From an uncultured Ruminococcus sp. (GTDB lineage: Bacteria; Bacillota; Clostridia; Oscillospirales; Acutalibacteraceae), in assembly GCA_902802105.1 (NCBI GenBank), contig CADCKR010000003.1:42205-106204 (forward strand): a DNA stretch of 64,000 bases, read 5' to 3'. The notes under the pieces were generated by a model that searched no databases, was not told the origin of the DNA, and saw only the letters and a program-made list of their open reading frames with translations. Below are positions 1 to 64,000 of this stretch, one piece after another. Each line of letters opens with the position of its first letter. The first letter of the stretch is position 1. The translations under genes were made by a program, and so were the position numbers.

Positions 1-3
1 CAT
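1..3 (-). CDS. start codon of a gene running off the left edge
   Basis: The first three bases read as an ATG on the minus strand. A strong ribosome site (AAAAGGAGGA, bases 11-20) sits 7 bases upstream. Only the start codon is in the window, so nothing can be said of the product. Its leader begins next to the 158-bp repeat at 65-222. Confidence 0.65.
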
Positions 4-64
4 TCAAAGATCCTCCTTTTGTGTTTTTATGTTTTCGTACAGTTTTTCCGGCGCTTATATATTT

Positions 65-222
65 ATACTAATACCTAACAAAAAGCAGACAATTTTTGCG
101 GTCTGATTTCCGCAATACTTTGTTGTCGTTCTCGGAATCCGTCAGGATTCCTGCGTCCTCCGCCGCGTCTTGCGAAAATCATCCTCGCAAACCTAAGTCT
201 GCTTTTTATCAGGAATTAGTAT
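65..222 (-). repeat. 158-bp cloverleaf-like inverted-repeat element, copy 1
   Basis: Near-identical, in opposite orientation, to 21202-21359: by eye only two substitutions in 158 bases. Its ends (65-90 and 197-222) are 26-base inverted repeats with three mismatches, starting ATACTAAT. Inside are three further perfect hairpins (stems TTGCGA, GGAATCC and TTGCGG families). No protein is encoded, so it resembles a MITE or a structured RNA/terminator unit. The last codon and the stop codon of the neighbouring AAA/CYTH gene lie in its right end. No clear target-site duplication is seen. Confidence 0.85.
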
Positions 223-1328
223 CCGCCGTCCTCTGCCACAAGCCTTGCAAGAGATGAATTCTTATATGAAAGATCCTCAGTTACTTCCTTTATGACCTTG
301 ATATAATCGGGAAAAACGACTTCATCGTTCTCATTGCTGAGCTCGATCTCCGCTATTGCCTTATCTTTCCAGAACGGATAGACGTCTATCTCGAAATACT
401 GGTTCTTATATGTAAGGCAGTACCTGTCCTTCCTGATCTGACGCTTTGAGGTATCGGCATTCATCAGCATAGAGAGATATTCGTCCTTTGAAAGTCTGTC
501 CTCGATCTCAACACATTTCAGTCCGCTTATCCTGCGCTTGATTGTCTTGAAGTAAATATAGCTGCCTCCCACTCCCCGCTGACGAACACGCACCTCATCT
601 CCGTCAGGTGAATTGAGATAGGTCTGTATTATCTCTACCCGCTGACAGTTATCAAGAGAACGCAGCAGAGCGATATCCGGATATTCTATGAGGAACTTTC
701 GTTCTGTTTCATAAGGCTCAGGCTCACCTAAAAATCCGGTTATCTCATGGAGCAGATTTTTCATTTTGCCCTCAAAATCCTCCGAATTGTCTATTACCCT
801 GAGATGCGGATGACCCGTCCATGCAGAAATGATCCTGTCATCAACAAGAGCCGCCTGTTCGGGAGTTTCTGTCCTTGCGGAATTGTTTGAGGTAGTGTAA
901 AATTCACTTGCGCCCTTTGCCGCTGTCACAAGATGGAAAACGGCATCGTATGTGTCGCGCAGCTCTACCTCGTTGGTATTCAATGTTCTGAGCACCTCGG
1001 CAAACTCATCAGGCGCCATGTAGGCTTTATTGTCAATGGCGCCCCTGTCACAGACGATAAGTATCTTATCGTCCTTCATAGACCGGGCAGCCATCTCGAA
1101 TATTTTTTCCTTCTCCATCTGGAGCATTATCTGGCAGGTCTGATACTGTATATTGGAGCCGCAGGTCCACGGCGCTACGCCGCCCTTGATAAGCTCGGTC
1201 GCAGTTTCGGGCACGAAAAGCACCCTGTAGCCAAGCTCGGTAAAATACGACTGCATCCTGCTCATAGCTGTTGACTTTCCGCCGCAGGGACCGCCTGTAA
1301 TCACTATCTTGATGATCTTACTTTCCAT
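216..1328 (-). CDS. AAA-family ATPase fused to a CYTH domain
   Basis: 370 residues. Residues 1-200 are a P-loop kinase-like ATPase of the NadR/TTD14 kind, with Walker A GGPCGGKST at 12-20 and a CDRG motif near 93. Residues 205-360 are a CYTH domain with the ExExK signature ETERK at 207-211, followed by an RVRQRG strand and an IAEIELS strand. CYTH proteins act on or bind triphosphates and polyphosphate-like ligands; the substrate of this fusion is not evident. A GGAGG site precedes the ATG and a sigma-A promoter lies at 1371-1399. The TAC-TAA end is provided by the repeat at 65-222, so the natural C-terminus may have been altered by insertion. Domain call sure; biological role unknown. Confidence 0.85.
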   Translation of the reverse strand: MESKIIKIVITGGPCGGKSTAMSRMQSYFTELGYRVLFVPETATELIKGGVAPWTCGSNIQYQTCQIMLQMEKEKIFEMAARSMKDDKILIVCDRGAIDNKAYMAPDEFAEVLRTLNTNEVELRDTYDAVFHLVTAAKGASEFYTTSNNSARTETPEQAALVDDRIISAWTGHPHLRVIDNSEDFEGKMKNLLHEITGFLGEPEPYETERKFLIEYPDIALLRSLDNCQRVEIIQTYLNSPDGDEVRVRQRGVGGSYIYFKTIKRRISGLKCVEIEDRLSKDEYLSMLMNADTSKRQIRKDRYCLTYKNQYFEIDVYPFWKDKAIAEIELSNENDEVVFPDYIKVIKEVTEDLSYKNSSLARLVAEDGGY

Positions 1329-1370
1329 ATAAGCCTCCGCTTACAGTTTTTGTTTACTAATGACATACAA

Positions 1371-1399
1371 ATTATAACATTAAATAATAAAATATGCAA
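1371..1399 (-). promoter_or_regulatory. sigma-A promoter of the AAA/CYTH gene
   Basis: On the minus strand TTGCAT (1394-1399) and TATAAT (1371-1376) are separated by exactly 17 bases, about 40 bases upstream of the ATG at 1328. Confidence 0.7.
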
Positions 1400-1512
1400 C
1401 ATATTTGTCCGGCAAGTTCGGGTGATCACGAGGCTTGACTGTCGGCTCGGTCGGTGCTTCTGCTTCGCAGAGTACCGCACCTTACAGAGCCGCTGAATTT
1501 TATGTGTTTGCA

Positions 1513-1559
1513 GCAAAAGCAAAGACAGTGATGCGCTGACGAAAGTACATCACTGTCTT
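1513..1559 (-). terminator. terminator of the ctsR-clpC operon
   Basis: An 11-bp perfect stem, AAGACAGTGAT (1522-1532) with ATCACTGTCTT (1549-1559), lies just after the clpC stop and is followed on the minus strand by an interrupted T-rich stretch. Confidence 0.65.
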
Positions 1560-1585
1560 ATAATTTTTACGGCAAGAGCCGGGTA

Positions 1586-4051
1586 TTATTCCTTGTCGAA
1601 TACAAATCCGCCGTCAGCATAGCCGCATTTTACCTTGTCGCCCGCTTTTATCGTGCCTTCAAGTATCTTCTCGGAAACTGCGTCCTCTATCTTGGACTGT
1701 ATCGCACGTTTCAGCGGTCTTGCACCGTAAAGCTCATCGAAGCCCGCTTCGGCTACAGCCTTTACTGCTTCTTCGGTAAACTCTGCGGTTATGCCTATGC
1801 CCTCAAGGCGTGTTTTGAGTGAAACAAGCAGATTTCCGGCTATCCTGCAGATGTCATCGGATGTAAGCTTATTGAAAACTATGATATCATCCACACGGTT
1901 GAGGAATTCCGGCTTGAACACCTTTTTCAGCTCTGAAAGCACTGCTTCACGGATGGCTTCCTCATCACGCGCAGCGGTCTCCTCGCCGCCGAAGAATCCA
2001 AGGCTTGTCTGCTTTTCGGTTATCAGCCTTGCGCCGACATTAGAGGTCATAATTATGACCGTATTCCTGAAATTGACGTGTCTGCCCTGAGAATCAGTCA
2101 AACGGCCGTCGTCAAGTATTTGCAGGAGCATATTGAAAACATCCGGATGAGCCTTTTCTATCTCGTCAAAGAGCAGCACCGAATACGGATGCCTTCTGAC
2201 AGCCTCTGTAAGCTGACCGCCCTCGTCAAATCCGACATATCCCGGAGGTGAACCTATGAGCTTTGACACTGTATGCTTTTCCATGTATTCGGACATATCA
2301 AAGCGTATCATTGCATTATCGTCACCAAACATTGCCTGAGCAAGAGCTTTGCACAGCTCTGTTTTGCCTACTCCTGTAGGTCCAAGAAAGATAAACGATC
2401 CGACAGGTCTGTTGGGGTCTTTAAGGCCTACACGTCCGCGGCGTATCGCCCTTGCAACAGCATTTACAGCCTCGTCCTGACCGATTATCCTTTGATGGAG
2501 TATCTCTTCAAGCTTCAGCAGACGCTCGCTTTCCTCCTGCGTGAGCTGCACTACAGGCACACCTGTCCAGCTTGAAACGATCTCTGCTATATCCTCGGCA
2601 GTGACCTCTCCGTTTTTATGCTCGTTCTTTGCCTGCCATTCCATCTTTTTGTTTTCAAGCTCATCCCTGAGCCTGCGTTCCTCGTCCCTGATCTTTGCAG
2701 CTCTCTCAAAGTCCTGAACATTTACCGCCTCAGCCTTTTCCTTTTCAAGACTCTTGAGCTTGTTTTCTGTTTCCTGCAGATCATCAGGCGCAGTGTATGC
2801 ACGCAGACGAACTTTAGATGAAGCCTCGTCTATAAGGTCGATCGCCTTATCCGGCAGGAAACGGTCTGCAATATACCTTGAAGAAAGTCTTACTGCCGCT
2901 TCAATAGCCTCATCGCTTATCTTTACCTTATGATGTGCTTCATAGCGGTCACGCAGTCCCTTAAGTATCTCCACTGCCTCGTCCTCGGAAGGCTCACCAA
3001 CGGTAACGGGCTGGAAACGTCTTTCAAGAGCCGCGTCCTTTTCGATGTACTTTCTGTACTCGTTGATGGTAGTTGCTCCTATGACCTGAAAATCTCCCCT
3101 TGCAAGAGAAGGCTTCAGAATGTTGGCGGTATCCGTTGAACCCTCGGCAGAGCCTGCGCCGATGATAGTGTGCAGCTCATCAATGAAGAGTATCACGTTG
3201 CCCGCCTTCTTCACTTCGTCAATGGCTCCGCTTATCCTGTCCTCAAAGTCGCCCCTGTACTTTGTGCCTGCGATCATGCTCGTCAGGTCAAGAGCAACTA
3301 TCCTCTTGTCCTTCAGCGGTTCGGGAACCTCACCGTTGACTATTTTAAGCGCAAGTCCCTCTGCGACCGCTGTTTTGCCTACACCGGGCTCACCGATAAG
3401 ACAAGGATTGTTCTTTGTCCTTCTTGACAGGATCTGTATGACCCTGTCGATCTCCTCCTGTCTGCCGATAACCGGGTCGATCTCGCCCTTGGCAGCCACA
3501 GCGGTAAGATCCCTGCCGAATTTATCAAGCACCTTTGTGCTTCCGCCCTTTGAAGCTGACGGTTTGCCGCCTGATTCGCCGGAAATATAGCCGCCTTCAT
3601 CCTCTTCTTCGCGCTCTCCGAGTATTTCCTTTATTCCTCTTATGATCTCCCTTACGGAAACATTCATCATCACAAGGAACCTCACAGCATAATTCTGTTC
3701 GTCAGATATCAATGCAATGAGAAGATGCTCTGTTCCGACATAGCCGTGTCCCATTCTTGAAGCCTGTATCACGGCATTCTGCAAGACCTGCTTTGTCCTC
3801 GGAGTAAAATCCTCGGGAGTAAGTCTTGTTCTGTCTCCGACACCGATATTGTCGCAAATGAGCTTTGAAAGTTCCTCCTCTTTAGCGCCGCTGTTTTCCA
3901 GGACCGTGTATGCAGCTCCGTCGCCGCACCTGAGAAGTCCAAGCAGGATATGCTCACTGCCCACATAGGTGTGACCAAGCTCTTCTGCTGCTTCTATTGC
4001 AAGATTTATCGCCTTGTTTGCCTTTTCTGTAAAACCGTTGAACTTATACAT
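1586..4051 (-). CDS. clpC: ATP-dependent Clp protease ATPase subunit ClpC
   Basis: 821-residue Hsp100 unfoldase that feeds substrates to ClpP; in Gram-positives it degrades proteins marked with phospho-arginine by McsB. The sequence shows the double Clp N-domain (1-145), the first AAA+ module (Walker A GEPGVGKT at 220-227, Walker B FIDELH near 290), a middle domain with a UVR motif (about 445-465) that separates ClpC from ClpB, and the second AAA+ module (Walker A GPTGVGKT at 557-564). Last gene of ctsR-mcsA-mcsB-clpC, preceded by a GGAGGAAAGG site, and controlled by the CtsR box at 6254-6270. Length and motifs are normal for the family. Confidence 0.97.
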   Translation of the reverse strand: MYKFNGFTEKANKAINLAIEAAEELGHTYVGSEHILLGLLRCGDGAAYTVLENSGAKEEELSKLICDNIGVGDRTRLTPEDFTPRTKQVLQNAVIQASRMGHGYVGTEHLLIALISDEQNYAVRFLVMMNVSVREIIRGIKEILGEREEEDEGGYISGESGGKPSASKGGSTKVLDKFGRDLTAVAAKGEIDPVIGRQEEIDRVIQILSRRTKNNPCLIGEPGVGKTAVAEGLALKIVNGEVPEPLKDKRIVALDLTSMIAGTKYRGDFEDRISGAIDEVKKAGNVILFIDELHTIIGAGSAEGSTDTANILKPSLARGDFQVIGATTINEYRKYIEKDAALERRFQPVTVGEPSEDEAVEILKGLRDRYEAHHKVKISDEAIEAAVRLSSRYIADRFLPDKAIDLIDEASSKVRLRAYTAPDDLQETENKLKSLEKEKAEAVNVQDFERAAKIRDEERRLRDELENKKMEWQAKNEHKNGEVTAEDIAEIVSSWTGVPVVQLTQEESERLLKLEEILHQRIIGQDEAVNAVARAIRRGRVGLKDPNRPVGSFIFLGPTGVGKTELCKALAQAMFGDDNAMIRFDMSEYMEKHTVSKLIGSPPGYVGFDEGGQLTEAVRRHPYSVLLFDEIEKAHPDVFNMLLQILDDGRLTDSQGRHVNFRNTVIIMTSNVGARLITEKQTSLGFFGGEETAARDEEAIREAVLSELKKVFKPEFLNRVDDIIVFNKLTSDDICRIAGNLLVSLKTRLEGIGITAEFTEEAVKAVAEAGFDELYGARPLKRAIQSKIEDAVSEKILEGTIKAGDKVKCGYADGGFVFDKE

Positions 4052-4108
4052 ATCCTTTCCTCCATTCCATTATTCATAACCGACTGTATTCTTTCCTTTT
4101 GCAGACGA

Positions 4109-5167
4109 TCAGTTGTTTTCAAGCCGCCTGTTTGCAGGTATCTTTTTCTGGCTGAGAGCCGTCTTTACAAGCTCTGCACGTATATGATCCCTTTCGGCCG
4201 GCGTGAGCTTCTTGCCTACATTCTTCATCAGCGTTGCGGGCTGTATCTCGATAATAAGCCTGTTGATAGTTTCAAAGTCGATATCGAAGCATCCCATCTC
4301 AACGCCGAAGCGTACATTTGAAAGCAGCTTCATGCACTCACTGTTGCTTACTAACCTTGCATACATCAGGATACCGTATGAACGGTAGATATCATCAAGC
4401 ACATTTATGCTTTCCGACATTGCGTCCCTTGCATTTCTCTCCTGCTGTACAAGCTGCATTGCAATATCGTTAAGGTTCTTTATCGCCTCACGCTCGGTAA
4501 TGCCAAGCGTCACCTGATTTGAGAGCTGATATATTGCGCCGCTCGGCTCGGTACCCTCTCCGTAAAGTCCTCTCAGTACAATTCCAAGTTTTGAGAGTGA
4601 TGCTGATATCTTGCCCATTGCTCCGCTCTCCTGGAGCGCCGGCAGATGGAGCATAAGAGATGCCCTCATGCCTGTACCGATGTTTGTAGGGCACTGTGTA
4701 AGATATCCAAGCTTTTCGTTAAAGGCGAAGTTCAGCGTTTCATCAAGCAGGGTGTCTATCTTATCCGCCATTTCATAGGCTTCATCAAGCTTCATGCCCT
4801 GAGCAAGCACCTGTATTCTTACATGGTCCTCTTCGTTTATCATTATGCTGACAGATTCATCATCAAGCAGGAGAAGTCCGCGCCCCTGCCTGTCTGAAAT
4901 AAATTCAGGGCTGACAAGGTGCCTTTCAACAAGTGATACAGCCTCCTCCTGAGTAAGCTCGGACATCTGTATATAGCGGAACCTGTCTGATATTGCGGAG
5001 TGTCCATCCAGAACAGCCTCCTTGACTATTGAAGCGACCTTCCTCTTTTTTTCATCGCTCAGTCTGCACGGGAAAGGATATTCCCTCAGATTCCTTGCAA
5101 ATCTTATTCTTGTGCTTATCACCACATCGCTGACATTCCTGAGATCTGTATATTTCTTTTCAGACAT
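4109..5167 (-). CDS. mcsB: protein-arginine kinase McsB
   Basis: Phosphagen-kinase family enzyme that phosphorylates arginines on target proteins, including CtsR, and tags them for ClpCP. Family motifs are present: STRIRFARN near the N-terminus, NIGTGMRASLMLHLP in the nucleotide site, and GTEPSGAIYQLSNQ. I chose the ATG at 5167 (MSEKKYTDL) because AAGGAG lies 8 bases upstream of it; a GTG three codons earlier would sit on top of that site. It starts 5 bases after the mcsA stop, so the two are translationally close. The C-terminal region carries the McsB-specific extension expected in place of the creatine-kinase end. Confidence 0.96.
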   Translation of the reverse strand: MSEKKYTDLRNVSDVVISTRIRFARNLREYPFPCRLSDEKKRKVASIVKEAVLDGHSAISDRFRYIQMSELTQEEAVSLVERHLVSPEFISDRQGRGLLLLDDESVSIMINEEDHVRIQVLAQGMKLDEAYEMADKIDTLLDETLNFAFNEKLGYLTQCPTNIGTGMRASLMLHLPALQESGAMGKISASLSKLGIVLRGLYGEGTEPSGAIYQLSNQVTLGITEREAIKNLNDIAMQLVQQERNARDAMSESINVLDDIYRSYGILMYARLVSNSECMKLLSNVRFGVEMGCFDIDFETINRLIIEIQPATLMKNVGKKLTPAERDHIRAELVKTALSQKKIPANRRLENN

Positions 5168-5172
5168 AACGA

Positions 5173-5685
5173 TCACTCCTTCCCGCCGTTCTGTTCATTG
5201 ATGTTCTTTTCAAGCTCTCTGATACGGTCTCTCAGCTCGGCAGCCTTTTCAAACTCCTGAGCCTTGATAGCCTGTTCAAGATCCGACCTGCATCTGGCGA
5301 TCTCGTTTCTTATTTTTACGCCTGTACCCGCCGAATGTGCAAGCTTGCCCGTGTGTGACGTTCTGCCGTGTATCCTTCTTACAGAGGGCAGCAGCTCCTC
5401 GTAAAATGTATCGTAGCATTCTGCACAGCCCACCTTGCCGCTTCTTGCGATATCCTCAAAGCTGCTGCCGCAGCACTGACAGCGCTTCTGTGTTCTCGGT
5501 GCGCCTATGCCCTCCATAAAGCTGCCGAAGAGCTTGTCGAAGTCAAAGCCTACGTCTCCGAGAAACGAGCTGTAGCCAAGCTTCTTTGCGCAGTCGCTGC
5601 AAAGACGGTATTCTTTCAGCTCACCGTTCATTATTGTTTTGATGTGTGTGGTTGCCTGCTTCTTCTCACATGACTGACATAACAT
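5173..5685 (-). CDS. mcsA: McsA zinc-finger activator of McsB
   Basis: Activator and adaptor for the McsB arginine kinase. The N-terminal half has paired CxxC zinc motifs (CQSC, CSDC, CQCC and CAEC) and the C-terminal end has a UVR motif (EFEKAAELRDRIREL) like that of ClpC and UvrB. The ATG at 5685 follows GGAGGAGATATTT, so the five-residue upstream extension is untranslated. Second gene of the ctsR operon. Confidence 0.93.
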   Translation of the reverse strand: MLCQSCEKKQATTHIKTIMNGELKEYRLCSDCAKKLGYSSFLGDVGFDFDKLFGSFMEGIGAPRTQKRCQCCGSSFEDIARSGKVGCAECYDTFYEELLPSVRRIHGRTSHTGKLAHSAGTGVKIRNEIARCRSDLEQAIKAQEFEKAAELRDRIRELEKNINEQNGGKE

Positions 5686-5736
5686 AAATATCTCCTCCAT
5701 TCTTTTTATTGACCGATACCCTGTCGGGTATGTCCT

Positions 5737-6198
5737 TTATGTTTGTAAAACTACAATGGTCGCCAGCATATTTTTCATCACAGCGGCTCTAAGCAGATCT
5801 CTTGATTCCTGCGGTACGTTCTTGTACGCCTTATCAGACAGTGCAGAAAGGATCAGCACTTTTTCGTAGGTATCTATCAGATTCCTGCCCGCCATATTTT
5901 CAAGTATGGTCGATGCTGTGGCTTCGGATATCCTGTCGCCTATGGAGTTCACTATATGCATTATTGCTATCCTCCTGTCGGTGGTTATCCTTGTTATCCT
6001 GATATAACCGCCGCCGCCGCGTCTGCTCTCTACAATATACCCCTGTTCGGGCGTGAATCTTGACGATATTACGTAGTTGATCTGACTTGGTACGCATCCA
6101 AGCAAGCCCGCAAGCTCATTTCTTTGTATTTCTGCGTTACCGTCTCTTTCATCAAGCATATCCATGATGTATCTGGCAACTATATCGCTCATTTTCAT
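5737..6198 (-). CDS. ctsR: CtsR, class III heat-shock repressor
   Basis: Dimeric winged-helix repressor of clp genes, inactivated by heat and removed through McsB/ClpCP. About 153 residues, the usual size, with the N-terminal helix-turn-helix and the glycine-rich wing RRGGGGYIRI that senses temperature. Start taken at the ATG at 6198: GGGAA lies about 9 bases upstream, while the alternative GTG at 6207 abuts it; an ATG two codons further in is also possible. First gene of its own operon, with its operator upstream, so it is autoregulated. Confidence 0.94.
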   Translation of the reverse strand: MKMSDIVARYIMDMLDERDGNAEIQRNELAGLLGCVPSQINYVISSRFTPEQGYIVESRRGGGGYIRITRITTDRRIAIMHIVNSIGDRISEATASTILENMAGRNLIDTYEKVLILSALSDKAYKNVPQESRDLLRAAVMKNMLATIVVLQT

Positions 6199-6253
6199 TG
6201 ATATCACTTCCCGCTGCTTTTGATCTCTACAGTCTTACAAGGCTTTGTTTGCT

Positions 6254-6270
6254 TTTGACTTTCTTTGACT
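6254..6270 (-). promoter_or_regulatory. CtsR operator
   Basis: On the minus strand the site reads AGTCAAAGAAAGTCAAA: two heptamers spaced by three bases, exactly the 7-3-7 direct-repeat layout known for CtsR boxes. It lies between the -10 element (6281-6286) and the ctsR start, where binding would block transcription. A looser GGTCAAA/AGTCAAA pair also occurs at 6304-6324, over the -35. Confidence 0.85.
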
Positions 6271-6280
6271 TTGTGCTTAT

Positions 6281-6309
6281 ATTATAGCCTGATAGTCAGA
6301 AAAGGTCAA
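6281..6309 (-). promoter_or_regulatory. sigma-A promoter of ctsR-mcsA-mcsB-clpC
   Basis: TTGACC (6304-6309) and TATAAT (6281-6286) on the minus strand with a 17-base spacer, directly upstream of the CtsR operator. Confidence 0.8.
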
Positions 6310-6433
6310 AGTCATAATAAGTCAAATTATACCGCCTTATTCTGTCTGATAATATTTTTTCTCAATTTTTCTTTGATTTTCTAAGAATTTCTTAAATATT
6401 CACACACACCCGTTTTATATTTTATAAATATTC

Positions 6434-6462
6434 TTGACAAATCAGCGATGGTATTATATAAT
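6434..6462 (+). promoter_or_regulatory. promoter of tRNA-Leu
   Basis: Consensus TTGACA (6434-6439) and TATAAT (6457-6462) with a 17-base spacer, about 20 bases before the mature tRNA 5' end. Confidence 0.85.
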
Positions 6463-6482
6463 TAATTGTACGATTTTTATAT

Positions 6483-6565
6483 GCCGGTGTGTCGGAATGG
6501 CAGACGATGCAGACTCAAAATCTGTTGGTGGCAACACCGTGTGGGTTCGAGTCCCACTACCGGCA
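6483..6565 (+). tRNA. tRNA-Leu (anticodon CAA)
   Basis: The 7-bp acceptor stem GCCGGTG/TACCGGC (one G-T pair), the anticodon loop CTCAAAA closed by a 5-bp stem, the long variable arm (GGTGGCAACACC) typical of class II tRNAs, the T arm with GGTTCGAGTCC, and discriminator A all fit leucine. The anticodon CAA reads UUG. CCA is not encoded. It has its own promoter and terminator. Confidence 0.96.
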
Positions 6566-6587
6566 CTCTACTGTAAATTATTTATTG

Positions 6588-6619
6588 CACCCCGTCACAT
6601 CAGTGACGGGGCATTTTTT
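6588..6619 (+). terminator. terminator of tRNA-Leu
   Basis: A perfect 9-bp stem, CCCCGTCAC/GTGACGGGG (6590-6598 and 6603-6611), with an ATCA loop and a run of seven T. Confidence 0.9.
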
Positions 6620-6640
6620 TAAATTCCATGTTTGCAGCCG

Positions 6641-6796
6641 CATGGAAATCAATAATACTTCTTTAGCAGACGCTGATCTGCTTTCTGCGCCGAATTGGCG
6701 CCGGCAGATCAAATTCAGCGGTTTTAGGAAAGGTTTCCCCCGTGTAACTCGCCGACGCAAAATTGATTTACGTGTGCGGCCGCACGGAAATCAATT
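6641..6796 (-). repeat. dispersed degenerate intergenic repeat, copy A
   Basis: On the minus strand it carries AATCAATTTTGCG, then GTTACACGGGGGAAACC, then TTTCCTAAAACCGCTGAATT. These blocks recur in order at 52605-52670 and, less well, at 20217-20300 and 38920-38985. It also holds the palindromic block GCGCCGAATTGGCGCC (6688-6703) and is bounded on both sides by GGAAATCAAT. No coding potential. Confidence 0.7.
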
Positions 6797-6800
6797 TTCA

Positions 6801-7134
6801 AAAATCATCAACAGCGAAATGGTTATTTTAACGCCTATTACAATCAATAATCATTTCAATAATGCAAATTATGTGACTAACATATAAGTAAAGACTTGGT
6901 ATAATTTTATATTGGATAATGCTTTGATAAATGCTTTGATATTTGATGATCTAAAGAATTGTGAGGAAATCAGTTTTCAATTTATGAGCAGTATGATCTG
7001 TTCTGAGCAAGGCAGATCTTCGCAGTAATACCGGTGCATTTCAGTAAAATTCAACGCAGTGCAGGTAAGATCAGACAAGCGGAAATGAAAACAATTTTTG
7101 AACGGTTCCTAAGATAAGATAAGGAAGATATCGG
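6801..7134. other. gene-free stretch
   Basis: AT-rich leader region of the acyltransferase operon. No open frame or stable hairpin is apparent. A TATAAT at about 6899-6904 could be a -10 but has no convincing -35. The only local repeat is ATGCTTTGATA twice near 6920-6940. An AAGGAAG site lies just before the 7135 ATG. Confidence 0.5.
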
Positions 7135-7911
7135 ATGGATAAACGCAAGGTTATTTATTACAGGGATGAACTCAATGATGAATTCTCAACAGCTCAGATC
7201 ACTCCCCGTACAATAGATGAAAATTATGTGTATATACATGATTCGCTGTTCAAGAAATTCACCCACTTTTTCTGGTACAGGATCGTTGCCACGCCGATCG
7301 CATGGATGTACGTCAAATTTGTGTTCCACCACAAGACAGTAGGACGCAGGGCATTTAAAAAATGCAAAAAACAAGGGTATTTTATGTACGGCAACCATAC
7401 TCAGGTCATCGGCGACCCATTTATCCCCAATATGATAAATTTTCCGAGAAATAATTATATAATAGTCCACCCCAATAATATCTCAATGCCGCTGCTTGGC
7501 AAGGTAACTCCTTCTCTCGGCGCTCTGCCTCTGCCTGACGATAAGGGAGCCTATAAAAATTTCCTTGCGGCTATCGAAACGCATATTGAGAGGAACCATA
7601 CAGTCGTGGTTTATCCCGAAGCTCATATATGGCCTTACTATACAAAGATCAGACCTTTTCACGATACCTCCTTTGCCTATCCGGTAAAGCTCAATGCACC
7701 TGTATACTGCTTTACCAATACATACCACAAGCGAAAGCACGGCAAGGAACCAAAGATAATCACATACGTTGACGGTCCGTTTTATCCCGACCCGGAGATA
7801 CCTCTCCGCGCAAGACGCAAGGATCTGCGGGATCGCGTGTATGAAACGATGTGCAGGCGAGCTGAATGCTCAGACCATGAGCAGATCAGGTATATAAAAG
7901 CGGAGGACTGA
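7135..7911 (+). CDS. PlsC-like lysophospholipid acyltransferase
   Basis: 258 residues of the PlsC/LPLAT superfamily, which transfers acyl chains to a lipid or sugar hydroxyl at the inner membrane face. The catalytic region is NHTQVIGD (87-94), with one residue more between His88 and Asp94 than the classical HxxxxD, and block III is VVVYPEAHIWPYY (157-169), where Ala-His replaces the usual Gly-Thr. A hydrophobic stretch at 45-65 may anchor it. First gene of a three-gene unit with two GT8 genes, the last of which also carries an acyltransferase domain, so the unit probably makes an acylated glycolipid (inference). Acceptor and donor unknown. Confidence 0.8.
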   Translation: MDKRKVIYYRDELNDEFSTAQITPRTIDENYVYIHDSLFKKFTHFFWYRIVATPIAWMYVKFVFHHKTVGRRAFKKCKKQGYFMYGNHTQVIGDPFIPNMINFPRNNYIIVHPNNISMPLLGKVTPSLGALPLPDDKGAYKNFLAAIETHIERNHTVVVYPEAHIWPYYTKIRPFHDTSFAYPVKLNAPVYCFTNTYHKRKHGKEPKIITYVDGPFYPDPEIPLRARRKDLRDRVYETMCRRAECSDHEQIRYIKAED

Positions 7912-7912
7912 A

Positions 7913-8752
7913 ATGATAGATATTCTCTTTTGCGGCAATGCCGGTGTCTTTGACGGCGTACTGACCTGTATGCTTTCCGTGATAAGGCGTACAAGCTCAC
8001 ACGAGCCGATAACACTGCACCTCTTCACAATGGATCTGTCATACCTTGACCCTAAATATACTCCTGTTACAGACGAGCAGACAGCTTTTCTTCAGGAGGT
8101 ATTGCAGGACTATAACAAAAAAAGCCGTGTCATAAGATATGATGTCACGGATCACTATAAGCAGTATTTTTCCGGCTGCCCGAACGAAGGAGCCTACTGC
8201 TCACCATATACGCTGATAAGACTGTTTGCAGACCTTATAGAGGGCATACCTGACAAGCTTCTTTATCTTGATACGGATATCATGTTCAACCGTGATATCA
8301 TGCTGCTGTGGAATACAGACATAAGCAAATACGAATACGCCGCCGCAAACGATCATTACGGAAAGTATCTCATTCATCCGAGATACATCAACGCCGGCGT
8401 GATTCTTTTCAATATGAAGCGGTGCAGAGAAACAGGTCTTTTTGAAAAGGCGCGGGGATGGATACAGCGCAAAAAGCTTACCTTTGCCGACCAGAGCGCG
8501 ATAATCCGTTCAACTACCAAAAAGAAGCTCCTGCCCCAAAGATACAACGATCAGAAATTTCTGCATAAGCATACAATTATACGTCACTTCTCCAAACGGC
8601 TTTTCTGGCTGCCATATCCGCATACGGACAATATAAAGCAATATAACGTCGAAAAGGTACACAGCGTTTTCAGATACCATCAGTTTGACGACATACTTGA
8701 TGAATATCTGAAGCTGAAGGAAGAATTCAATAAAAGGAGCCGAGATGTATGA
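7913..8752 (+). CDS. glycosyltransferase family 8 protein
   Basis: 279 residues. The GT8 fold uses a nucleotide-sugar and a metal held by the DxD motif, here D120-T-D122 in LLYLDTDIMF. The region AYCSPYTLIRLFADLI before it, and NAGVILFNMKRCRETGLF after it, are typical of GT-A family 8. The start is 2 bases past the upstream stop, and the end overlaps the next start by 4 bases (ATGA), so the three genes are translationally coupled. No signal peptide; expected to work in the cytoplasm on a membrane or soluble acceptor. The sugar is not predictable. Confidence 0.85.
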   Translation: MIDILFCGNAGVFDGVLTCMLSVIRRTSSHEPITLHLFTMDLSYLDPKYTPVTDEQTAFLQEVLQDYNKKSRVIRYDVTDHYKQYFSGCPNEGAYCSPYTLIRLFADLIEGIPDKLLYLDTDIMFNRDIMLLWNTDISKYEYAAANDHYGKYLIHPRYINAGVILFNMKRCRETGLFEKARGWIQRKKLTFADQSAIIRSTTKKKLLPQRYNDQKFLHKHTIIRHFSKRLFWLPYPHTDNIKQYNVEKVHSVFRYHQFDDILDEYLKLKEEFNKRSRDV

Positions 8753-10542
8753 ACAATAACGTAATCCCGATTTTTTACGCCTGCGATGACGCCTTCGTAA
8801 AATATACGATAGTTTCTCTCTATTCAATAATCGCAAATGCATCAAAGGATCATAAGTATCTCGTTCATATCCTGCATACCGAGATCAGCGATGAAATGAA
8901 AAGCAAGGTCTACAAGCTTGCAAACGACAATTTCGAGATCAGATTCGTTGATGTTACAGGATATCTCCGATCCATCTCTGAAAAGCTTCCTCTCAGGGAC
9001 TACTACTCAAAGACTACATACTATCGTCTGTTCATCGCCGAAATGTTTACCGACTACACCAAGGCTATATACATCGACAGCGATACTATAGTACAGGGTG
9101 ACATAAGCAAGCTCTACAGCATCGACATCAAGGATGCATACGTCGGTGCCTGCCACGAACAGGCTATGATACAGTCTGACGAGTTCGGAACCTACGTTGA
9201 AAAGGTCATCGGCATACCAAGATATAATTTCTTCAACGCAGGCCTTATGGTAATCAACTGCGAACAGTTCCGCCTGCATTTCGTGCTTGACAAGTTTGTT
9301 GATTATCTTCATTACTATACCTTTGTGGTCACTCAGGACGAGGATTACCTCAACCTTATCTGCAAGGATCACGTCTACTGGATAGATCAGCGCTGGAACA
9401 CCGAGGTATTCGGCGAGATCGCATATCCCATTGAGCAGGCAAACATGATACATTACATAATGACAAGCAAACCCTGGCACTATGAGGACTGCCGCTTCGG
9501 CGATATTTTCTGGCATTATGCAAAGCAGACCGAGGTATATGACGAGATGAAAAAGATACAGAGCAGCTATACCGATGAAGAAAAAGAGAGAGACGCAAAA
9601 TCTCAGGTCGCACTTACAGAGCTTGCAGTAAAGGAAATAAACCGTGAGGATAACTTTATGAACCGCATGAACCGCGACAAACGCGCCAAAGACCGTGTTG
9701 AGGTGCTGCACAAGATCGAGCAGTTTGAGCGTGAAGGACGCTTTGACGAGGACGTTGAGATCGACCCGCCCGGCCGTGTCCTTCTCCCTGACGATATAGA
9801 CTACATTCAGAAGAGCATAACCGACAAGATAAAAACCAAGATCGCCTTTATGATCGCACACAAGTTCGTGAACAACCTGATAAAGGACAAAAAGTTCATC
9901 ATAAAGGAAATGCGCGGTCTTGAAAACTTCCACAATCTTGAAAGCGGCGCTGTCATCACCTGCAACCACTTCAACGCATTCGACAGCTTTGCCATACAGC
10001 TTGCCTATGAGGCGGCAGATCAGCCCAACCGTTCATTCTGGAGAGTTATCCGTGAAGGCAACTACACCTCTTTCCCCGGATTCTACGGATTTCTTATGCG
10101 TCACTGCAACACACTTCCCCTATCGTCCAACCGTGACACTATGAAGAAATTCATGAGCGCCGTAAACGAGCTTATAAAGGGAGGCAACTTCGTACTGTTC
10201 TATCCTGAGCAGAGTATGTGGTGGAACTACCGCAAGCCCAAGCCGCTCAAAAGCGGCGCCTACAGCTTTGCCGTCAAGAACAATGCTCCTGTTCTTCCCT
10301 GCTTCATCACAATGAAGGATTCCGACGTTATGGGAGAGGACGGCTTCTATGTGCAGGAATACACGATACACATTTCCGAGCCGATATATCCCGACACAAC
10401 GCTTTCTCACCGCAAGAGAATAGATGACATGATGAACAGGAACTATGCCGTGTGGAAAGAGATATACGAAAACGAATACCACATTGCCCTTACCTATACC
10501 ACCGAAGCAAAGCCGGCTCAGACCGAAACAGAATCAGAATAA
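8749..10542 (+). CDS. bifunctional GT8 glycosyltransferase-PlsC acyltransferase
   Basis: 597 residues in two domains. Residues 1-265 are a GT8 glycosyltransferase with DSD at 110-112 and the C-terminal HYIMTSKPWHY motif. A charged, probably coiled linker fills 270-340. Residues 385-590 are an acyltransferase with canonical NHFNAFD (His407, Asp412) and FYPEQSM (484-490). The fusion links glycosylation and acylation, presumably of one lipid product. It starts inside the stop of the preceding GT8 gene. A bidirectional terminator follows. The domain assignment is firm; the pathway (a glycolipid or acylated cell-wall glycan) is inference. Confidence 0.85.
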   Translation: MNNNVIPIFYACDDAFVKYTIVSLYSIIANASKDHKYLVHILHTEISDEMKSKVYKLANDNFEIRFVDVTGYLRSISEKLPLRDYYSKTTYYRLFIAEMFTDYTKAIYIDSDTIVQGDISKLYSIDIKDAYVGACHEQAMIQSDEFGTYVEKVIGIPRYNFFNAGLMVINCEQFRLHFVLDKFVDYLHYYTFVVTQDEDYLNLICKDHVYWIDQRWNTEVFGEIAYPIEQANMIHYIMTSKPWHYEDCRFGDIFWHYAKQTEVYDEMKKIQSSYTDEEKERDAKSQVALTELAVKEINREDNFMNRMNRDKRAKDRVEVLHKIEQFEREGRFDEDVEIDPPGRVLLPDDIDYIQKSITDKIKTKIAFMIAHKFVNNLIKDKKFIIKEMRGLENFHNLESGAVITCNHFNAFDSFAIQLAYEAADQPNRSFWRVIREGNYTSFPGFYGFLMRHCNTLPLSSNRDTMKKFMSAVNELIKGGNFVLFYPEQSMWWNYRKPKPLKSGAYSFAVKNNAPVLPCFITMKDSDVMGEDGFYVQEYTIHISEPIYPDTTLSHRKRIDDMMNRNYAVWKEIYENEYHIALTYTTEAKPAQTETESE

Positions 10543-10585
10543 AAATTATGCTCCGACATTTTTGAGTGCCGGAGCATAATTTTTA
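10541..10585 (+). terminator. terminator of the acyltransferase/GT8 operon
   Basis: The long inverted repeat AAAAATTATGCTCCG (10541-10555) pairs with CGGAGCATAATTTTT (10570-10584), ending in a T run. It is nearly symmetric, so it can act in both directions. Confidence 0.85.
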
Positions 10586-10593
10586 TAAAACGA

Positions 10594-10619
10594 CCCGACC
10601 TCCGGATGCGGAGATCGGG
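10594..10619 (-). terminator. terminator of the Big_2 protein gene
   Basis: CCCGACCTCCG (10594-10604) pairs, with one mismatch, to CGGAGATCGGG (10609-10619) around a GATG loop; on the minus strand CGTTTTAT follows. It lies just after the stop at 10628. Confidence 0.7.
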
Positions 10620-10627
10620 CAGTATAA

Positions 10628-11701
10628 TTATTTGACAGAAACCTTGCATAATGCGACTCTGCCGGCAGCTGTTGTAACTTTAACGTAGCCTACGCCTGTC
10701 TTTATGGCTTTTACGATCCCGTTGGAATCAACAGATACGACCTTGTCATTTACAGGAGTAAATATAAGCTTTCCGGCGCTTTTGCCGTTGGGAAGAGTTG
10801 CTGTAAGAGCTGTCTTTTCGCCTTTTTTAAGGGTTATTGAAGTCTTATTCAGAGTAAGCTCTCTTGGAAGCTGCTTTACATATACTGTGCATGATGCGGT
10901 CTTGCCGTTGGGCGTTGTAGCCGTAATGACTGCCTTGCCTGACTTGTTGCCGGTGATCTTGCCGGTGGTCGGGTCAACAGAAACTGTCTTGGGGTCGCTT
11001 GATACATACTTGATGCCGTATTTTGATGCGCCCGCATCAACATTGCAGATAACATTTGAATACTGAGCAACATTCAGCGTTATGCTTTTCTTTGCCATTG
11101 TAAGCCTTTTGGGTGCCTTCTGCACGTTGACGGTAATATTTGCCTTCTGTCCGGAACCGACAGACGCCGTAATGACTGCACTGCCTGTATTCCTTGCAGC
11201 AATATTGCCGTTCTTGTCTACCCACACGACATTGCTGTCAGATGAGGTCCACTTGATATTGCCGACATATTTGGTAAGTAAATTTTTGAGCTTTACCTTC
11301 TGGCCTGCGCCGATATTGAGCAACTTCTTGCTGAAATCAAGAGTTACCTCCGGAATTTTCACAACAATATCCGGCTCTATCTTCGCACCGCCCGGAAGGG
11401 TTATGCTCACCTTTGCAGTACCTGTGCTTCCTGCCTTTACAATGCCGTTGTCCTTGGTAACAGTGCTGTTCACGTCACCCGTAACAGTGAGCGAAAGCCC
11501 CGGGATAAGCTTTGATTTAAGTGTCGGCAGTGAAAAAGTACTCGTTTTTACGGCAGATGACGGCGTACCGTCAAAGCTGATGCTCACATCCTCAAAAGTA
11601 TTGGTCTTTACTGCTGCCGATGCAGTAACCGATGCCGTACATCCTGTGATGGTAAGAGCTGCAAGAATTGCTGAAACCGTCCTTTTAAATGATTTTTTCA
11701 T
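10628..11701 (-). CDS. secreted protein of Big_2 immunoglobulin-like domains
   Basis: 357 residues. The N-terminus is a signal sequence (KK, then a hydrophobic stretch to residue 20); ITGC at 18-21 fits a lipobox, so it may be a lipoprotein, but ASA at 28-30 would also suit signal peptidase I. The rest is a series of bacterial Ig-like group 2 repeats, each with a (W/V)xSSDxxVxxVDxxGxxxA-type core (for example KWTSSDSNVVWVDKNGNI). Such domains form stalks or adhesins at the surface. No catalytic domain, sortase motif or dockerin is seen. Promoter at 11809-11837. Its neighbour at 11943 is built from the same domains. Confidence 0.8.
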   Translation of the reverse strand: MKKSFKRTVSAILAALTITGCTASVTASAAVKTNTFEDVSISFDGTPSSAVKTSTFSLPTLKSKLIPGLSLTVTGDVNSTVTKDNGIVKAGSTGTAKVSITLPGGAKIEPDIVVKIPEVTLDFSKKLLNIGAGQKVKLKNLLTKYVGNIKWTSSDSNVVWVDKNGNIAARNTGSAVITASVGSGQKANITVNVQKAPKRLTMAKKSITLNVAQYSNVICNVDAGASKYGIKYVSSDPKTVSVDPTTGKITGNKSGKAVITATTPNGKTASCTVYVKQLPRELTLNKTSITLKKGEKTALTATLPNGKSAGKLIFTPVNDKVVSVDSNGIVKAIKTGVGYVKVTTAAGRVALCKVSVK

Positions 11702-11808
11702 AGATATTCCTCCATTTGGTTTTATTGTACAGGAACTGGCACTTATCGAAGCCTCCGCAGATCCGCAGGGGTCTGGATAAGCAGCATCATTCCCTTACCA
11801 CTGCTATA

Positions 11809-11837
11809 ATTATACACCAACATTTGCGGATTGTTAA
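11809..11837 (-). promoter_or_regulatory. promoter of the Big_2 protein gene
   Basis: TTAACA (11832-11837) and TATAAT (11809-11814) with 17 bases between, on the minus strand, about 110 bases before the ATG. Confidence 0.7.
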
Positions 11838-11891
11838 TATACAAAGGCAATTAAATGTATAATGCTGTCATGAATTTTTCAACAATAAAAT

Positions 11892-11923
11892 AGAACCGCA
11901 GACATTTTGTTATCTGCGGTTTT
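11892..11923 (-). terminator. probable terminator of the LRR/Big_2 gene
   Basis: A perfect 9-bp stem, AACCGCAGA/TCTGCGGTT (11894-11902 and 11913-11921), lies 20 bases after the stop; the T tract on the minus strand is broken (CTATTTTATTG). Confidence 0.6.
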
Positions 11924-11942
11924 ATGATCAAACGAATAGTTT

Positions 11943-13370
11943 TTACTTTACAGCCTTTACTCTGCACCTTACAGCTTTTCCGTCAGGTGTCTTGGCGGTG
12001 ATGATGACAGTGCCGGCGGCCTTGGCAGTCAGCTTGCCCTTGACTACAGATATCACCTTTGAATTTGATGAATACCACTTTACATCGTTTGCTGTTGCGC
12101 TGCCTGTAACATCAACATAAAGCTCTGCGGTTGTGCCGACCTTCATCAGATATCCCATTATAATCGTGGTAACAGGCTCTGTTACAGTTACCTTGCAGGC
12201 GGCTGTCTTGCCGTTGGCGGTCTTTGCAGTTATGGTAGCTGTGCCCTTTGCCTTTGCGGTGACCTTGCCGTTTACAACAGAAGCGACCTTACTGTCGGAG
12301 GATGTCCATGTTACAGTCTTGACGGTGGCATTTGTCGGCGCGATCGTTGCTGTAAGTGTCTCGGATTTTCCTTTTTCAAGTGTAAGGCTTGTCTTGTTCA
12401 GCTTGACGCTTGTCGGTGATACCTGCACAGTCACCTTGCAGGCGGCTGTCTTGCCGTTGGCAGTCTTGGCGGTTATGGTAGCTGTACCAACAGCTTTTGC
12501 AGTCACCTTGCCGTTTACAACAGTTGCTACCTTGGTGTTTGATGAGGTCCATGTTACTTTTTTATCGGTAACATTTGCCGGCGCGATCGTTGCAGCAAGT
12601 GTCGCTGATTTTCCTTTTTCAAGTGTAAGGCTTGTTTTGCTGAGTTTTACAGCGGTTGCCTTGATTATCGGTATTTGCTTGAATACATAGCCGTAGCCAC
12701 TGTGGGCTATAACAAACTTATGTGCCTCAGAACCGTAATGGGCATGGATCACAGCATTCTTAGGAACATCAGTATGCAGTTTAAGATTATCATTATATAC
12801 CCAGAGATCCTGTATTCCACTGTCACAAAAAGCATCATGACCAACCTCGCTGACAGAAGCAGGAAGTATCAGCTTTTTAAGAGCGTAGCATTCCCAAAAT
12901 GCATACTCGCCTATGCTCGTTACCGTTTCCGGGATATTCAGCGATCCCATGTCGTAAAAATCACAAAAAGCCCCGCATCCGATAGTTTTCAATCCTTTGG
13001 GCAGTGTCACGGATGTTACACGGCAATGCGTATCCCAATCATCATCATCGTAATAGAAATGATCACCGAGCAGTATATTATCATATTTAGAGTCATCCGA
13101 ACCCTCAATACCGGTAACCTTGAAGCCATCAAGCTTTGCCGGTATCACCAGTTTTGTGTCAACTCCGGTATAGCCGTAAATAATAACGCTTTTGCCGGTC
13201 TTGTCGGCCGAATCGGTCTTGTACCTGAAATCACCGTATGTGGCAGCGTTTACCTGAACAGATGCAAAGCTTTCGGCAACCGGCTGGAAAAACGCACAGG
13301 CACCGAACATCACGGCACCTGCCAAAGATACAGAAAGTATCTTTTTGCAGAGTTTTGTCATTTTCTTCAT
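11943..13370 (-). CDS. secreted BspA-type LRR protein with three Big_2 domains
   Basis: 475 residues from the ATG at 13370. That start is chosen because GGAGGAA lies 7 bases upstream; a longer frame from 13391 would place the ribosome site inside the gene. A signal peptide (about residues 1-40, ending near VNAA) leads into a BspA/LRR_5 region with a TSVTLPKGLKTIGCGAF repeat unit, followed by three Ig-like group 2 domains. Two of these are close copies at DNA level (12181-12660). No anchor motif is visible, so retention at the surface is unexplained. Likely an adhesin or surface scaffold. Promoter at 13409-13437. Confidence 0.85.
   Translation of the reverse strand: MKKMTKLCKKILSVSLAGAVMFGACAFFQPVAESFASVQVNAATYGDFRYKTDSADKTGKSVIIYGYTGVDTKLVIPAKLDGFKVTGIEGSDDSKYDNILLGDHFYYDDDDWDTHCRVTSVTLPKGLKTIGCGAFCDFYDMGSLNIPETVTSIGEYAFWECYALKKLILPASVSEVGHDAFCDSGIQDLWVYNDNLKLHTDVPKNAVIHAHYGSEAHKFVIAHSGYGYVFKQIPIIKATAVKLSKTSLTLEKGKSATLAATIAPANVTDKKVTWTSSNTKVATVVNGKVTAKAVGTATITAKTANGKTAACKVTVQVSPTSVKLNKTSLTLEKGKSETLTATIAPTNATVKTVTWTSSDSKVASVVNGKVTAKAKGTATITAKTANGKTAACKVTVTEPVTTIIMGYLMKVGTTAELYVDVTGSATANDVKWYSSNSKVISVVKGKLTAKAAGTVIITAKTPDGKAVRCRVKAVK
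12181..12660 (-). repeat. tandem duplication of a Big_2 domain
   Basis: The 240-bp segments 12181-12420 and 12421-12660 are direct repeats, sharing blocks such as TTGCAGGCGGCTGTCTTGCC and CGATCGTTGC, in frame within the LRR/Big_2 gene. A recent domain duplication. Confidence 0.85.
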
Positions 13371-13408
13371 TTTTTCTTCCTCCAAATTCAATAATATGGT
13401 ATATTATT

Positions 13409-13437
13409 ATTGTATAACAATAAAATTCACTTGTCAA
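13409..13437 (-). promoter_or_regulatory. promoter of the LRR/Big_2 gene
   Basis: TTGACA (13432-13437) and TACAAT (13409-13414) with a 17-base spacer on the minus strand, about 40 bases before the ATG. Confidence 0.75.
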
Positions 13438-13499
13438 TATCAAAAATTTTTTTGGATTTTTGAGCCTGTGATATTATATGATCTTTAACTTAACGTGAA

Positions 13500-13765
13500 A
13501 GAAGCCCCCCGCCCTTAGGTGGCGGGATGAACTGCCCGTCAGCCGCAAGGCTGACTTTTCCCTTGACAAAATAAATATATGTTGCTAAAATATATCATAG
13601 AGATTTCCAAAAGTTGTACGTAAGATAACATTACCGCAGGGAGTACGGGAAGGGTTTGCCTCATAAAAAACCATAGTCTCGGAAACTGATGCCTGTAAAA
13701 TGAGATCCCTTGCAGGGTTGAGCGGATCAAAGGAAACTGCCGCTTCTATAAGCGGTGAGTACTTC
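13500..13765 (+). mobile_element. possible IS200/IS605-type end relic
   Basis: Three hairpins stand in a gene-free stretch. CCCGCC/GGCGGG (13508-13526) follows GAAGCC and is followed by GATGAAC. GTCAGCC/GGCTGAC (about 13538-13555) has a GCAA loop. CCGCTT/AAGCGG (13740-13755) is followed by TGAGTACTTCAC. Subterminal hairpins of this shape next to GAAGCCCCC- and GTACTTCAC-like text are usual at IS200/IS605 right ends and their guide RNAs. Short frames in between show no recognisable transposase motif. This is a resemblance only. Confidence 0.3.
13563..13591 (+). promoter_or_regulatory. sigma-A promoter without an assigned gene
   Basis: TTGACA (13563-13568) and TAAAAT (13586-13591) with 17 bases between. 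It points right into 180 bases without a recognisable frame. It may drive a small RNA or give a longer leader to the acidic protein gene. Confidence 0.6.
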
Positions 13766-13771
13766 ACATAG

Positions 13772-13800
13772 TTGACTTATTTGTGCGGATATGATAAAAT
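13772..13800 (+). promoter_or_regulatory. promoter of the acidic membrane protein gene
   Basis: TTGACT (13772-13777) and TAAAAT (13795-13800) with a 17-base spacer, 50 bases before the ATG at 13852. Confidence 0.7.
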
Positions 13801-13851
13801 AGCTTAGTTAGTTGTTGAATTTTTATTTTTGATGAAAGGAGCAATATATTT

Positions 13852-14472
13852 ATGTCCAAGAAGAAGAATGCTTCTGAGGCAAATAATGCAGAGACCATCG
13901 AGGAGGTAACAACTGCAGCAGAGGCAGCAGAAGAAGAAACCAAAGCAGCAGAAACAGCTGAACCGGCAGAAACAGCCGAGCCGGCTGAAGCAGAAGCACC
14001 CAAGGATGCAGAAGCACCGGAAGCAGAGCCTGAAACTGAAACCAAAGAGGAAGCAGCAGCTAAGGATGCCGAGGAGGATGCCGAATGTCCTGTATGCAGC
14101 GATTGTGACGAGTGTGTATTTGATACGGACTGTGAGGAATTCGTTAATGAGGACAGCGACAAAAATCTCTTCGCTCTCGTAACAAAGATAGTCACAAAGC
14201 TCAGAAGCAGAATAGCCGAAGCCAAGACAGCTCACTGCAAATGCGCAGATAAGGCTCAGGCAGAGGATGAGCAGGAGGACGACGGCACAAACGAGATAGC
14301 TCTTGACAGCGATGACATCATACTTGACGATGATATAATCGCAGAGCTTCGTGAGCAGGAAAGACGCGAGGAGCTCAAGAAAAAGGTTATCGTGGGCGCA
14401 GCAGGTGCTGCAGCTGCATTCGTTGTACTCTCACTGATAGCAAAGTCCTGCAAGAAAAAGAAAAAGAACTGA
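13852..14472 (+). CDS. acidic Ala/Glu-rich protein with a C-terminal membrane anchor
   Basis: 206 residues, family not recognised. Residues 8-80 are low-complexity Ala-Glu-Thr-Pro. A cysteine cluster follows (CPVCSDCDEC near 82-91, then DTDCEEF and HCKC) that could bind a metal. Then comes an Asp/Glu-rich stretch, and a single membrane span near residues 181-198 ends in a lysine tail (CKKKKKN). With no N-terminal signal it should be a tail-anchored protein facing the cytoplasm. A GAAAGGAG site and a promoter precede it, and a strong terminator follows, so it is a single-gene unit. Real gene, function unknown. Confidence 0.75.
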   Translation: MSKKKNASEANNAETIEEVTTAAEAAEEETKAAETAEPAETAEPAEAEAPKDAEAPEAEPETETKEEAAAKDAEEDAECPVCSDCDECVFDTDCEEFVNEDSDKNLFALVTKIVTKLRSRIAEAKTAHCKCADKAQAEDEQEDDGTNEIALDSDDIILDDDIIAELREQERREELKKKVIVGAAGAAAAFVVLSLIAKSCKKKKKN

Positions 14473-14497
14473 TCTTTTAAGCTAAAAGATATTACAC

Positions 14498-14543
14498 ATC
14501 GGACATGGTACCGTTTTACGGCAATACCATGTCCGATTTTTAT
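14498..14543 (+). terminator. terminator of the acidic protein gene
   Basis: A 13-bp perfect stem, ATCGGACATGGTA/TACCATGTCCGAT (14498-14510 and 14525-14537), followed by TTTTATTT. Confidence 0.9.
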
Positions 14544-14568
14544 TTCCGTGAGGCTCTGCGTGCAGAGG

Positions 14569-14597
14569 TTGACAAACGGGTCAAATAGTGAGATAAT
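14569..14597 (+). promoter_or_regulatory. valS promoter
   Basis: TTGACA (14569-14574) and GATAAT (14592-14597) with a 17-base spacer. The leader to the valS ATG is only about 70 bases, too short for a T-box. Confidence 0.8.
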
Positions 14598-14670
14598 AGC
14601 GATATGACGCAAGTATATGGTTGCAGAAAAAGACTGTAACGGAACATAAACGACTTCGGAGGAATAAAAA

Positions 14671-17289
14671 ATGGAAAAAGAACTTGCAAAAGCTTATGCA
14701 CCCGGTGAATTCGAGGACAGGATTTACCGGTTCTGGGAAGAAAGCGGCTTCTTTCACGCTGAGATCGACCCGCAAAAAAAGCCCTACACTATTATGATGC
14801 CGCCTCCTAATATCACAGGTCAGCTTCACATGGGCCACGCACTGGACAATACTCTTCAGGATATACTTATCCGCTTCAAAAGAATGCAGGGGTTCAGCGC
14901 ACTCTGGCTGCCCGGCACCGACCACGCTTCCATCGCTACGGAAGCTAAGATCGTTGAGGCAATGCGCAAGGAAGGAATCACCAAAGAGGATATCGGCAGA
15001 GAAAAGTTCCTTGAGCGCGCATGGGACTGGCGCAGGGAGTACGGCGGCAGGATAGTTAAACAGCTCCGTAAAATGGGCTCGTCTGCTGACTGGGAGCGTG
15101 AACGCTTCACAATGGACGAGGGCTGCAACAAGGCCGTTAAGGAGGTTTTTGTTAACCTCTACAACAAAGGGCTTATCTATCGCGGTGAGCGTATCATAAA
15201 CTGGTGTCCGCACTGCCTTACATCCATCTCAGACGCTGAGGTCGAATATGAGGAGCAGGCAGGTCACTTCTGGCACCTGAGATATCCTCTCTCAGACGGC
15301 AGCGGCTATATCAACCTTGCCACCACACGTCCAGAAACGCTCTTAGGCGATACCGCTGTTGCAGTAAACCCCAATGACGAAAGATATAAAGATCTTGTCG
15401 GCAAGACGGTAATACTCCCCATCGTTCACCGTGAGATACCCATCATTGCGGATGACTACGTTGAAATGGACTTCGGTACAGGCGTTGTAAAGATCACGCC
15501 TGCTCACGACCCCAACGACTTTGAGGTCGGTCTGCGCCACGATCTGCCCGTTATCAACGTGATGACAGATGACGCAAGGATCACAGACGATTACCCCAAG
15601 TATGCCGGCATGGACAGATATGAGGCAAGAAAAGCTATCGTTAAAGACCTTGAAGAAGAAGGCGCACTTATAAAAACTGAGGATTACAATCATAACGTAG
15701 GCACCTGCTACCGCTGCGCTACAACTGTCGAACCCAGGGTATCAAAGCAGTGGTTCGTTAAAATGAAGCCTCTTGCAGGTCCTGCTATAGATGCTGTTAA
15801 AAACGATGAGACACGGTTTGTTCCGCCGCATTTTGAAAAGACATACTTCCACTGGCTCGAAAACATCCGTGACTGGTGCATCTCCCGTCAGCTCTGGTGG
15901 GGACATCAGATACCCGCATTCTACTGCGATGACTGCGGCGAGCTTGTCGTTACAAAGGACAACGAAGCCTTCTGTCCCAAATGCGGAAAGAAAATGCGTC
16001 AGGATCCCGACACGCTCGATACCTGGTTCTCATCGGCTCTCTGGCCGTTCAGCACACTCGGATGGCCTGAAAAGACGCCTGAGATGGATTATTTCTATCC
16101 CACAAGCGTGTTGGTAACAGGCTATGACATTATACCGTTCTGGGTAATGCGCATGATGTTCAGCGGCATTGAACATACAGGCAAAGCGCCGTTTGATACC
16201 GTGCTTATCCACGGCCTTGTGCGTGATTCTCTCGGCAGAAAGATGAGCAAGTCGCTCGGCAACGGCATCGATCCGCTTGAGATCATCAAGCAGTACGGCG
16301 CAGACGCTCTCAGGCTCACTCTCGTAACAGGCAATGCGCCCGGCAGCGACATGAGATATTCCGAGGAGAAGATCACAGCAAGCAGAAACTTTGCAAACAA
16401 GCTCTGGAACGCTGCGCGCTTCATCAGAATGAACATAGACGGTCACGACGTTAAGAACGAGCTGCCCGCTGAGCTTCAGACCGAGGATAAGTGGATAATC
16501 TCAACGCTTAACACCGTTATTAAAGAAGTAACTGAAAATCTCGAAAGATATGAGCTTGGCATTGCCGTACAGAAGCTCTACGACTTCATCTGGGACTGCC
16601 TCTGCGACTGGTACATTGAGCTTACGAAATCACGTTTGCAGGGCGAAGGCGAAAGTGCTCAGAACGCAAGAATGGTGCTTGTGTGGGTACTTGATAAAGC
16701 CTTGAAGCTGCTGCATCCGTTCATGCCGTTCATCACCGAGGAGCTGTGGCAGGCACTTCCGCACGAAGGCGAAACGATAATGCTGCAAAGCTTCCCTGTT
16801 TATGACGAAGCCAACGACTATCCCGAAGCCGCAAAAGAAATGAACATGGTAATGGATGCTATCAAAGCTATAAGAATACGCCGTGCAGAGATGAACGTAC
16901 CGCCCTCACGCAAGGCGAAGGTGTTCATTGCCGCAAAGGATCAGCAGACTTTCATAAACGGAGGAATGTTCTTCAAGCGTCTTGCAAGCGCAAGCGACAT
17001 TGAGGTTGCCGACAGCTTTGAAATTGACGGCGCGGTTACGATCGTAACCGCTGACGCAAAGATCTACATCCCGATGGATGAGCTTGTAGACAAGGAAGCT
17101 GAGCTTAAACGTCTGAACAAAGACCTCGAAAGTGCAAGATCAGACCTTGCGTTCCACGAGAAAAAGCTTAACAATGCAGGCTTCATGGCAAAGGCTCCCG
17201 AAAAGGTAGTTGAAGGAGTAAAGGCATCCGCTGCCAAAGCAGCCGAAAAGATCAGAATGATCGAAGCCGCTATTTCCGCCCTCTCTTAA
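14671..17289 (+). CDS. valS: valine--tRNA ligase
   Basis: 872 residues, a class I synthetase that charges tRNA-Val and edits threonine. HMGH (the HIGH motif) is at 53-56 after PPPNITGQL, and KMSKS is near residue 525. The CP1 editing insert, with TTRPETLLGDTAVAV, lies between. Zinc-type cysteine pairs occur near 180 and 415-435. The C-terminus is the ValS coiled-coil arm. GGAGGAA precedes the ATG. It is followed by its own terminator and then by folC, an order common in Firmicutes. Confidence 0.98.
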   Translation: MEKELAKAYAPGEFEDRIYRFWEESGFFHAEIDPQKKPYTIMMPPPNITGQLHMGHALDNTLQDILIRFKRMQGFSALWLPGTDHASIATEAKIVEAMRKEGITKEDIGREKFLERAWDWRREYGGRIVKQLRKMGSSADWERERFTMDEGCNKAVKEVFVNLYNKGLIYRGERIINWCPHCLTSISDAEVEYEEQAGHFWHLRYPLSDGSGYINLATTRPETLLGDTAVAVNPNDERYKDLVGKTVILPIVHREIPIIADDYVEMDFGTGVVKITPAHDPNDFEVGLRHDLPVINVMTDDARITDDYPKYAGMDRYEARKAIVKDLEEEGALIKTEDYNHNVGTCYRCATTVEPRVSKQWFVKMKPLAGPAIDAVKNDETRFVPPHFEKTYFHWLENIRDWCISRQLWWGHQIPAFYCDDCGELVVTKDNEAFCPKCGKKMRQDPDTLDTWFSSALWPFSTLGWPEKTPEMDYFYPTSVLVTGYDIIPFWVMRMMFSGIEHTGKAPFDTVLIHGLVRDSLGRKMSKSLGNGIDPLEIIKQYGADALRLTLVTGNAPGSDMRYSEEKITASRNFANKLWNAARFIRMNIDGHDVKNELPAELQTEDKWIISTLNTVIKEVTENLERYELGIAVQKLYDFIWDCLCDWYIELTKSRLQGEGESAQNARMVLVWVLDKALKLLHPFMPFITEELWQALPHEGETIMLQSFPVYDEANDYPEAAKEMNMVMDAIKAIRIRRAEMNVPPSRKAKVFIAAKDQQTFINGGMFFKRLASASDIEVADSFEIDGAVTIVTADAKIYIPMDELVDKEAELKRLNKDLESARSDLAFHEKKLNNAGFMAKAPEKVVEGVKASAAKAAEKIRMIEAAISALS

Positions 17290-17302
17290 ACGATCCCTCA
17301 GA

Positions 17303-17343
17303 CGCCGGTGAATCACATCACATTCACCGGCGTTATATTTTTC
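17303..17343 (+). terminator. valS terminator
   Basis: An 11-bp stem, CGCCGGTGAAT/ATTCACCGGCG (17303-17313 and 17322-17332), followed by TTATATTTTT. Confidence 0.9.
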
Positions 17344-17354
17344 CCCTCCGGTCA

Positions 17355-17520
17355 GGGGGACTTTTACAAAAAAGTCCCCCCGACACCCCCGAAAATGCTG
17401 TTCAGGGGTAATTCTATTATAATTCCGACCTTCTGACGAAGTGTTAAAAATCAGCTGTTTCAACTTACAATTCGGGACTTTTACAAAAAAAGCCCCACGA
17501 CAACCCCGAAAATGCTGTTT
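17355..17520 (+). repeat. pair of hairpin-bearing direct repeats before folC
   Basis: The 48-base unit at 17355-17402 recurs at 17473-17520 with a few changes (GGGACTTTTACAAAAAA, then CCCCGAAAATGCTGTT). In the first copy GGGGGACTTTT and AAAAGTCCCCC form an 11-bp hairpin around ACAA. The second copy ends 36 bases before the folC ATG. They look like intergenic repeat units rather than coding DNA. Confidence 0.75.
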
Positions 17521-17556
17521 GCAATCCGGGACTGAAAAAGAAAGGAATAAGTAAAA

Positions 17557-18891
17557 ATGACTTACGATGATGCTGTAAAAAAGATAAATTCGCTGCTTGT
17601 TTTCGGCAGCAAACCCGGACTTGAAAGAGTTTCAGAGCTTGTGGAAAGGATCGGCTCGCCGGATAAAAAGCTGAAATTCGTTCATGTGGCAGGCACCAAC
17701 GGAAAAGGCTCGGTGTGTGCGTCTGTGGCTTCGGTGCTCACCAAAGCAGGATACAAAACCGGACTTTTCATCTCTCCCTTTGTTATTGAATTTCGTGAAA
17801 GATTTCAGATAAACGGCAGGATGATACCCAAAGAGACGCTTGCAGGAATCGTTGAGGATATCTTCCCTGTTGTTGAACAAATGAAAAGCGAGGGCAAGAT
17901 CATAACAGAGTTTGAGCTTGTGCTTGCTGCTGCGCTCAGATGGTACGAAATGGAAAATTGTGACGTTGTTGTGCTCGAAACAGGTCTTGGCGGCAGGTTT
18001 GACGCAACAAACATAATTGATACTCCGCTTGTCAGCGTTATAATGTCGATCTCGCTCGACCACACCGCGATCCTCGGCGATACCTGCGAAAAGATCGCGT
18101 TTGAAAAGTGCGGCATTATCAAGCCTGACGGAGTGACCGTACTCTATGGTGAACAGCCGGAGGGCGTGTATGATGTGGTAAAGTCAGCTGCCGATGAACG
18201 CAGGAATAAATTAATAACGGCAAAGCCCGATTCTGTCACAAAGCTCGGCTCCGGACTTCGTGGTTCACGCTTTGCATATAATGACGGAGTGAACGGACCG
18301 ATCGAACTCACTACACCGCTTATCGGCGATCATCAGCTGAAAAACGCCGCCGCTGTGCTCTGCGTTATACAAGTCCTAAGGGAAAAAGGATTTGACATTA
18401 CTGACGATGCTGTGCGTGAGGGACTTGCAGAGGTGAAATTCCCTGCAAGGCTTGAGCTGCTCTCAGAAGATCCGGTCGTGCTGCTTGACGGCGCACATAA
18501 TCCGGGCGGTGCAGCTGCGCTTTCGTCTGCGGTAAAGGAGCATCTTTCGGACAGGAAAAAGGTCGCCGTTGCCGGTATGCTTGCCGACAAAGACGTAAGA
18601 AATGCGCTCTCAATGCTTGTGCCGCTTTTTGACTATGTTATTGCTGTTCAGCCTGATAATCCGAGAGCTATGTCTGCCGAGGAATTGTGCGGTATAGTCA
18701 TGGAATACGGTGTGCCCGCTGAGGTCTGCCGCGATCATGCGCAGGCCTGCAAAAAAGCGCTGCGTCTTGCCGGTGAGTTTTCCGATGCCGACCGGAAAGC
18801 CGCTGTAGTGGTCTTCGGTTCGCTTTACCTTGCTTCGGATATCCGCCGGATCATGCTCGGTCTGAAAGGAAATGACAAAAATGTGCAATGA
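17557..18891 (+). CDS. folC: folylpolyglutamate synthase/dihydrofolate synthase
   Basis: 444 residues of the Mur-ligase family; adds glutamate to folates (and in many bacteria to dihydropteroate) in the cytoplasm. The P-loop HVAGTNGKGSV is at 43-53, with the folate-binding loop SPFVIEFRERFQIN after it, a metal-binding ETGLGGRFDATN, and LLDGAHNPGGAAAL in the C-terminal domain. AAAGGAA precedes the ATG. It overlaps the next gene by 11 bases. Confidence 0.96.
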   Translation: MTYDDAVKKINSLLVFGSKPGLERVSELVERIGSPDKKLKFVHVAGTNGKGSVCASVASVLTKAGYKTGLFISPFVIEFRERFQINGRMIPKETLAGIVEDIFPVVEQMKSEGKIITEFELVLAAALRWYEMENCDVVVLETGLGGRFDATNIIDTPLVSVIMSISLDHTAILGDTCEKIAFEKCGIIKPDGVTVLYGEQPEGVYDVVKSAADERRNKLITAKPDSVTKLGSGLRGSRFAYNDGVNGPIELTTPLIGDHQLKNAAAVLCVIQVLREKGFDITDDAVREGLAEVKFPARLELLSEDPVVLLDGAHNPGGAAALSSAVKEHLSDRKKVAVAGMLADKDVRNALSMLVPLFDYVIAVQPDNPRAMSAEELCGIVMEYGVPAEVCRDHAQACKKALRLAGEFSDADRKAAVVVFGSLYLASDIRRIMLGLKGNDKNVQ

Positions 18892-20212
18892 TACGCTTTA
18901 TATGCGCCTGCTCGAACACAAAAAGCTTGGATATTCCTCTTTCCATACACCCGGGCATAAATCGGCAAAATTCTTTCCGGAGGGCTTTCTTGATCTCGAT
19001 CTGACTGAGCTTCCGGATACGGACGCACTGTTTGAAAGCTCAGGCATCATTCGTGAAGCCGAAAGAAAGCTTGCGCGGCTTTTCGGCTCAGGAGCATCTC
19101 TGATATCTGCGGGAGGCTGTACTCTTGCGATACAGGCAATGCTGCGTATTGCATCGTCAAGAGGAAGAAAAGTGCTCATCGGCAGGAACGCTCACCGCAG
19201 CGCCGTAAATACCTGTGCTCTGCTCGGGCTTGACCCGGTATGGATAATGCCGCGGTCTAAGGTGCCTTTTTTTACCGGAACTGTCAGACCGGAAGACGTT
19301 GAAGCCGCCTTCAGGGAAAACGGCAGCGCTGCTGCGTGTTATATCACAAGCCCCGACTACTACGGTGAGCTTTCCGATATCAAAAGCATCGCAGAGGTCT
19401 GTCACCGTCACGGAGCATTGCTTCTTGTTGATAATGCTCACGGTTCTCATCTTGCGTTTATGCAAAACGACCTTCATCCGATCGCGCTCGGTGCGGATAT
19501 GACTGCCTGCTCAATGCACAAGACCCTGCCTGTACTCACAGGCGGCGCAGCGCTGAACATAGCCGACCCTGAGCTTTTTGATGAATGCAAAAGGGCAATG
19601 TCGCTTTTTGGTTCTACAAGTCCGTCTTACCTTATAATGGCATCTATTGATCTTTGCCGCAGCTATCTTGAAAACGGAGGAAAAGACGAATACCGCAGTT
19701 TTGAAGAAAAAACCGCGAAGATAAAAAAGCTTGCCGCCGATAATGGCCTGACAATGCCGCAAGGACTGTGCGACCCGCTGAGGATATGCATAAACACATC
19801 AGAAGCAGGCGTTTCAGGCAGTATGCAGGAGGAATATTTTCATAGTTATAAGATCGAGCCGGAGTTCTGTGACGGTGCGAACGCCGTATTCATCTGCACG
19901 CCGTTCAATACTGATGAAGATATGCAGCGGCTTGAAAAAGCTCTTTCGGATCTTCATGTCACGCCCGAGAGCAAAAAAGCGGCAGCCCGTCAGCCTATAA
20001 GCTGCGAGCTGCCGAAAAAAGCAACTGACCCCCGTACAGCGCTGCTTGCTCCATCAGAGCTTGCTGACATTGAGGATGCACAGGGGCGCATCTGCGCCGA
20101 CTGTCCTTGTTTATGTCCTCCCGGAATACCGATCCTCATGCCCGGCGAGTACATAGCCCACACCGGAATAAAGCTGCCGCAGCCGATCCGCTGCGTGACC
20201 GGCTGCAAATGA
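18881..20212 (+). CDS. Orn/Lys/Arg decarboxylase family protein
   Basis: PLP-dependent fold type I enzyme of the short Gram-positive SpeA/YaaO class that decarboxylates basic amino acids toward polyamines. The SFHTPGHK signature lies near residues 20-27, the aspartate site is LLVDNAHGSH, and the PLP lysine is in SMHKTLPVLTGGAA. The ATG at 18881 is preferred to one three codons earlier because AAAGGA is 10 bases upstream. It overlaps the end of folC, so the two are coupled. The exact substrate (arginine, lysine or ornithine) cannot be read from the sequence. Confidence 0.88.
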   Translation: MCNDTLYMRLLEHKKLGYSSFHTPGHKSAKFFPEGFLDLDLTELPDTDALFESSGIIREAERKLARLFGSGASLISAGGCTLAIQAMLRIASSRGRKVLIGRNAHRSAVNTCALLGLDPVWIMPRSKVPFFTGTVRPEDVEAAFRENGSAAACYITSPDYYGELSDIKSIAEVCHRHGALLLVDNAHGSHLAFMQNDLHPIALGADMTACSMHKTLPVLTGGAALNIADPELFDECKRAMSLFGSTSPSYLIMASIDLCRSYLENGGKDEYRSFEEKTAKIKKLAADNGLTMPQGLCDPLRICINTSEAGVSGSMQEEYFHSYKIEPEFCDGANAVFICTPFNTDEDMQRLEKALSDLHVTPESKKAAARQPISCELPKKATDPRTALLAPSELADIEDAQGRICADCPCLCPPGIPILMPGEYIAHTGIKLPQPIRCVTGCK

Positions 20213-20216
20213 AATT

Positions 20217-20300
20217 AAGGCAATATCACAAGCACATCGAAATCCGGCGGTTTGGGGAATGGTTTTCCCAATGTAACCTGGCGGCGCAGAATTGATCTTC
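20217..20300 (-). repeat. dispersed degenerate intergenic repeat, copy D
   Basis: On the minus strand it reads GATCAATTCTGCGCCGCC, GGTTACATTGGGAAAACC, then CCCAAACCGCCGGATTTCGA, in the same block order as copies at 6641-6796 and 52605-52670 but more diverged. It fills the gap between two convergent genes. Confidence 0.6.
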
Positions 20301-20326
20301 CTGAGAGCGGACTCTGCACCGCGTAA

Positions 20327-21121
20327 TTAAAATATGTCGTGGCCGGAGGATGCAAAAAGTAACATAAGCATAAGACCCGAAATAAAAAGCAGGATGCCCG
20401 CGATCGTTTTTATTTTAACTTCTGCTATTGCTCTGTCAACCTTGCGGATGGTAACAGGATCTTCGGGGTCAATAAGCAGGCCTGCCGTTTCGCCGACCTG
20501 AGGAACATTATGCTTGTAGTATTTATATTCGCTTGCTTCGTATCTCTTGCTGCCGAATGTAAACCTGTATACAGGACAATATACCTTTGAACTCTTCAAC
20601 CTCATCGTAAGCATACGCACAACAGTGCCATCTACCGCAGCAGTACAGCGCCGCCGCATATTGTTCTCGTGCGTATTGACGTAAAGCACCAGGCCAAGCG
20701 CAATTACACACAGAACATCAATAAACAGGTTCGTCAAAAAATGTCCCGACATAGTTTCAAAATATATCGGAAAGGTGATCCGCAGATATGCAAGACCTCC
20801 GCAGAACGCTGCAACAAAAAACATATATATCAGCAGATTTTTGGTTCTTCTCAGCTTTTCGGATGTAAAGAAAAGCACAGCTCCAGGTATTGCCTGCATA
20901 ACAAAAAAATAGACCGTCCAAAGCTCATATTTCAGGCTCAGATACACAGTAATGCCTCCTGTCAGCAGGAGCCACATCACAAACAAAGGCATTCCGCTGT
21001 TCGGGTTCGTATATGATGAAGGCGGGCGATGCTTTCTGATAACCTCATCGTCTCCTTTTCCGCCGTGATATTTCAGGTCGATGCCGCTGTCGTTCATGCC
21101 GTTATTATCTCCGTAATACAT
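20327..21121 (-). CDS. multi-pass membrane protein with a DUF3592-like domain
   Basis: 264 residues. Four hydrophobic spans lie in the first 150 residues (about 48-66, 70-86, 95-112 and 128-147) and one at the C-terminus (238-258). Between the fourth and fifth is a soluble beta-rich segment (AVDGTVVRM, VYCPVYRFTFGSKRYEASE, VGETAGLLIDPEDP) typical of DUF3592. GGAGGC precedes the ATG and a promoter lies at 21165-21193. Single-gene unit; role unknown. Confidence 0.75.
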   Translation of the reverse strand: MYYGDNNGMNDSGIDLKYHGGKGDDEVIRKHRPPSSYTNPNSGMPLFVMWLLLTGGITVYLSLKYELWTVYFFVMQAIPGAVLFFTSEKLRRTKNLLIYMFFVAAFCGGLAYLRITFPIYFETMSGHFLTNLFIDVLCVIALGLVLYVNTHENNMRRRCTAAVDGTVVRMLTMRLKSSKVYCPVYRFTFGSKRYEASEYKYYKHNVPQVGETAGLLIDPEDPVTIRKVDRAIAEVKIKTIAGILLFISGLMLMLLFASSGHDIF

Positions 21122-21164
21122 TTCAAAGCCTCCTTAATATTAATACTTCGGTTATCCTGATAAT

Positions 21165-21193
21165 ATTATACAATATCAGCAATAATATGTCCA
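21165..21193 (-). promoter_or_regulatory. promoter of the DUF3592-like gene
   Basis: TGGACA (21188-21193) and TATAAT (21165-21170) with 17 bases between, on the minus strand; it ends 8 bases from the 158-bp repeat. Confidence 0.7.
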
Positions 21194-21201
21194 TACTGTT
21201 C

Positions 21202-21359
21202 ATACTAATTCCTGATAAAAAGCAGACTTAGGTTTGCGAGGATGATTTTCGCAAGACGCGGCGGAGGACGCAGGAATCCGGACGGATTCCGAGAACGACA
21301 ACCAAGTATTGCGGAAATCAGACCGCAAAAATTGTCTGCTTTTTGTTAGGTATTAGTAT
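21202..21359 (+). repeat. 158-bp cloverleaf-like inverted-repeat element, copy 2
   Basis: Opposite-orientation partner of 65-222. Terminal repeats are 21202-21227 and 21334-21359. Internal perfect hairpins are TTGCGA/TCGCAA (21234-21254), GGAATCC/GGATTCC (21273-21290) and TTGCGG/CCGCAA (21309-21328). The outer stem carries AAAAAGCAGAC on one side and GTCTGCTTTTT on the other, so its RNA could also stop transcription. It sits between the endolysin terminator and the DUF3592-like promoter. Confidence 0.85.
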
Positions 21360-21362
21360 CAA

Positions 21363-21395
21363 AGCCTGACGGCGGAATATCTCCGCTGTCAGGCT
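21363..21395 (-). terminator. hairpin after the lysis cassette
   Basis: AGCCTGAC and GTCAGGCT (21363-21370 and 21388-21395), extended by GCGGA/TCCGC, form a strong stem followed on the minus strand by TTTGATA. A second stem, GCACCGTC/GACGGTGC (21437-21460), lies between it and the endolysin stop. Confidence 0.6.
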
Positions 21396-21464
21396 CTGAA
21401 TTTATAGCAGCACTGCACAAAGACAGTACCGCAGATGCACCGTCTGTTTTTGGACGGTGCTGCC

Positions 21465-22367
21465 TTATATAGTTTCGGTAAACTCCAAAGCGATCCAGCC
21501 CTTAATGCCGCTGTATTCGGTAAGACCCCATATATAACCGCTGCCGGAGGTTCGCCGTGTAATGTGCAGGACTGTACCAAAGGGCACTGCACCAAGCACA
21601 TTATAGCTCAGACCCGCACCGCTGCGGACATTCACGCCGTCAGCTGACGTGACCTGTACTGTCATGTCGGCAGGTGCTGAGGGATTCACCTGTCCTGTAT
21701 TACCCGATGGCTTTGATTGACCTCCCGTTCCGCTTGAAGCTCCGGTACTGCTCTTTCCGGTTATTATATCCATATCATAGCAGCAGTCCATGTCGGTGTC
21801 GCCGCTGCTCCCGTCAGGATGTCCTGTCCATGAATACTGCCACATGAACAGATTATCATACTGTCTTGCCGTGCTTTCACTTGCTCCGGGCGATGCAAGC
21901 CACAAGGGATATTTTTTCAGCTTATCATAATCATACACATAAGTCATAAAGCTGTAATTGGTATACAATACGGCCTTATATCCCGCCTGCTGAATTCTCT
22001 GCATAAACTCCTCAGCGCATTCTGTCCAGTCCGGATATGCTCCCATCAGAGATGCAAAACGCTGTGTGTCCTCCTCAATGTCAAGAGCTATCGCCTTTAC
22101 CTGCGGATACTCCTTTGCAAGCCTTATTGCAAAGTCGGCCTCCTCCCTTGCCCTTTGCTTATCTATAAAATAAGCAAAATGGTATGTCATAAACGGTATG
22201 CCGTTATCACAGCAGCCCTGAGCATTGTTTCTGAACTGAGAGTCCACCTGTGAAGGGTCGTCCGAGCCAAAGCTGCTCCTTATCACAGCGAACTCTATTC
22301 CGGCCGATCTCAGCTTTTTCCAATCCAATTTACCGTTTGCGTAAGAAACGTCAATACCCTTTTTCAT
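21465..22367 (-). CDS. GH25 phage-type endolysin with an SH3 domain
   Basis: 300 residues. The GH25 muramidase domain (1-195) keeps the catalytic acids: Asp6 in GIDVS, and Asp96 and Glu98 in ALDIEED. A Ser/Gly/Pro linker follows, then a bacterial SH3 domain (232-300, NVRSGAGLSYNVLG) that binds the wall. There is no signal peptide, as expected of an endolysin released through a holin. An AAAGGATG site precedes the ATG. Third gene of a lysis cassette; no other phage genes are near, so it is a relic or a domesticated lysis unit. Confidence 0.9.
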   Translation of the reverse strand: MKKGIDVSYANGKLDWKKLRSAGIEFAVIRSSFGSDDPSQVDSQFRNNAQGCCDNGIPFMTYHFAYFIDKQRAREEADFAIRLAKEYPQVKAIALDIEEDTQRFASLMGAYPDWTECAEEFMQRIQQAGYKAVLYTNYSFMTYVYDYDKLKKYPLWLASPGASESTARQYDNLFMWQYSWTGHPDGSSGDTDMDCCYDMDIITGKSSTGASSGTGGQSKPSGNTGQVNPSAPADMTVQVTSADGVNVRSGAGLSYNVLGAVPFGTVLHITRRTSGSGYIWGLTEYSGIKGWIALEFTETI

Positions 22368-22387
22368 AATATCATCCTTTCTTCATT

Positions 22388-22437
22388 CCTCCGGAAAGCA
22401 CATGAACGCACTTTGCATTGCTTATGCTTTCCGGAGG
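22388..22437 (-). repeat. intercistronic 13-bp inverted repeat between holin and endolysin
   Basis: CCTCCGGAAAGCA (22388-22400) is perfectly complementary to TGCTTTCCGGAGG (22425-22437) with a 24-base loop. No T tract follows, so it may be an attenuator, an mRNA stabiliser or a translational control site for the endolysin rather than a terminator. Confidence 0.6.
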
Positions 22438-22468
22438 TCAATTATATTGCCGTCAAAGCACACTGTAT

Positions 22469-22675
22469 CTACTGCTTGCTGCCTACCTCCGGCAAGCCTG
22501 CGCAGGATGTCAGCAGCGAAAGCAGCGCAGCTATAAATGATGTAGTAAGTACCGCACCGATATCGGCAGCACCTGCCGCTGTGCCAACGCCGAGAGCAGC
22601 CGCAGCTGTCTGAGCAAAGGTCTTCAGCGCTCTTATGCCGGCCGCTCTGAGCCATGCTTTTATACTGTCCTTCAT
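22469..22675 (-). CDS. holin of the phage r1t type
   Basis: 68 residues. The phrase RALKTFAQTAAAALG at the start, the Ala/Gly-rich span, and the end LLSLLTSCAGLPEV match the r1t holin family, which opens pores for endolysins. Two hydrophobic segments fit (about 18-38 and 42-58). It overlaps the preceding gene by 4 bases (ATGA), so the two are coupled. Confidence 0.85.
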   Translation of the reverse strand: MKDSIKAWLRAAGIRALKTFAQTAAAALGVGTAAGAADIGAVLTTSFIAALLSLLTSCAGLPEVGSKQ

Positions 22676-22914
22676 TTTTTCTCCTCCTCAAGAAAGCTGA
22701 GCCTTTTGTCAGCTGCTTTCAGTTTTTCTTCATTCAGGTTCATTCTGTCTTCAAGCCCGTACATTCGCTCAACAAGCGTATTATGCTTATCTACCCGCTT
22801 TTCAAGCTCCTTTAATCTGTAGTCTGTCAGCTTTGCGCTCGTAACAATGCCCGCAAGCGTACCTGCAAGAGAACCCGCAAATGCCACAACAGCGCTTATT
22901 ATCTCCGGTTCCAT
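22672..22914 (-). CDS. XhlA-like small phage membrane protein
   Basis: 80 residues from the ATG at 22914, chosen because GGAGGTAATT stands directly upstream; the longer frame from 22971 lacks a site. One N-terminal membrane span (SAVVAFAGSLAGTLAGIVTS) is followed by a coiled coil (heptads from LKELEKRVDKH to LSFLEEEKK). The layout is that of hemolysin XhlA-like proteins encoded beside holins. First gene of the lysis cassette. Confidence 0.65.
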   Translation of the reverse strand: MEPEIISAVVAFAGSLAGTLAGIVTSAKLTDYRLKELEKRVDKHNTLVERMYGLEDRMNLNEEKLKAADKRLSFLEEEKK

Positions 22915-23062
22915 AATTACCTCCGTTTCCGTATGTATAAAAGTTTTCCGTTCTGCCGATGCTTTCCTCATTTTGCTTTATGAAGGATCCCTTATATAAT
23001 ATGATCCCTCAATATCGGGCGTGACCCGGCAGAAAAGACACTCCCTTCAAAATACTGTTTAA

Positions 23063-23093
23063 CGCAAAAAAATTCGACCCGTAAAGGTCGAAT
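23063..23093 (-). terminator. orphan minus-strand terminator
   Basis: ATTCGACC/GGTCGAAT (23072-23079 and 23086-23093) with a 6-base loop, followed on the minus strand by seven T. The PAP2 gene upstream already has its own terminator at 23177-23210, so this one would end a separate short transcript from the 80 bases between, or act as a back-up. Confidence 0.65.
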
Positions 23094-23176
23094 CTGAAAA
23101 TATTGTAATAATTTTATTTTATAGAAGTGCACGGCTATATTCAAAAGATGCTTTGCCGAAAAACAGGCAGACAAAA

Positions 23177-23210
23177 CAAAAAGCCCATTCCGGAACAGAA
23201 GAGGGCTTTT
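23177..23210 (-). terminator. PAP2 gene terminator
   Basis: AAAAGCCC/GGGCTTTT (23179-23186 and 23203-23210), overlapping the stop codon and followed by TTGTTTTGT on the minus strand. Confidence 0.8.
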
Positions 23211-23769
23211 AAAGCTGAAACGTGAAAAGCGGTATCGAGCCTGCAACAGGTATTGCGATAAAGCCGCAGATTATGCCTATAGCCATGCCTGCAAGAACAT
23301 CTGTAGGATAGTGCACCAGCAGGTAGAGCCTTGAAAACGAGATCATAGCAGCATACATCGTCACAGCGGGCGCAAGCACGGGACACATACACATTGTTAC
23401 CGCTGCAACGGCAAATGATGCTGTAGTGTGGCCTGACGGAAATGAATAATGCGGCGGGTTTTCAATGAGAAGATATTCCTCATACGCCTTTTTGCATGGT
23501 CTGACACGCTTGACAATATGTTTGATTGTAAGTTCACCGCTGAGAGAAGCAATGCCCATTGCTGCAAGCATCGTAAATCCCGTCAGCCTCCATTGGTTCA
23601 TCAGCAGAAACGGGACGCAGAGTGCAAACCAGACAAGGCCGTTGTCACCCGTAGCCGTGATGTAAACCATAAGTATGTTAAGGAATGGCGTATGCCTTTT
23701 TGCAAGACCTGCAAGCATTCGGTCATCCCAGGCTTGAATCCTATCGAGCATATATTTCACCGTCCACAA
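23209..23769 (-). CDS. PAP2-family membrane phosphatase
   Basis: 186 residues of the type 2 phosphatidic acid phosphatase family; hydrolyses lipid phosphates such as undecaprenyl pyrophosphate or phosphatidate at the outer face of the membrane. All three signature blocks are present: KHIVKRVRP (83-91), PSGHT (111-115) and SRLYLLVHYPTD (146-157). Several hydrophobic spans surround them. Promoter at 23782-23810. Which lipid it uses is not clear. Confidence 0.9.
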   Translation of the reverse strand: MWTVKYMLDRIQAWDDRMLAGLAKRHTPFLNILMVYITATGDNGLVWFALCVPFLLMNQWRLTGFTMLAAMGIASLSGELTIKHIVKRVRPCKKAYEEYLLIENPPHYSFPSGHTTASFAVAAVTMCMCPVLAPAVTMYAAMISFSRLYLLVHYPTDVLAGMAIGIICGFIAIPVAGSIPLFTFQL

Positions 23770-23781
23770 TATATCACGTTA

Positions 23782-23810
23782 ATTATAGCATATTATGTTC
23801 TGTTTTTCAA
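23782..23810 (-). promoter_or_regulatory. PAP2 gene promoter
   Basis: TTGAAA (23805-23810) and TATAAT (23782-23787) with 17 bases between, on the minus strand, close to the ATG. Confidence 0.7.
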
Positions 23811-23851
23811 ACCTTTAGGATAAATTTAATTGTCAAACATGAAATTTTTTG

Positions 23852-23930
23852 ATAAAAAATTCCCTCACGGAAAGTGCTTCATTATTTCCTGACCGAAACG
23901 GCTGTCGGCGGAAAGCACCTTCCATGAGGG
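23852..23930 (-). terminator. spoVM terminator
   Basis: On the minus strand an 18-bp stem (23913-23930 with 23862-23879) forms with two G-U pairs and no gaps, followed by AATTTTTTATC. The G-U pairs favour RNA from this strand. It begins 5 bases after the spoVM stop. Confidence 0.85.
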
Positions 23931-23935
23931 AGAGA

Positions 23936-24046
23936 TCACCTTACTGTAGTGAGCGGTTCCTGTGCAGCGGACTGCTTTTTAATACCGAACATTCTCCTGA
24001 GAAAGAAGCTCCAGAACTTAGGGTTATCAACAACTACAAACTTCAT
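23936..24046 (-). CDS. spoVM: stage V sporulation protein SpoVM
   Basis: 36-residue amphipathic peptide beginning MKFVVVDNPKFWSFFLRRMF. B. subtilis SpoVM (26 residues) has the same layout: MKF, a short beta-like stretch, a Pro-Lys-Phe turn (here Pro9-Lys10-Phe11), a hydrophobic helix with Arg, then a charged end. It marks the convex forespore membrane and recruits SpoIVA for coat assembly. AAAGGGG lies 8-9 bases upstream and a strong terminator follows. It stands just downstream of thiN, as spoVM does in Bacillus. The extra 10 C-terminal residues are unusual. The gene is too short for normal gene callers. Confidence 0.82.
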   Translation of the reverse strand: MKFVVVDNPKFWSFFLRRMFGIKKQSAAQEPLTTVR

Positions 24047-24061
24047 AAATAAGTACCCCTT

Positions 24062-24211
24062 TCAGAATCTGCGGCAAGGTGAAGCCACAAAGCTTGTCAC
24101 GACCAGCAGCACTGTCACGACAACGGCCACCCAGCAGGCAGGCAGCAGACTTGACACAAGCAGTCCCATGCTGAACGCAAGAATCGTTTTATTTCCTCTC
24201 CGACATCTCAT
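24062..24211 (-). CDS. small membrane peptide encoded upstream of spoVM
   Basis: 49 residues starting MRCRRGNK, then one or two hydrophobic segments (about 10-27 and 27-44) and an Arg-rich end (PCRRF). A GGAGGA site is 8 bases before the ATG, and its stop is 15 bases from the spoVM start, so the two share a transcript between the thiN terminator and the spoVM terminator. I do not recognise a family. The location suggests a role in sporulation, by association only. Confidence 0.6.
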   Translation of the reverse strand: MRCRRGNKTILAFSMGLLVSSLLPACWVAVVVTVLLVVTSFVASPCRRF

Positions 24212-24307
24212 AGTCAATTCCTCCGGCTTGTTTTTATTACCAGCAGTGCTGCGGCGCTTACAGTAACATAATATACAAGACGGACAATGTTTGACACAGC
24301 TTCCTGT

Positions 24308-24377
24308 AAAAAAATTTCCGGCACAGCGGATATTTCACTGAGGGGCATATACCATGACTATTGCATTTCCGCTGTGC
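24308..24377 (-). terminator. terminator of the yicC-thiN operon
   Basis: GCACAGCGGA (24321-24330) pairs with TCCGCTGTGC (24368-24377), followed on the minus strand by CGGAAATTTTTTT. One arm and most of the loop lie inside the end of thiN. Confidence 0.75.
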
Positions 24378-24988
24378 AGAATAACGCAGGCGCTTTCCGA
24401 TATCACCGTGTTGCTTGTGCCCATCGGAAAATCAGCATGGAGCACCGTATTTTCGGCTTTGTAAAGGAACCCTTTAAGCGTAACGGTGCAGCTTTCACAT
24501 CCGAAAGGAAACACCGCAAAGCCGCAGCCGTTCTTTTCTGCGATATGCATTAATTCATCAATGCCGTTTTTGCAGGCGATCACAGAAATACTGCTGTTTT
24601 TGTCCATTATAGTGCCTCTGCCGCCGTGCTGCGCAATAAAAAGCAGAGCCGAATAATTTGCAAAGGTATGGTCTGTTCTGCCGCCCGTCATGCCAAGCAG
24701 CACAAAGTCACGGTACCCTCTGTCAAGGCATTCCCTTATACAGCTCATCGTGTCGGTATCGTCCTTCATCACAGGCAGCAGTTTTATCTCACAGCCGCAG
24801 CCATCCGGATATTCCGATGAATCAAAGTCGCCTATCAGAAGTCCGGGCTTTATACCGGCTTTTTCGGCAAAGACATAGCCGCCGTCCGCGCATACTACGA
24901 AATCATCGTCTCTCACCGCCCTGCGGATAAAGTCAACATCCGTTTCCGGCGATGCGCCTATGATAACACATCTATGCAACAATGACAC
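24335..24988 (-). CDS. thiN: thiamine diphosphokinase
   Basis: About 215 residues; transfers pyrophosphate from ATP to thiamine to give the cofactor TPP. Family motifs: CADGG near 34, LLIGDFDS near 50, DDTDTM near 76, and LLGMTGGRTDHTFANYSAL near 98-115. The frame opens at a GTG (24988), but a TTG two or three codons later sits better behind GAGGG, so the exact start is open. Last gene of the large housekeeping operon, next to rsgA as in Bacillus (rpe, which lies between them there, is missing). Confidence 0.93.
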   Translation of the reverse strand: MSLLHRCVIIGASPETDVDFIRRAVRDDDFVVCADGGYVFAEKAGIKPGLLIGDFDSSEYPDGCGCEIKLLPVMKDDTDTMSCIRECLDRGYRDFVLLGMTGGRTDHTFANYSALLFIAQHGGRGTIMDKNSSISVIACKNGIDELMHIAEKNGCGFAVFPFGCESCTVTLKGFLYKAENTVLHADFPMGTSNTVISESACVILHSGNAIVMVYAPQ

Positions 24989-24994
24989 CCTCTT

Positions 24995-25891
24995 TTACTG
25001 TTTGCTTTTTTTAGCCGCCCATTCAGGGATATCCTTCACCTCGTCATACATAGCCCTGTAGCTGTTGTGCCTTGACTTTGAAATAATGCCGCTTTCAACA
25101 GCTTCAATAACTGCGCAGCCCTTCTCGACCGTATGTGTGCAGGTCGTGAAGCGGCACTTTGTCAGATACTCGCCAAACTCCGGAAAGCACGAGGCTATCT
25201 CATCACATTTTATTACCTCGTATCTTTCGATATCTACCGTTGAAAATCCGGGTGTATCGGCAACATAGCCGCCGCCCACCTTGTAAAGCTCACTGTGGCG
25301 GGTCGTGTGCCTGCCCCTGCCAAGCTTGCGGCTTATCTGAGCAGTTTCTATGTTCAGCTCAGGAAAGAGCGAATTCAGCAGCGATGACTTGCCTACGCCC
25401 GTGTTGCCGGTGAATGCGGATATCTTCCCGTCAAGCAGAGAAATAAGCTCCTGCTTGTCACAAGGCGAATGGATACTGTAGGTCATTGCTTTGATGCCTG
25501 CTTTTTTGTAGATATCAATAAGTCCGCTGCAGTCGCCGAGGTCGGATTTTGTAAACACAACTATAGGCTCAATGCCCTTTTCAACAGCAACAGCGGTTAT
25601 CTTATCAATTATAAGCGTACTCGGAGCCGGCTCGCAAACCGAAGCCACAATAAACAGTCTGTCAAGGTTTGCAAGCGGCGGTCTTATCAGGGTGTTCTTA
25701 CGGGGAAGTATGTTATCCACCGAAGCAGTGCCGTCATCATAGACAGATATTTCCGCACGGTCGCCCACAACAGGACTTACACCCTTCTTTCTGAACACAC
25801 CTCTTGCTTTGCACTCATAAAGCAAACCGGCGACTTCTACATAGTAGAAGCCGCTGATCGCCTTAACTATCAATCCAGTTAAGTTTTTCAT
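24995..25891 (-). CDS. rsgA: small ribosomal subunit biogenesis GTPase RsgA
   Basis: 298 residues, circularly permuted GTPase that checks late 30S assembly. An N-terminal OB fold (1-65) leads to G4 TKSD (114-117), then the P-loop TGNTGVGKSS (161-170) and G3 DTPG (212-215), the permuted order. The C-terminal zinc knuckle has Cys246, Cys251, His253 and Cys259. In the operon between prkC and thiN; in Bacillus RsgA is a PrkC substrate. Confidence 0.97.
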   Translation of the reverse strand: MKNLTGLIVKAISGFYYVEVAGLLYECKARGVFRKKGVSPVVGDRAEISVYDDGTASVDNILPRKNTLIRPPLANLDRLFIVASVCEPAPSTLIIDKITAVAVEKGIEPIVVFTKSDLGDCSGLIDIYKKAGIKAMTYSIHSPCDKQELISLLDGKISAFTGNTGVGKSSLLNSLFPELNIETAQISRKLGRGRHTTRHSELYKVGGGYVADTPGFSTVDIERYEVIKCDEIASCFPEFGEYLTKCRFTTCTHTVEKGCAVIEAVESGIISKSRHNSYRAMYDEVKDIPEWAAKKSKQ

Positions 25892-25912
25892 ATCAAATTA
25901 CCATGCTGAGGA

Positions 25913-28318
25913 TCATTCGCTGTCCTCAGGCTCTTCATCAGATTCCTCGAAGAAGCTCTCTTCTTCGGACTCCTCACTGCTCTCAGCAGGCTCTTCTGAG
26001 CTTTCATCACTGTTCTCTGACGGCTCACCGGAGCTTTCCTCAGACGGTAAAGAAGAAAGCTCGACATAAGACATTGCAACCTCGTCAATATCCTTTATAG
26101 CCTGCTCAAGCAGCGCATCGACAAGGCTCTTGGAAGTAGCGTCGAAGATAGCGCCCGAATAGGTCTTTTCCTTATCGTCATAGCTGCCGTAAAGTGCAAC
26201 TGTCTGATTTACCGCAGTAATAGCGCGCTTGCGTACATCAAGATCGCTGATAGAAGGGAATGTGTAGCCTGCTGCATAAACAAGCAGTTCATTATACTTT
26301 TCTATCTTGTAGTCCATGTAGCTAGGCTGCTTTACCTCATAGTTGGTGTCAAGATATGTTCTTGCAACAGTCTGGTTCTTGAAGTCAAACACAAGTGTTT
26401 CGTATCTCTTGCCGTCTATCATAACAGTGATCTGCTTCTGATCGTTCACGGCTCCGTCCGGCTCAAGATGTACAGTTACCTTATTGCCTTCGCCGGGGAT
26501 AATACTGTCAAATTCCTTCAGAGTGGTATTCTTGCCGTCAGCCTCGTTCTGAATGATCTTGACGCTTATTGATGCATACTCATCAGCAGGAAGGTCAACG
26601 TCATAATCAAGAGCTTTTCTGATCTTGCTGCCGTCGCTTACCTGAATGGTTATCTTTCTCTTGGTGATCTTGTTGCCGGGCAGAGGATCGGTACCGATCA
26701 CAGTACCTGCATCAAGTGCGCTTGCGACCATAGCCTTCTCTGTATTGAAGCCAAGAGCTTCAAGGTTAGCCTTTGCCATGTCGAAGCTCAGACCTGTAAC
26801 ACTCGGTATCTCTATCTTCTCCGGTGCAGGGCCTGCGCTGATAATAAGGGTTATCGTAGTATCAACATACTGCTGTGTGCCCTCCTGAGGAGTTGAGTCG
26901 ATAACATAGCCTGCGGCAACGTCTGTACTGTAGACTCTCTGCTCGTCATGCTTTGTAAAGCCCTTGGCTTCAAGCTTCTCGATAGCCTTCTGCTCCTGAT
27001 AGTTCTTTACCTTGGGAACCTCGACCTTTTTCTTATTGGTATATACAGTCAGCTTGATGGTCGCATTTTCCTTGATCTTCTTTGTGCCTGCCTCTGGATC
27101 CTGAGCGGTAACAACATTCGGAGTATCGCCCTCGTTGGTGTCGATTATCCTGAAATTGAACTTGTAGGCCTTGTTGCCTGTTACTTCTTCAATATTCTTG
27201 CCTATAAGATTCGGCACATCGACCGTTTCAGCTTCGGTCTGCTTTGCAAGGTTCTGAACTATAAGCACGAAGAAGAATATCAGAGCCGCCACAACAAGCA
27301 TACTTACAAGAACGGTTATCCACTTGACAACAGACTTTGACTTGGACGTCGGAACATCGTCATCATATCCGCCGAAATCACTGTTGTATACAGCCGCAGG
27401 TGCCGCAGGCTTCTGTGCTGCCGCGCCAAGCGACTCAATGTACTTTGTCGGCGCACCGTCCTCAAAATAGTTATAGTTGAAGCGTGTAGTCGGATCCTTG
27501 CGGAATATTTCTATAGCTTCAAGCATCTCTCTTGCGCTTTCGTAACGCTGACGCGGCTCTTTGCGCATAGCTCTGAGGGTTATCTCTTCAAGACCCTCCG
27601 GAATTCTGCTGTTTATCTCTCTCGGCGGCTTGGGATCATTCTGCAGCTGCATTATAGCCACCGAAACCGCGCTGTCAGCATCAAACGGGAGCTTGCCCGT
27701 GAGCATCTCATAGAGCATTACACCGACCGAATAAATATCGGCCTTGCCGTCTGTTACACTTCCCTTTGCCTGCTCAGGCGCTATGTAGTGCACCGAACCG
27801 ATAGCATTCTTTGTCATGGTGCGGGTATCGTTTGTTGTGACAAGCGCAATACCGAAGTCCGTCACCTTGATGGTTCCGTCCTGAAGAAGCATGATATTCT
27901 GCGGCTTTACGTCCCTGTGTACAACACCCTTTTCGTGAGCGTGCTGCAAAGCCTGAAGTATCTGCACCGTAAAGTGCACTGCTTCCTTCCATGAGATCAC
28001 ATTCTGCTGTCCGATATACTCTTTAAGGGTAATGCCGTCAATGTACTCCATGACGATATACTGTATCCTGTCGCCGAAGCTTACATCATACACCTTTACG
28101 ATATTCGGATGCGAAAGCACTGCAATAGCCTTGGATTCATTCTTGAAGCGTCTGATAAAATCCTCGTTGCCGAGAAATTCATCCTTCAATATCTTTATGG
28201 CAACAGTCTTGTCGTCTATATTGTCATAGGCCTTATACACCATCGCCATGCCGCCGACGCCTATCAGCTCCTGGATCTCGTATCTTCCGTCAAGTCTTTT
28301 GCCGGTATATTTGTCCAT
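25913..28318 (-). CDS. prkC: PASTA-domain serine/threonine kinase PrkC
   Basis: 801-residue Hanks-type membrane kinase that senses muropeptides and beta-lactams through external PASTA domains. Kinase domain 12-275: Lys42 in VAIK, HRDVKPQN (134-141), DFG (154-156). One membrane span near 332-356. Three PASTA domains follow (about 362-427, 428-494 and 495-563). The C-terminal 240 residues are unusual: an Ig-like beta segment, a helical segment with conserved-looking tyrosines, and a Ser/Glu tail (about 755-801). Adjacent to its phosphatase, as in most Firmicutes. Confidence 0.96.
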   Translation of the reverse strand: MDKYTGKRLDGRYEIQELIGVGGMAMVYKAYDNIDDKTVAIKILKDEFLGNEDFIRRFKNESKAIAVLSHPNIVKVYDVSFGDRIQYIVMEYIDGITLKEYIGQQNVISWKEAVHFTVQILQALQHAHEKGVVHRDVKPQNIMLLQDGTIKVTDFGIALVTTNDTRTMTKNAIGSVHYIAPEQAKGSVTDGKADIYSVGVMLYEMLTGKLPFDADSAVSVAIMQLQNDPKPPREINSRIPEGLEEITLRAMRKEPRQRYESAREMLEAIEIFRKDPTTRFNYNYFEDGAPTKYIESLGAAAQKPAAPAAVYNSDFGGYDDDVPTSKSKSVVKWITVLVSMLVVAALIFFFVLIVQNLAKQTEAETVDVPNLIGKNIEEVTGNKAYKFNFRIIDTNEGDTPNVVTAQDPEAGTKKIKENATIKLTVYTNKKKVEVPKVKNYQEQKAIEKLEAKGFTKHDEQRVYSTDVAAGYVIDSTPQEGTQQYVDTTITLIISAGPAPEKIEIPSVTGLSFDMAKANLEALGFNTEKAMVASALDAGTVIGTDPLPGNKITKRKITIQVSDGSKIRKALDYDVDLPADEYASISVKIIQNEADGKNTTLKEFDSIIPGEGNKVTVHLEPDGAVNDQKQITVMIDGKRYETLVFDFKNQTVARTYLDTNYEVKQPSYMDYKIEKYNELLVYAAGYTFPSISDLDVRKRAITAVNQTVALYGSYDDKEKTYSGAIFDATSKSLVDALLEQAIKDIDEVAMSYVELSSLPSEESSGEPSENSDESSEEPAESSEESEEESFFEESDEEPEDSE

Positions 28319-28340
28319 AAAAAAACTCCTTCCAATTTGC

Positions 28341-29069
28341 TCAGCCTTCTATAAGGGCGACCGTGATGTTGTCTCTGCCGCCCTGTTCCTTTGCCGCGTT
28401 TATCAGATTTGAAACAAGCTCATCGCCCGAAACGCCCTGCATCAGACCAAGCAGCTGTTCATCGCTGAAATAGCCGCACAGACCGTCCGTGCATATCATA
28501 AGTATACTTTCCTCAGGAAAATCGGCAGTGTTATAGTCCGTATGGAGATACGGCTCAACGCCGAGAGCCCTTGTGATGATATTCCTGTTCGGGTGCGACC
28601 TTGCCTGCTCATCGGTGATCTGTCCTGCGCTTACAAGCTCCTGCACCACAGAATGATCCGTAGTTATGCGGAAGATCCTGTCGCGGTTCACAAGATAAGC
28701 CCTGCTGTCGCCTGCATGGACAACATAGAGCCGACGGTCCCTTGCAACTGCGCAGACAACGGTCGTTCCCATGCCGTAGAGGGTGCTGTCCTCCATTGAC
28801 ATATCGAACACCCTCAGGTTTGCTTCCCCGACAGCATATTCCATTATATCGCGGATCTCGTCTTCTGTCATGCCGGGTCTGTACAAGCCGGTAAGCTTTT
28901 CTGAGATAGTGTCGGCAGCCACGGTGCTTGCAGTACAGCCGCCGTTAGCTCCGCCCATGCCGTCGCAGACAACAGCCCACACGGCATTATCCGGAAAAAC
29001 TCCCGTCTTATAGTAATCCTGATTTGAATCTCGAGTAAGTCCTATATCACTTCCCGAATAAACTCTCAT
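28341..29069 (-). CDS. prpC: PP2C-family protein phosphatase
   Basis: 242 residues, Mn-dependent Ser/Thr phosphatase that reverses PrkC. Metal-binding motifs SDIGLTRDSNQD at the start, VCDGMGGANGG near 35-45, GDSRAYL near 119-125, and GRDNITV near the end. It overlaps rlmN by 4 bases (ATGA) and lies 22 bases before prkC. Confidence 0.96.
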   Translation of the reverse strand: MRVYSGSDIGLTRDSNQDYYKTGVFPDNAVWAVVCDGMGGANGGCTASTVAADTISEKLTGLYRPGMTEDEIRDIMEYAVGEANLRVFDMSMEDSTLYGMGTTVVCAVARDRRLYVVHAGDSRAYLVNRDRIFRITTDHSVVQELVSAGQITDEQARSHPNRNIITRALGVEPYLHTDYNTADFPEESILMICTDGLCGYFSDEQLLGLMQGVSGDELVSNLINAAKEQGGRDNITVALIEG

Positions 29070-30103
29070 TCAGTTTTTTCCTCCTTTTTGTATGCCCGGC
29101 GCAGCTGTCCGCATGATGCGTTTATATCGCTGCCGAGCGTTCTTCTGACAGTGGCGGTTATTCCCGCCCTTTCGAGTACCGAGATAAAGCTCCTTATCCT
29201 GTCCTGCCGGCTTTTTTTGTAGCCAGTGCCGCCGACTGTATTGACAGGTATCAGGTTGACGTGGCATATCATTCCATGAAGCCTTGAAGCAAGCTCTGAC
29301 GCGCAGGCGTCACTGTCGTTTACGCCGTCGATCATAGCATACTCAAAGGATATCCTTCTGCCCGTCTTATCTATATAATACCGGCAAGCCTTCAGCAGCT
29401 CGCCGATGCCGTATTTTCTGTTTATTGGCATCGTCCTGCTCCTTATCTGGTCATTGGGAGCGTGAAGAGACACCGAAAGCGTGAGCTGCAGCTTCTCATC
29501 TGCAAGCTCGTAAATTTTCGGAACAACGCCGCAGGTCGAAAGCGATATGTGACGCATTCCTATATTCATTCCGTTTTCGCTGCCGACAAGCCTGAGAAAG
29601 CGCAGCACGTTGTCATAATTATCCAGCGGCTCGCCCATGCCCATCAGTACGATATTGGATATCCTTATGTCTGCGTCCTCCTGCTCAGCCCTTAGCTGCG
29701 CAAGCATTTCCGAAGCGGTAAGGTTCCGTGAAAATCCGCTTTTTCCTGTAGCGCAGAAGGTACAGCCCATCTTGCAGCCCACCTGTGTTGAGATGCAGCT
29801 CGTATATCCGTGGTGGTACTGCATGAGCACACTTTCTACTGCTTCGCCGTCCGGAAATGAGAGCAGATATTTTCTTGTACCATCATAAGCCGAAATCAAT
29901 TTTTTTTCAATACTTGCAAATGAGATATAGTAGTTTTTTACAAGTTTTTCTTTCAAAGACTTAGGTATATTAGTCATTTCGTCAAATGTTTTTACGCCCG
30001 ATTGCAGCCATTTATATACCTGTGCGGCACGATATGCCGGCTCTCCGAGTGAGAGCATCTCCTCCTTGAGCTCCTGCTCATACATGGAGCCTATATCCTT
30101 CAT
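29066..30103 (-). CDS. rlmN: 23S rRNA (adenine2503-C2)/tRNA methyltransferase RlmN
   Basis: 345-residue radical SAM enzyme that methylates C2 of A2503 in 23S rRNA and A37 in some tRNAs. The 4Fe-4S motif is GCKMGCTFCATG (CxxxCxxC), with GMGEPLDN after it and the methyl-carrying cysteine in the ASCGQLR segment near the C-terminus. Between rsmB (4-base gap) and prpC (4-base overlap). Confidence 0.97.
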   Translation of the reverse strand: MKDIGSMYEQELKEEMLSLGEPAYRAAQVYKWLQSGVKTFDEMTNIPKSLKEKLVKNYYISFASIEKKLISAYDGTRKYLLSFPDGEAVESVLMQYHHGYTSCISTQVGCKMGCTFCATGKSGFSRNLTASEMLAQLRAEQEDADIRISNIVLMGMGEPLDNYDNVLRFLRLVGSENGMNIGMRHISLSTCGVVPKIYELADEKLQLTLSVSLHAPNDQIRSRTMPINRKYGIGELLKACRYYIDKTGRRISFEYAMIDGVNDSDACASELASRLHGMICHVNLIPVNTVGGTGYKKSRQDRIRSFISVLERAGITATVRRTLGSDINASCGQLRRAYKKEEKTE

Positions 30104-30107
30104 TCTA

Positions 30108-31439
30108 TCACTTCCTTCTGAACAGACTGATGAAGAAGCCGTCCGTGCCGTTCTTCTCAGGGAAAAGCGTAAGCTCGTTTTCCGTTTCAGTATGCTTTCT
30201 TTCTATACCGTCCGGCAGCTTCAGCGCGGCAGGCTCAAAATCGCCGTGAGCTTCAAGAAAGCGGCGCGCATTGCCGTTATTTTCGGCCGGATTCAGCGTA
30301 CACGTTGAATACATCAGATAACCGCCGCTTTTTACGAACCTTGCAGCATTGCAGAGGATGGCATACTGTATCTCAGGCAGCTGATAAAGGCCAAGCTCCT
30401 TTTTATAGCGCAGCTCCGGCTTTCTGCGGATTATGCCCAGACCTGAGCACGGCACATCACAAAGCACCTTGTCTGCCTGAACAAATTCGCTTTGCGCCGC
30501 ATCTCCCGCCACGGCTTCAACTATGCTTATGCCAAGCCTTTCGGCGCCGCTCATCACAAGCCCCAGACGGGAGCTGTACTTGTCGCAGGCAGCGATCCTG
30601 CCTTTGCCGTCCATAAGCTCAGCACAGGTGAAGGTTTTTCCGCCCGGTGCTGCGCATACGTCAAGCAGAGTTTCATCCGGTCTTGGTGCAAGCATCATGC
30701 AGCAAAGCTGAGAAGCCGTATCCTGCACATGGAAAAGTCCCTCACGGTACTGTGCAAGCTGCTCAACAGCTCCTGCACCTGTAAGCATAAGGCAGTTTGA
30801 AAGCTTATCGGAATATTCCGCTCCTACACCCGAAGCTTCAAGGGATGCTTTCAGCTTTTCGGCGGTGGTTTTCAGGGTGTTTACCCTTATGCACAGCGGA
30901 GGTCTGCCGCTCAGTGCCTCCAGACTGCTCAGTGCAAGCTCATCGCCGTAGCTTTGACGCCAGAGCTTTATTATCTCTTCCGGACAGGAATATTTCACCG
31001 AGTAATACTTGTTTCTGCCCTTTTTAGGGTCAGGAAGCCTTATCGTCCCGTCCTTTGCGGCAGTTCTGAGTATACCGTTGACAAAACCGGCAGCCCTGTC
31101 AAAGCCCGCCTCACGGCAAAGCCCGACCGTTTCGTTTACAGCCGCCGCATTGCTGACGGCATCTGCAAAAAATATCTGATACAAGCCCATTCTCAGCATA
31201 ACCAAAGGAGCGTTCTCTATTTCTCCCAAAGGTATTTTTGAGCGGACAGCAATATTGTAATCAAGCAAAAGCTTGTTTTCAAGCACACCGTAAAAAAGCT
31301 TTGAGCAGAAAGCTTTATCCCTTCCGGAAAGAGAGCTTCCGGCAAGAAGCTTATCAAGTGCGATATTTGAATATGAACCGTCCTTTTCCACGCGCATAAG
31401 CGCAGAAAAAGCGGCTGATCTTGACGCTGTAGCCAACAA
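30108..31439 (-). CDS. rsmB: 16S rRNA (cytosine967-C5)-methyltransferase RsmB
   Basis: About 443 residues. An N-terminal NusB-like RNA-binding domain (SRSAAFSALMRVEKDGSYSNIALDK) leads to a Rossmann methyltransferase domain with LDVCAAPGGKT, the DVPCSGLGI cysteine (motif IV) and YSTCTLNPAEN (the catalytic cysteine, motif VI). The frame can extend to a GTG at 31481, but GGGAG lies 7 bases before the TTG at 31439 and the family begins at about that point, so I prefer the TTG. Confidence 0.93.
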   Translation of the reverse strand: MLATASRSAAFSALMRVEKDGSYSNIALDKLLAGSSLSGRDKAFCSKLFYGVLENKLLLDYNIAVRSKIPLGEIENAPLVMLRMGLYQIFFADAVSNAAAVNETVGLCREAGFDRAAGFVNGILRTAAKDGTIRLPDPKKGRNKYYSVKYSCPEEIIKLWRQSYGDELALSSLEALSGRPPLCIRVNTLKTTAEKLKASLEASGVGAEYSDKLSNCLMLTGAGAVEQLAQYREGLFHVQDTASQLCCMMLAPRPDETLLDVCAAPGGKTFTCAELMDGKGRIAACDKYSSRLGLVMSGAERLGISIVEAVAGDAAQSEFVQADKVLCDVPCSGLGIIRRKPELRYKKELGLYQLPEIQYAILCNAARFVKSGGYLMYSTCTLNPAENNGNARRFLEAHGDFEPAALKLPDGIERKHTETENELTLFPEKNGTDGFFISLFRRK

Positions 31440-31555
31440 GCTCACTCTCCCTTGCCCTGCTCCGGCTTTTGCGGGCAGCACTTTAATTAAAAATTCAGCG
31501 GATCTTTTTGCTGCGCTGCCTGCCGGAGAAAATTATTTTTCCCGGCATCACGCCG

Positions 31556-32479
31556 TCAGGAAAAATACATATCCTTTGCCTTGTCACAGTGCAGACCGTT
31601 TACAAACGCAGCTGCGGTCATTTTCTTCCTGCCCTCAGGCTGCACCTCGGCAAGCTCTACCGAGCCTTCGCCGCAGGCAACAATAAGCGGCTCCAGTGAT
31701 ATCACCCTGCCCGGTTCTCCGCTTTCGCTCCTGAGCACAGTCCTGTGTATCTTTATCCGCTTGCCGCCGAACACTGCGCTTGCTCCCGGCCATGAGTTCA
31801 GACCCCTGACCTTGTTGTGCACCTCTGACGCCGGCCTGCTGAAATCTATCCTCGACATTTCCTTTGTAAGCATAGACGCATAGCAGGATTTGCTGTCGTC
31901 CTGCTTTTCTCTGACAAGCTCTCCCTTGGCAGCCGCATGGACTGTCTTTACTATAAGCTGTGCGCCAAGCTCCGAAAGCCTGTCGTGCAGCTCGTCGGCT
32001 GTTTCGTTCTCGCCGATATCAAGCTCTGCTTTCATCAGCATATCGCCGGTGTCAAGTCCTGCATCCATGAGCATTGCTGTAACTCCGGTCTTTTTCTGAC
32101 CGTCAAGCACTGCCCACTGTATCGGCGCCGCACCTCTGTACATCGGCAGCAGAGATGCATGAACATTGATGCAGCCGAATTCCGGAAGGTCAAGTATCTC
32201 CTTGGGGAGTATTTTGCCGTAAGCCACAACGACTATCAATTCGGGCGCAATTTCCTCAAGTATGCGCAGAGCTTCACCGTCCCTGAGTGTTGACGGCTGA
32301 TATACGGTTATGCCGTGCTCCGCTGCGCAGACCTTGACGGGCGGCGGCGTAAGCGTGTAGCCCCTGCCCTTCGGCTTGTCAGGCTGGGTAAATACCGCCT
32401 TTATCTCATTGCCGTCATCTATCAGTGCTTTAAGACAGGGCACCGCAAATTCAGGCGTTCCCATAAATACTATTTTCAT
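31556..32479 (-). CDS. fmt: methionyl-tRNA formyltransferase
   Basis: 307 residues; formylates initiator Met-tRNA with 10-formyl-THF. MKIVFMGTPEFAVP opens the Rossmann domain, INVHASLLPMYRGAAPIQWA carries the active-site Asn and His, and a C-terminal OB domain follows. Start at 32479: GGAGG lies 5 bases upstream, inside the four-codon longer frame. Paired with def as usual. Confidence 0.97.
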   Translation of the reverse strand: MKIVFMGTPEFAVPCLKALIDDGNEIKAVFTQPDKPKGRGYTLTPPPVKVCAAEHGITVYQPSTLRDGEALRILEEIAPELIVVVAYGKILPKEILDLPEFGCINVHASLLPMYRGAAPIQWAVLDGQKKTGVTAMLMDAGLDTGDMLMKAELDIGENETADELHDRLSELGAQLIVKTVHAAAKGELVREKQDDSKSCYASMLTKEMSRIDFSRPASEVHNKVRGLNSWPGASAVFGGKRIKIHRTVLRSESGEPGRVISLEPLIVACGEGSVELAEVQPEGRKKMTAAAFVNGLHCDKAKDMYFS

Positions 32480-32503
32480 GCTGTCCTCCATAGACCGCCG
32501 AGG

Positions 32504-32956
32504 TCAGTTCTTCTCCATGCGGATAACGTGCTCCTTGAAAAGTATGCCGTCAAGATGGTCGTTCTCATGGCAGATAGCCTTTGCAAGAAGCCCCTCTGCA
32601 TTGAGGGTGAATCTGTCACCCTCACGGTTGTAGGCTTCAACGGTAACATACATCGGGCGCCTTGTTATGCCGAACTCGCCCGGACATGACAGACAGCCTT
32701 CGCTTGATTCCTGCACACCTGAGGTCTTGATTATCCTCGGGTTCATAAATTCCAGCCGTCCGTCACCAATGTCGATAACGAACAGTCTCCTGAGTATGCC
32801 CACCTGCGGCCCTGCAAGACCTACGCCGTCATTCGCGGTCATAGTTTCGTACATATCGTCAAGCAGGCTTTTCAGCTTATCATCGAATTTTTCAACAGGA
32901 CGGCAGACCTTGTTAAGGACAGGGTCGCCTTCCTTGACTACATTCCTTATTGCCAT
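32504..32956 (-). CDS. def: peptide deformylase
   Basis: 150 residues, Fe/Zn hydrolase removing the N-formyl group. All three motifs are intact: GVGLAGPQVG, EGCLSCPG and HENDHLDG. ATG at 32956 follows GGAG by 8 bases; a GTG three codons upstream is less likely. Length is that of type 1 enzymes. Confidence 0.97.
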   Translation of the reverse strand: MAIRNVVKEGDPVLNKVCRPVEKFDDKLKSLLDDMYETMTANDGVGLAGPQVGILRRLFVIDIGDGRLEFMNPRIIKTSGVQESSEGCLSCPGEFGITRRPMYVTVEAYNREGDRFTLNAEGLLAKAICHENDHLDGILFKEHVIRMEKN

Positions 32957-32990
32957 TACACTCACTCCATTACCATGTATTTATAAGTTA

Positions 32991-35435
32991 TTATATTATA
33001 TTATCCGGGTCGATGTCCGGATAGGCGCTTACATCCGAAAAAGCACTGTTTTTGCCGAAATCGACAAGCAGCCGCGAAAGCATCTCTCTGAAGCGTCTTG
33101 TGCTGCGGAACTTGATTATCATCCTGTAGCGGTACCTGCCGCATAAACGCAGTATCACCGCAGGTCCCGGCCCGATAACACGCATGGGCAGATCACTGTA
33201 TTCACTGCGTGCAAGCTCTGAAAGGGATCTTGCAAAAAATACCGAAGCATCCCTTGCTTTGGCCTTGTCTTCACTCAGGAACGCCACAACGCATATATCC
33301 GAAAACGGAGGATAAAGCATATTCCGGCGCAGCATGGATTCGCTTTCGTAGAACTGAACGTAATCCTGCTCTGCTGCCATGCTGATTATCGGGTTTTCCG
33401 GCTCGTAGGTCTGCACTATCGCACGGCCCTCATATTCGCCTCGTCCGGAACGCCCTACCACCTGGGTCAGCAGCGAAAAGGTGCGCTCATAGCTGCGAAA
33501 ATCATCGCTGTGAAGCATGAGGTCAGCGGACAGCACCCCTACAAGTGTCACGTTCTCAAAGTCAAGTCCCTTTGCGACCATCTGTGTGCCAAGCATTATA
33601 TCATACTCGCCGTCACGGAATGCCCTCAGCTTCTTTTCATAGGCATATCGCTGCATTGTCGAGTCCGTGTCAAGCCTGAGCAGCCGCACGCCGGGAAAGA
33701 TCTCTGCAAGCTCCTGTTCGGCCTTCTGTGTGCCTGCTCCCCAATACCTAAGCTTGCCCGCCCCGCATCCAGGGCAGACGGACGGCGCAGGTATCGAATA
33801 GCCGCAGTAGTGACACATCAGCCTGTTGTTCGCACTGTGATATGTAAGCGATATAGAGCACGACGGACAGCTTATCACTTCATTGCACATACGGCACGAA
33901 ACAAAGGTGTTGTGTCCTCGTCTGTTGAGAAGTATTATCGACTGCCTGCCGTCATTGAGGTTCTGCTCTATCGCTTCAAGCAGCTCTGAACTGAAATCCG
34001 AAGCATTGCCTCTCTGACGCTCATAATTCATATCAACCGTTGTCACTCTCGGAAGCTTTGCATTGCCGTATCTTTCGCCCAGAGTATGCAGAGAATATCT
34101 GCCGCTCTGAGCATGAAAATAGCTTTCTACCGACGGCGTTGCCGAGGAGAGCAGCAGAAGGCAGCCGTTGTCCGCACACCTCAGCTTTGCGATCTCTCTT
34201 GCGTGATATCTCGGATTTGACGAGGATTTGTAGGAATATTCCTGCTCCTCATCCATTACTATAAGTCCTATATTTTCAAGCGGAGCAAACACGGCTGACC
34301 GTGTGCCCACTGCTATGTTTGCCTGACCGTTCCTGACACGCTTCCACTCCTCAAGCCTCTTTGAAAGTGAGAGGCCGCTGTGGAAAACAGCTACCCTTTC
34401 GCCGTATCTTGCGCTGAACTTCGCAAGCAGCTGCGGCGTCAGTGCGATCTCGGGCACCATGCAGATAACGCCCTTGTTTTCTTCATTTGCGCGGTCTATC
34501 AGCTTCATAAATACCGAAGTTTTGCCGCTGCCCGTAATACCGTACAGCAGCGCTGCCGACGGCTTGCCGCTGCTGTATTTTTCAAGCAGCTCTTTATAGA
34601 CCTTCTCCTGTCTCTGCGTAAGAGTGATATCATCGCAAGAGATATTTCCTGTTATTTTTTCAGGCTCAGGCGGCTGTGCATCGTAATACTGACATATACC
34701 CTTTTTAACAAGATTGTCAACAACAGCGCCTGAAACTCCCGTAAAATAGCACAGTTCCTTTTTGGCTGCATCGCCGACTGTACGCAGAGTTTCTATCACA
34801 GCCCGCTGGGTATCTGTATACCTGCGGTCATCGGAATCATCGATCAGCCTGACCATCTTTATGCTCAGATCCTGCAGGCGTTTTTTCGTGACTTCTGTAC
34901 GGGTAAGTATACCCTTTTTATAAAGCTTCACAAAAGCGTCATCATCAGCAAGACCAAGCAGCTTCATAAGCCTGTCCTGACGAACATGAGCTTTTCTTCC
35001 GCGAAGGTACCCGACGATCTGCCTTTCCGTATCCGAAAGAGCCGCTTCGTCCGTCTGAGAAGTGCCCTCAGAAATGCCGTAGCTGTACATTATCCGCAGC
35101 GAAAGTCCTGTAGGGAGCATCGTCTTGCACGCATCAAACAGAGTACAGAAGCAGCGCTCCTTCATGCTGAAGGCAAGCTGCACAAGTTCCGGCGTAAGCA
35201 CGGGCTCACGGTCAAGCAGCTCGGTTATGGCTTTCAGTCCGGTCTTATCCGCAGTGGTATGAAGCTCCATTATCATACCCTGCCGCACAGATCCCCTGCC
35301 GAAGCTTATCATTACCCTGCATCCGGGCTTTGCATGATCTCTTGCGCTTTCGGGAATTATATAGTCATACAGCTTATCGAAATGGTAAGCCGTATTTTCA
35401 ACCGCAACTCCTGCGGCAAGATATTCCTCAGTCAT
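32991..35435 (-). CDS. priA: primosomal replication helicase PriA
   Basis: About 814 residues; restarts stalled forks by unwinding the lagging arm and loading the replicative helicase. N-terminal DNA-binding domain (VENTAYHFDKLYDYIIP), Walker A GITGSGKTS, Walker B MDEEQ where most PriA have DEEH, a four-pair cysteine zinc module (CRMC, CPSC, CHYC, CPGC), and helicase motifs GTQMVAKGLDF and VGRSGRGEYEG. The ATG at 35435 overlaps the end of rpoZ; the longer upstream frame is inside rpoZ and has no site. Confidence 0.95.
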   Translation of the reverse strand: MTEEYLAAGVAVENTAYHFDKLYDYIIPESARDHAKPGCRVMISFGRGSVRQGMIMELHTTADKTGLKAITELLDREPVLTPELVQLAFSMKERCFCTLFDACKTMLPTGLSLRIMYSYGISEGTSQTDEAALSDTERQIVGYLRGRKAHVRQDRLMKLLGLADDDAFVKLYKKGILTRTEVTKKRLQDLSIKMVRLIDDSDDRRYTDTQRAVIETLRTVGDAAKKELCYFTGVSGAVVDNLVKKGICQYYDAQPPEPEKITGNISCDDITLTQRQEKVYKELLEKYSSGKPSAALLYGITGSGKTSVFMKLIDRANEENKGVICMVPEIALTPQLLAKFSARYGERVAVFHSGLSLSKRLEEWKRVRNGQANIAVGTRSAVFAPLENIGLIVMDEEQEYSYKSSSNPRYHAREIAKLRCADNGCLLLLSSATPSVESYFHAQSGRYSLHTLGERYGNAKLPRVTTVDMNYERQRGNASDFSSELLEAIEQNLNDGRQSIILLNRRGHNTFVSCRMCNEVISCPSCSISLTYHSANNRLMCHYCGYSIPAPSVCPGCGAGKLRYWGAGTQKAEQELAEIFPGVRLLRLDTDSTMQRYAYEKKLRAFRDGEYDIMLGTQMVAKGLDFENVTLVGVLSADLMLHSDDFRSYERTFSLLTQVVGRSGRGEYEGRAIVQTYEPENPIISMAAEQDYVQFYESESMLRRNMLYPPFSDICVVAFLSEDKAKARDASVFFARSLSELARSEYSDLPMRVIGPGPAVILRLCGRYRYRMIIKFRSTRRFREMLSRLLVDFGKNSAFSDVSAYPDIDPDNII

Positions 35436-35640
35436 CTGTATCCGGTTCAAGGATAGCGTACTTATGATCCTTGAATTCATCTACTGCGACCAGCACGGGC
35501 TTGTCGCAGACCTTGCCGCTTTCTTTTGCTTCATCGGTTATTTCCCTTGCTCTTTTTGCCACTGCGATAGCAAGCGCATACTTGCTCATCTTTCCTGCAA
35601 AGATATCATCCACCGACGGTCTGTTATATTTCTCATACAT
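35428..35640 (-). CDS. rpoZ: RNA polymerase omega subunit
   Basis: 70 residues. The conserved omega core is MSKYALAIAVAKRAREI (residues 18-34). Omega helps assemble beta-prime. Between gmk and priA, as in B. subtilis (which also has coaBC here; it is missing). Confidence 0.94.
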   Translation of the reverse strand: MYEKYNRPSVDDIFAGKMSKYALAIAVAKRAREITDEAKESGKVCDKPVLVAVDEFKDHKYAILEPDTDD

Positions 35641-35665
35641 ATTCCTTACATCTCCTTTTGGTCTC

Positions 35666-36244
35666 TTAACAAACGGTTTGTCTTACAAGCTTTTCCTTCT
35701 TCAATATTTCCCTTACTCCTGCAACGCACTCATCTACAGTGTCGTTTATCACAACATGGTCATAATCGGCCGAAAGTCCGATCTCCTCGGCGGCTCTTTT
35801 CATTCTTTTGGCAATTACCTCTTCGGTCTCTGTGCCTCTGCCTCTGAGCCTGTTTTCAAGTATCTCCATCGAAGGCGGCATTATAAATATGCTCACGCAG
35901 TCCGGGAATTTTTCCTTTATCTTTTTGCAGCCCTGCACCTCGATCTCAAGAATGACATCCTTGCCCTGCTGCATCCATTCCTCGGCCTGCTTCTTAGGAG
36001 AACCGTAGAAATTGCCCACGTACTGAGCATACTCTAAAAAGCCGTCCTCTGCGATCATTCCCTCAAACTGCTCACGGGTGAGGAAATGGTAATGCACACC
36101 GTTTTCCTCTCCTTCTCTCGGCTGCCTTGTTGTAGCCGACACCGATACTCTTATGTTGTCGTCTTTAAGAAGCTCCTTTACGACAGTACCCTTTCCTGCG
36201 CCGGCAGGTCCGGATATCACAACAAGAAGTCCCTTACCTTCCAT
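35666..36244 (-). CDS. gmk: guanylate kinase
   Basis: 192 residues; GMP to GDP. P-loop SGPAGAGKGTVV (usual motif SGPSGxGKGT), then TTRQPREGEENGVHYHFLT, and the YGSPK motif. In the yicC-remA-gmk-rpoZ order. Confidence 0.97.
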   Translation of the reverse strand: MEGKGLLVVISGPAGAGKGTVVKELLKDDNIRVSVSATTRQPREGEENGVHYHFLTREQFEGMIAEDGFLEYAQYVGNFYGSPKKQAEEWMQQGKDVILEIEVQGCKKIKEKFPDCVSIFIMPPSMEILENRLRGRGTETEEVIAKRMKRAAEEIGLSADYDHVVINDTVDECVAGVREILKKEKLVRQTVC

Positions 36245-36296
36245 TTTGCTTCCTCCCTGAAATCCCTTAGTCTGCGCCTTTTACACAAGCGCCTTA

Positions 36297-36587
36297 TCAT
36301 GCCTGAGATTCAATGATGTTTTTTGCTGTACCCTCATCTTCGCCGGTATCGTTTACTCTGTGGGCTACGGTTTCGGGCTGCACTGCCGACAAAACGACAT
36401 GGTCGCTGTCTGTAACAATGACTGCCTTGGTCTTTCTGCCGCACGAAGCATCAATAAGCATACCCTTGTCTCTTGCGTTCTGTATCATTCTCTTTACAGG
36501 CGCTGCATCCGGGCTGACTATTGCTATTATCCTTGATGATGAAAGCATATTTCCGTAGCCTATGTTGATCAGTCTCAATGCGATCAC
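36297..36587 (-). CDS. remA: RemA family DNA-binding regulator (DUF370)
   Basis: 96 residues. Matches RemA of Bacillus along its length: INIGYGN, then [31 protein letters not shown], and [18 protein letters not shown]. RemA forms oligomeric rings that bind DNA and activate matrix and osmoprotection genes in B. subtilis; targets here are unknown. The start is GTG (36587), just past the yicC stop; a TTG three codons in is possible. The C-terminal acidic tail is longer than the core. Confidence 0.92.
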
Positions 36588-36590
36588 CTG

Positions 36591-37469
36591 TTATTCAATA
36601 TTCTGTATCTGTTCTCTTATTTTCTCGATCTCCGCCTTTATCTCGACCACCTTGTGGGCAAGCTCGGCGTCACATACCTTGGAGCCCGTAGTATTTGCCT
36701 CACGGTTCATCTCCTGAACGATGAAGTCAAGCTTTCTTCCTACAGGTTCAGGCTTGTCAAGCAGGGCTTCAAGCTGTGAATAATGGCTTCTCAGACGAAC
36801 GGTCTCCTCGTTCACGGCGGTCTTGTCCGCAAATATCGCTGCCTCTGTGAGTATCCTCTGGGGGTCTATAGAGGTATCGTCAAGCACATCTTTAAGCCTT
36901 TCGAGCAGCTTGCTGCGGTATTCCTCCACCGTAACAGGCGAACGCTCCTCGATATCTCCCACAAGCTCAAGTATCCTCTTTCCGTGGCTGATAACATCTG
37001 CGGCAAGCTTTTCGCCCTCACGCTCACGCATTGCCATAAAATCGCCGATAGCCTTTTCTCCGGCAGCTTTCACGATCTCCACCAAAGCCTCCTCGTTTTC
37101 GGGTGCTTTTGTTACCGTGAATATATCGGGATATCTCGAAAGCAGCGAAACGGAAATATCGTCTTTGAGCTGATACTCCGTGCAAAGCTCCCTGAGTGCT
37201 CTCAGATAGCCCGATGCAAGAGAACGGTTGAGCTTTACATCCGCTTCAAGGCTGTCATCAGCTTCGACAGAAACGAAAACATCCACCTTACCTCTCGAAA
37301 CGTATTTTGATACAAGCTCCTTGACAGTTTCCTCAAGAAATCCGCAGCCCCTCGGAAGCCTGCACTGAAGCTCAAAGAAGCGATGATTGACCGCTTTGAT
37401 CTCAAAAACCGTCTGTCTGCCGTTTACGGCACCTTCAAACCTGCCGTATCCGGTCATACTTCTTATCAC
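36591..37469 (-). CDS. YicC/YloC family endoribonuclease
   Basis: 292 residues. The N-terminal MIRSMTGYGR matches the family's MIKSMTGFGR and fixes the start at the GTG at 37469; the frame continues three codons upstream. Conserved NHRFFE and the C-terminal FIVQEMNREANTTGSKV are present. YicC proteins are reported RNA endonucleases. First gene of the large operon, with the promoter at 37541-37569. Confidence 0.93.
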   Translation of the reverse strand: MIRSMTGYGRFEGAVNGRQTVFEIKAVNHRFFELQCRLPRGCGFLEETVKELVSKYVSRGKVDVFVSVEADDSLEADVKLNRSLASGYLRALRELCTEYQLKDDISVSLLSRYPDIFTVTKAPENEEALVEIVKAAGEKAIGDFMAMREREGEKLAADVISHGKRILELVGDIEERSPVTVEEYRSKLLERLKDVLDDTSIDPQRILTEAAIFADKTAVNEETVRLRSHYSQLEALLDKPEPVGRKLDFIVQEMNREANTTGSKVCDAELAHKVVEIKAEIEKIREQIQNIE

Positions 37470-37540
37470 GTTTATCACATCTTTTCATAAATAATAGTTA
37501 ATGCTCAGTCCTGTGACGGCTCACATTACTTAACAATTAA

Positions 37541-37569
37541 TTTTAACAGTTTTACTGTAGTCTTGTCAA
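37541..37569 (-). promoter_or_regulatory. promoter of the yicC-thiN operon
   Basis: TTGACA (37564-37569) and TTAAAA (37541-37546, overlapping TAAAAT) with 17 bases between, on the minus strand. The 244 bases between yicC and spoIVB hold nothing else that I can support. Confidence 0.65.
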
Positions 37570-37713
37570 CACGTTAACAAAAAAATTATGAAATCTTTGG
37601 TAATTCTGACGTTGATTTTCTCAGTTATTCGCAAAATAATTGCATCAACATCAAGAAAGTGATTCCATGTTTATCATTGAAAACAGCGGGCAGAATAACC
37701 TTGAGGTGTTGCT

Positions 37714-38895
37714 ATGAAACGATTGATAAAAGCATCTGTTTATCTGCTCACGCCGGTCATCTGCATATTATTTGTGATGGCAGTCATAGTAGACCATTTC
37801 ACGCCGTCACAGCTTACGATGGCTTCACCCGCAACGGATGTAATAAACGGAAGTTTTCCGTTATCGCTCCGTTATGACGACAGCAATGCAGTATCGGCTT
37901 CACTCGATCAGTCGCACAGGCAGAACAGTCTGAAAGCAAAGCTGATGATATTCGGGTTCTTTCCTGTAAAGGAAGTAAATGTAGAGATAGCCGAACGCAA
38001 AAATGTGATAGTCGGCGGTCAGCCCTTTGGAATACGGATCTATACGGAAGGTCTGGTCGTGTCGGCAGTATCGGATATCGTTACAAAGAACGGACGTGTA
38101 TGTCCTGCGAAAAAAGCCGGCATTGAAAAGGGCGACATACTGCTGAGCGCAAACGGCACCGCGCTGAGGACAAACGAGCAGCTTCAATATATCACAGGCA
38201 GCTCAGAAGGAATGATCATGCTTGACGTAAAGCGTGAAGGCAGGGTATTCCGCACCGGCATTGAGCCTGTTTTTGATGCTGATGAGGGCGTTCTGCGGCT
38301 TGGTCTGCACATACGCGACAGCATTGCAGGGCTTGGAACAATGACCTATATCGACCCTGAGGACGGCAGTTTTTTCGGGCTTGGCCACGGTATCTGCGAT
38401 ACTGAGAGCGGCTGTCTTATGCCGATGCTTGAAGGTGATGCGGTAAGAGCCGAGATCACGTCCGTAAGCAAAAGCATCTGCGGCACTCCGGGTTCACTCA
38501 TAGGGCATTTCTGCGGCAGCGAAGCTCTGGGGACACTATCGGCAAACACTGCACACGGTGTCTATGGCAAGCTTGCGCACATTCCCGAAGGCTGTACAGC
38601 GGTACCTGTTGCATTCCGGCACGAGATAGTACGCGGGCCTGCCGTGATACTCACAACGACAGAAGGCACCGAACCCCAGGAATACGAAGCGGAGATCGAG
38701 GAAATAAGCTACAACGACAGTTCAAAGTCAAGAAATATTATTATTCACATCACGGACGAACGGCTATTGAAAAAGACAGGCGGCATTGTCCAGGGAATGA
38801 GCGGCAGTCCCGTTTTACAAAACGGCAGACTAATTGCTGCAATAACCCACGTATTCATCAACGATCCCACCAGAGGCTACTGCACCTGCGCATAG
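37714..38895 (+). CDS. spoIVB: SpoIVB peptidase (S55), altered C-terminus
   Basis: 393 residues. Forespore serine protease that crosses to the intermembrane space and triggers pro-sigma-K processing. An N-terminal membrane anchor (8-28), a PDZ domain (about 125-190) and the S55 domain are present, with the catalytic His in GLGHGICD and the Ser in GIVQGMSGSPVL. The family end GY(G)IFIENM is missing: after NDPTRGY the frame reads CTCA and stops. The DNA just past the stop is the start of a dispersed repeat. A GAGGTG site precedes the ATG. Probably still catalytic, but the last 10-15 residues are replaced. Confidence 0.9.
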   Translation: MKRLIKASVYLLTPVICILFVMAVIVDHFTPSQLTMASPATDVINGSFPLSLRYDDSNAVSASLDQSHRQNSLKAKLMIFGFFPVKEVNVEIAERKNVIVGGQPFGIRIYTEGLVVSAVSDIVTKNGRVCPAKKAGIEKGDILLSANGTALRTNEQLQYITGSSEGMIMLDVKREGRVFRTGIEPVFDADEGVLRLGLHIRDSIAGLGTMTYIDPEDGSFFGLGHGICDTESGCLMPMLEGDAVRAEITSVSKSICGTPGSLIGHFCGSEALGTLSANTAHGVYGKLAHIPEGCTAVPVAFRHEIVRGPAVILTTTEGTEPQEYEAEIEEISYNDSSKSRNIIIHITDERLLKKTGGIVQGMSGSPVLQNGRLIAAITHVFINDPTRGYCTCA

Positions 38896-38919
38896 CCCGC
38901 TGCGGCACCCTTGCAATAC

Positions 38920-39118
38920 GGAAATCAATTTTGCGCAGGCAGGTCACACGGGGGAAACTCTTTTCCGGCGGAAAAAGGGTTATCCCCCGAATCCTCTTCC
39001 CAAAATCCTGAATTCGGGCGCGCTTGTGAACAAACAATACAAAAGGTTATTATGTTATTATATAATAAAAGAGTTTTGCAGTACTGCCTGCCGCCTGAAT
39101 TGGCACCGGCAGATCACC
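38920..39118 (+). repeat. dispersed degenerate intergenic repeat, copy C
   Basis: GGAAATCAATTTTGCG, then CAGGTCACACGGGGGAAAC (38920-38960), as in copies A and B, then a hairpin-rich stretch (TTTTCCGGCGGAAAA). A second half at 39088-39118 (CCGCCTGAATTGGCACCGGC) matches the palindromic block of copy A. It separates spoIVB from feoA. Confidence 0.65.
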
Positions 39119-39151
39119 GACGGCATACAATGAAATATGGGAGATGATACT

Positions 39152-39430
39152 ATGACTTGCAATGAAATACAAACTCTCGATATGCTCAAGGTCGGTGAAA
39201 ATGCTCGTGTACTCTCGCTGCCGCAGGATATTGACCTGAAACTCAGGCTGAACTCTCTCGGACTTGTGAGCGGAACGCTCATCACTGCCGTAAACGTCAG
39301 TCCCGCAGGCGACCCCACTGCTTATTTTTTCAGAGGCGCACTGATCGCCCTAAGAAAGCGTGACGCTCAGGGAATTATCATAAAGCGCGAAACGGGGTGC
39401 GGCATTGAAAAGGCCAAAACAGACTCCTGA
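39152..39430 (+). CDS. feoA: FeoA-family protein
   Basis: 92 residues, SH3-like FeoA domain, a partner of FeoB in ferrous iron uptake. Pattern ALxxLKxGExAxVxxL...RLxxLGLxxGxxI is seen as LDMLKVGENARVLSL and RLNSLGLVSGTLI. GGGAG lies 8 bases before the ATG at 39152. It overlaps feoB by 26 bases. Confidence 0.9.
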   Translation: MTCNEIQTLDMLKVGENARVLSLPQDIDLKLRLNSLGLVSGTLITAVNVSPAGDPTAYFFRGALIALRKRDAQGIIIKRETGCGIEKAKTDS

Positions 39431-41450
39431 CTATGAGATCACCCTCGCCGGAGCCGCCAACGTAGGCAAAAGCACTGTATTCAATGCGCTGACAGGCATG
39501 AAGCAGCACACCGGAAACTGGAGCGGCAAGACCGTATTTACAGCCGAAGGCAATTACCGCTGCGGCGGAATGAACTTCCGTCTGACCGATACACCGGGTA
39601 CATATTCAATGTACTCAGTGTCGCCGGATGAGATCGCCGCAAGAGATCAGCTTCTCTTCGGAAAATATGACTGCGTTATCATCACGGCGGATGCATCCGG
39701 ACTTGAAAGAAGCCTCTCGGCTGCGATAGAGATGACCGGCATGACCTCAAAGGCGGTCCTGTGCCTGAACATGATGGATGAAGCCGAAAAGAAAGGCATA
39801 ACCATTGACACAAAAGAGCTTTCGATACAGCTTGGCATACCCGTCGTGCCTGTAACGGCTCGTTCGGGCAAGGGCATAAGCGAGCTGAAAGAAACCGTAA
39901 TGCGGCTTGTTTCCGGAAGTATACCTCTGCGCCGTATAGGAACAGCTTATCCGCAGAGCGTAAAGGCAGCCGCACAAGAAACAGAACGCTTTATTGACGC
40001 GGATGAAGGCATAAAAAAAGCCCTTTCACTGCTTATGCTCAATGAAGCAGTAAGAAAGGAACTGATCGGGAGCGGAAAGGTAAAGCTCAAAAACGGACTG
40101 TCTGACCTGCCCGTAAGCATACCGCATGAAGCGTATGAAGAAGCCGCTGCTGCCATACGCAAAAGAAGCGAAAGAATTTGTATGATCTGCGCAAAGGATA
40201 TTCCGCAGACACGGCCGGAAACAGAAAAGAAGCTCGACAGGCTGCTCACCTCAAAGACATTCGGCATCCCGTTTATAATACTGCTTTTTGCGCTGATATT
40301 CTATATCACCGTATCGGGCGCAAATTATCCGTCGGAGCTTTTGGGAAGGATGTTCGGGACTGTAAGGGAGCTTCTTGAGCGGCTTTTTGAAATGATCCAT
40401 GCGGGTCCTGCAGTTACGGGAATAATGATAGACGGAGTATACGGTACACTTTCAAGCGTTGTTTCGGTAATGCTGCCGCCGATGGCTATATTTTTCCCTC
40501 TTTTTGCTCTGCTTGAAGATTCGGGCATTCTGCCGCGCATAGCCTTTGACCTCGACAAAGCCTTCTGCTGTGCGGGCACTCAGGGGAAGCAGGCACTTAC
40601 AATGATGATGGGCTTCGGCTGCAATGCCTGCGGTGTTACAGGCTGCCGCATGATCGAAAACAGCCGCGACCGGAAGATCGCCGCACTGACGAATAATTTT
40701 TGTCCGTGCAACGGACGCTTCCCTGTCATTATCGCAATGATAAGCCTGTTTCTTACAGGAGCGGCCGCTCCGGGGCTGCGTTCAGCTGCGGCATCACTCA
40801 TTCTGACAGGGATAATAATACTGTGTATGCTCGTATCGCTTGCAGCAACAAAGCTGCTGTCAGCGCTTGTGTTCAGAGGGCATCGCAGCAGTCTTGTGCT
40901 TGAACTGCCGCCGTACCGCAGACCGCAGATCATGAAAACGATAGTCCGCTCACTTATAGACAAGACTGCAAAAATTCTCGGAAGAGCCGTTATCGTTGCC
41001 GTTCCCGCCGGAATAATAATATGGCTGCTGACACACATAAGCGCAGGCGGCCAGAGCCTTGTTTCGTGGTGTGCGGATATTCTCGACCCGTTTGCCCGCC
41101 TTATGGGGCTTGACGGAACTATCCTCACGGCATTCCTGCTGGGATTTCCCGCAAATGAGATCGTACTTCCGATAGCATTGATGATATATCAGTCGGGCGG
41201 AAGCTTCGGCGAGATACAGAGCCTGCCGCAGCTTTACGATATACTGACCGCCAACGGCTGGACTATAACAACAGCCGTCTGCACGATAATTTTTACGGTA
41301 ATGCACTTTCCGTGCTCGACCACACTCATAACCATACGCAAAGAAACAGGCAGCGCAGTCTGTACCTTTATCGCCTTTGCCCTGCCGACCGTCTGCGGTA
41401 TACTATGCTGTATGGCAGTAAATCTCATATCGTTTTTATGCTCGCTATAG
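39405..41450 (+). CDS. feoB: ferrous iron transporter FeoB
   Basis: 681 residues. N-terminal G domain (GAANVGKST at about 16-24, DTPGTYS, NMMDEAEKKG), then a helical regulator, then the membrane core with two Gate motifs: GFGCNACGVTGCRMIENSRDR and the LGFPANEIVLPI segment. The start is TTG at 39405 within feoA. The C-terminus lacks a long cysteine tail. No Fur box or iron riboswitch was recognised upstream of feoA. Confidence 0.96.
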   Translation: MKRPKQTPDYEITLAGAANVGKSTVFNALTGMKQHTGNWSGKTVFTAEGNYRCGGMNFRLTDTPGTYSMYSVSPDEIAARDQLLFGKYDCVIITADASGLERSLSAAIEMTGMTSKAVLCLNMMDEAEKKGITIDTKELSIQLGIPVVPVTARSGKGISELKETVMRLVSGSIPLRRIGTAYPQSVKAAAQETERFIDADEGIKKALSLLMLNEAVRKELIGSGKVKLKNGLSDLPVSIPHEAYEEAAAAIRKRSERICMICAKDIPQTRPETEKKLDRLLTSKTFGIPFIILLFALIFYITVSGANYPSELLGRMFGTVRELLERLFEMIHAGPAVTGIMIDGVYGTLSSVVSVMLPPMAIFFPLFALLEDSGILPRIAFDLDKAFCCAGTQGKQALTMMMGFGCNACGVTGCRMIENSRDRKIAALTNNFCPCNGRFPVIIAMISLFLTGAAAPGLRSAAASLILTGIIILCMLVSLAATKLLSALVFRGHRSSLVLELPPYRRPQIMKTIVRSLIDKTAKILGRAVIVAVPAGIIIWLLTHISAGGQSLVSWCADILDPFARLMGLDGTILTAFLLGFPANEIVLPIALMIYQSGGSFGEIQSLPQLYDILTANGWTITTAVCTIIFTVMHFPCSTTLITIRKETGSAVCTFIAFALPTVCGILCCMAVNLISFLCSL

Positions 41451-41473
41451 GATATCGCTGCCGGATGAGCGTA

Positions 41474-42382
41474 TCAGTCGATCGGGCGCAGGATCTGCGT
41501 TTTGCCGTCAAAGCCGCATTCCGTAAAGGGGAATATATCAGACGCCGCCGATATCCCCTCCTCAGGCTCAGGGAGCGAAGGACTGTAATGCGTGAGCCAG
41601 AGCCGCCTGACGTTTGCTTTCTTTGCAAGAAGAGCAGCTTCGGAAAAGATCATGTGCCTGGTCTCGACAGCTCGTGAAAGCTTATCCGGATCCGAAAACA
41701 TTCCCTCACAGATGAAAAGGTCGGCTTCATCGGCATTTTCAACTATAGTATCGGTCGGGCGCGTGTCAGTCACGTAAGTCACGCGCAGGCCCTTCCTGTC
41801 AGGACCCAAGACCATATCGGGAGTATACAGCCTGCCTTCATATTCTACAGTGCCCTTTTTTTGCAGAGTGCTCCAAAGCTTCATCGGCACGTTGTTTTTT
41901 GCCGCCTTCTCCGGGTCGAATTTCCCGACGCGCTCCATGTCAAAGCGGTAGCCAAGACAGGGTATCCCGTGCTTTACAGGAAAAGGGGTTATTTTCAGCG
42001 CATCGGCCTGTAATGAGAACTGCCCGCCTGTATACTCCTCACACCTTACCTCGTAGGTGAGATTAGGCGCTATCATGCACAGCGCTTTTACTACCCTTGA
42101 AAGTCCCGCAGGGCCAACAATAGTCACCGGCTCCGTTCTTCCCTCACTGCACAGGGTAAGCAGAAAGCCCGGCAGACCGGAAATATGATCGGCGTGAAAG
42201 TGGGTTATGCATATCACATCTACAGGCTTGAACCGCTGTCCGGCACATTTCATGGCTATCTGCGTGCCTTCACCGCAGTCTATAAGAACGGAATGACCGT
42301 TAGTATTGAGCAGGCAGGATGAAAGCCACCTGTTTTTGAGCGGCATCATCCCAGATGTGCCGATAAGTGTCACATTAAGCAT
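41474..42382 (-). CDS. rnz: ribonuclease Z
   Basis: 302 residues; cuts tRNA 3' trailers, essential where CCA is not encoded (as in the tRNA-Leu here). Metallo-beta-lactamase motif THFHADHISG near 62-71, CGEGTQ before it, and LTHYSP near the end. Last gene of the dxs-to-rnz series; it converges on feoB with 23 bases between stops and no clear terminator. Confidence 0.95.
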   Translation of the reverse strand: MLNVTLIGTSGMMPLKNRWLSSCLLNTNGHSVLIDCGEGTQIAMKCAGQRFKPVDVICITHFHADHISGLPGFLLTLCSEGRTEPVTIVGPAGLSRVVKALCMIAPNLTYEVRCEEYTGGQFSLQADALKITPFPVKHGIPCLGYRFDMERVGKFDPEKAAKNNVPMKLWSTLQKKGTVEYEGRLYTPDMVLGPDRKGLRVTYVTDTRPTDTIVENADEADLFICEGMFSDPDKLSRAVETRHMIFSEAALLAKKANVRRLWLTHYSPSLPEPEEGISAASDIFPFTECGFDGKTQILRPID

Positions 42383-42386
42383 TATT

Positions 42387-42980
42387 TCACTCTCCTTCCC
42401 CGATCAGGGCAAAAAGTTCTTCACGGGTCATAATGCAGTTCAGCACTGCAAGCAGTGAATTTGAAGTAAGCTTCTGCGGCAGGCCAAGCTTCTTTTTAAG
42501 CGCATCGCGCCTTTCGGCGGCCGACGGCGAACCCGTAAGGCCAAGCTCATAAAGGTCTGTCTTGGTAATGTCATGCGCAGAAACGGTGCGGCTGTCTGTA
42601 AGCTCGCACTCTGCTCCGGAACGTGCTATAGCTTTGCTGATGATCTCCTCCGACAAGCCCTCAACGCCAAGCTTGCCCTCCTTTGAGGGTGACGACTTGC
42701 GCTTTTCCTTGCCGAAAACATCGGGGATGTAGGCGTGCTTTATCCTGTCGGGCGGTACTGCACCCTTGAGAAAATTCCTTATAACAAAGCCTGCTCCGTC
42801 ACTGTCTGTCAGCACAAGGATGCCTCTCACCTCTGCAAGATGACGGATAAGCTCCAACTTTTCCCTGTCCCTGAAAACCCCGAAGCCCTCTGTAGTAATG
42901 ATAAGACCGTCAATGAAATTTGAGAGCTTTATCTTATCGTACTTTCCCTCGACTATTACAGCTTCCTTTATCTTTATCAA
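42387..42980 (-). CDS. rnmV: ribonuclease M5 (5S rRNA maturation)
   Basis: About 197 residues with an N-terminal Toprim domain (VIVEGKYDKIKL, VLTDSDGAGF) that matures 5S rRNA with ribosomal protein L18. A TTG at 42980 is the likely start: AGGAGGTC stands 6-8 bases upstream, and the protein then begins IKIKEAVIVEGKYDK like its relatives. The frame's ATG at 43013 lies inside holA. Confidence 0.93.
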   Translation of the reverse strand: MIKIKEAVIVEGKYDKIKLSNFIDGLIITTEGFGVFRDREKLELIRHLAEVRGILVLTDSDGAGFVIRNFLKGAVPPDRIKHAYIPDVFGKEKRKSSPSKEGKLGVEGLSEEIISKAIARSGAECELTDSRTVSAHDITKTDLYELGLTGSPSAAERRDALKKKLGLPQKLTSNSLLAVLNCIMTREELFALIGEGE

Positions 42981-43009
42981 GCGAATGACCTCCTGTGTTC
43001 CCGCAGATA

Positions 43010-44074
43010 TCATGCATTGTGCATTCTGACCTTTTCAGTTATCAAACGGGCTATCAGCGTTTCAAGCAGGATCTGCCTGTCACCCGGCCTGCTTTTCATA
43101 GTCATGTCCGTTTCGATTATAACGTCAAGCATTCTCCTCAGAGCTGCGGTGGTATATCTTGAAGCCCGCTGACCTGCATTTTTGAGAAGAAATTCACGCC
43201 TGCCGTATTTCAGGTCGGATGCCGCCTGGGTTATTGAAACTCCGCTCTCGGAAGCGACCTTTGCACGGTACATATCAAGATAGACTGAGCTGAGAGTGGA
43301 AAGTATTATCTCAGGCTTTTCGTTCTGTCCGAAAAGGCTGTGCAGATGCCTGTAAGCGCCGCTGAAATCATCTGATGCAAGACAGTCCGACAATGCAAAT
43401 ATCCTTACCTCGGTGCTGCGCACAGCAAGCAGGCGTATCATATCCTCGGTTATCTCCGCACCGTCCGCATAAGCCGAAAGCTTGTCTATCTCGTTTCTCA
43501 GTGTAGTCATATCCGTACCGCTCACTGCAATTATCCTGGATGCATTGCGCAAAGAAAGAGAGCTGCCGTTTTTTTCTGCCCATACTGTCAGCGTTTTTTC
43601 AAGCGAGGAGCTGTCCTTCTTGCCAAACTCAGCTACAGCGCCGAACTTCTGAACTGCCGCCGCGAATTTTTGCAGCTTTGAGGTCTTTTTATCGCCTGAT
43701 TTTTTGCTCTCCGATGAAAGTGTAGGCATTGAAAAGATCAGCACAGACGAAGGTGAGATATCCTCGCAGTACTTCATAAGAAGTTTAAGGTCGCTTTCGG
43801 AAAGAGAATCAATATTCATATCAGAAACAAGCACACACTTGTACTGTGAAAACATCGGAAACTGCTCACAGGCCGAAAATATCTCTTCAAGCTCCGCGCC
43901 CGAGCCCAGCTTCACAAAGTCGAACTCCGAAGGCGTCTTTCCGGCTATTTTTTCACAGAGCTTTGCAGTGTAGCCTTTTACAAGATATTTTTCTTCGCCA
44001 TAGATAAGATAAACTCTCTCTGTTTCACCTGATGTCAGTTTTTTTCTGAATTCGGTTTCAGTCAGCTTAGCCAA
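43010..44074 (-). CDS. holA: DNA polymerase III delta subunit
   Basis: 354 residues, clamp-loader subunit that opens the beta clamp. The family start is seen (VYLIYGEEKYLVKGY, then LGSGAELEEIFSACEQFPMF), with an AAA+ fold lacking a working P-loop as in delta. Directly after comEC, the usual clostridial and Bacillus order. Confidence 0.93.
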   Translation of the reverse strand: MAKLTETEFRKKLTSGETERVYLIYGEEKYLVKGYTAKLCEKIAGKTPSEFDFVKLGSGAELEEIFSACEQFPMFSQYKCVLVSDMNIDSLSESDLKLLMKYCEDISPSSVLIFSMPTLSSESKKSGDKKTSKLQKFAAAVQKFGAVAEFGKKDSSSLEKTLTVWAEKNGSSLSLRNASRIIAVSGTDMTTLRNEIDKLSAYADGAEITEDMIRLLAVRSTEVRIFALSDCLASDDFSGAYRHLHSLFGQNEKPEIILSTLSSVYLDMYRAKVASESGVSITQAASDLKYGRREFLLKNAGQRASRYTTAALRRMLDVIIETDMTMKSRPGDRQILLETLIARLITEKVRMHNA

Positions 44075-44099
44075 TTTCTTTCCCTCTCTTTATGTTCTA

Positions 44100-46319
44100 T
44101 CAGATTTTCAATGTAATGCTTCCGTCCATATATGTGCGCAGTGCACTGCCGTCACTGTCTATCTCCCTGTATGTGATATCGCTGTATTTTTCACGGTCAG
44201 ATATTATCAGAGTGTCATAGCTCAGCAGACCGGTGTTTTTCAGCTCGCCGTTCACGATCAGTATATCCGTGCTGAGCCATTCTTCCGGCAGCCCTGCACA
44301 GTCGGTACCGTCACAGCAAAGCAGCACCCTGCAGCTTTTTATATGCACATATACCGCACATATCCTGTACGCCCTCAGACTCTCTATTACGCAGCCATCC
44401 TGCCCTATACTGCGTATCTTACCGTCATTTGCATTATAGCGCAGCACCTTGCCGCATTTATCCAGAGCTTGCCTTACTGATGCGCTGTATGATCTTTCAT
44501 CGTATATCCCTGCTGCATCAACGCTTATATCTCTGAGTATATTTTCCGCAAAGCGCGAGACCTCTTTATCCTTGCCGGGCAGCAAAAGGTATTCTATGCT
44601 TTTTTCGCTGCCAAGGCAAAGCTCATGTACGGCCGACTGAGTATAGGAGTTCTCTCCTCCGCAGGCGATAACAAAGCTGTCATTTCCGTTTCTGATCATT
44701 ACCGTAACGCCCTGACCGACCTGCGGAACAAGTATAGTAACGGTATCACGCTGTACAAGGTAATTTGCAGCATAGCCGACCATAAATGTCAGCGCCGCTG
44801 TAAGCGCAAACAGTCTTATCCGATGACGCATATTCCTTCTCAGGTACAGCACTGCCGCCAGAGCAGCACACAGGATCACCCACAAGGGCACAAAGCCCCA
44901 GTACAGCTGTATGTATGCAAACGGCAGTCCCGAAACGATATCCGCTGTAAATAATATCTGCCGGGTAAGAAGCCCTGTCACAAAAGCCGCAGGAACCGCC
45001 AAAAAAGAAAGCACGAATGATATGTCAAGCACAAGCATTATCAGCACGCTGCCCATAAGGAACGGCAAAGCAAAGGACGTAAGCATTGAGCTGACAACAC
45101 TGTAAGCCGGCACCTGACGAAAATACAATACAGTAACAGGCAGCGCAAAGATCACGGCCGAAAGTGTAACGGTAAACGCATCAAGAATTACCGCTCCCGC
45201 AGAAATAAGCAGCCTGTTTTTGCGCCTGCCCCTGCTCACGCGGAACAGTCCTTTTGATATCCGTACAGCCATTGGTCTTTGTATAAGAAGGATGCCGAGC
45301 GTGGCGCTGAACGACAGCAGAAGGCTTATATCCGCTGCCGCATAGGGCTTTGCAATGAGAATCATCAGCAGTGCCGCTCCAAGAGCTGCAAACGGGTCGC
45401 TCCTGCGAAACGCAAAAGCACAGAGCATCGGTATGATCTGCATTATACCTGCCCTGACAACGCTCGGCGAAAATCCCGAAACAGCCATATAAAGCAAAAG
45501 CACGGCCGAACAGATAACTGCCGCCCTGCGCTTTTTCATTCGCATGATACGCACAAAAAACAGCATGAGTATATTTACTATGACAGCAACGTGCAGTCCT
45601 GATACTACGATTATATGCGACAGTCCGGCAGCCCTCAGCGATGAAACAGTATCATCATCGAACGAATAGCTGTCGCCCATCAGGAAAGCCTTTACAAACG
45701 CTGCCTGTTCATTGGGAAGAAGCCTTTCTATACGCTGACAGATGCCGTATCTCATTTTGAGTATGTAATAATACAGCGGCTTATGCTCCTGTTCATGCAG
45801 TCTGACAGTCTGCGGATAAGGCAGGAAGGCTCTATATATTATTCCCTTTGAGCGGTCGTAGCTGTTGTGCGTTCTGCTTATGCGCACATCGGCGGTAATT
45901 ATATCCGAAGGAGAAGCTTCAAGCGGTTCATCTGCATAAACAAGAAGCTTTACATCATGCAGTATGCTGCCGTCCCTTGATTTCAGCTCCAGCGCATTAA
46001 CAGTGTAGTAATACTGCCCGTACCGCTGATACGGAAGCTCACAAAGCTCCGCATTTATAACTGCCTGCTTTCCGGCAAGCTTTTCTGCAGGCACGATCTT
46101 AGCGTTGTTATACAGTCCGACTGCCGCAAATGCCGCAAGCGCCGTTATCAGCGCTAAAGGAACTGCGCCGCTGCGCCTTGTCCTGCTGCATTTAAGCGAC
46201 ATTGCAAGGCCAAGCAGCATTACTGCGCCTGCAGGCAGCAAAACGCCCTGTCCCAAAAAGACAGCGGCCGCTGATGCAGCCAGATATACAAAGCCTGTTA
46301 CTGCAAGCGGTCGCTTCAT
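44100..46319 (-). CDS. comEC: ComEC/Rec2-type DNA uptake channel, degenerate nuclease domain
   Basis: 739 residues. N-terminal spans and an OB-like external domain (DUF4131), then the polytopic Competence domain (GLSHIIVVSGLHVAVIVNIL, FSPSVVRAGIMQIIPM), which forms the inner-membrane channel for single-stranded DNA. The C-terminal part has the metallo-beta-lactamase fold entry (VPQVGQGVTVMIRNGND) but where HxHxDH is expected it reads LLLPGKDKEVSRF, so metal binding is lost. Followed by holA. Confidence 0.92.
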   Translation of the reverse strand: MKRPLAVTGFVYLAASAAAVFLGQGVLLPAGAVMLLGLAMSLKCSRTRRSGAVPLALITALAAFAAVGLYNNAKIVPAEKLAGKQAVINAELCELPYQRYGQYYYTVNALELKSRDGSILHDVKLLVYADEPLEASPSDIITADVRISRTHNSYDRSKGIIYRAFLPYPQTVRLHEQEHKPLYYYILKMRYGICQRIERLLPNEQAAFVKAFLMGDSYSFDDDTVSSLRAAGLSHIIVVSGLHVAVIVNILMLFFVRIMRMKKRRAAVICSAVLLLYMAVSGFSPSVVRAGIMQIIPMLCAFAFRRSDPFAALGAALLMILIAKPYAAADISLLLSFSATLGILLIQRPMAVRISKGLFRVSRGRRKNRLLISAGAVILDAFTVTLSAVIFALPVTVLYFRQVPAYSVVSSMLTSFALPFLMGSVLIMLVLDISFVLSFLAVPAAFVTGLLTRQILFTADIVSGLPFAYIQLYWGFVPLWVILCAALAAVLYLRRNMRHRIRLFALTAALTFMVGYAANYLVQRDTVTILVPQVGQGVTVMIRNGNDSFVIACGGENSYTQSAVHELCLGSEKSIEYLLLPGKDKEVSRFAENILRDISVDAAGIYDERSYSASVRQALDKCGKVLRYNANDGKIRSIGQDGCVIESLRAYRICAVYVHIKSCRVLLCCDGTDCAGLPEEWLSTDILIVNGELKNTGLLSYDTLIISDREKYSDITYREIDSDGSALRTYMDGSITLKI

Positions 46320-46383
46320 AACGCTACCTCCCCGTAGAACTCACTGCCTGCGGACAGCCGTAAAGATCCTGAAGCTGATCTTA

Positions 46384-46725
46384 TCAGCACATCTCGACCT
46401 TCAGCTTTATGCCGCCAAGAAGATGAAAATGCAGATGGAACACGGTCTGTCCTGCATCTGCGCCGCAGTTTGACACCAGACGGTAGCCGCTCTCTGCAAC
46501 ACCAAGCTCGGCTGCAAGCTTTGCGGCGACCTCATAGATGTGTGCGATAACTGCACTGTTCTCAGGCGTTACATCATTGATGGAAGCTATATGCTGCTTC
46601 GGTATGATAAGCACATGAACAGGCGCCATAGGATTGATGTCATAGAAGGCATAGACTGTCTCGTCCTCATAAACCTTCTTTGAAGGGATCTCTCCGCTGA
46701 TGATCTTACAAAAAATACAACTCAT
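46384..46725 (-). CDS. HIT-family nucleotide-binding hydrolase
   Basis: 113 residues of the HINT/PKCI branch, which hydrolyses nucleoside phosphoramidates. CIFCKIISGEIPS at the N-terminus and the triad HLHFHLLGG at the C-terminus. Between recN and comEC in the same operon. Confidence 0.95.
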   Translation of the reverse strand: MSCIFCKIISGEIPSKKVYEDETVYAFYDINPMAPVHVLIIPKQHIASINDVTPENSAVIAHIYEVAAKLAAELGVAESGYRLVSNCGADAGQTVFHLHFHLLGGIKLKVEMC

Positions 46726-46744
46726 AATAATCTCTCCTTATTTT

Positions 46745-48415
46745 TTATTGATCTATTTGCTGAGCAAGCAGCTCCCCGGCATAATCAAGGGTCGCCTTCG
46801 TTATCTCTACGCCGCCGATTATGCGCGCAAGCTCGCTCTTTCTGCCCTCGTGGTCAAGCAGTGTGACGCCCGTGTAGGTCTTTCCGCCGGATACGGTCTT
46901 GGCTATCTTGAAATGACTGTCTGCAAGAGCCGCTATCTGAGCCTGATGCGTAACACAAAGCACCTGACGGCTCTTTGATACCTCCTTCAGCTTGAGCCCT
47001 ACCTTCTGTGACGCGCTGCCGCTGATGCCCGTATCCACCTCATCGAATATCAGGGTGTCAATGTCGTCAGTGTCGGCAAGCACGTTCTTTATGGCAAGCA
47101 TCATTCTTGAAAGCTCACCGCCGGATGCGATCTTCGCTACAGGCTTCGGGTCTTCGCCGGGGTTTGCAGAAATGAGTATCTCAATGCTGTCACAGCCGGA
47201 TGAGTTCAGCTCGCACCTGTCCTGCCTGACGACCAGTTCGACATTCGGCATATCAAGATAGGACATTTCAGCCTTTACCTCAGAGGCGAACCGCTTTGCT
47301 ACCTCACGGCGCTTGTCCGAAAGCGCTTCGGCAAGAGACTGCGCCGTATCGTATGCCTTTTTGCATTCCTGAACAAGATTCTCACGGTTTTCCTCGTATC
47401 TTTCAAGGTAGTCAAGCTCCTTGCGGGCTTGTTCAAGAAAATCAAGCATTTCCTCAATGGTGGCGCCGTACTTTCTTCCAAGCTTGTGTATCAGGTCTAT
47501 CCTGTCCTCGATCTCCTCAAGACTGCCGGTATCGCTGTCGGCATCCTCAGACAATGCAGTGACCTCATTATAGCAGTCCTCAAGCTCATAAACGGCGTTT
47601 TGCAGACGTTCGGCTATTGTCTCTGCGTCCTGATACACATCCGTTATACAGCTGATGGAATCGCAGGCACTTTCAAGCGACTGTATAGCGCCGTCTGTTT
47701 CGTCGCTGCCGTTAAGAAATTCCCTTACCTCGCTGAGTGCAGATGCGATCTTCTCTTTGTTTTCGATAAGAATACGCTGCTCCTGCAGCTCCTCGTATTC
47801 GCCCACACAAAGCTCGGCCTGTTCAAGCTCGTTTACCTGATAGCTGAGAAGCTCTATCCTGCGTTCACGCTCGGCATCATCATATTTTGCCTTGTCAAGC
47901 TCGCTTTTGAGTGAACGGTAATGCTTGTAGACCGTCTGATATGATGCGATATCCTCTGCAAGACCGCCAAGCTTGTCGATATAGTTTATGTGCAGCTCAG
48001 GCGACATAAGCTCATAGCTCTCGTGCTGACCGTGTATATTGATGAGGTACACTCCCACAGCCCTGAGTGCGGCAGCCGTTGTCGGTCTGCCGTTTATCCT
48101 GCATCTGCCCTTGCCCGATATGCTGAATTCACGCTGCAAAAGCACTGTATCGTCCTCAGCGTCAAAGCCGTATTCACGCAGGGTCTGCAAAGCCTTTTCG
48201 CACGGCGATGAAAACTCGGCGCTGACAAAGGCAGTTTCACAGCCGTTACGTATAAGATCCTTGCTTGTCCTGCTGCCAAGGATAGCGTTTATGGAGTCGA
48301 TAATGATAGACTTTCCGGCTCCTGTTTCACCTGTCAGAACATTAAGTCCGCTGCCGAAGTCAATGCTCGACTTTTCGATAACGGCAATGTTTTCTATATA
48401 AAGATTCGTTAGCAT
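46745..48415 (-). CDS. recN: DNA repair protein RecN
   Basis: 556 residues, SMC-like ATPase acting early at double-strand breaks. Walker A GETGAGKS (29-36), two long coiled-coil regions, the ABC signature ASGGELSRMMLAIK, and Walker B LIFDEVDTGISG. Follows argR as in Bacillus. Confidence 0.97.
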   Translation of the reverse strand: MLTNLYIENIAVIEKSSIDFGSGLNVLTGETGAGKSIIIDSINAILGSRTSKDLIRNGCETAFVSAEFSSPCEKALQTLREYGFDAEDDTVLLQREFSISGKGRCRINGRPTTAAALRAVGVYLINIHGQHESYELMSPELHINYIDKLGGLAEDIASYQTVYKHYRSLKSELDKAKYDDAERERRIELLSYQVNELEQAELCVGEYEELQEQRILIENKEKIASALSEVREFLNGSDETDGAIQSLESACDSISCITDVYQDAETIAERLQNAVYELEDCYNEVTALSEDADSDTGSLEEIEDRIDLIHKLGRKYGATIEEMLDFLEQARKELDYLERYEENRENLVQECKKAYDTAQSLAEALSDKRREVAKRFASEVKAEMSYLDMPNVELVVRQDRCELNSSGCDSIEILISANPGEDPKPVAKIASGGELSRMMLAIKNVLADTDDIDTLIFDEVDTGISGSASQKVGLKLKEVSKSRQVLCVTHQAQIAALADSHFKIAKTVSGGKTYTGVTLLDHEGRKSELARIIGGVEITKATLDYAGELLAQQIDQ

Positions 48416-48423
48416 ATTTTACC

Positions 48424-48897
48424 TCACGGAACAAAATTATTGCTGATCCTATCGTTCATCAGCCTTTTCAGATCATTCACAAGCGAAGCGGAAACAGAAT
48501 CGGTGCGGGTAGCAACAAATATTGTGTCGTCGCCTGCTATAGTACCGAGAACGCCCGCTCTGTCGGTGGCATCAAGAGCCGCGCATACAGCCTGCGCCAT
48601 GCCTGTTCGTGTTTTTATGACAACCAGATTATGTGCGCTTTCAACGCTTGTCACCGCTGTAGAAAACAGATAGGAATGTGACTCGCGTTCATCGTTCTGC
48701 ACCACCTCAGAGGCGTACTTGTAGGTACCGCTGCCGCTGAGTATCTTGATAAGACGCATTTCCTTGATGTCCCTTGAAACGGTGGCCTGCGTCACATGAA
48801 AACCATCGCTTTTGAGCATCTCAAGAAGCTCCGACTGTGTTTCAACGTCATTTTCCCTGATAAGCTCAAGTATACGGGCCTGTCTTCGTGTTTTCAT
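48424..48897 (-). CDS. argR: arginine repressor ArgR/AhrC
   Basis: 157 residues. N-terminal winged helix (RQARILELI, then [18 protein letters not shown]) and a C-terminal hexamerisation domain with [14 protein letters not shown] that binds arginine. It overlaps nadK by 4 bases. Confidence 0.97.
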
Positions 48898-49775
48898 AGC
48901 TGCCTGCCTTTCTCTGTGAATTTATCGTTGAGGACCTTGTAGAAGGTTCTGTCTTTCAGCTTGATAAACTCCGTTTCTGCTTCTGATTCACTTATAATAA
49001 GAGTGTCGGTCTTTCGTACAGTCACAGTAACTGCGCCGTCTATGGTCAGAAAAACCTCTGTGTCATCATCGCAGGAGGCTGTTACCGCAAGCCTTGAATG
49101 ATGGCTGAACACAACAGGTCTTGCAAAAAGCGAATGCGAGCATACTGGCGTCATAAGTATGCATTTCATTGTAGGCTCTACAACAGGGCCGCCCGCAGCA
49201 AGCGAATAAGCGCTTGAACCTGTCGGAGTAGAAATGATAAGTCCGTCTGCACGATAGCTGCAAATATAGCCCTTGTCGGCGGCAAGAGATACGTCTATGT
49301 CGATAAGCCTTGAAAGCGATCCTCTCGATATGACTGCATCGTTCATTGCGCGGAACTCGCGCTCACCCTCTTCTCCGCTGTGGATTATTCTGAGCATCAT
49401 CCGTTTTTCTATCATGTAGCTGCCGTCCTTCAGGCGCGAAAGCATATCGAGCTCATCCGTTTCAAGCTCGGCGGCAAAGCCAAGCCTGCCTGTATTTATG
49501 CCCAGCAGCGGTTTGTTATGGAAGGAAGCGTGATATGCAGCATGGATTATCGTACCGTCGCCGCCTATGGTAAGTATCATATCCGCAGACTCATACAGCT
49601 TGTCTACGCTGCCGAAAAATGTTATTCTGCTGTTTGCAAAAAATTTCGCATATTTTTCAGACATGAATACCGATATTCCAAGCCTGTGCAGTCTGTCAAT
49701 AACGCTGAACGTAGTTTCCGCAGCGTTTTTCTTTGTAAGATTAGGTATAACGGCGACCTTGCTTATGCTGTTCAT
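48894..49775 (-). CDS. nadK: NAD kinase
   Basis: 293 residues; NAD to [14 protein letters not shown] is the catalytic diacylglycerol-kinase-like motif, followed by GINTGRLGF and the NAD-site segment [19 protein letters not shown]. Set between tlyA and argR. Confidence 0.96.
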
Positions 49776-49796
49776 AAAAGCACTTCTTCCCTATGG

Positions 49797-50606
49797 TTAT
49801 TTGTCAAGCTGACTGTGCGACTCTGCGACCGTGCCTTCAATGTCGATGCCGTCAGCCGCCTTCGGCTCGTCAGACCGTCTTATGTACAGAAGGTATTCTA
49901 TATTGCCTTCGGGACCTTTTATCGGGGAGTAATCCAGGCCAAGCACGTCAAAGCCGTTGGCAAGACAAAAATCATATATCTTTCTTATAACGGCAATGTG
50001 CACATCCCGGTCACGGACAACGCCGTTTTTGCCCACGTTTCCCCTGCCGGCCTCGAACTGCGGCTTTATCAGGGCAACGGCTTCGGCGTTTTCTTTCAGA
50101 AGCGGCCTTACAGCGGGCAGTACAAGCTCCAGCGAAATAAAACAGACATCTACGCTGAAAAAATCTATCCTGTCAGGCACCTGCTCCTCTGTTATATATC
50201 TTACGTTTGTACGCTCCAAATTTATCACACGGCTGTCATTCCGGAGCTTCCAGTCAAGCTGACCGTAGCCCACGTCAACGGAATACACCTTTACTGCTCC
50301 GTTCTGGAGCATACAGTCTGTAAATCCTCCCGTTGAAGCGCCGATATCCATTGTAACCATGCCGTCAAGCCTGAGAGAAAAGCTTTTCATCGCCTTTTCA
50401 AGCTTCAGCCCGCCGCGGCTTACATATTTCGGCTTTGCGCCCCTCATTTCAAGCTTTACCGTTTCGGGATAGGCTGTACCGGGCTTGTCGGACTTCTGAC
50501 CGTCAACGTAGATTATGCCCGACATTATAAGAGCCTTCGCCTTTTCGCGGCTCTCTGCAAAGCCGGCTTCATACACCATCAGGTCAAGTCTTTTTTTTGA
50601 GGGCAT
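49797..50606 (-). CDS. tlyA: TlyA-family rRNA 2'-O-methyltransferase
   Basis: 269 residues. N-terminal S4 RNA-binding domain (RLDLMVYEAGFAESREKAK) then a FtsJ-like fold with VSRGGLKLEKA, DIGASTGGFTDC and VDVGYGQLDWKL. TlyA methylates cytidines in 16S/23S rRNA in some bacteria. ATG at 50606 follows GGAGGA; it overlaps the end of dxs by 23 bases. Confidence 0.94.
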   Translation of the reverse strand: MPSKKRLDLMVYEAGFAESREKAKALIMSGIIYVDGQKSDKPGTAYPETVKLEMRGAKPKYVSRGGLKLEKAMKSFSLRLDGMVTMDIGASTGGFTDCMLQNGAVKVYSVDVGYGQLDWKLRNDSRVINLERTNVRYITEEQVPDRIDFFSVDVCFISLELVLPAVRPLLKENAEAVALIKPQFEAGRGNVGKNGVVRDRDVHIAVIRKIYDFCLANGFDVLGLDYSPIKGPEGNIEYLLYIRRSDEPKAADGIDIEGTVAESHSQLDK

Positions 50607-52482
50607 TAGCTTTTCCTCCAATACTGACGTCATTTTTTATCTTTATCTCTATCATTTTTGAGTCAAGCCCCGCTTTATGCAGAGCTGAATCGGTTTTTGC
50701 CTGCGGCACACAGCCGCTGAGTGCGGTAAGATGATATCTGCCCACAAATCCCATCTGATACAGGCAGAATCCGAAATATTCACCCAGACCGCCGCTCCTG
50801 ACACCCTCTTCAAAGAAATACACATCCTCATAGGGCTTTGCCTTCATAAGTGCACCTACAGGCAGCGGCAAGATAGTATTGAGTTTAAGTATGCATATAT
50901 CTATCCCTTGTGCGGCAAGCTTTTCTTTAGCAAAACAGGCATAAGAAAATTCCCTGCCATAGGTAACTAAAAGTATCTTTGCATCCTCATTGCCGTAAAC
51001 GGAGAACGGCTTGCCGCCGAATTCGTAGTCCTCCGGCAAATAAAGCTCCCCGCCTCTCGGATACCGCACAGCCGCAACGCCCTCTGTGTCAAATATTGCC
51101 TTTTCAAGCGCTGCTTCAAGCTCACGGAAGCTTGCGGGAGAATACACGGTAACATTCGGTATCGTGCGCAGGAACGCAGCGTCATATATGCCCTGATGAG
51201 TTTCGCCGTCCTCGCCCACGATACCCGCGCGGTCGATACACAGCACGATATGGAGCTTTTGCAGTGCCGCATCATGCAGTATCTGGTCGTAGCCTCTCTG
51301 AAGAAACGTGGAATAAACCGCAAACACAGGCAGCATACCGTCAGCCGCAAGTCCTGATGCAAATGTAATTGCGTGTTCCTCTGCAATGCCGACATCGTAA
51401 AATCTGTCCTTGTACTTTTTAGAGAATGCATTCAGTCCTGTGCCTATGGACATTGCCGCCGTGATAGCGCAAAGCCGCTTTTCTTTTGAAGCAAGCTCAC
51501 ACATTTTTCTGCCGAAGATATTGGAATAGCACTCACCGCCGGAACGCGGCTCGCCTGTTTCCACATCAAAAGCGGAAACGCCGTGAAAGCTTTTGGGGTC
51601 GCTTTCGGCATAGCCGTAGCCCTTGCCCTTTTTGGTGCAGACGTGTATGAGCACAGGTGAATTCTTGCGCTTTGCCGCACGGAAAGCCGCCTGGAGCTGA
51701 CTTATGTTATGCCCGTCATAGGGGCCGTAATATGTAAATCCGAACTGCTCAAAGAGATTGTTCTTCTGTCCGAAAAATTCATCCCTCATCCAGTCCTTTA
51801 CGTGCTTTACTCCGCTTGTTATAGGCTTGCCCACAACAGGCACACGTTCAATGCGGTGCACCTTTGTCTTGGCTCTCAGGTAGCCCGGAAGTATCCTCAT
51901 TCGTGAAAGCGACCTTGCCATTGAACCGACATTGTGGGAGATCGACATTTTATTGTCGTTGAGTATAACGATCAGGTTCTTTCCGGAGCGGCCGGCATTG
52001 TTCAGGCCTTCGTATGCAAGGCCGCCGCTCAGAGCGCCGTCGCCTATTACAGCAACGGTATATGAATCTCTGTTGTTTAATTTTTCGGCGCAGGCTATGC
52101 CAAGTGCCGCAGAGATAGAGGTGCTGCTGTGACCTGTATCAAAACAGTCATATTTGCTCTCGCTCCTTTTCGGGAAGCCCGAAAGACCGTTTTCGGTTCG
52201 TATCGTATTTATGCGGGAACATCTTCCCGTGATCATTTTATGTGCATAGCATTGATGCCCGACATCCCAGACGATCTTGTCATCCGGAACATTGAACACG
52301 CTGTGTATTGCAAGCGTCAGCTCTACCACTCCAAGATTAGACGCCAAATGACCGCCGTTCTGCGCTACGGTCTCAACGATCCTCTCGCGTATCTCAACCG
52401 CAAGACGATCAAGCTCCTCCACAGTCATTTCTTTTATGTCTGCGGGAGAGTTTATCGAATCCAAAAGACTCTTATTTGTCAT
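50584..52482 (-). CDS. dxs: 1-deoxy-D-xylulose-5-phosphate synthase
   Basis: 632 residues; the first step of the MEP isoprenoid pathway from pyruvate and glyceraldehyde 3-phosphate. TPP motif GDGALSGGLAYEGLNN, substrate histidines in GGHLASNLG and DVGHQCYAHK, and the transketolase pyrimidine domain with GIAEEHAITFASGLA. Own promoter at 52563-52591, apart from ispA, which lies just upstream. Confidence 0.97.
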   Translation of the reverse strand: MTNKSLLDSINSPADIKEMTVEELDRLAVEIRERIVETVAQNGGHLASNLGVVELTLAIHSVFNVPDDKIVWDVGHQCYAHKMITGRCSRINTIRTENGLSGFPKRSESKYDCFDTGHSSTSISAALGIACAEKLNNRDSYTVAVIGDGALSGGLAYEGLNNAGRSGKNLIVILNDNKMSISHNVGSMARSLSRMRILPGYLRAKTKVHRIERVPVVGKPITSGVKHVKDWMRDEFFGQKNNLFEQFGFTYYGPYDGHNISQLQAAFRAAKRKNSPVLIHVCTKKGKGYGYAESDPKSFHGVSAFDVETGEPRSGGECYSNIFGRKMCELASKEKRLCAITAAMSIGTGLNAFSKKYKDRFYDVGIAEEHAITFASGLAADGMLPVFAVYSTFLQRGYDQILHDAALQKLHIVLCIDRAGIVGEDGETHQGIYDAAFLRTIPNVTVYSPASFRELEAALEKAIFDTEGVAAVRYPRGGELYLPEDYEFGGKPFSVYGNEDAKILLVTYGREFSYACFAKEKLAAQGIDICILKLNTILPLPVGALMKAKPYEDVYFFEEGVRSGGLGEYFGFCLYQMGFVGRYHLTALSGCVPQAKTDSALHKAGLDSKMIEIKIKNDVSIGGKANALKKKT

Positions 52483-52562
52483 AAATCTATCACCACACGA
52501 CGTTTACAAAGCAAACGTATGCTATTAAAAATCATTTGTTTTTACATCTTAATTTATGCATA

Positions 52563-52591
52563 ATTATACAACATTTTCCATAATAATGCAA
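52563..52591 (-). promoter_or_regulatory. promoter of the dxs operon
   Basis: TTGCAT (52586-52591) and TATAAT (52563-52568) with a 17-base spacer on the minus strand. The -35 touches the edge of the dispersed repeat. Confidence 0.7.
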
Positions 52592-52785
52592 GCGGCCGCA
52601 CCCCACGGACACGGAAATCAATTCTGGCGGCAGGTCACATGGGAAACCCTTCCTAAAACCGCTGAATTTGATATGTTTGAGACCAAAATACTGCACAAAA
52701 CTATCCTATATTTTAATTTTGTGATACTGCCTACTGTAAATTTTAAAAATTGATCTCCCTGCCCCGCGGAAGTCAATTCTGACGG
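52589..52785 (+). repeat. dispersed degenerate intergenic repeat, copy B
   Basis: GCAAGCGGCCGC, then GGAAATCAATTCTGGCGG, GGTCACATGGGAAACCC, and TTCCTAAAACCGCTGAATTT (52589-52670): the best partner of copy A. A further GGAAGTCAATTCTGACGG lies at its far end (52768-52785), running into the end of ispA. Confidence 0.7.
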
Positions 52786-53645
52786 TCACGCAAAGCCTTT
52801 GCAAGATCCGAAAGAATGTCCGTGCCGCTGCCGAATACGGAAAGCGCAGCTATAGCACCGTCAGTCAGCTCCGAAACAAGACTGCGGCACACGTCAAGCC
52901 CGAGCAGGGCTACATAAGTAGACTTGTTGTTCTCTGCATCACTGCCGATGGGCTTGCCAAGAGTGGCTTCATCGGATGTAACATCAAGCATATCATCAAC
53001 TATCTGAAAAGCAAGACCTATACAGTCCGCATATTTTTCGGCCGCCTTCATCTGTTCGTCCGATGCACCCGCAGAGATACACCCGAGCAGACACGCCGCC
53101 CTGATGAGCGCTCCTGTTTTCAGAGCATCCATACGTCGGAGATGATCCGCCGAAACGCTCTTTCCTTCGCTTTCAAGGTCGATGATCTGTCCGCCTATCA
53201 TTCCTTCGGCACCTGCGCATGACGCTAAAAGCCTGCCGGCACGCGCACATTTTTCATATCCGTTAAGCTCTGCCGCCTTTTCGGAAAGTACCGTTTCAAA
53301 CGCAAGCGTGAGCAGTGCATCACCGCCGAGAACTGCGGCCGCTTCACCGAACACCTTATGATTGGTCGGCTTGCCGCGGCGCATATCATCGTCATCCATA
53401 CAGGGAAGATCATCGTGTATCAGCGAATAGGTATGTATCATTTCGATCGCGCAGGCAAACGGCATCGCGGCATCTTCGGTACCGCCGCACAGCTTTGCAA
53501 ATTCAAGCACAAGCACCGGCCGCACACGCTTTCCGCCTGCTGTCAGGCTGTATTTCATAGATTCTATAACTGTGCGTATGCCATCGTCACCTGCGGGAAG
53601 AAAGCCTGTCAAGGCCTGCTCTATCCTTTCGATCTGAGTTTTCAT
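52773..53645 (-). CDS. ispA: farnesyl/geranyl diphosphate synthase
   Basis: 290 residues, trans-prenyl synthase. First aspartate motif DDLPCMDDDDMRRGKPTNH, second FQIVDDMLD. It makes short prenyl diphosphates, used for undecaprenyl and quinone chains. It overlaps xseB by 4 bases and stands before dxs. The terminal codons enter the dispersed repeat (SDLAKALRDRQN end). Confidence 0.95.
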   Translation of the reverse strand: MKTQIERIEQALTGFLPAGDDGIRTVIESMKYSLTAGGKRVRPVLVLEFAKLCGGTEDAAMPFACAIEMIHTYSLIHDDLPCMDDDDMRRGKPTNHKVFGEAAAVLGGDALLTLAFETVLSEKAAELNGYEKCARAGRLLASCAGAEGMIGGQIIDLESEGKSVSADHLRRMDALKTGALIRAACLLGCISAGASDEQMKAAEKYADCIGLAFQIVDDMLDVTSDEATLGKPIGSDAENNKSTYVALLGLDVCRSLVSELTDGAIAALSVFGSGTDILSDLAKALRDRQN

Positions 53646-53851
53646 TCTCCATCCTCCTCACCGTCTGCCGCAGAAACCGTTGTAAGCTTCTGTTCGGCAT
53701 TTTTCAGAATCTCATAACAGGCCTGTGAAAGCTTTGTGCCCTCCTCAAAGAGCTTCATGCTTTCTTCAAGCGGCAGTTCGCCGCTTTCAAGCAGACCGAC
53801 TATTTCTTCAAGCCTTGTCATCGACTGCTCGTAATCAAGCTTTTTCTTCAT
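53642..53851 (-). CDS. xseB: exodeoxyribonuclease VII small subunit
   Basis: 69 residues from the ATG at 53851, behind GGAGGG. The helical hairpin YEQSMTRLEEIVGLLESGELPLEESMKLFEEG is the family pattern. Overlaps xseA by 17 bases. Confidence 0.94.
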   Translation of the reverse strand: MKKKLDYEQSMTRLEEIVGLLESGELPLEESMKLFEEGTKLSQACYEILKNAEQKLTTVSAADGEEDGE

Positions 53852-55058
53852 TTTCGTTATCCCTCCGGGAACAGACGGTACATCCAAGTACACCGTCCTG
53901 CAAAATTATATCTATATTATCGTCAGCACTGACATCCTTGACCGAATGCAGGGCAGCGCCGTCCTTTTCGGCAATGGCATAACCTCTGGCAAGCACCTTC
54001 AGCGGACTGAGCGCATCAAGTCCGGCGCTGAGCATTGCAAGTCGGTTCTTTTCTCTGAAAACACGTATGCTTTCACCGTTTTTCATCCTGTCGCACAGCA
54101 TATCAAGCTTTATCCGGCGAAGGTGTATCAGTTCAAGAGGTGAACGCATAACGCCGGAGCCTTGCAGCTTTTCAAGGCGCAGACGTTCATTTGCCAGCCT
54201 GCCGGACATTATCCTGCACATCATGCTGCGGTATCCCTGCAAGGAAGCCATCATCGTGCTTATCTCAGGCGACACAAGCTCTGCTCCCGCAGACGGAGTT
54301 GAAGCCCTCACGTCTGAAACAAAGTCGCAGATAGTAAAATCCGTTTCATGGCCAACCGCCGACACTATCGGCACTTCGCATTCATACACGGCTCTTGCCA
54401 GCTTTTCATCATTGAAGGCCCACAGATCCTCTGCCGAACCTCCTCCGCGTCCGATAATAATAACATCAGCAAGCTTGTTTCTGCTGAAATATCTCACGGC
54501 TCTTGTAAGCTGAGCCGCCGCATTCTCCCCCTGCACAAGCACAGGACAAAGCACGACCTCGGCTATAGGATAGCGTCTTTTGAGTATCCTGAGTATATCC
54601 TGAAGCGCTGCTCCCGTAGGAGAGGTGATAACGCCTATACGCATCGGAAATGCCGGCAGCGGCTTTTTGTGCTGCTCATCGAAAAGTCCCTCCTGCCGGA
54701 GCTTCCTTTTGAGCTGTTCAAAGGCAAGGCTCAGCGCACCATCTCCGTAGGGCTGCATACTGTCAACATAAAGTTGGTACGAGCCCGATGCATCATAAAG
54801 GCTGACACGCCCGCACACAAGCACCTTCATTCCCTCTTCTGGCCTGAATTTCAGCGTTCTTGCGCTGTTTGCAAACATAACCGCCTTTATTGCCGCCTTC
54901 TCGTCTTTCAGCGTCATATAGATGTGTCCGGAGCCTCTGTGCAGTGTAAGATTGGATATCTCGCCCTGGAGCCATAGGCCTTTGAGGTTCTTATCGGATT
55001 CAAGCAGCATCCGCACATACATATTAAGCCCCGACACAGTTAAAACATTGTTATCCAT
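53835..55058 (-). CDS. xseA: exodeoxyribonuclease VII large subunit
   Basis: 407 residues. N-terminal OB fold (WLQGEISNLTLHRGSGHIYMTLKD), then the catalytic domain with GVITSPTGAALQDIL and GRGGGSAEDLWAFNDE, and a coiled-coil end. Degrades single-stranded DNA with XseB. Confidence 0.97.
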   Translation of the reverse strand: MDNNVLTVSGLNMYVRMLLESDKNLKGLWLQGEISNLTLHRGSGHIYMTLKDEKAAIKAVMFANSARTLKFRPEEGMKVLVCGRVSLYDASGSYQLYVDSMQPYGDGALSLAFEQLKRKLRQEGLFDEQHKKPLPAFPMRIGVITSPTGAALQDILRILKRRYPIAEVVLCPVLVQGENAAAQLTRAVRYFSRNKLADVIIIGRGGGSAEDLWAFNDEKLARAVYECEVPIVSAVGHETDFTICDFVSDVRASTPSAGAELVSPEISTMMASLQGYRSMMCRIMSGRLANERLRLEKLQGSGVMRSPLELIHLRRIKLDMLCDRMKNGESIRVFREKNRLAMLSAGLDALSPLKVLARGYAIAEKDGAALHSVKDVSADDNIDIILQDGVLGCTVCSRRDNENEEKA

Positions 55059-55068
55059 ATATCATCAC

Positions 55069-56109
55069 TTATTCAAATCTTATCTGTCCGTCCTGTGCAT
55101 CGGGCAGGTCAAAGCCCATGTGCAGGCAGGCGGCTCTTGTTATGCAGCGTCCTCTCGGAGTACGGTTAAGAAAGCCTATCTGCATGAGATACGGCTCAAT
55201 AACGTCCTCGATAGTCACAGCCTCTTCGCCTATAGCAGCCGCAAGCGTTTCAAGCCCCACGGGGCCTCCCCGGTAATACTTTACAAGTGCAGTAAGCATC
55301 CTGCGGTCGTTTGAATCAAGCCCCAGCTCGTCTATTTCAAGGCGTTCAAGAGCTATCTGTGCGGTTTTGAGGGTTATAACGCCGTCTGACATTACCTGTG
55401 CAAAGTCACGCACACGCTTAAGCATACGGTTTGCGATTCTCGGCGTACCGCGCGAACGTGAGGCGATCTCAAGTGCGCCGTCATTTTCTATTGCAATGTT
55501 AAGAATTCCCGCACTGCGCTTTATTATCAGCGCAAGCTCTTCCGGTGTATATAATTCAAGCCTGAGCGAAACACCGAAACGGTCCCTGAGCGGAGCTGTA
55601 AGCTGACCTGCTCTTGTAGTGGCACCGACAAGAGTAAAGTGCGGCAGCGGAAGATGATATGACGCCGCCATCTGACCTTTTCCGGTCACTATATCTATTG
55701 CAAAGTCCTCCATAGCAGGATAAAGTATCTCCTCAACGGCTCTCGAAATACGATGTATCTCGTCAATAAAAAGCACATCGCCCTCGTTGAGGTTCGTAAG
55801 TATAGCAGCAAGATCGCCCGGCTTTTCTATTGCCGGACCCGATGTTATGCGAAGATTTACATTCAGCTCGTTGGCTATTATTCCCGAAAGAGTGGTTTTT
55901 CCAAGTCCCGGAGGTCCATAGAGCAGAACATGGTCAAGGCTTTCACGGCGCTGCTTTGCAGCCTCGATAAACACCGCAAGATTCTGTTTTACCTTATCCT
56001 GCCCGATATAATCTTCAAGCCTTTTAGGTCTTAACGGATTATCGCTGTCACTGTCGCCCATTATCTCAGTGGGAGAAACTATCCTGTTTTCAAAGTCAAG
56101 CTCGTCCAT
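55069..56109 (-). CDS. ruvB: Holliday junction helicase RuvB
   Basis: 346 residues, AAA+ motor of branch migration. Walker [10 protein letters not shown], Walker B LFIDEIH, sensor [18 protein letters not shown], and a C-terminal winged helix. The N-terminal phrase [15 protein letters not shown] is typical. Confidence 0.98.
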
Positions 56110-56134
56110 ACTGTTTTCCTTTCTGCTTTGCCGC

Positions 56135-56743
56135 TTACTGCTTTCCTATCGCCCTGAGCGTATCGGAAATTATCTTTTCTACCGGCAGCGACGGGTCTAT
56201 GCCCTTCATAAACGGCAGCACCTCATCGGGAGTATATCCAAGCACCGCCAAAGCGCCCACCGCCTGAGAGATATTCCCTGACGGCGCTGGCACGGCAGAC
56301 GAAGCTTCTTCAAGGCTTGTCTGCACCTCGGCTATGCCAAGCTTTTTTATCTTATCCTTCAGTTCAAGGATTATCCTCTGCGCAAGCTTGCTGCCTACGC
56401 CTCCTGCCTTGGTCAGCGTCTTGCTGTCGTTCATTGAAACGGCAAGAGCCACCTGCTCCGGAGTAAGCACCGAAAGTATCGAAAGCGCCACCTTTGCGCC
56501 TACTCCGCTTATCGACATAAGCATCTTAAAGCAGTTCATTTCTGCGGTCGCAGCAAAGCCGCAAAGCTCGACAGCATCCTCCCTGACAAGCATATGCGTG
56601 TAGAGCATGACATTTTCGCCTGTCCTTGGCAGAGAACGGAGAGTGTTCATTGTAGCCATGCATTTATACCCGACTCCGCCGCACTCGATAACAACAAAGC
56701 CCGGGTCGGTATGTATTATTTTTCCGTTAAGACTGTATATCAT
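56135..56743 (-). CDS. ruvA: Holliday junction protein RuvA
   Basis: 202 residues from the ATG at 56743, behind AAGGAGATACCT. N-terminal OB fold ([14 protein letters not shown]), helix-hairpin-helix segments ([17 protein letters not shown] and [15 protein letters not shown]), and a C-terminal domain III. Operon partner of ruvB. Confidence 0.96.
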
Positions 56744-56762
56744 AGGTATCTCCTTACAGTAT

Positions 56763-56818
56763 CCTCTGAAAACCGGAACAACAGACCACCAAATGCCGGC
56801 GAACAAGGTTTTCAGAGG
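56763..56818 (-). repeat. intercistronic 12-bp inverted repeat before ruvA
   Basis: CCTCTGAAAACC (56763-56774) and GGTTTTCAGAGG (56807-56818) are perfectly complementary around a 32-base loop, 20 bases upstream of ruvA. No T tract follows on the minus strand. Confidence 0.6.
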
Positions 56819-56837
56819 TTCACTTAAATTACTTATA

Positions 56838-57422
56838 TTATTTTACTCCGTGGTATTCCTTTTGAAGAAAGAAAAGTTCCTCCATGCCTGCAAGCTTCTT
56901 TCCGTCAAAGTCAAAACGCACAACGTATGGCATAAAGTCAATTATTCTCAGAAACTGCTCAAAGCCGAATTCCGGATGATAATAGTTGATGATAGTTGAA
57001 AGAGCAGTTCCGTGAGTGCCGACAAGTACATCCTCGCCCTCATATTCCGTAAGTATATCATTCAATGCCGCAACATTGCGCTCCTGCGTTGAACGTATGC
57101 TCTCGCCGTTTTCCTCATGGAAATCATGGTCGCCCCATCTTTTGCGGAACATCTCATGGCTGTTGCTGCTGCCTCCCGCATTGTCACGCTCACGCAGGCG
57201 CTCGTCAAGCGTAAGTTCAAGGCCCTGCTGCCTGACTAACGGCATTATAGTTTCGATGCTTCTTGTATACGGGCTTGAAACCGCCCTGTCGAATTTTACA
57301 TTTTTCAGCACATCAAGAGCCTTGTAACGATCCTGCATTCCCTCGTCCGAAAGATGGAAGGTGCGGTTATCGCCTGACCTGTAGTCGGGCTGTGCATGAC
57401 GCACAAAATATATATGTGTCAC
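56838..57422 (-). CDS. histidine phosphatase superfamily protein
   Basis: 194 residues; phosphoglycerate-mutase-like fold. The phospho-acceptor motif FVRHAQPDYR opens the protein, and the second histidine is in GTHGTALSTI. GTG start at 57422, preceded by AAAGGAGGACACATCT and overlapping the ruvC stop (GTGA), so it is coupled to ruvC. Substrate unknown. Its place inside the ruvC-ruvA-ruvB series is unusual but probably not functional. Confidence 0.88.
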   Translation of the reverse strand: MTHIYFVRHAQPDYRSGDNRTFHLSDEGMQDRYKALDVLKNVKFDRAVSSPYTRSIETIMPLVRQQGLELTLDERLRERDNAGGSSNSHEMFRKRWGDHDFHEENGESIRSTQERNVAALNDILTEYEGEDVLVGTHGTALSTIINYYHPEFGFEQFLRIIDFMPYVVRFDFDGKKLAGMEELFFLQKEYHGVK

Positions 57423-57931
57423 AGATGTGTCCTCCTTTTGTTCAGCAGTGAACGCAGAGCGGTTCCGGAGCACTGTGCATGACAGATCGCAATGGCAAGT
57501 GCATCTGCGGTATCATCAGGTTTTGGTACGCTTTCAAGCTTCAGCAGCCGTCTTGTCATCTCCATTACCTGCTGCTTATGCGCCTGGCCGAAACCTGTCA
57601 CCGCCGTCTTGACCTGCAGCGGAGTATATTCGCTTATGGGGATGTTGTTATTCATAGCCGCAAGAAGAATAACTCCTCTTGCCTGCGCAACGTCTATCGC
57701 AGTTTTCTGATTATTCTGAAAATACAGCCGTTCTATCGACATTTCGTCCGGGTCGTTTTTTATTATCACGGATATCAGGCCGTTGTATATCTGCTGCAAT
57801 CTCAGCGGGAAAGGCGTATCCGCATCTGTAGTTATTGCGCCGTGATCCACGGCATAATACCGTCCGCCGCTGAATTCTATCACGCCGTAACCCACGATCG
57901 CATATCCTGGGTCTATTCCTAAAATTCTCAT
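57419..57931 (-). CDS. ruvC: Holliday junction resolvase RuvC
   Basis: 170 residues starting MRILGIDPGYAIVGYG. Catalytic carboxylates Asp7, Glu67, Asp140 and Asp143 (in DDTADALAIA) are in place. The frame runs 56 codons further upstream, but that part is the promoter region and lacks a family match; GGAAGG lies upstream of the chosen ATG. Confidence 0.96.
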   Translation of the reverse strand: MRILGIDPGYAIVGYGVIEFSGGRYYAVDHGAITTDADTPFPLRLQQIYNGLISVIIKNDPDEMSIERLYFQNNQKTAIDVAQARGVILLAAMNNNIPISEYTPLQVKTAVTGFGQAHKQQVMEMTRRLLKLESVPKPDDTADALAIAICHAQCSGTALRSLLNKRRTHL

Positions 57932-57989
57932 TCTGAAAAATCCAACCTTCCGGAAATCCTGCTTTCTCTGAAAAGCTCCTGTCAGGATT

Positions 57990-58018
57990 AGTATAGCACA
58001 ATTTCTCTCATCTATCAA
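57990..58018 (-). promoter_or_regulatory. promoter of ruvC-phosphatase-ruvA-ruvB-xseA-xseB-ispA
   Basis: TTGATA (58013-58018) and TATACT (57990-57995) with 17 bases between, on the minus strand, about 60 bases before the ruvC start. Confidence 0.75.
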
Positions 58019-58021
58019 GCG

Positions 58022-58054
58022 AAAAAAACACGAGAGCATACGCCCCCGTGTTTT
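58022..58054 (-). terminator. terminator of the GT2 gene
   Basis: AAAACACG/CGTGTTTT (58025-58032 and 58047-58054), ending in seven T on the minus strand, just before the ruvC promoter. Confidence 0.85.
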
Positions 58055-58062
58055 GAATGATT

Positions 58063-59025
58063 TCAGTTTTTGCCGTATGTCCAAGGCAGATATTTCCACC
58101 GGAAAATATTTCTTTTCAGCTCCTGCGATGTTCTGCGGTTAGGTTTGAGATATTCTGCATAACCCTTCTGTTTAAGCGATTTTTTTATCGTCTGATGTGA
58201 AAATCCCTGCTTGAGGAGTATATCCACCACCGAAAGCACGACTGCCGGAAGCTTCTGCCCTTCAAAAAGCTCAGTCAGCATGATGTTATCCCTGCGCTGG
58301 AGCTTTATCCGCTCATAGACCTTCAGCATTGCATCTATTCTTTCGTAGCAGTTCACATTCTCGGCTGCATTATCCTTCACAACGGCACTGTCCGTGTCTT
58401 TTTCAAGCTTTATATCCGCACAGGCCGTCTGCGGTCCATAAAGCAGCACATTATATATGAAGGCCTCAACATATCCGAAGCTGCATTCCTCGTAAAATTT
58501 GATATGGTTCCTCAGCAGATACTCCCTTTTGAGCATTACCGCGGTAAAGTCAAAATACACCCTCGAATGTATCATGTCCGCCATAAGCTTTGAAGCATCG
58601 ACCTTCCCGTTACCGTCACGGCAGATATTATTCTCAGCAGCTTCTGAACCTGTTATCTGTGACGGCACCGCAAAAACAAAATCCGCTGCATTTTCATCAG
58701 CTGTTCTGAGATACTCTGCAAAATAGTTCTTATACAGTCTGCTCGGATAGACAAATGTGATATACTTGCCGTCAGATTTATATATGCCCGTGTTGAGCGC
58801 AGAGCTGATGGTTCCGCTGCCGCTCTGTATAACGCAGCCTCTCAGGTCGTTTTTCTTGATCTCCTCCAATGCCCAGATAACGCTGTTATCGGTGGAGTTC
58901 ATATCTATTACGATAAACTCGACTTCAAGCTCGGAAAGCTCTGCGGAGATGCGTTTTATCAGTTCGGAAATATGGCTGTTATTATTTTTTGAAGGAATTA
59001 TAATCGACAGATCAACATTAGCCAT
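58063..59025 (-). CDS. glycosyltransferase family 2 protein, atypical
   Basis: 320 residues. N-terminal GT-A domain (LSIIIPSKNNNSHISELIKRI, then FIVIDMNSTDNS and SDGKYITFVYPSRLY). The metal-binding DxD expected near residue 100 is replaced (VYPSR), so activity may be lost or changed. Residues 230-320 are a charged helical tail ending in Lys/Arg-rich text (KPNRRTSQELKRN), with no membrane span. Single-gene unit with its own terminator. Substrate unknown. Confidence 0.75.
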   Translation of the reverse strand: MANVDLSIIIPSKNNNSHISELIKRISAELSELEVEFIVIDMNSTDNSVIWALEEIKKNDLRGCVIQSGSGTISSALNTGIYKSDGKYITFVYPSRLYKNYFAEYLRTADENAADFVFAVPSQITGSEAAENNICRDGNGKVDASKLMADMIHSRVYFDFTAVMLKREYLLRNHIKFYEECSFGYVEAFIYNVLLYGPQTACADIKLEKDTDSAVVKDNAAENVNCYERIDAMLKVYERIKLQRRDNIMLTELFEGQKLPAVVLSVVDILLKQGFSHQTIKKSLKQKGYAEYLKPNRRTSQELKRNIFRWKYLPWTYGKN

Positions 59026-59155
59026 AAAAATACTCCCCTCAGAATATTCTGTCTTAATATTCTGTATTTATTATAACACATTCACAATGAAAAAAGTTAG
59101 GGAATACAGAGAAAATTTCCGAAAGTCCATTTTTTATTTTTTGTGCAGTTTGAAC

Positions 59156-59325
59156 AACATAGGTGCTTCGGCGCTTGCGGGCGCAGTTTCACGGGGTGTT
59201 TCGGCGCTTGCGGCCGCAGTTTCATGGGGGCGCTTGCGGGCGCGGTTTCACGGGGTGTTTCGGCGCTTGCGAGCGCCGACCAGGGCTCCTCGCCCTGGAC
59301 CTCGGCAGGAGCATGAGCCCCTGCA
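59156..59325 (+). repeat. GC-rich tandem array with hairpins
   Basis: Three to four imperfect units of about 26-33 bases (TTTCGGCGCTTGCGGGCGC, then AGTTTCACGGG), first at about 59162, then CCAGGGC/GCCCTGG as a perfect hairpin (59280-59298) and a CAGGAGC...GCCCCTG end. Much richer in G+C than the flanks. It fills the 396-base gap between the GT2 gene and glmM; the rest of that gap (59026-59155) is AT-rich leader. Confidence 0.75.
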
Positions 59326-59365
59326 CCCGCAATTTGCTTAGTTTTCCTTATTATTTACAGATATA

Positions 59366-59408
59366 CACCAAAAACAGGCATACACTCTTTCCGGAATGTA
59401 TGCCTGTT
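59366..59408 (-). terminator. glmM terminator
   Basis: A 12-bp stem, AACAGGCATACA/TGTATGCCTGTT (59373-59384 and 59397-59408), followed by TTTTTGG on the minus strand. Confidence 0.88.
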
Positions 59409-59421
59409 CATCTTACAGAAA

Positions 59422-60777
59422 TCAGACTCCTATCTTCTCTTTTATGAGATCTGCAGTTTCCTGCGCAAGCCTTGTGATAAGCTCCTTGTCAAGCCCTTCA
59501 AGCATTACCCTTACCAGCGGTTCTGTGCCCGAAAGCCTTACAAGTATCCTTCCGTCATTGCCAAGCTGAGCCTTTACTTCCTCTATCTTCTGCTTTACCG
59601 CCTGATTGGTAAAGAAATGCAGCTTGCCCTCATTGGTAACTCTGACATTGATAAGCACCTGCGGATATTTCGTCATAAGCGTTGCAATGCTCGAAAGCTT
59701 TGCTTTGCGCCTGTTGACAAGGCTCAGAAGCTGTGCCGCAGTAAGCTGACCGTCGCCGGTAGTAGCGTGATCCAGAAATATAATATGCCCCGACTGCTCG
59801 CCGCCGAAATTATAGCCCTCTCTGAGCATCGCCTCTAAAACGTACCTGTCGCCCACATCCGTTGAGATAAATTTAAGTCCGTTATCACTGCAAAAACGGC
59901 TGAAACCCATATTGGACATTACTGTGCCTACAGCCGCATTCTTTTTGAGCCTATTGCGTGAAGCAAGGTCAAGCGCACATATAGCCATGATAAAATCGCC
60001 GTCTATGACACTGCCGTTTTCGTCTACAGCAAGACATCTGTCTGCATCGCCGTCAAAAGCAACGCCGGCTTCAAGACCGTTCTCAACCACAAATTTCTGA
60101 AGGCTTTCAAGATGCGTTGAACCGCAGTTATCGTTGATGTTAGTTCCGTCCGGCTTATCCGCAAGCATAAAGCACTCAGCGCCAAGCCTTGTAAAAAGCG
60201 TCTCTGCTGTGCTTGAAGCAGAACCGTTTGAGCAGTCGATGCCTATCCTCATGCCGTCAAGACGGTAGGGCACCGTACTGATAATGTGGTCAATATAATC
60301 CTCACGTGCGTTTTCGGCTCTGCTCACACGTCCAAGACCGTCACCGACAGGCTTGAGGAACGGCTTTGACTTGTCGATAACGATAGACTCTATCTCTGCC
60401 TCAAGCGCATCCGGCAGCTTGTAGCCGTCACTTGAAAAGACCTTTATGCCGTTGTATTCAAACGGATTGTGTGATGCAGAGATCATGATACCTGCATCAG
60501 CCTTGTATTTTTTGATAAGGTAAGCCACCGCAGGCGTCGGCACTGCACCCAGAAGCACAACATCCGCTCCGACAGAGCACAGTCCCGCGATGAGTGCGCC
60601 TTCAAGCATATATGATGAACGTCTTGTGTCCTTGCCGATAAGGACCTTCGGGTGGCTGTTCTCACAATTTTCAGTGAGCACCATTGCAGCAGCCCTGCCG
60701 ATATTCATTGCAAGCTCACAGGTAAGCTCCGTATTTGCAATACCTCTTGCGCCGTCTGTTCCGAATAACCTTCCCAT
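59422..60777 (-). CDS. glmM: phosphoglucosamine mutase
   Basis: 451 residues; glucosamine-6-P to glucosamine-1-P for UDP-GlcNAc and peptidoglycan. MGRLFGTDGARGIAN opens the protein, the phosphoserine loop is ISASHNPFEYNG, the metal loop is DGDADRC, the sugar loop is GGEQSGHI, and RLSGTEPLVRVM closes it. The ATG at 60777 is preferred to a GTG directly before it, given the spacing to GGAG. Confidence 0.97.
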   Translation of the reverse strand: MGRLFGTDGARGIANTELTCELAMNIGRAAAMVLTENCENSHPKVLIGKDTRRSSYMLEGALIAGLCSVGADVVLLGAVPTPAVAYLIKKYKADAGIMISASHNPFEYNGIKVFSSDGYKLPDALEAEIESIVIDKSKPFLKPVGDGLGRVSRAENAREDYIDHIISTVPYRLDGMRIGIDCSNGSASSTAETLFTRLGAECFMLADKPDGTNINDNCGSTHLESLQKFVVENGLEAGVAFDGDADRCLAVDENGSVIDGDFIMAICALDLASRNRLKKNAAVGTVMSNMGFSRFCSDNGLKFISTDVGDRYVLEAMLREGYNFGGEQSGHIIFLDHATTGDGQLTAAQLLSLVNRRKAKLSSIATLMTKYPQVLINVRVTNEGKLHFFTNQAVKQKIEEVKAQLGNDGRILVRLSGTEPLVRVMLEGLDKELITRLAQETADLIKEKIGV

Positions 60778-60834
60778 CACAATTCTCCTTTTCTTTTATT
60801 TTTTATGTTTATGCATAAGCACAGCGATATATAC

Positions 60835-60900
60835 CCTATGGAAATCAATTTTTAAGGAAGCACTGATTAAATCGAGTGCTCATATTGCGCCGTCAGATTT
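60835..60900 (+). repeat. fragment of the dispersed intergenic repeat, copy E
   Basis: GGAAATCAATTTTTAAGGAA (60840-60859) shares only the opening block of copies A-C, then diverges. It lies between the tsaD-like gene and glmM. Confidence 0.35.
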
Positions 60901-61845
60901 TCAGGCAAGCGGTATTGCCTTAAATTTCAGTGCGCACAGATAAGCCGTGCCTGCCGCATTATCCGCAGAAAACTCCGGCTCGGCAAAATAAGCGCTGCAT
61001 CCCTTTGAGAGCTTCTCCCGAATGAGCCTGTCAGACATTACTCCTCCCGCAAAAAGCACCGGTATGCTGCCGTATTTTTCAAGCAGGGCATCACGCATGG
61101 AGCAAAGTGTCTTTTCAACGCAGGCAAGGCAAAGAGCTGCAACGTCCTCTTTTGATGCACCGCTCTCATAAGCCCTTCTGCACAGGTTTTCTATGCCCGA
61201 AAGACAGCAGTCGCAGCCCTTGATTGTCGCTCTGCCCTTTGGGAAAGCTTTTGCTCCTGCCGCAGCTTTTTCAAGCTCCTTGCCGCACGGAAAATCCATT
61301 CCAAGCATGACTCCTACCCTGTCGATAAGCTGTCCGGCATTGAGGTCAAGTGTTTTTGCCGCTATTTCTGTACGAAGTATCATTTCCGGATCCGGCTCAG
61401 CAAGAACGGCCTCGGTCGTTCCTCCCGAAACATGGAATGCCAGAAAGCGCTCATTCAGCAGACCGGTATTTCCTGCCGAATATGCCGCCGCTGCGATATG
61501 TCCGCACTGGTGCGAAAACGTATACAGCGGAAGCTTCATCGCCGCAGCAAGGCACCTTGCCGCAGAAAGTCCGACCGTAAAGCACGGCATATATGAGCCT
61601 TCAACATCTCTCGGCTTTGATGAAACACCTATAGCGTCAATACTGCCGTTAAATTCCGAAAGCAGTTCTTCAATTATCTGCGGGAGCTGCTGCGTATGGT
61701 GAAACACCGCATCGCTCTGACGCAGACCGCACTCTCCGCTTTTTACGGGCAGGAGCTTTTTCTTCTGCACAATACCGCTTACGGTATCATATAAAGCTGC
61801 CGAGGTGGTATAATTGCTTGTATCTATTCCAAGAAAACAGGGCAT
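60901..61845 (-). CDS. Kae1/TsaD-like protein (Gcp family paralogue)
   Basis: 314 residues of the ASKHA fold shared with TsaD, the t6A37 tRNA-modifying enzyme. GIDTSNYTTSAALYD opens it, the metal-binding pair is in FSHQCGHIAAA (HxxxH), and nucleotide motifs GGTTEAVL and LFAGGVMSDR follow. It is shorter than usual TsaD and is the second, clostridial form often found beside nusB. Whether it forms t6A or replaces TsaD cannot be told from this window. ATG overlaps the nusB stop (TAATG). Confidence 0.85.
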   Translation of the reverse strand: MPCFLGIDTSNYTTSAALYDTVSGIVQKKKLLPVKSGECGLRQSDAVFHHTQQLPQIIEELLSEFNGSIDAIGVSSKPRDVEGSYMPCFTVGLSAARCLAAAMKLPLYTFSHQCGHIAAAAYSAGNTGLLNERFLAFHVSGGTTEAVLAEPDPEMILRTEIAAKTLDLNAGQLIDRVGVMLGMDFPCGKELEKAAAGAKAFPKGRATIKGCDCCLSGIENLCRRAYESGASKEDVAALCLACVEKTLCSMRDALLEKYGSIPVLFAGGVMSDRLIREKLSKGCSAYFAEPEFSADNAAGTAYLCALKFKAIPLA

Positions 61846-62288
61846 TATTTATCACCGCTTTTTCCGAGCTTTTTTGCGGCCGAGCCAAGCACGCCGTTCA
61901 CAAAGGAAGCATCCGCTGCGGCAGCGTAATTCTTGGCAAGCTCAACGGCTTCATTTATAGACACGCTCACAGGAACATCCTTAACGAAAAGCATCTCGAA
62001 CACGGCTATGCGAAGTATCGTCAAAGATATCTTTGATATCCTGTTCTTCTTCCATCCCCTGAGATTTTCTTCTATTATCGCGTCTATCTCGTCAATATGC
62101 TCCTCAACGCCTCTGACAACGAGCTTCGCATAATCGCTTATCTCTGTATCGCGGGCATCAACGGCATCCTCAAACACCTGATCTGCGCTGTCGTCACGGA
62201 ACAGCCGCTCGAAAACGAGATCAAGTGCCTGTTGTCTTTCCTCACGTCTGCTGAGGGGCTTTTTTTCTTTGTTTTCCGACTGAGCCAT
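61845..62288 (-). CDS. nusB: transcription antitermination factor NusB
   Basis: 147 residues, all-helical RNA-binding protein that acts with NusE on rRNA operons. SRREERQQALDLVFERLF, then ISLTILRIAVFEMLF, VSVSINEAVELAKNYA, and FVNGVLGSAAKKL fit the family. Between tyrS and the tsaD-like gene. Confidence 0.96.
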   Translation of the reverse strand: MAQSENKEKKPLSRREERQQALDLVFERLFRDDSADQVFEDAVDARDTEISDYAKLVVRGVEEHIDEIDAIIEENLRGWKKNRISKISLTILRIAVFEMLFVKDVPVSVSINEAVELAKNYAAAADASFVNGVLGSAAKKLGKSGDK

Positions 62289-62321
62289 TTCGCAACTCTC
62301 CGTTCTGTTATTTAAATCACC

Positions 62322-63548
62322 TTATTTAAGTATCACCTTATGGAATACCTTCTTGCCCTTCTTTATAACAACAAAGCCCTTCTCAAAGGCAGACACATTC
62401 ACCTCTGCCTTGAAGTCTGTTATCTTTTCATCATCAACAGATATACCGCCCTGCTGTATGAGCCTTCTGGCCTCGCCCTTGGAGGGAGCAAGCTTTGTTT
62501 CAACGAGCAGGTCAACGAGTACGGCTGCTCCGTTATTGAAAAGCTCCTGTCCTATCTCTGTTGAAGGCATATTGTCTGTGTCAGACTTGCTGCCAAAGAG
62601 CGCCCTTGCGCCTTCAAGAGCCTTGGCTGCTTCTTCCTCGCCGTGAACAAGCTTGGTAAGCTCATAAGCAAGTATCTCCTTAGCCTTGTTCAGCTCACTT
62701 CCTTCCAGCTTTGCAAGCTCCCTGATCTCATCCATCGGCAGGAAGGTAAGCATTTTAAGGCACTTGATAACATCTTCATCAGAAACATTTCTCCAGTACT
62801 GGAAGAAATCGAAGGGGCTTGTCTTTTCGGCATCGAGCCATACTGCGCCCTTTTCCGTCTTGCCCATCTTCTTGCCCTCAGAGTTGAGCAGAAGGTTGAT
62901 AGTCATTGCATAAGCGTCCTTGCCGAGCTTTCTTCTGATAAGCTCTGTGCCGCCGAGCATATTGCTCCACTGGTCATCGCCGCCGAACTGCAGGTTGCAG
63001 CCGAAGCGCTGGAACAGTGAAAGGAAGTCGTAGCTCTGCATTATCATGTAGTTGAATTCAAGGAAGCTGAGTCCTCTTTCCATACGCTGCTTGTAGCACT
63101 CAGCCGTCAGCATACGGTTAACACTGAAACAGGCGCCTACATCTCTGAGCAGCTCAACATAATTGAGTTTGAGCAGCCAGTCGGCATTGTTTACCATCAT
63201 TGCTTTGCCTTCGGAGAAATCTATAAAGCGGCTCATCTGCTTCTTGAAGCAGTCGCAGTTGTGCTGTATAGTCTCCTGAGTCATCATTTTTCTCATGTCT
63301 GTTTTGCCTGACGGGTCGCCGATCATGGCAGTGCCGCCGCCGATAAGCGCTATCGGCTTGTTGCCTGCCATCTGTAGTCTTTTCATAAGGCAGAGTGCCA
63401 TGAAATGCCCTACATGAAGGCTGTCTGCTGTCGGGTCAAAGCCGATGTAGAACACTGCTTTTCCGCTGTTGACAAGCTCTCTTATCTCGTTTTCGTCCGT
63501 CATCTGAGCGATAAGTCCACGCTCCTGAAGTTCTTCAAATACTCCCAT
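62322..63548 (-). CDS. tyrS: tyrosine--tRNA ligase
   Basis: 408 residues, class I synthetase. HVGH after FDPTADSL, the tyrosine site [26 protein letters not shown] in place of KMSKS, and a C-terminal S4 domain ([13 protein letters not shown]). ATG at 63548 follows AAAGGA; the six-codon longer frame covers that site. Controlled by the T-box at 63582-63857. Confidence 0.97.
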
Positions 63549-63581
63549 TTTCTTATGTCCTTTCATTTTTGATATGGGGAC

Positions 63582-63857
63582 AAAAAACGCCCCCTGTATT
63601 AACAGAGGGCGATAAATTACCGCGGTACCACCTCAATTTGCCGCTGCATTCCCACAACGGCCTTACGGACTGCATACACAGTCTCCCACTGTAACGTGTG
63701 CTAAACGGTCAGACCTAATCCCGGCACAGAAGATGCCCTCGTTTCTCAGCCTGACGGCTCAAAGATGTATTTCAGTACGGCACTGACGGATATTTTCACC
63801 AGCCATATCCTCTCTGCGGACAGCTCACCGACCTACTTTTTCTTATCACAGCCGATA
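63582..63857 (-). promoter_or_regulatory. tyrosyl T-box riboswitch
   Basis: About 275 bases of leader before tyrS. The T-box sequence AGGTGGTACCGCGGT lies at 63619-63633 (minus strand), followed by the terminator CGCCCTCTG/CAGGGGGCG and TTTTTTG (63582-63612). Stem I has the AGAGAGG and GGTGAAA motifs, and the specifier bulge reads GAAATACATC, in which TAC is a tyrosine codon. Uncharged tRNA-Tyr would pair with both sites and allow read-through. Confidence 0.93.
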
Positions 63858-63863
63858 TGTCTT

Positions 63864-63892
63864 AGTATATACAACTTTCATTAATTTGTCAA
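63864..63892 (-). promoter_or_regulatory. promoter of tyrS-nusB-tsaD-like operon
   Basis: TTGACA (63887-63892) and TATACT (63864-63869) with a 17-base spacer, on the minus strand, just upstream of the T-box leader. The last 108 bases of the window hold no supported feature. Confidence 0.85.
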
Positions 63893-64000
63893 CGGTTATT
63901 TATCCCGATTCCAGGGTTTTTGAATGAGTAAAGAAATTATGAACAAATCCAATTAAAGACGATTTTATCAAGATAAGAGGAGTCAAGAAGGCATTTAAAT

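Follow-up and report, generated by a model that had tools for sequence, protein, structure and literature searches.

A 49-residue membrane peptide, here termed p49, is encoded directly 5' of spoVM in the analysed window (the whole stretch of 64,000 nucleotides from an uncultured Ruminococcus sp.); it is selected as a protein, linked to spoVM class-wide in the Clostridia and co-occurs with SpoIVA. Judged by profile comparison, p49 is a member of a previously undefined family of helical-hairpin membrane peptides of approximately 48 residues that is widespread in this class, and p49 and spoVM probably constitute a two-gene sporulation unit in which p49 would be the mother-cell membrane partner of SpoVM and SpoIVA. 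In Bacillus, SpoVM, the textbook example of a tiny peptide sensing membrane curvature, is produced in the mother cell, becomes embedded in the outer forespore membrane and serves as the anchor of SpoIVA. Little is known about the clostridial setting of SpoVM; p49 is a concrete candidate for the missing clostridial forespore-surface factors.

The spoVM locus and its two small genes

The source genome (2.0 Mb in 50 contigs, 89.5% complete) presents the genes of the locus on the minus strand in the order rsgA, thiN, p49, spoVM, terminator and a PAP2 phosphatase gene, with the following features:

24995..25891, minus strand: rsgA, ribosome small subunit GTPase, 5' of thiN (PF03193, E 2.7e-47; TIGR00157 above cut-off)
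24335..24988, minus strand: thiN, thiamine diphosphokinase, upstream neighbour of p49 (PF04263/PF04265 and TIGR01378 above cut-off)
24270..24297, minus strand: promoter-like element GTGTCA-16-TATATT in the thiN-p49 interval, also seen in related species; sigma class unassigned
24219..24224, minus strand: GGAGGA ribosome site of p49 (direct reading)
24062..24211, minus strand: p49, gene of a predicted 49-residue two-helix membrane hairpin (genus conservation, purifying selection, profile of other families, AlphaFold2)
24056..24063, minus strand: ribosome site GAAAGGGG for spoVM, sharing bases with the p49 stop codon (direct reading)
23936..24046, minus strand: spoVM, 36 codons, MKFVVVDNPKFW..., core of residues 1-24 plus variable 12-residue tail (NF033436, genus conservation, dN/dS)
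23855..23931, minus strand: intrinsic terminator directly 3' of spoVM, strong hairpin with T-run (fold of 23850-23945: -43.4 kcal/mol, z -5.9, 200 shuffles)

Both small frames start with ATG and end with TGA, and 15 nt separate the p49 stop from the spoVM ATG; an alternative TTG start 5' of the p49 ATG would add two residues. The preliminary description had already read both frames with their ribosome sites, their spacing and the terminator, and these readings hold, the terminator having escaped listing by a simple consensus scan. It had also placed thiN beside spoVM as in Bacillus: thiN does lie upstream, but is not the direct neighbour because p49 sits between the two. The arrangement suggests that p49 and spoVM share one transcript.

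The 36-residue frame is a genuine SpoVM gene, as had been proposed: it scored 44.9 bits against NCBIfam NF033436 (cut-off 31), and Pro-9, invariant in a 16-row alignment, is present. The genome search with this model gave one match in the window's genome (43.8 bits), and among 14 control genomes only B. subtilis was positive. Pfam held no match for the frame, and a sequence search for a solved SpoVM structure returned two chance-level matches only (E 5.2 and 8.4). An amphipathic helix after Pro-9 is plausible, though by itself the hydrophobic moment does not reach significance (0.461 versus a shuffled mean of 0.336, p 0.23), and the SpoVM partner SpoIVA is encoded in the same genome (E 8.4e-120). 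The start, Pro9-Lys, the basic helix, the position after thiN and the presence of SpoIVA are thus shared with the B. subtilis and clostridial proteins of NF033436, whereas the length of 36 instead of the usual approximately 26 residues with a variable tail, the hairpin gene between thiN and spoVM, and the following PAP2 gene in place of rpmB set the window apart. PMC3533761 notes that annotation seldom recognises SpoVM and that some clostridia yielded no such gene. The former view that both frames lie beyond usual gene calling does not apply to SpoVM, for which a curated NCBI model exists; p49 matches no Pfam or NCBIfam family above cut-off.

SpoVM relatives were present in 56 of the 60 other genomes of the genus, with a median dN/dS of 0.12 (469 unsaturated pairs of 1596; 57 sequences). 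Their length was 29-38 residues in 55 of 57 rows, the exceptions ending at residue 22 by a TGA (L084) or by the contig end (L088). Compared with three near relatives, the core showed 1.0-2.5 non-synonymous changes per approximately 60 sites and the tail 8.0-13.8 per approximately 27 sites, so that the tail appears weakly constrained: the C-terminal extension noted in the preliminary description exists, but its sequence is weakly conserved and varies among relatives. Nine of the 57 genus tails (window, L003, L004, L005, L006, L012, L015, L024, L028) end in V-R or V-K, the remainder of the tail differing, and these shared ends may reflect a weak constraint on the C-terminus.

p49 was found in 57 of the 60 other genus genomes and lies upstream in all 57 genus loci with SpoVM (the window and 56 others; the locus L077 is truncated where its contig stops), at a distance of 10-111 nt and, in 43 of these loci, of 10-23 nt; the turn proline is retained in every one of the 57 rows. 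In the relative L003 all 49 residues are identical to those of the window despite approximately 17 synonymous changes (18.0 synonymous changes per 40.5 sites and 2.0 non-synonymous per 112.5, a count that includes two codons before the ATG, in which both non-synonymous changes fall). The median dN/dS was 0.34 (1194 unsaturated pairs of 1596; 57 sequences), with 99.6% of the values below 1; among close pairs it was below 1 in 61 of 66 (median 0.45). By this substitution pattern, p49 is under purifying selection as a protein. The lack of a synonymous-site pattern among close relatives, named beforehand as the observation that would speak against the two frames, was thus looked for, and such a pattern was found in both genes. 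Both frames are real genes, and their origin as chance frames is ruled out by the selection on, and the conservation of, p49 and spoVM alike. One genus locus (L101, contig G013:C100) exhibited a p49 match with no SpoVM found, owing to loss or an assembly fault. In a separate scan of named genomes, a strongly hydrophobic short frame preceded spoVM in 42 of the 80 loci kept (one of the 42, L210, is doubtful); most of the 80 are MAGs bearing the name Ruminococcus, Oscillospiraceae or Clostridia, and near records may be omitted.

A helical-hairpin family across the Clostridia

An alignment-based search detected SpoVM in 173 of 393 Clostridia genomes, and 102 of these loci (the best ones and at most a few per genus) were read. 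A strongly hydrophobic short frame was located 5' of spoVM in 73; two of them, from family f72, encode another, longer protein, and of the remaining 71 a proline turn was seen in 65. The six frames without it all belong to family f26 (L103, L104, L105, L107, L108, L118); they encode a hydrophobic two-helix peptide that is possibly a diverged form of p49. Loci L182, L186 and L200 of f72 carry the gene of a longer, distinct membrane protein 79-114 nt 5' of spoVM and no p49, and no p49-like frame was seen in the loci read from f31, f48, f35, f37 and part of f26.

In 44 peptides from families other than that of the window, the proline was invariant (44/44). A profile of these other families recognised the window's p49 as the best match of its genome (E 2.5e-5); in 25 genomes of the window's family, the top genome-wide match was the site before spoVM in 24, with E values at this site from 1.4e-9 to 0.06 (second-best in G396). 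As the best match in the whole genome so regularly precedes spoVM, the peptides appear to be homologous and not merely similar in composition. No family of Pfam or NCBIfam exceeded its cut-off for the window's p49 or ten relatives. An RNA element at p49 was considered as well and is ruled out, the sole Rfam match near the gene being at chance level (E 0.7).

The window's p49 comprises a basic N-terminus, a helix, an LLP turn, a second helix and a Cys/Arg-containing C-terminus. The AlphaFold2 model places helices at residues 7-21 and 26-43 with middling confidence (mean pLDDT 69, pTM 0.39), and a Foldseek search with it gave no PDB match. Among 121 hairpins, 99% of the N-termini and 74% of the C-termini carry a net positive charge; this suggests an N-in/C-in hairpin with both ends in the cytoplasm. 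With a median of 15, the hydrophobic stretch ahead of the proline is short, so that the hairpin may enter the membrane only shallowly or as a wedge.

The earlier remark that p49 is no known sporulation protein agrees with the family databases, yet a 50-residue gene of unknown function at the same place, CD25622, has been published for Clostridioides difficile: according to the parts of PMC5607322 consulted, spoVM is co-transcribed behind it under sigma-E control, CD25622 is unique to Peptostreptococcaceae, and an insertion in it, likely polar, resembled spoVM mutants with no further defect. As far as that description goes, p49 and CD25622 are alike in size (49 residues here) and in position directly 5' of spoVM (15 nt here); CD25622 is reported only from Peptostreptococcaceae, whereas p49 occurs in many families of Clostridia. 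CmpA, likewise compared by description (partly that of PMC5607322), shares with p49 that it is short, belongs to the mother cell and takes part in the same SpoVM/SpoIVA process, but is a ClpXP adaptor restricted to Bacillales according to that source, in contrast to a clostridial membrane hairpin. The parts covered of PMC11364881 and PMC13232292 contain no description of the p49 family, and no other account of a gene family 5' of spoVM was recognised in a search of mainly open-access literature; within this coverage, CD25622 is the sole precedent seen. Small-protein catalogues may hold p49 sequences unnamed. New beyond the earlier observation is the class-wide breadth of a hairpin family linked with spoVM and with SpoIVA, and with it a conserved gene pair that has gone mostly unrecognised.

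Linkage to spoVM, rpmB and SpoIVA

At E 0.001, the p49 profile matched 153 of the 393 Clostridia genomes (101 of 220 genera), nearly always at one place per genome. Where both genes could be placed (84 genomes, including all 38 class genomes that gave profile rows), p49 was situated on the same strand and 5' of spoVM in 83, at a match-to-match distance of 13-114 nt. Restricted to the 46 non-source genomes, some of them closely related to profile sources, the adjacent 5' position was found in 45. Contig G192:C38 bears two tandem hairpin matches before spoVM (10808-10945 and 11069-11194).

Among the 64 p49 genomes without a listed SpoVM coordinate, 40 loci were examined with p49 as the beacon (one of them, in G337, did have a match in the SpoVM alignment search). 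A SpoVM-like frame followed just 3' of p49 in 25 of the 40, on the opposite strand in none, and in shuffled sequence at a mean count of 0.4; nine of ten such peptides tested matched the SpoVM model, two of them over the cut-off. p49 thereby served as a practical beacon to SpoVM-like genes that the SpoVM profile had missed. In 13 of the other 15 loci, several without room for spoVM, a convergent rpmB (read by motif in all 13, confirmed by PF00830 in five) came after p49. These 13 genomes gave no SpoVM match in the alignment search, the profile of which misses divergent SpoVM, and all 13 encode SpoIVA. Given the missing SpoVM match and the convergent rpmB after it, p49 is, at the level of detection reached here, retained beside rpmB without detectable spoVM.

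SpoIVA was encoded in 287 of the 393 genomes: in 147 of the 153 with p49 versus 140 of the 240 without a p49 match at E 0.001 (Fisher 6e-19, phylogeny ignored), and, profile-source genomes left out, in 110 of 115 p49 genomes (Fisher 4e-15, phylogeny likewise ignored). In 24 genomes with SpoVM and no adjacent p49, no match was better than E 0.012, weak ones appearing in seven. As many genomes with SpoIVA or SpoVM do without p49, it would not be essential to sporulation as such; by its distribution, p49 is a lineage-specific or replaceable part and not a universal one. Faecalibacterium prausnitzii CNCM I 4541 (L268) and Ruminococcus flavefaciens FD-1 (L269), both usually termed non-spore-forming, possess a SpoVM-like gene without p49, and SpoIVA is encoded in both genomes.

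Candidate roles of p49

In the favoured reading of a two-gene sporulation unit, the mother cell would produce p49 and SpoVM jointly; p49 would adopt an N-in/C-in hairpin topology in the membrane of the mother cell or the outer membrane of the forespore, where it would contribute to assembling or retaining the basement layer of SpoVM and SpoIVA. Co-transcription, topology and cellular location are deductions. The mixed sigma-E scan, the difference between the genus promoter and the element before a putative sipL (both below), and the C. difficile insertion without further defect weigh against this reading. What exactly p49 does, e.g. whether it acts on SpoVM as a partner in the membrane or as a wedge, is guesswork to which we give clearly less than even weight. 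Equally tentative is a wider proposal: p49 might be an ancient, as yet unnamed clostridial part of the machinery at the forespore surface, already present when the class was close to its origin and including CD25622, acting on the outer forespore membrane itself as a second peptide that organises curvature or membrane. Action on the membrane and not merely via SpoVM is suggested by the retention of p49 beside rpmB, with no spoVM found, in several SpoIVA-bearing families. If true, this would partly explain that C. difficile depends far less on SpoVM than Bacillus does.

A role in proteolysis appears unlikely. Here p49 and SpoVM would both be small hydrophobic ligands of the membrane protease FtsH, or p49 would shield SpoVM from it, in either case timing the assembly of coat and cortex; p49 is a short membrane peptide, and B. 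subtilis SpoVM reportedly interacts with FtsH (Cutting 1997, by its title). The persistence of p49 at a locus where no SpoVM was found argues against it, so that p49 is probably not solely a protector of SpoVM.

Slightly less probable still is that p49 is a vegetative membrane peptide and only by chance a neighbour of spoVM, with no role in sporulation. The promoter-like element of the genus indeed resembles a sigma-A site. The promoter scan that gave GTGTCA-16-TATATT found five sites in the region (shuffles: mean 3.0), and the relaxed form GTGTCA-N14-20-TATA.TAT occurred in 22 of 57 genus loci versus 1 of 73 class loci; a search for a regulon with the promoter pattern gave 22 sites in five genomes, the reversed pattern 18; in four of the five genomes the site at p49 was among them. 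A sigma-E consensus scan of 130 upstream regions against 100 shuffles, also compatible with a vegetative peptide, was mixed in outcome: 35 sites scored at least 9 (shuffle mean 25.5, maximum 36) and 21 at least 10 (mean 10.3, maximum 18, i.e. above every shuffle), whereas two scored at least 11 (shuffle mean 2.7) and one at least 12 (shuffle mean 0.45), and no site was found in the window or its nearest relatives. Six of the 153 p49 genomes are furthermore without a SpoIVA match. Against a chance neighbourhood stand the presence of SpoIVA in the other 147 and the adjacency to spoVM in 45 of the 46 genomes outside the profile sources.

That p49 is a mere leader frame, the translation of which sets spoVM output while the peptide is inert, is very improbable: the 15-nt gap, with a ribosome site for spoVM that shares bases with the p49 stop codon, and the similarly short gaps of 10-23 nt in most genus loci, would suit coupled translation, but selection operates at the amino-acid level, the proline is kept in all 57 genus rows, gaps reach 111 nt, and p49 is retained even at loci that gave no spoVM. 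A role as a small hydrophobic toxin or bacteriocin can practically be dismissed, for although size, hydrophobicity and weak matches to models with toxin names (E 0.76-0.97) recall one, these matches are far under the curated cut-offs, p49 occupies nearly always a single place per genome, and no credible Rfam match lies near it.

A further upstream element was seen at the gene of the SpoVM partner: in the majority of the 17 genomes inspected, spoIVA closely follows another gene, a putative sipL, and a AATATAAATTCATAGA-like element, unlike the p49 promoter of the genus, precedes this putative sipL in 10 of 12 upstream stretches (L334-L345).
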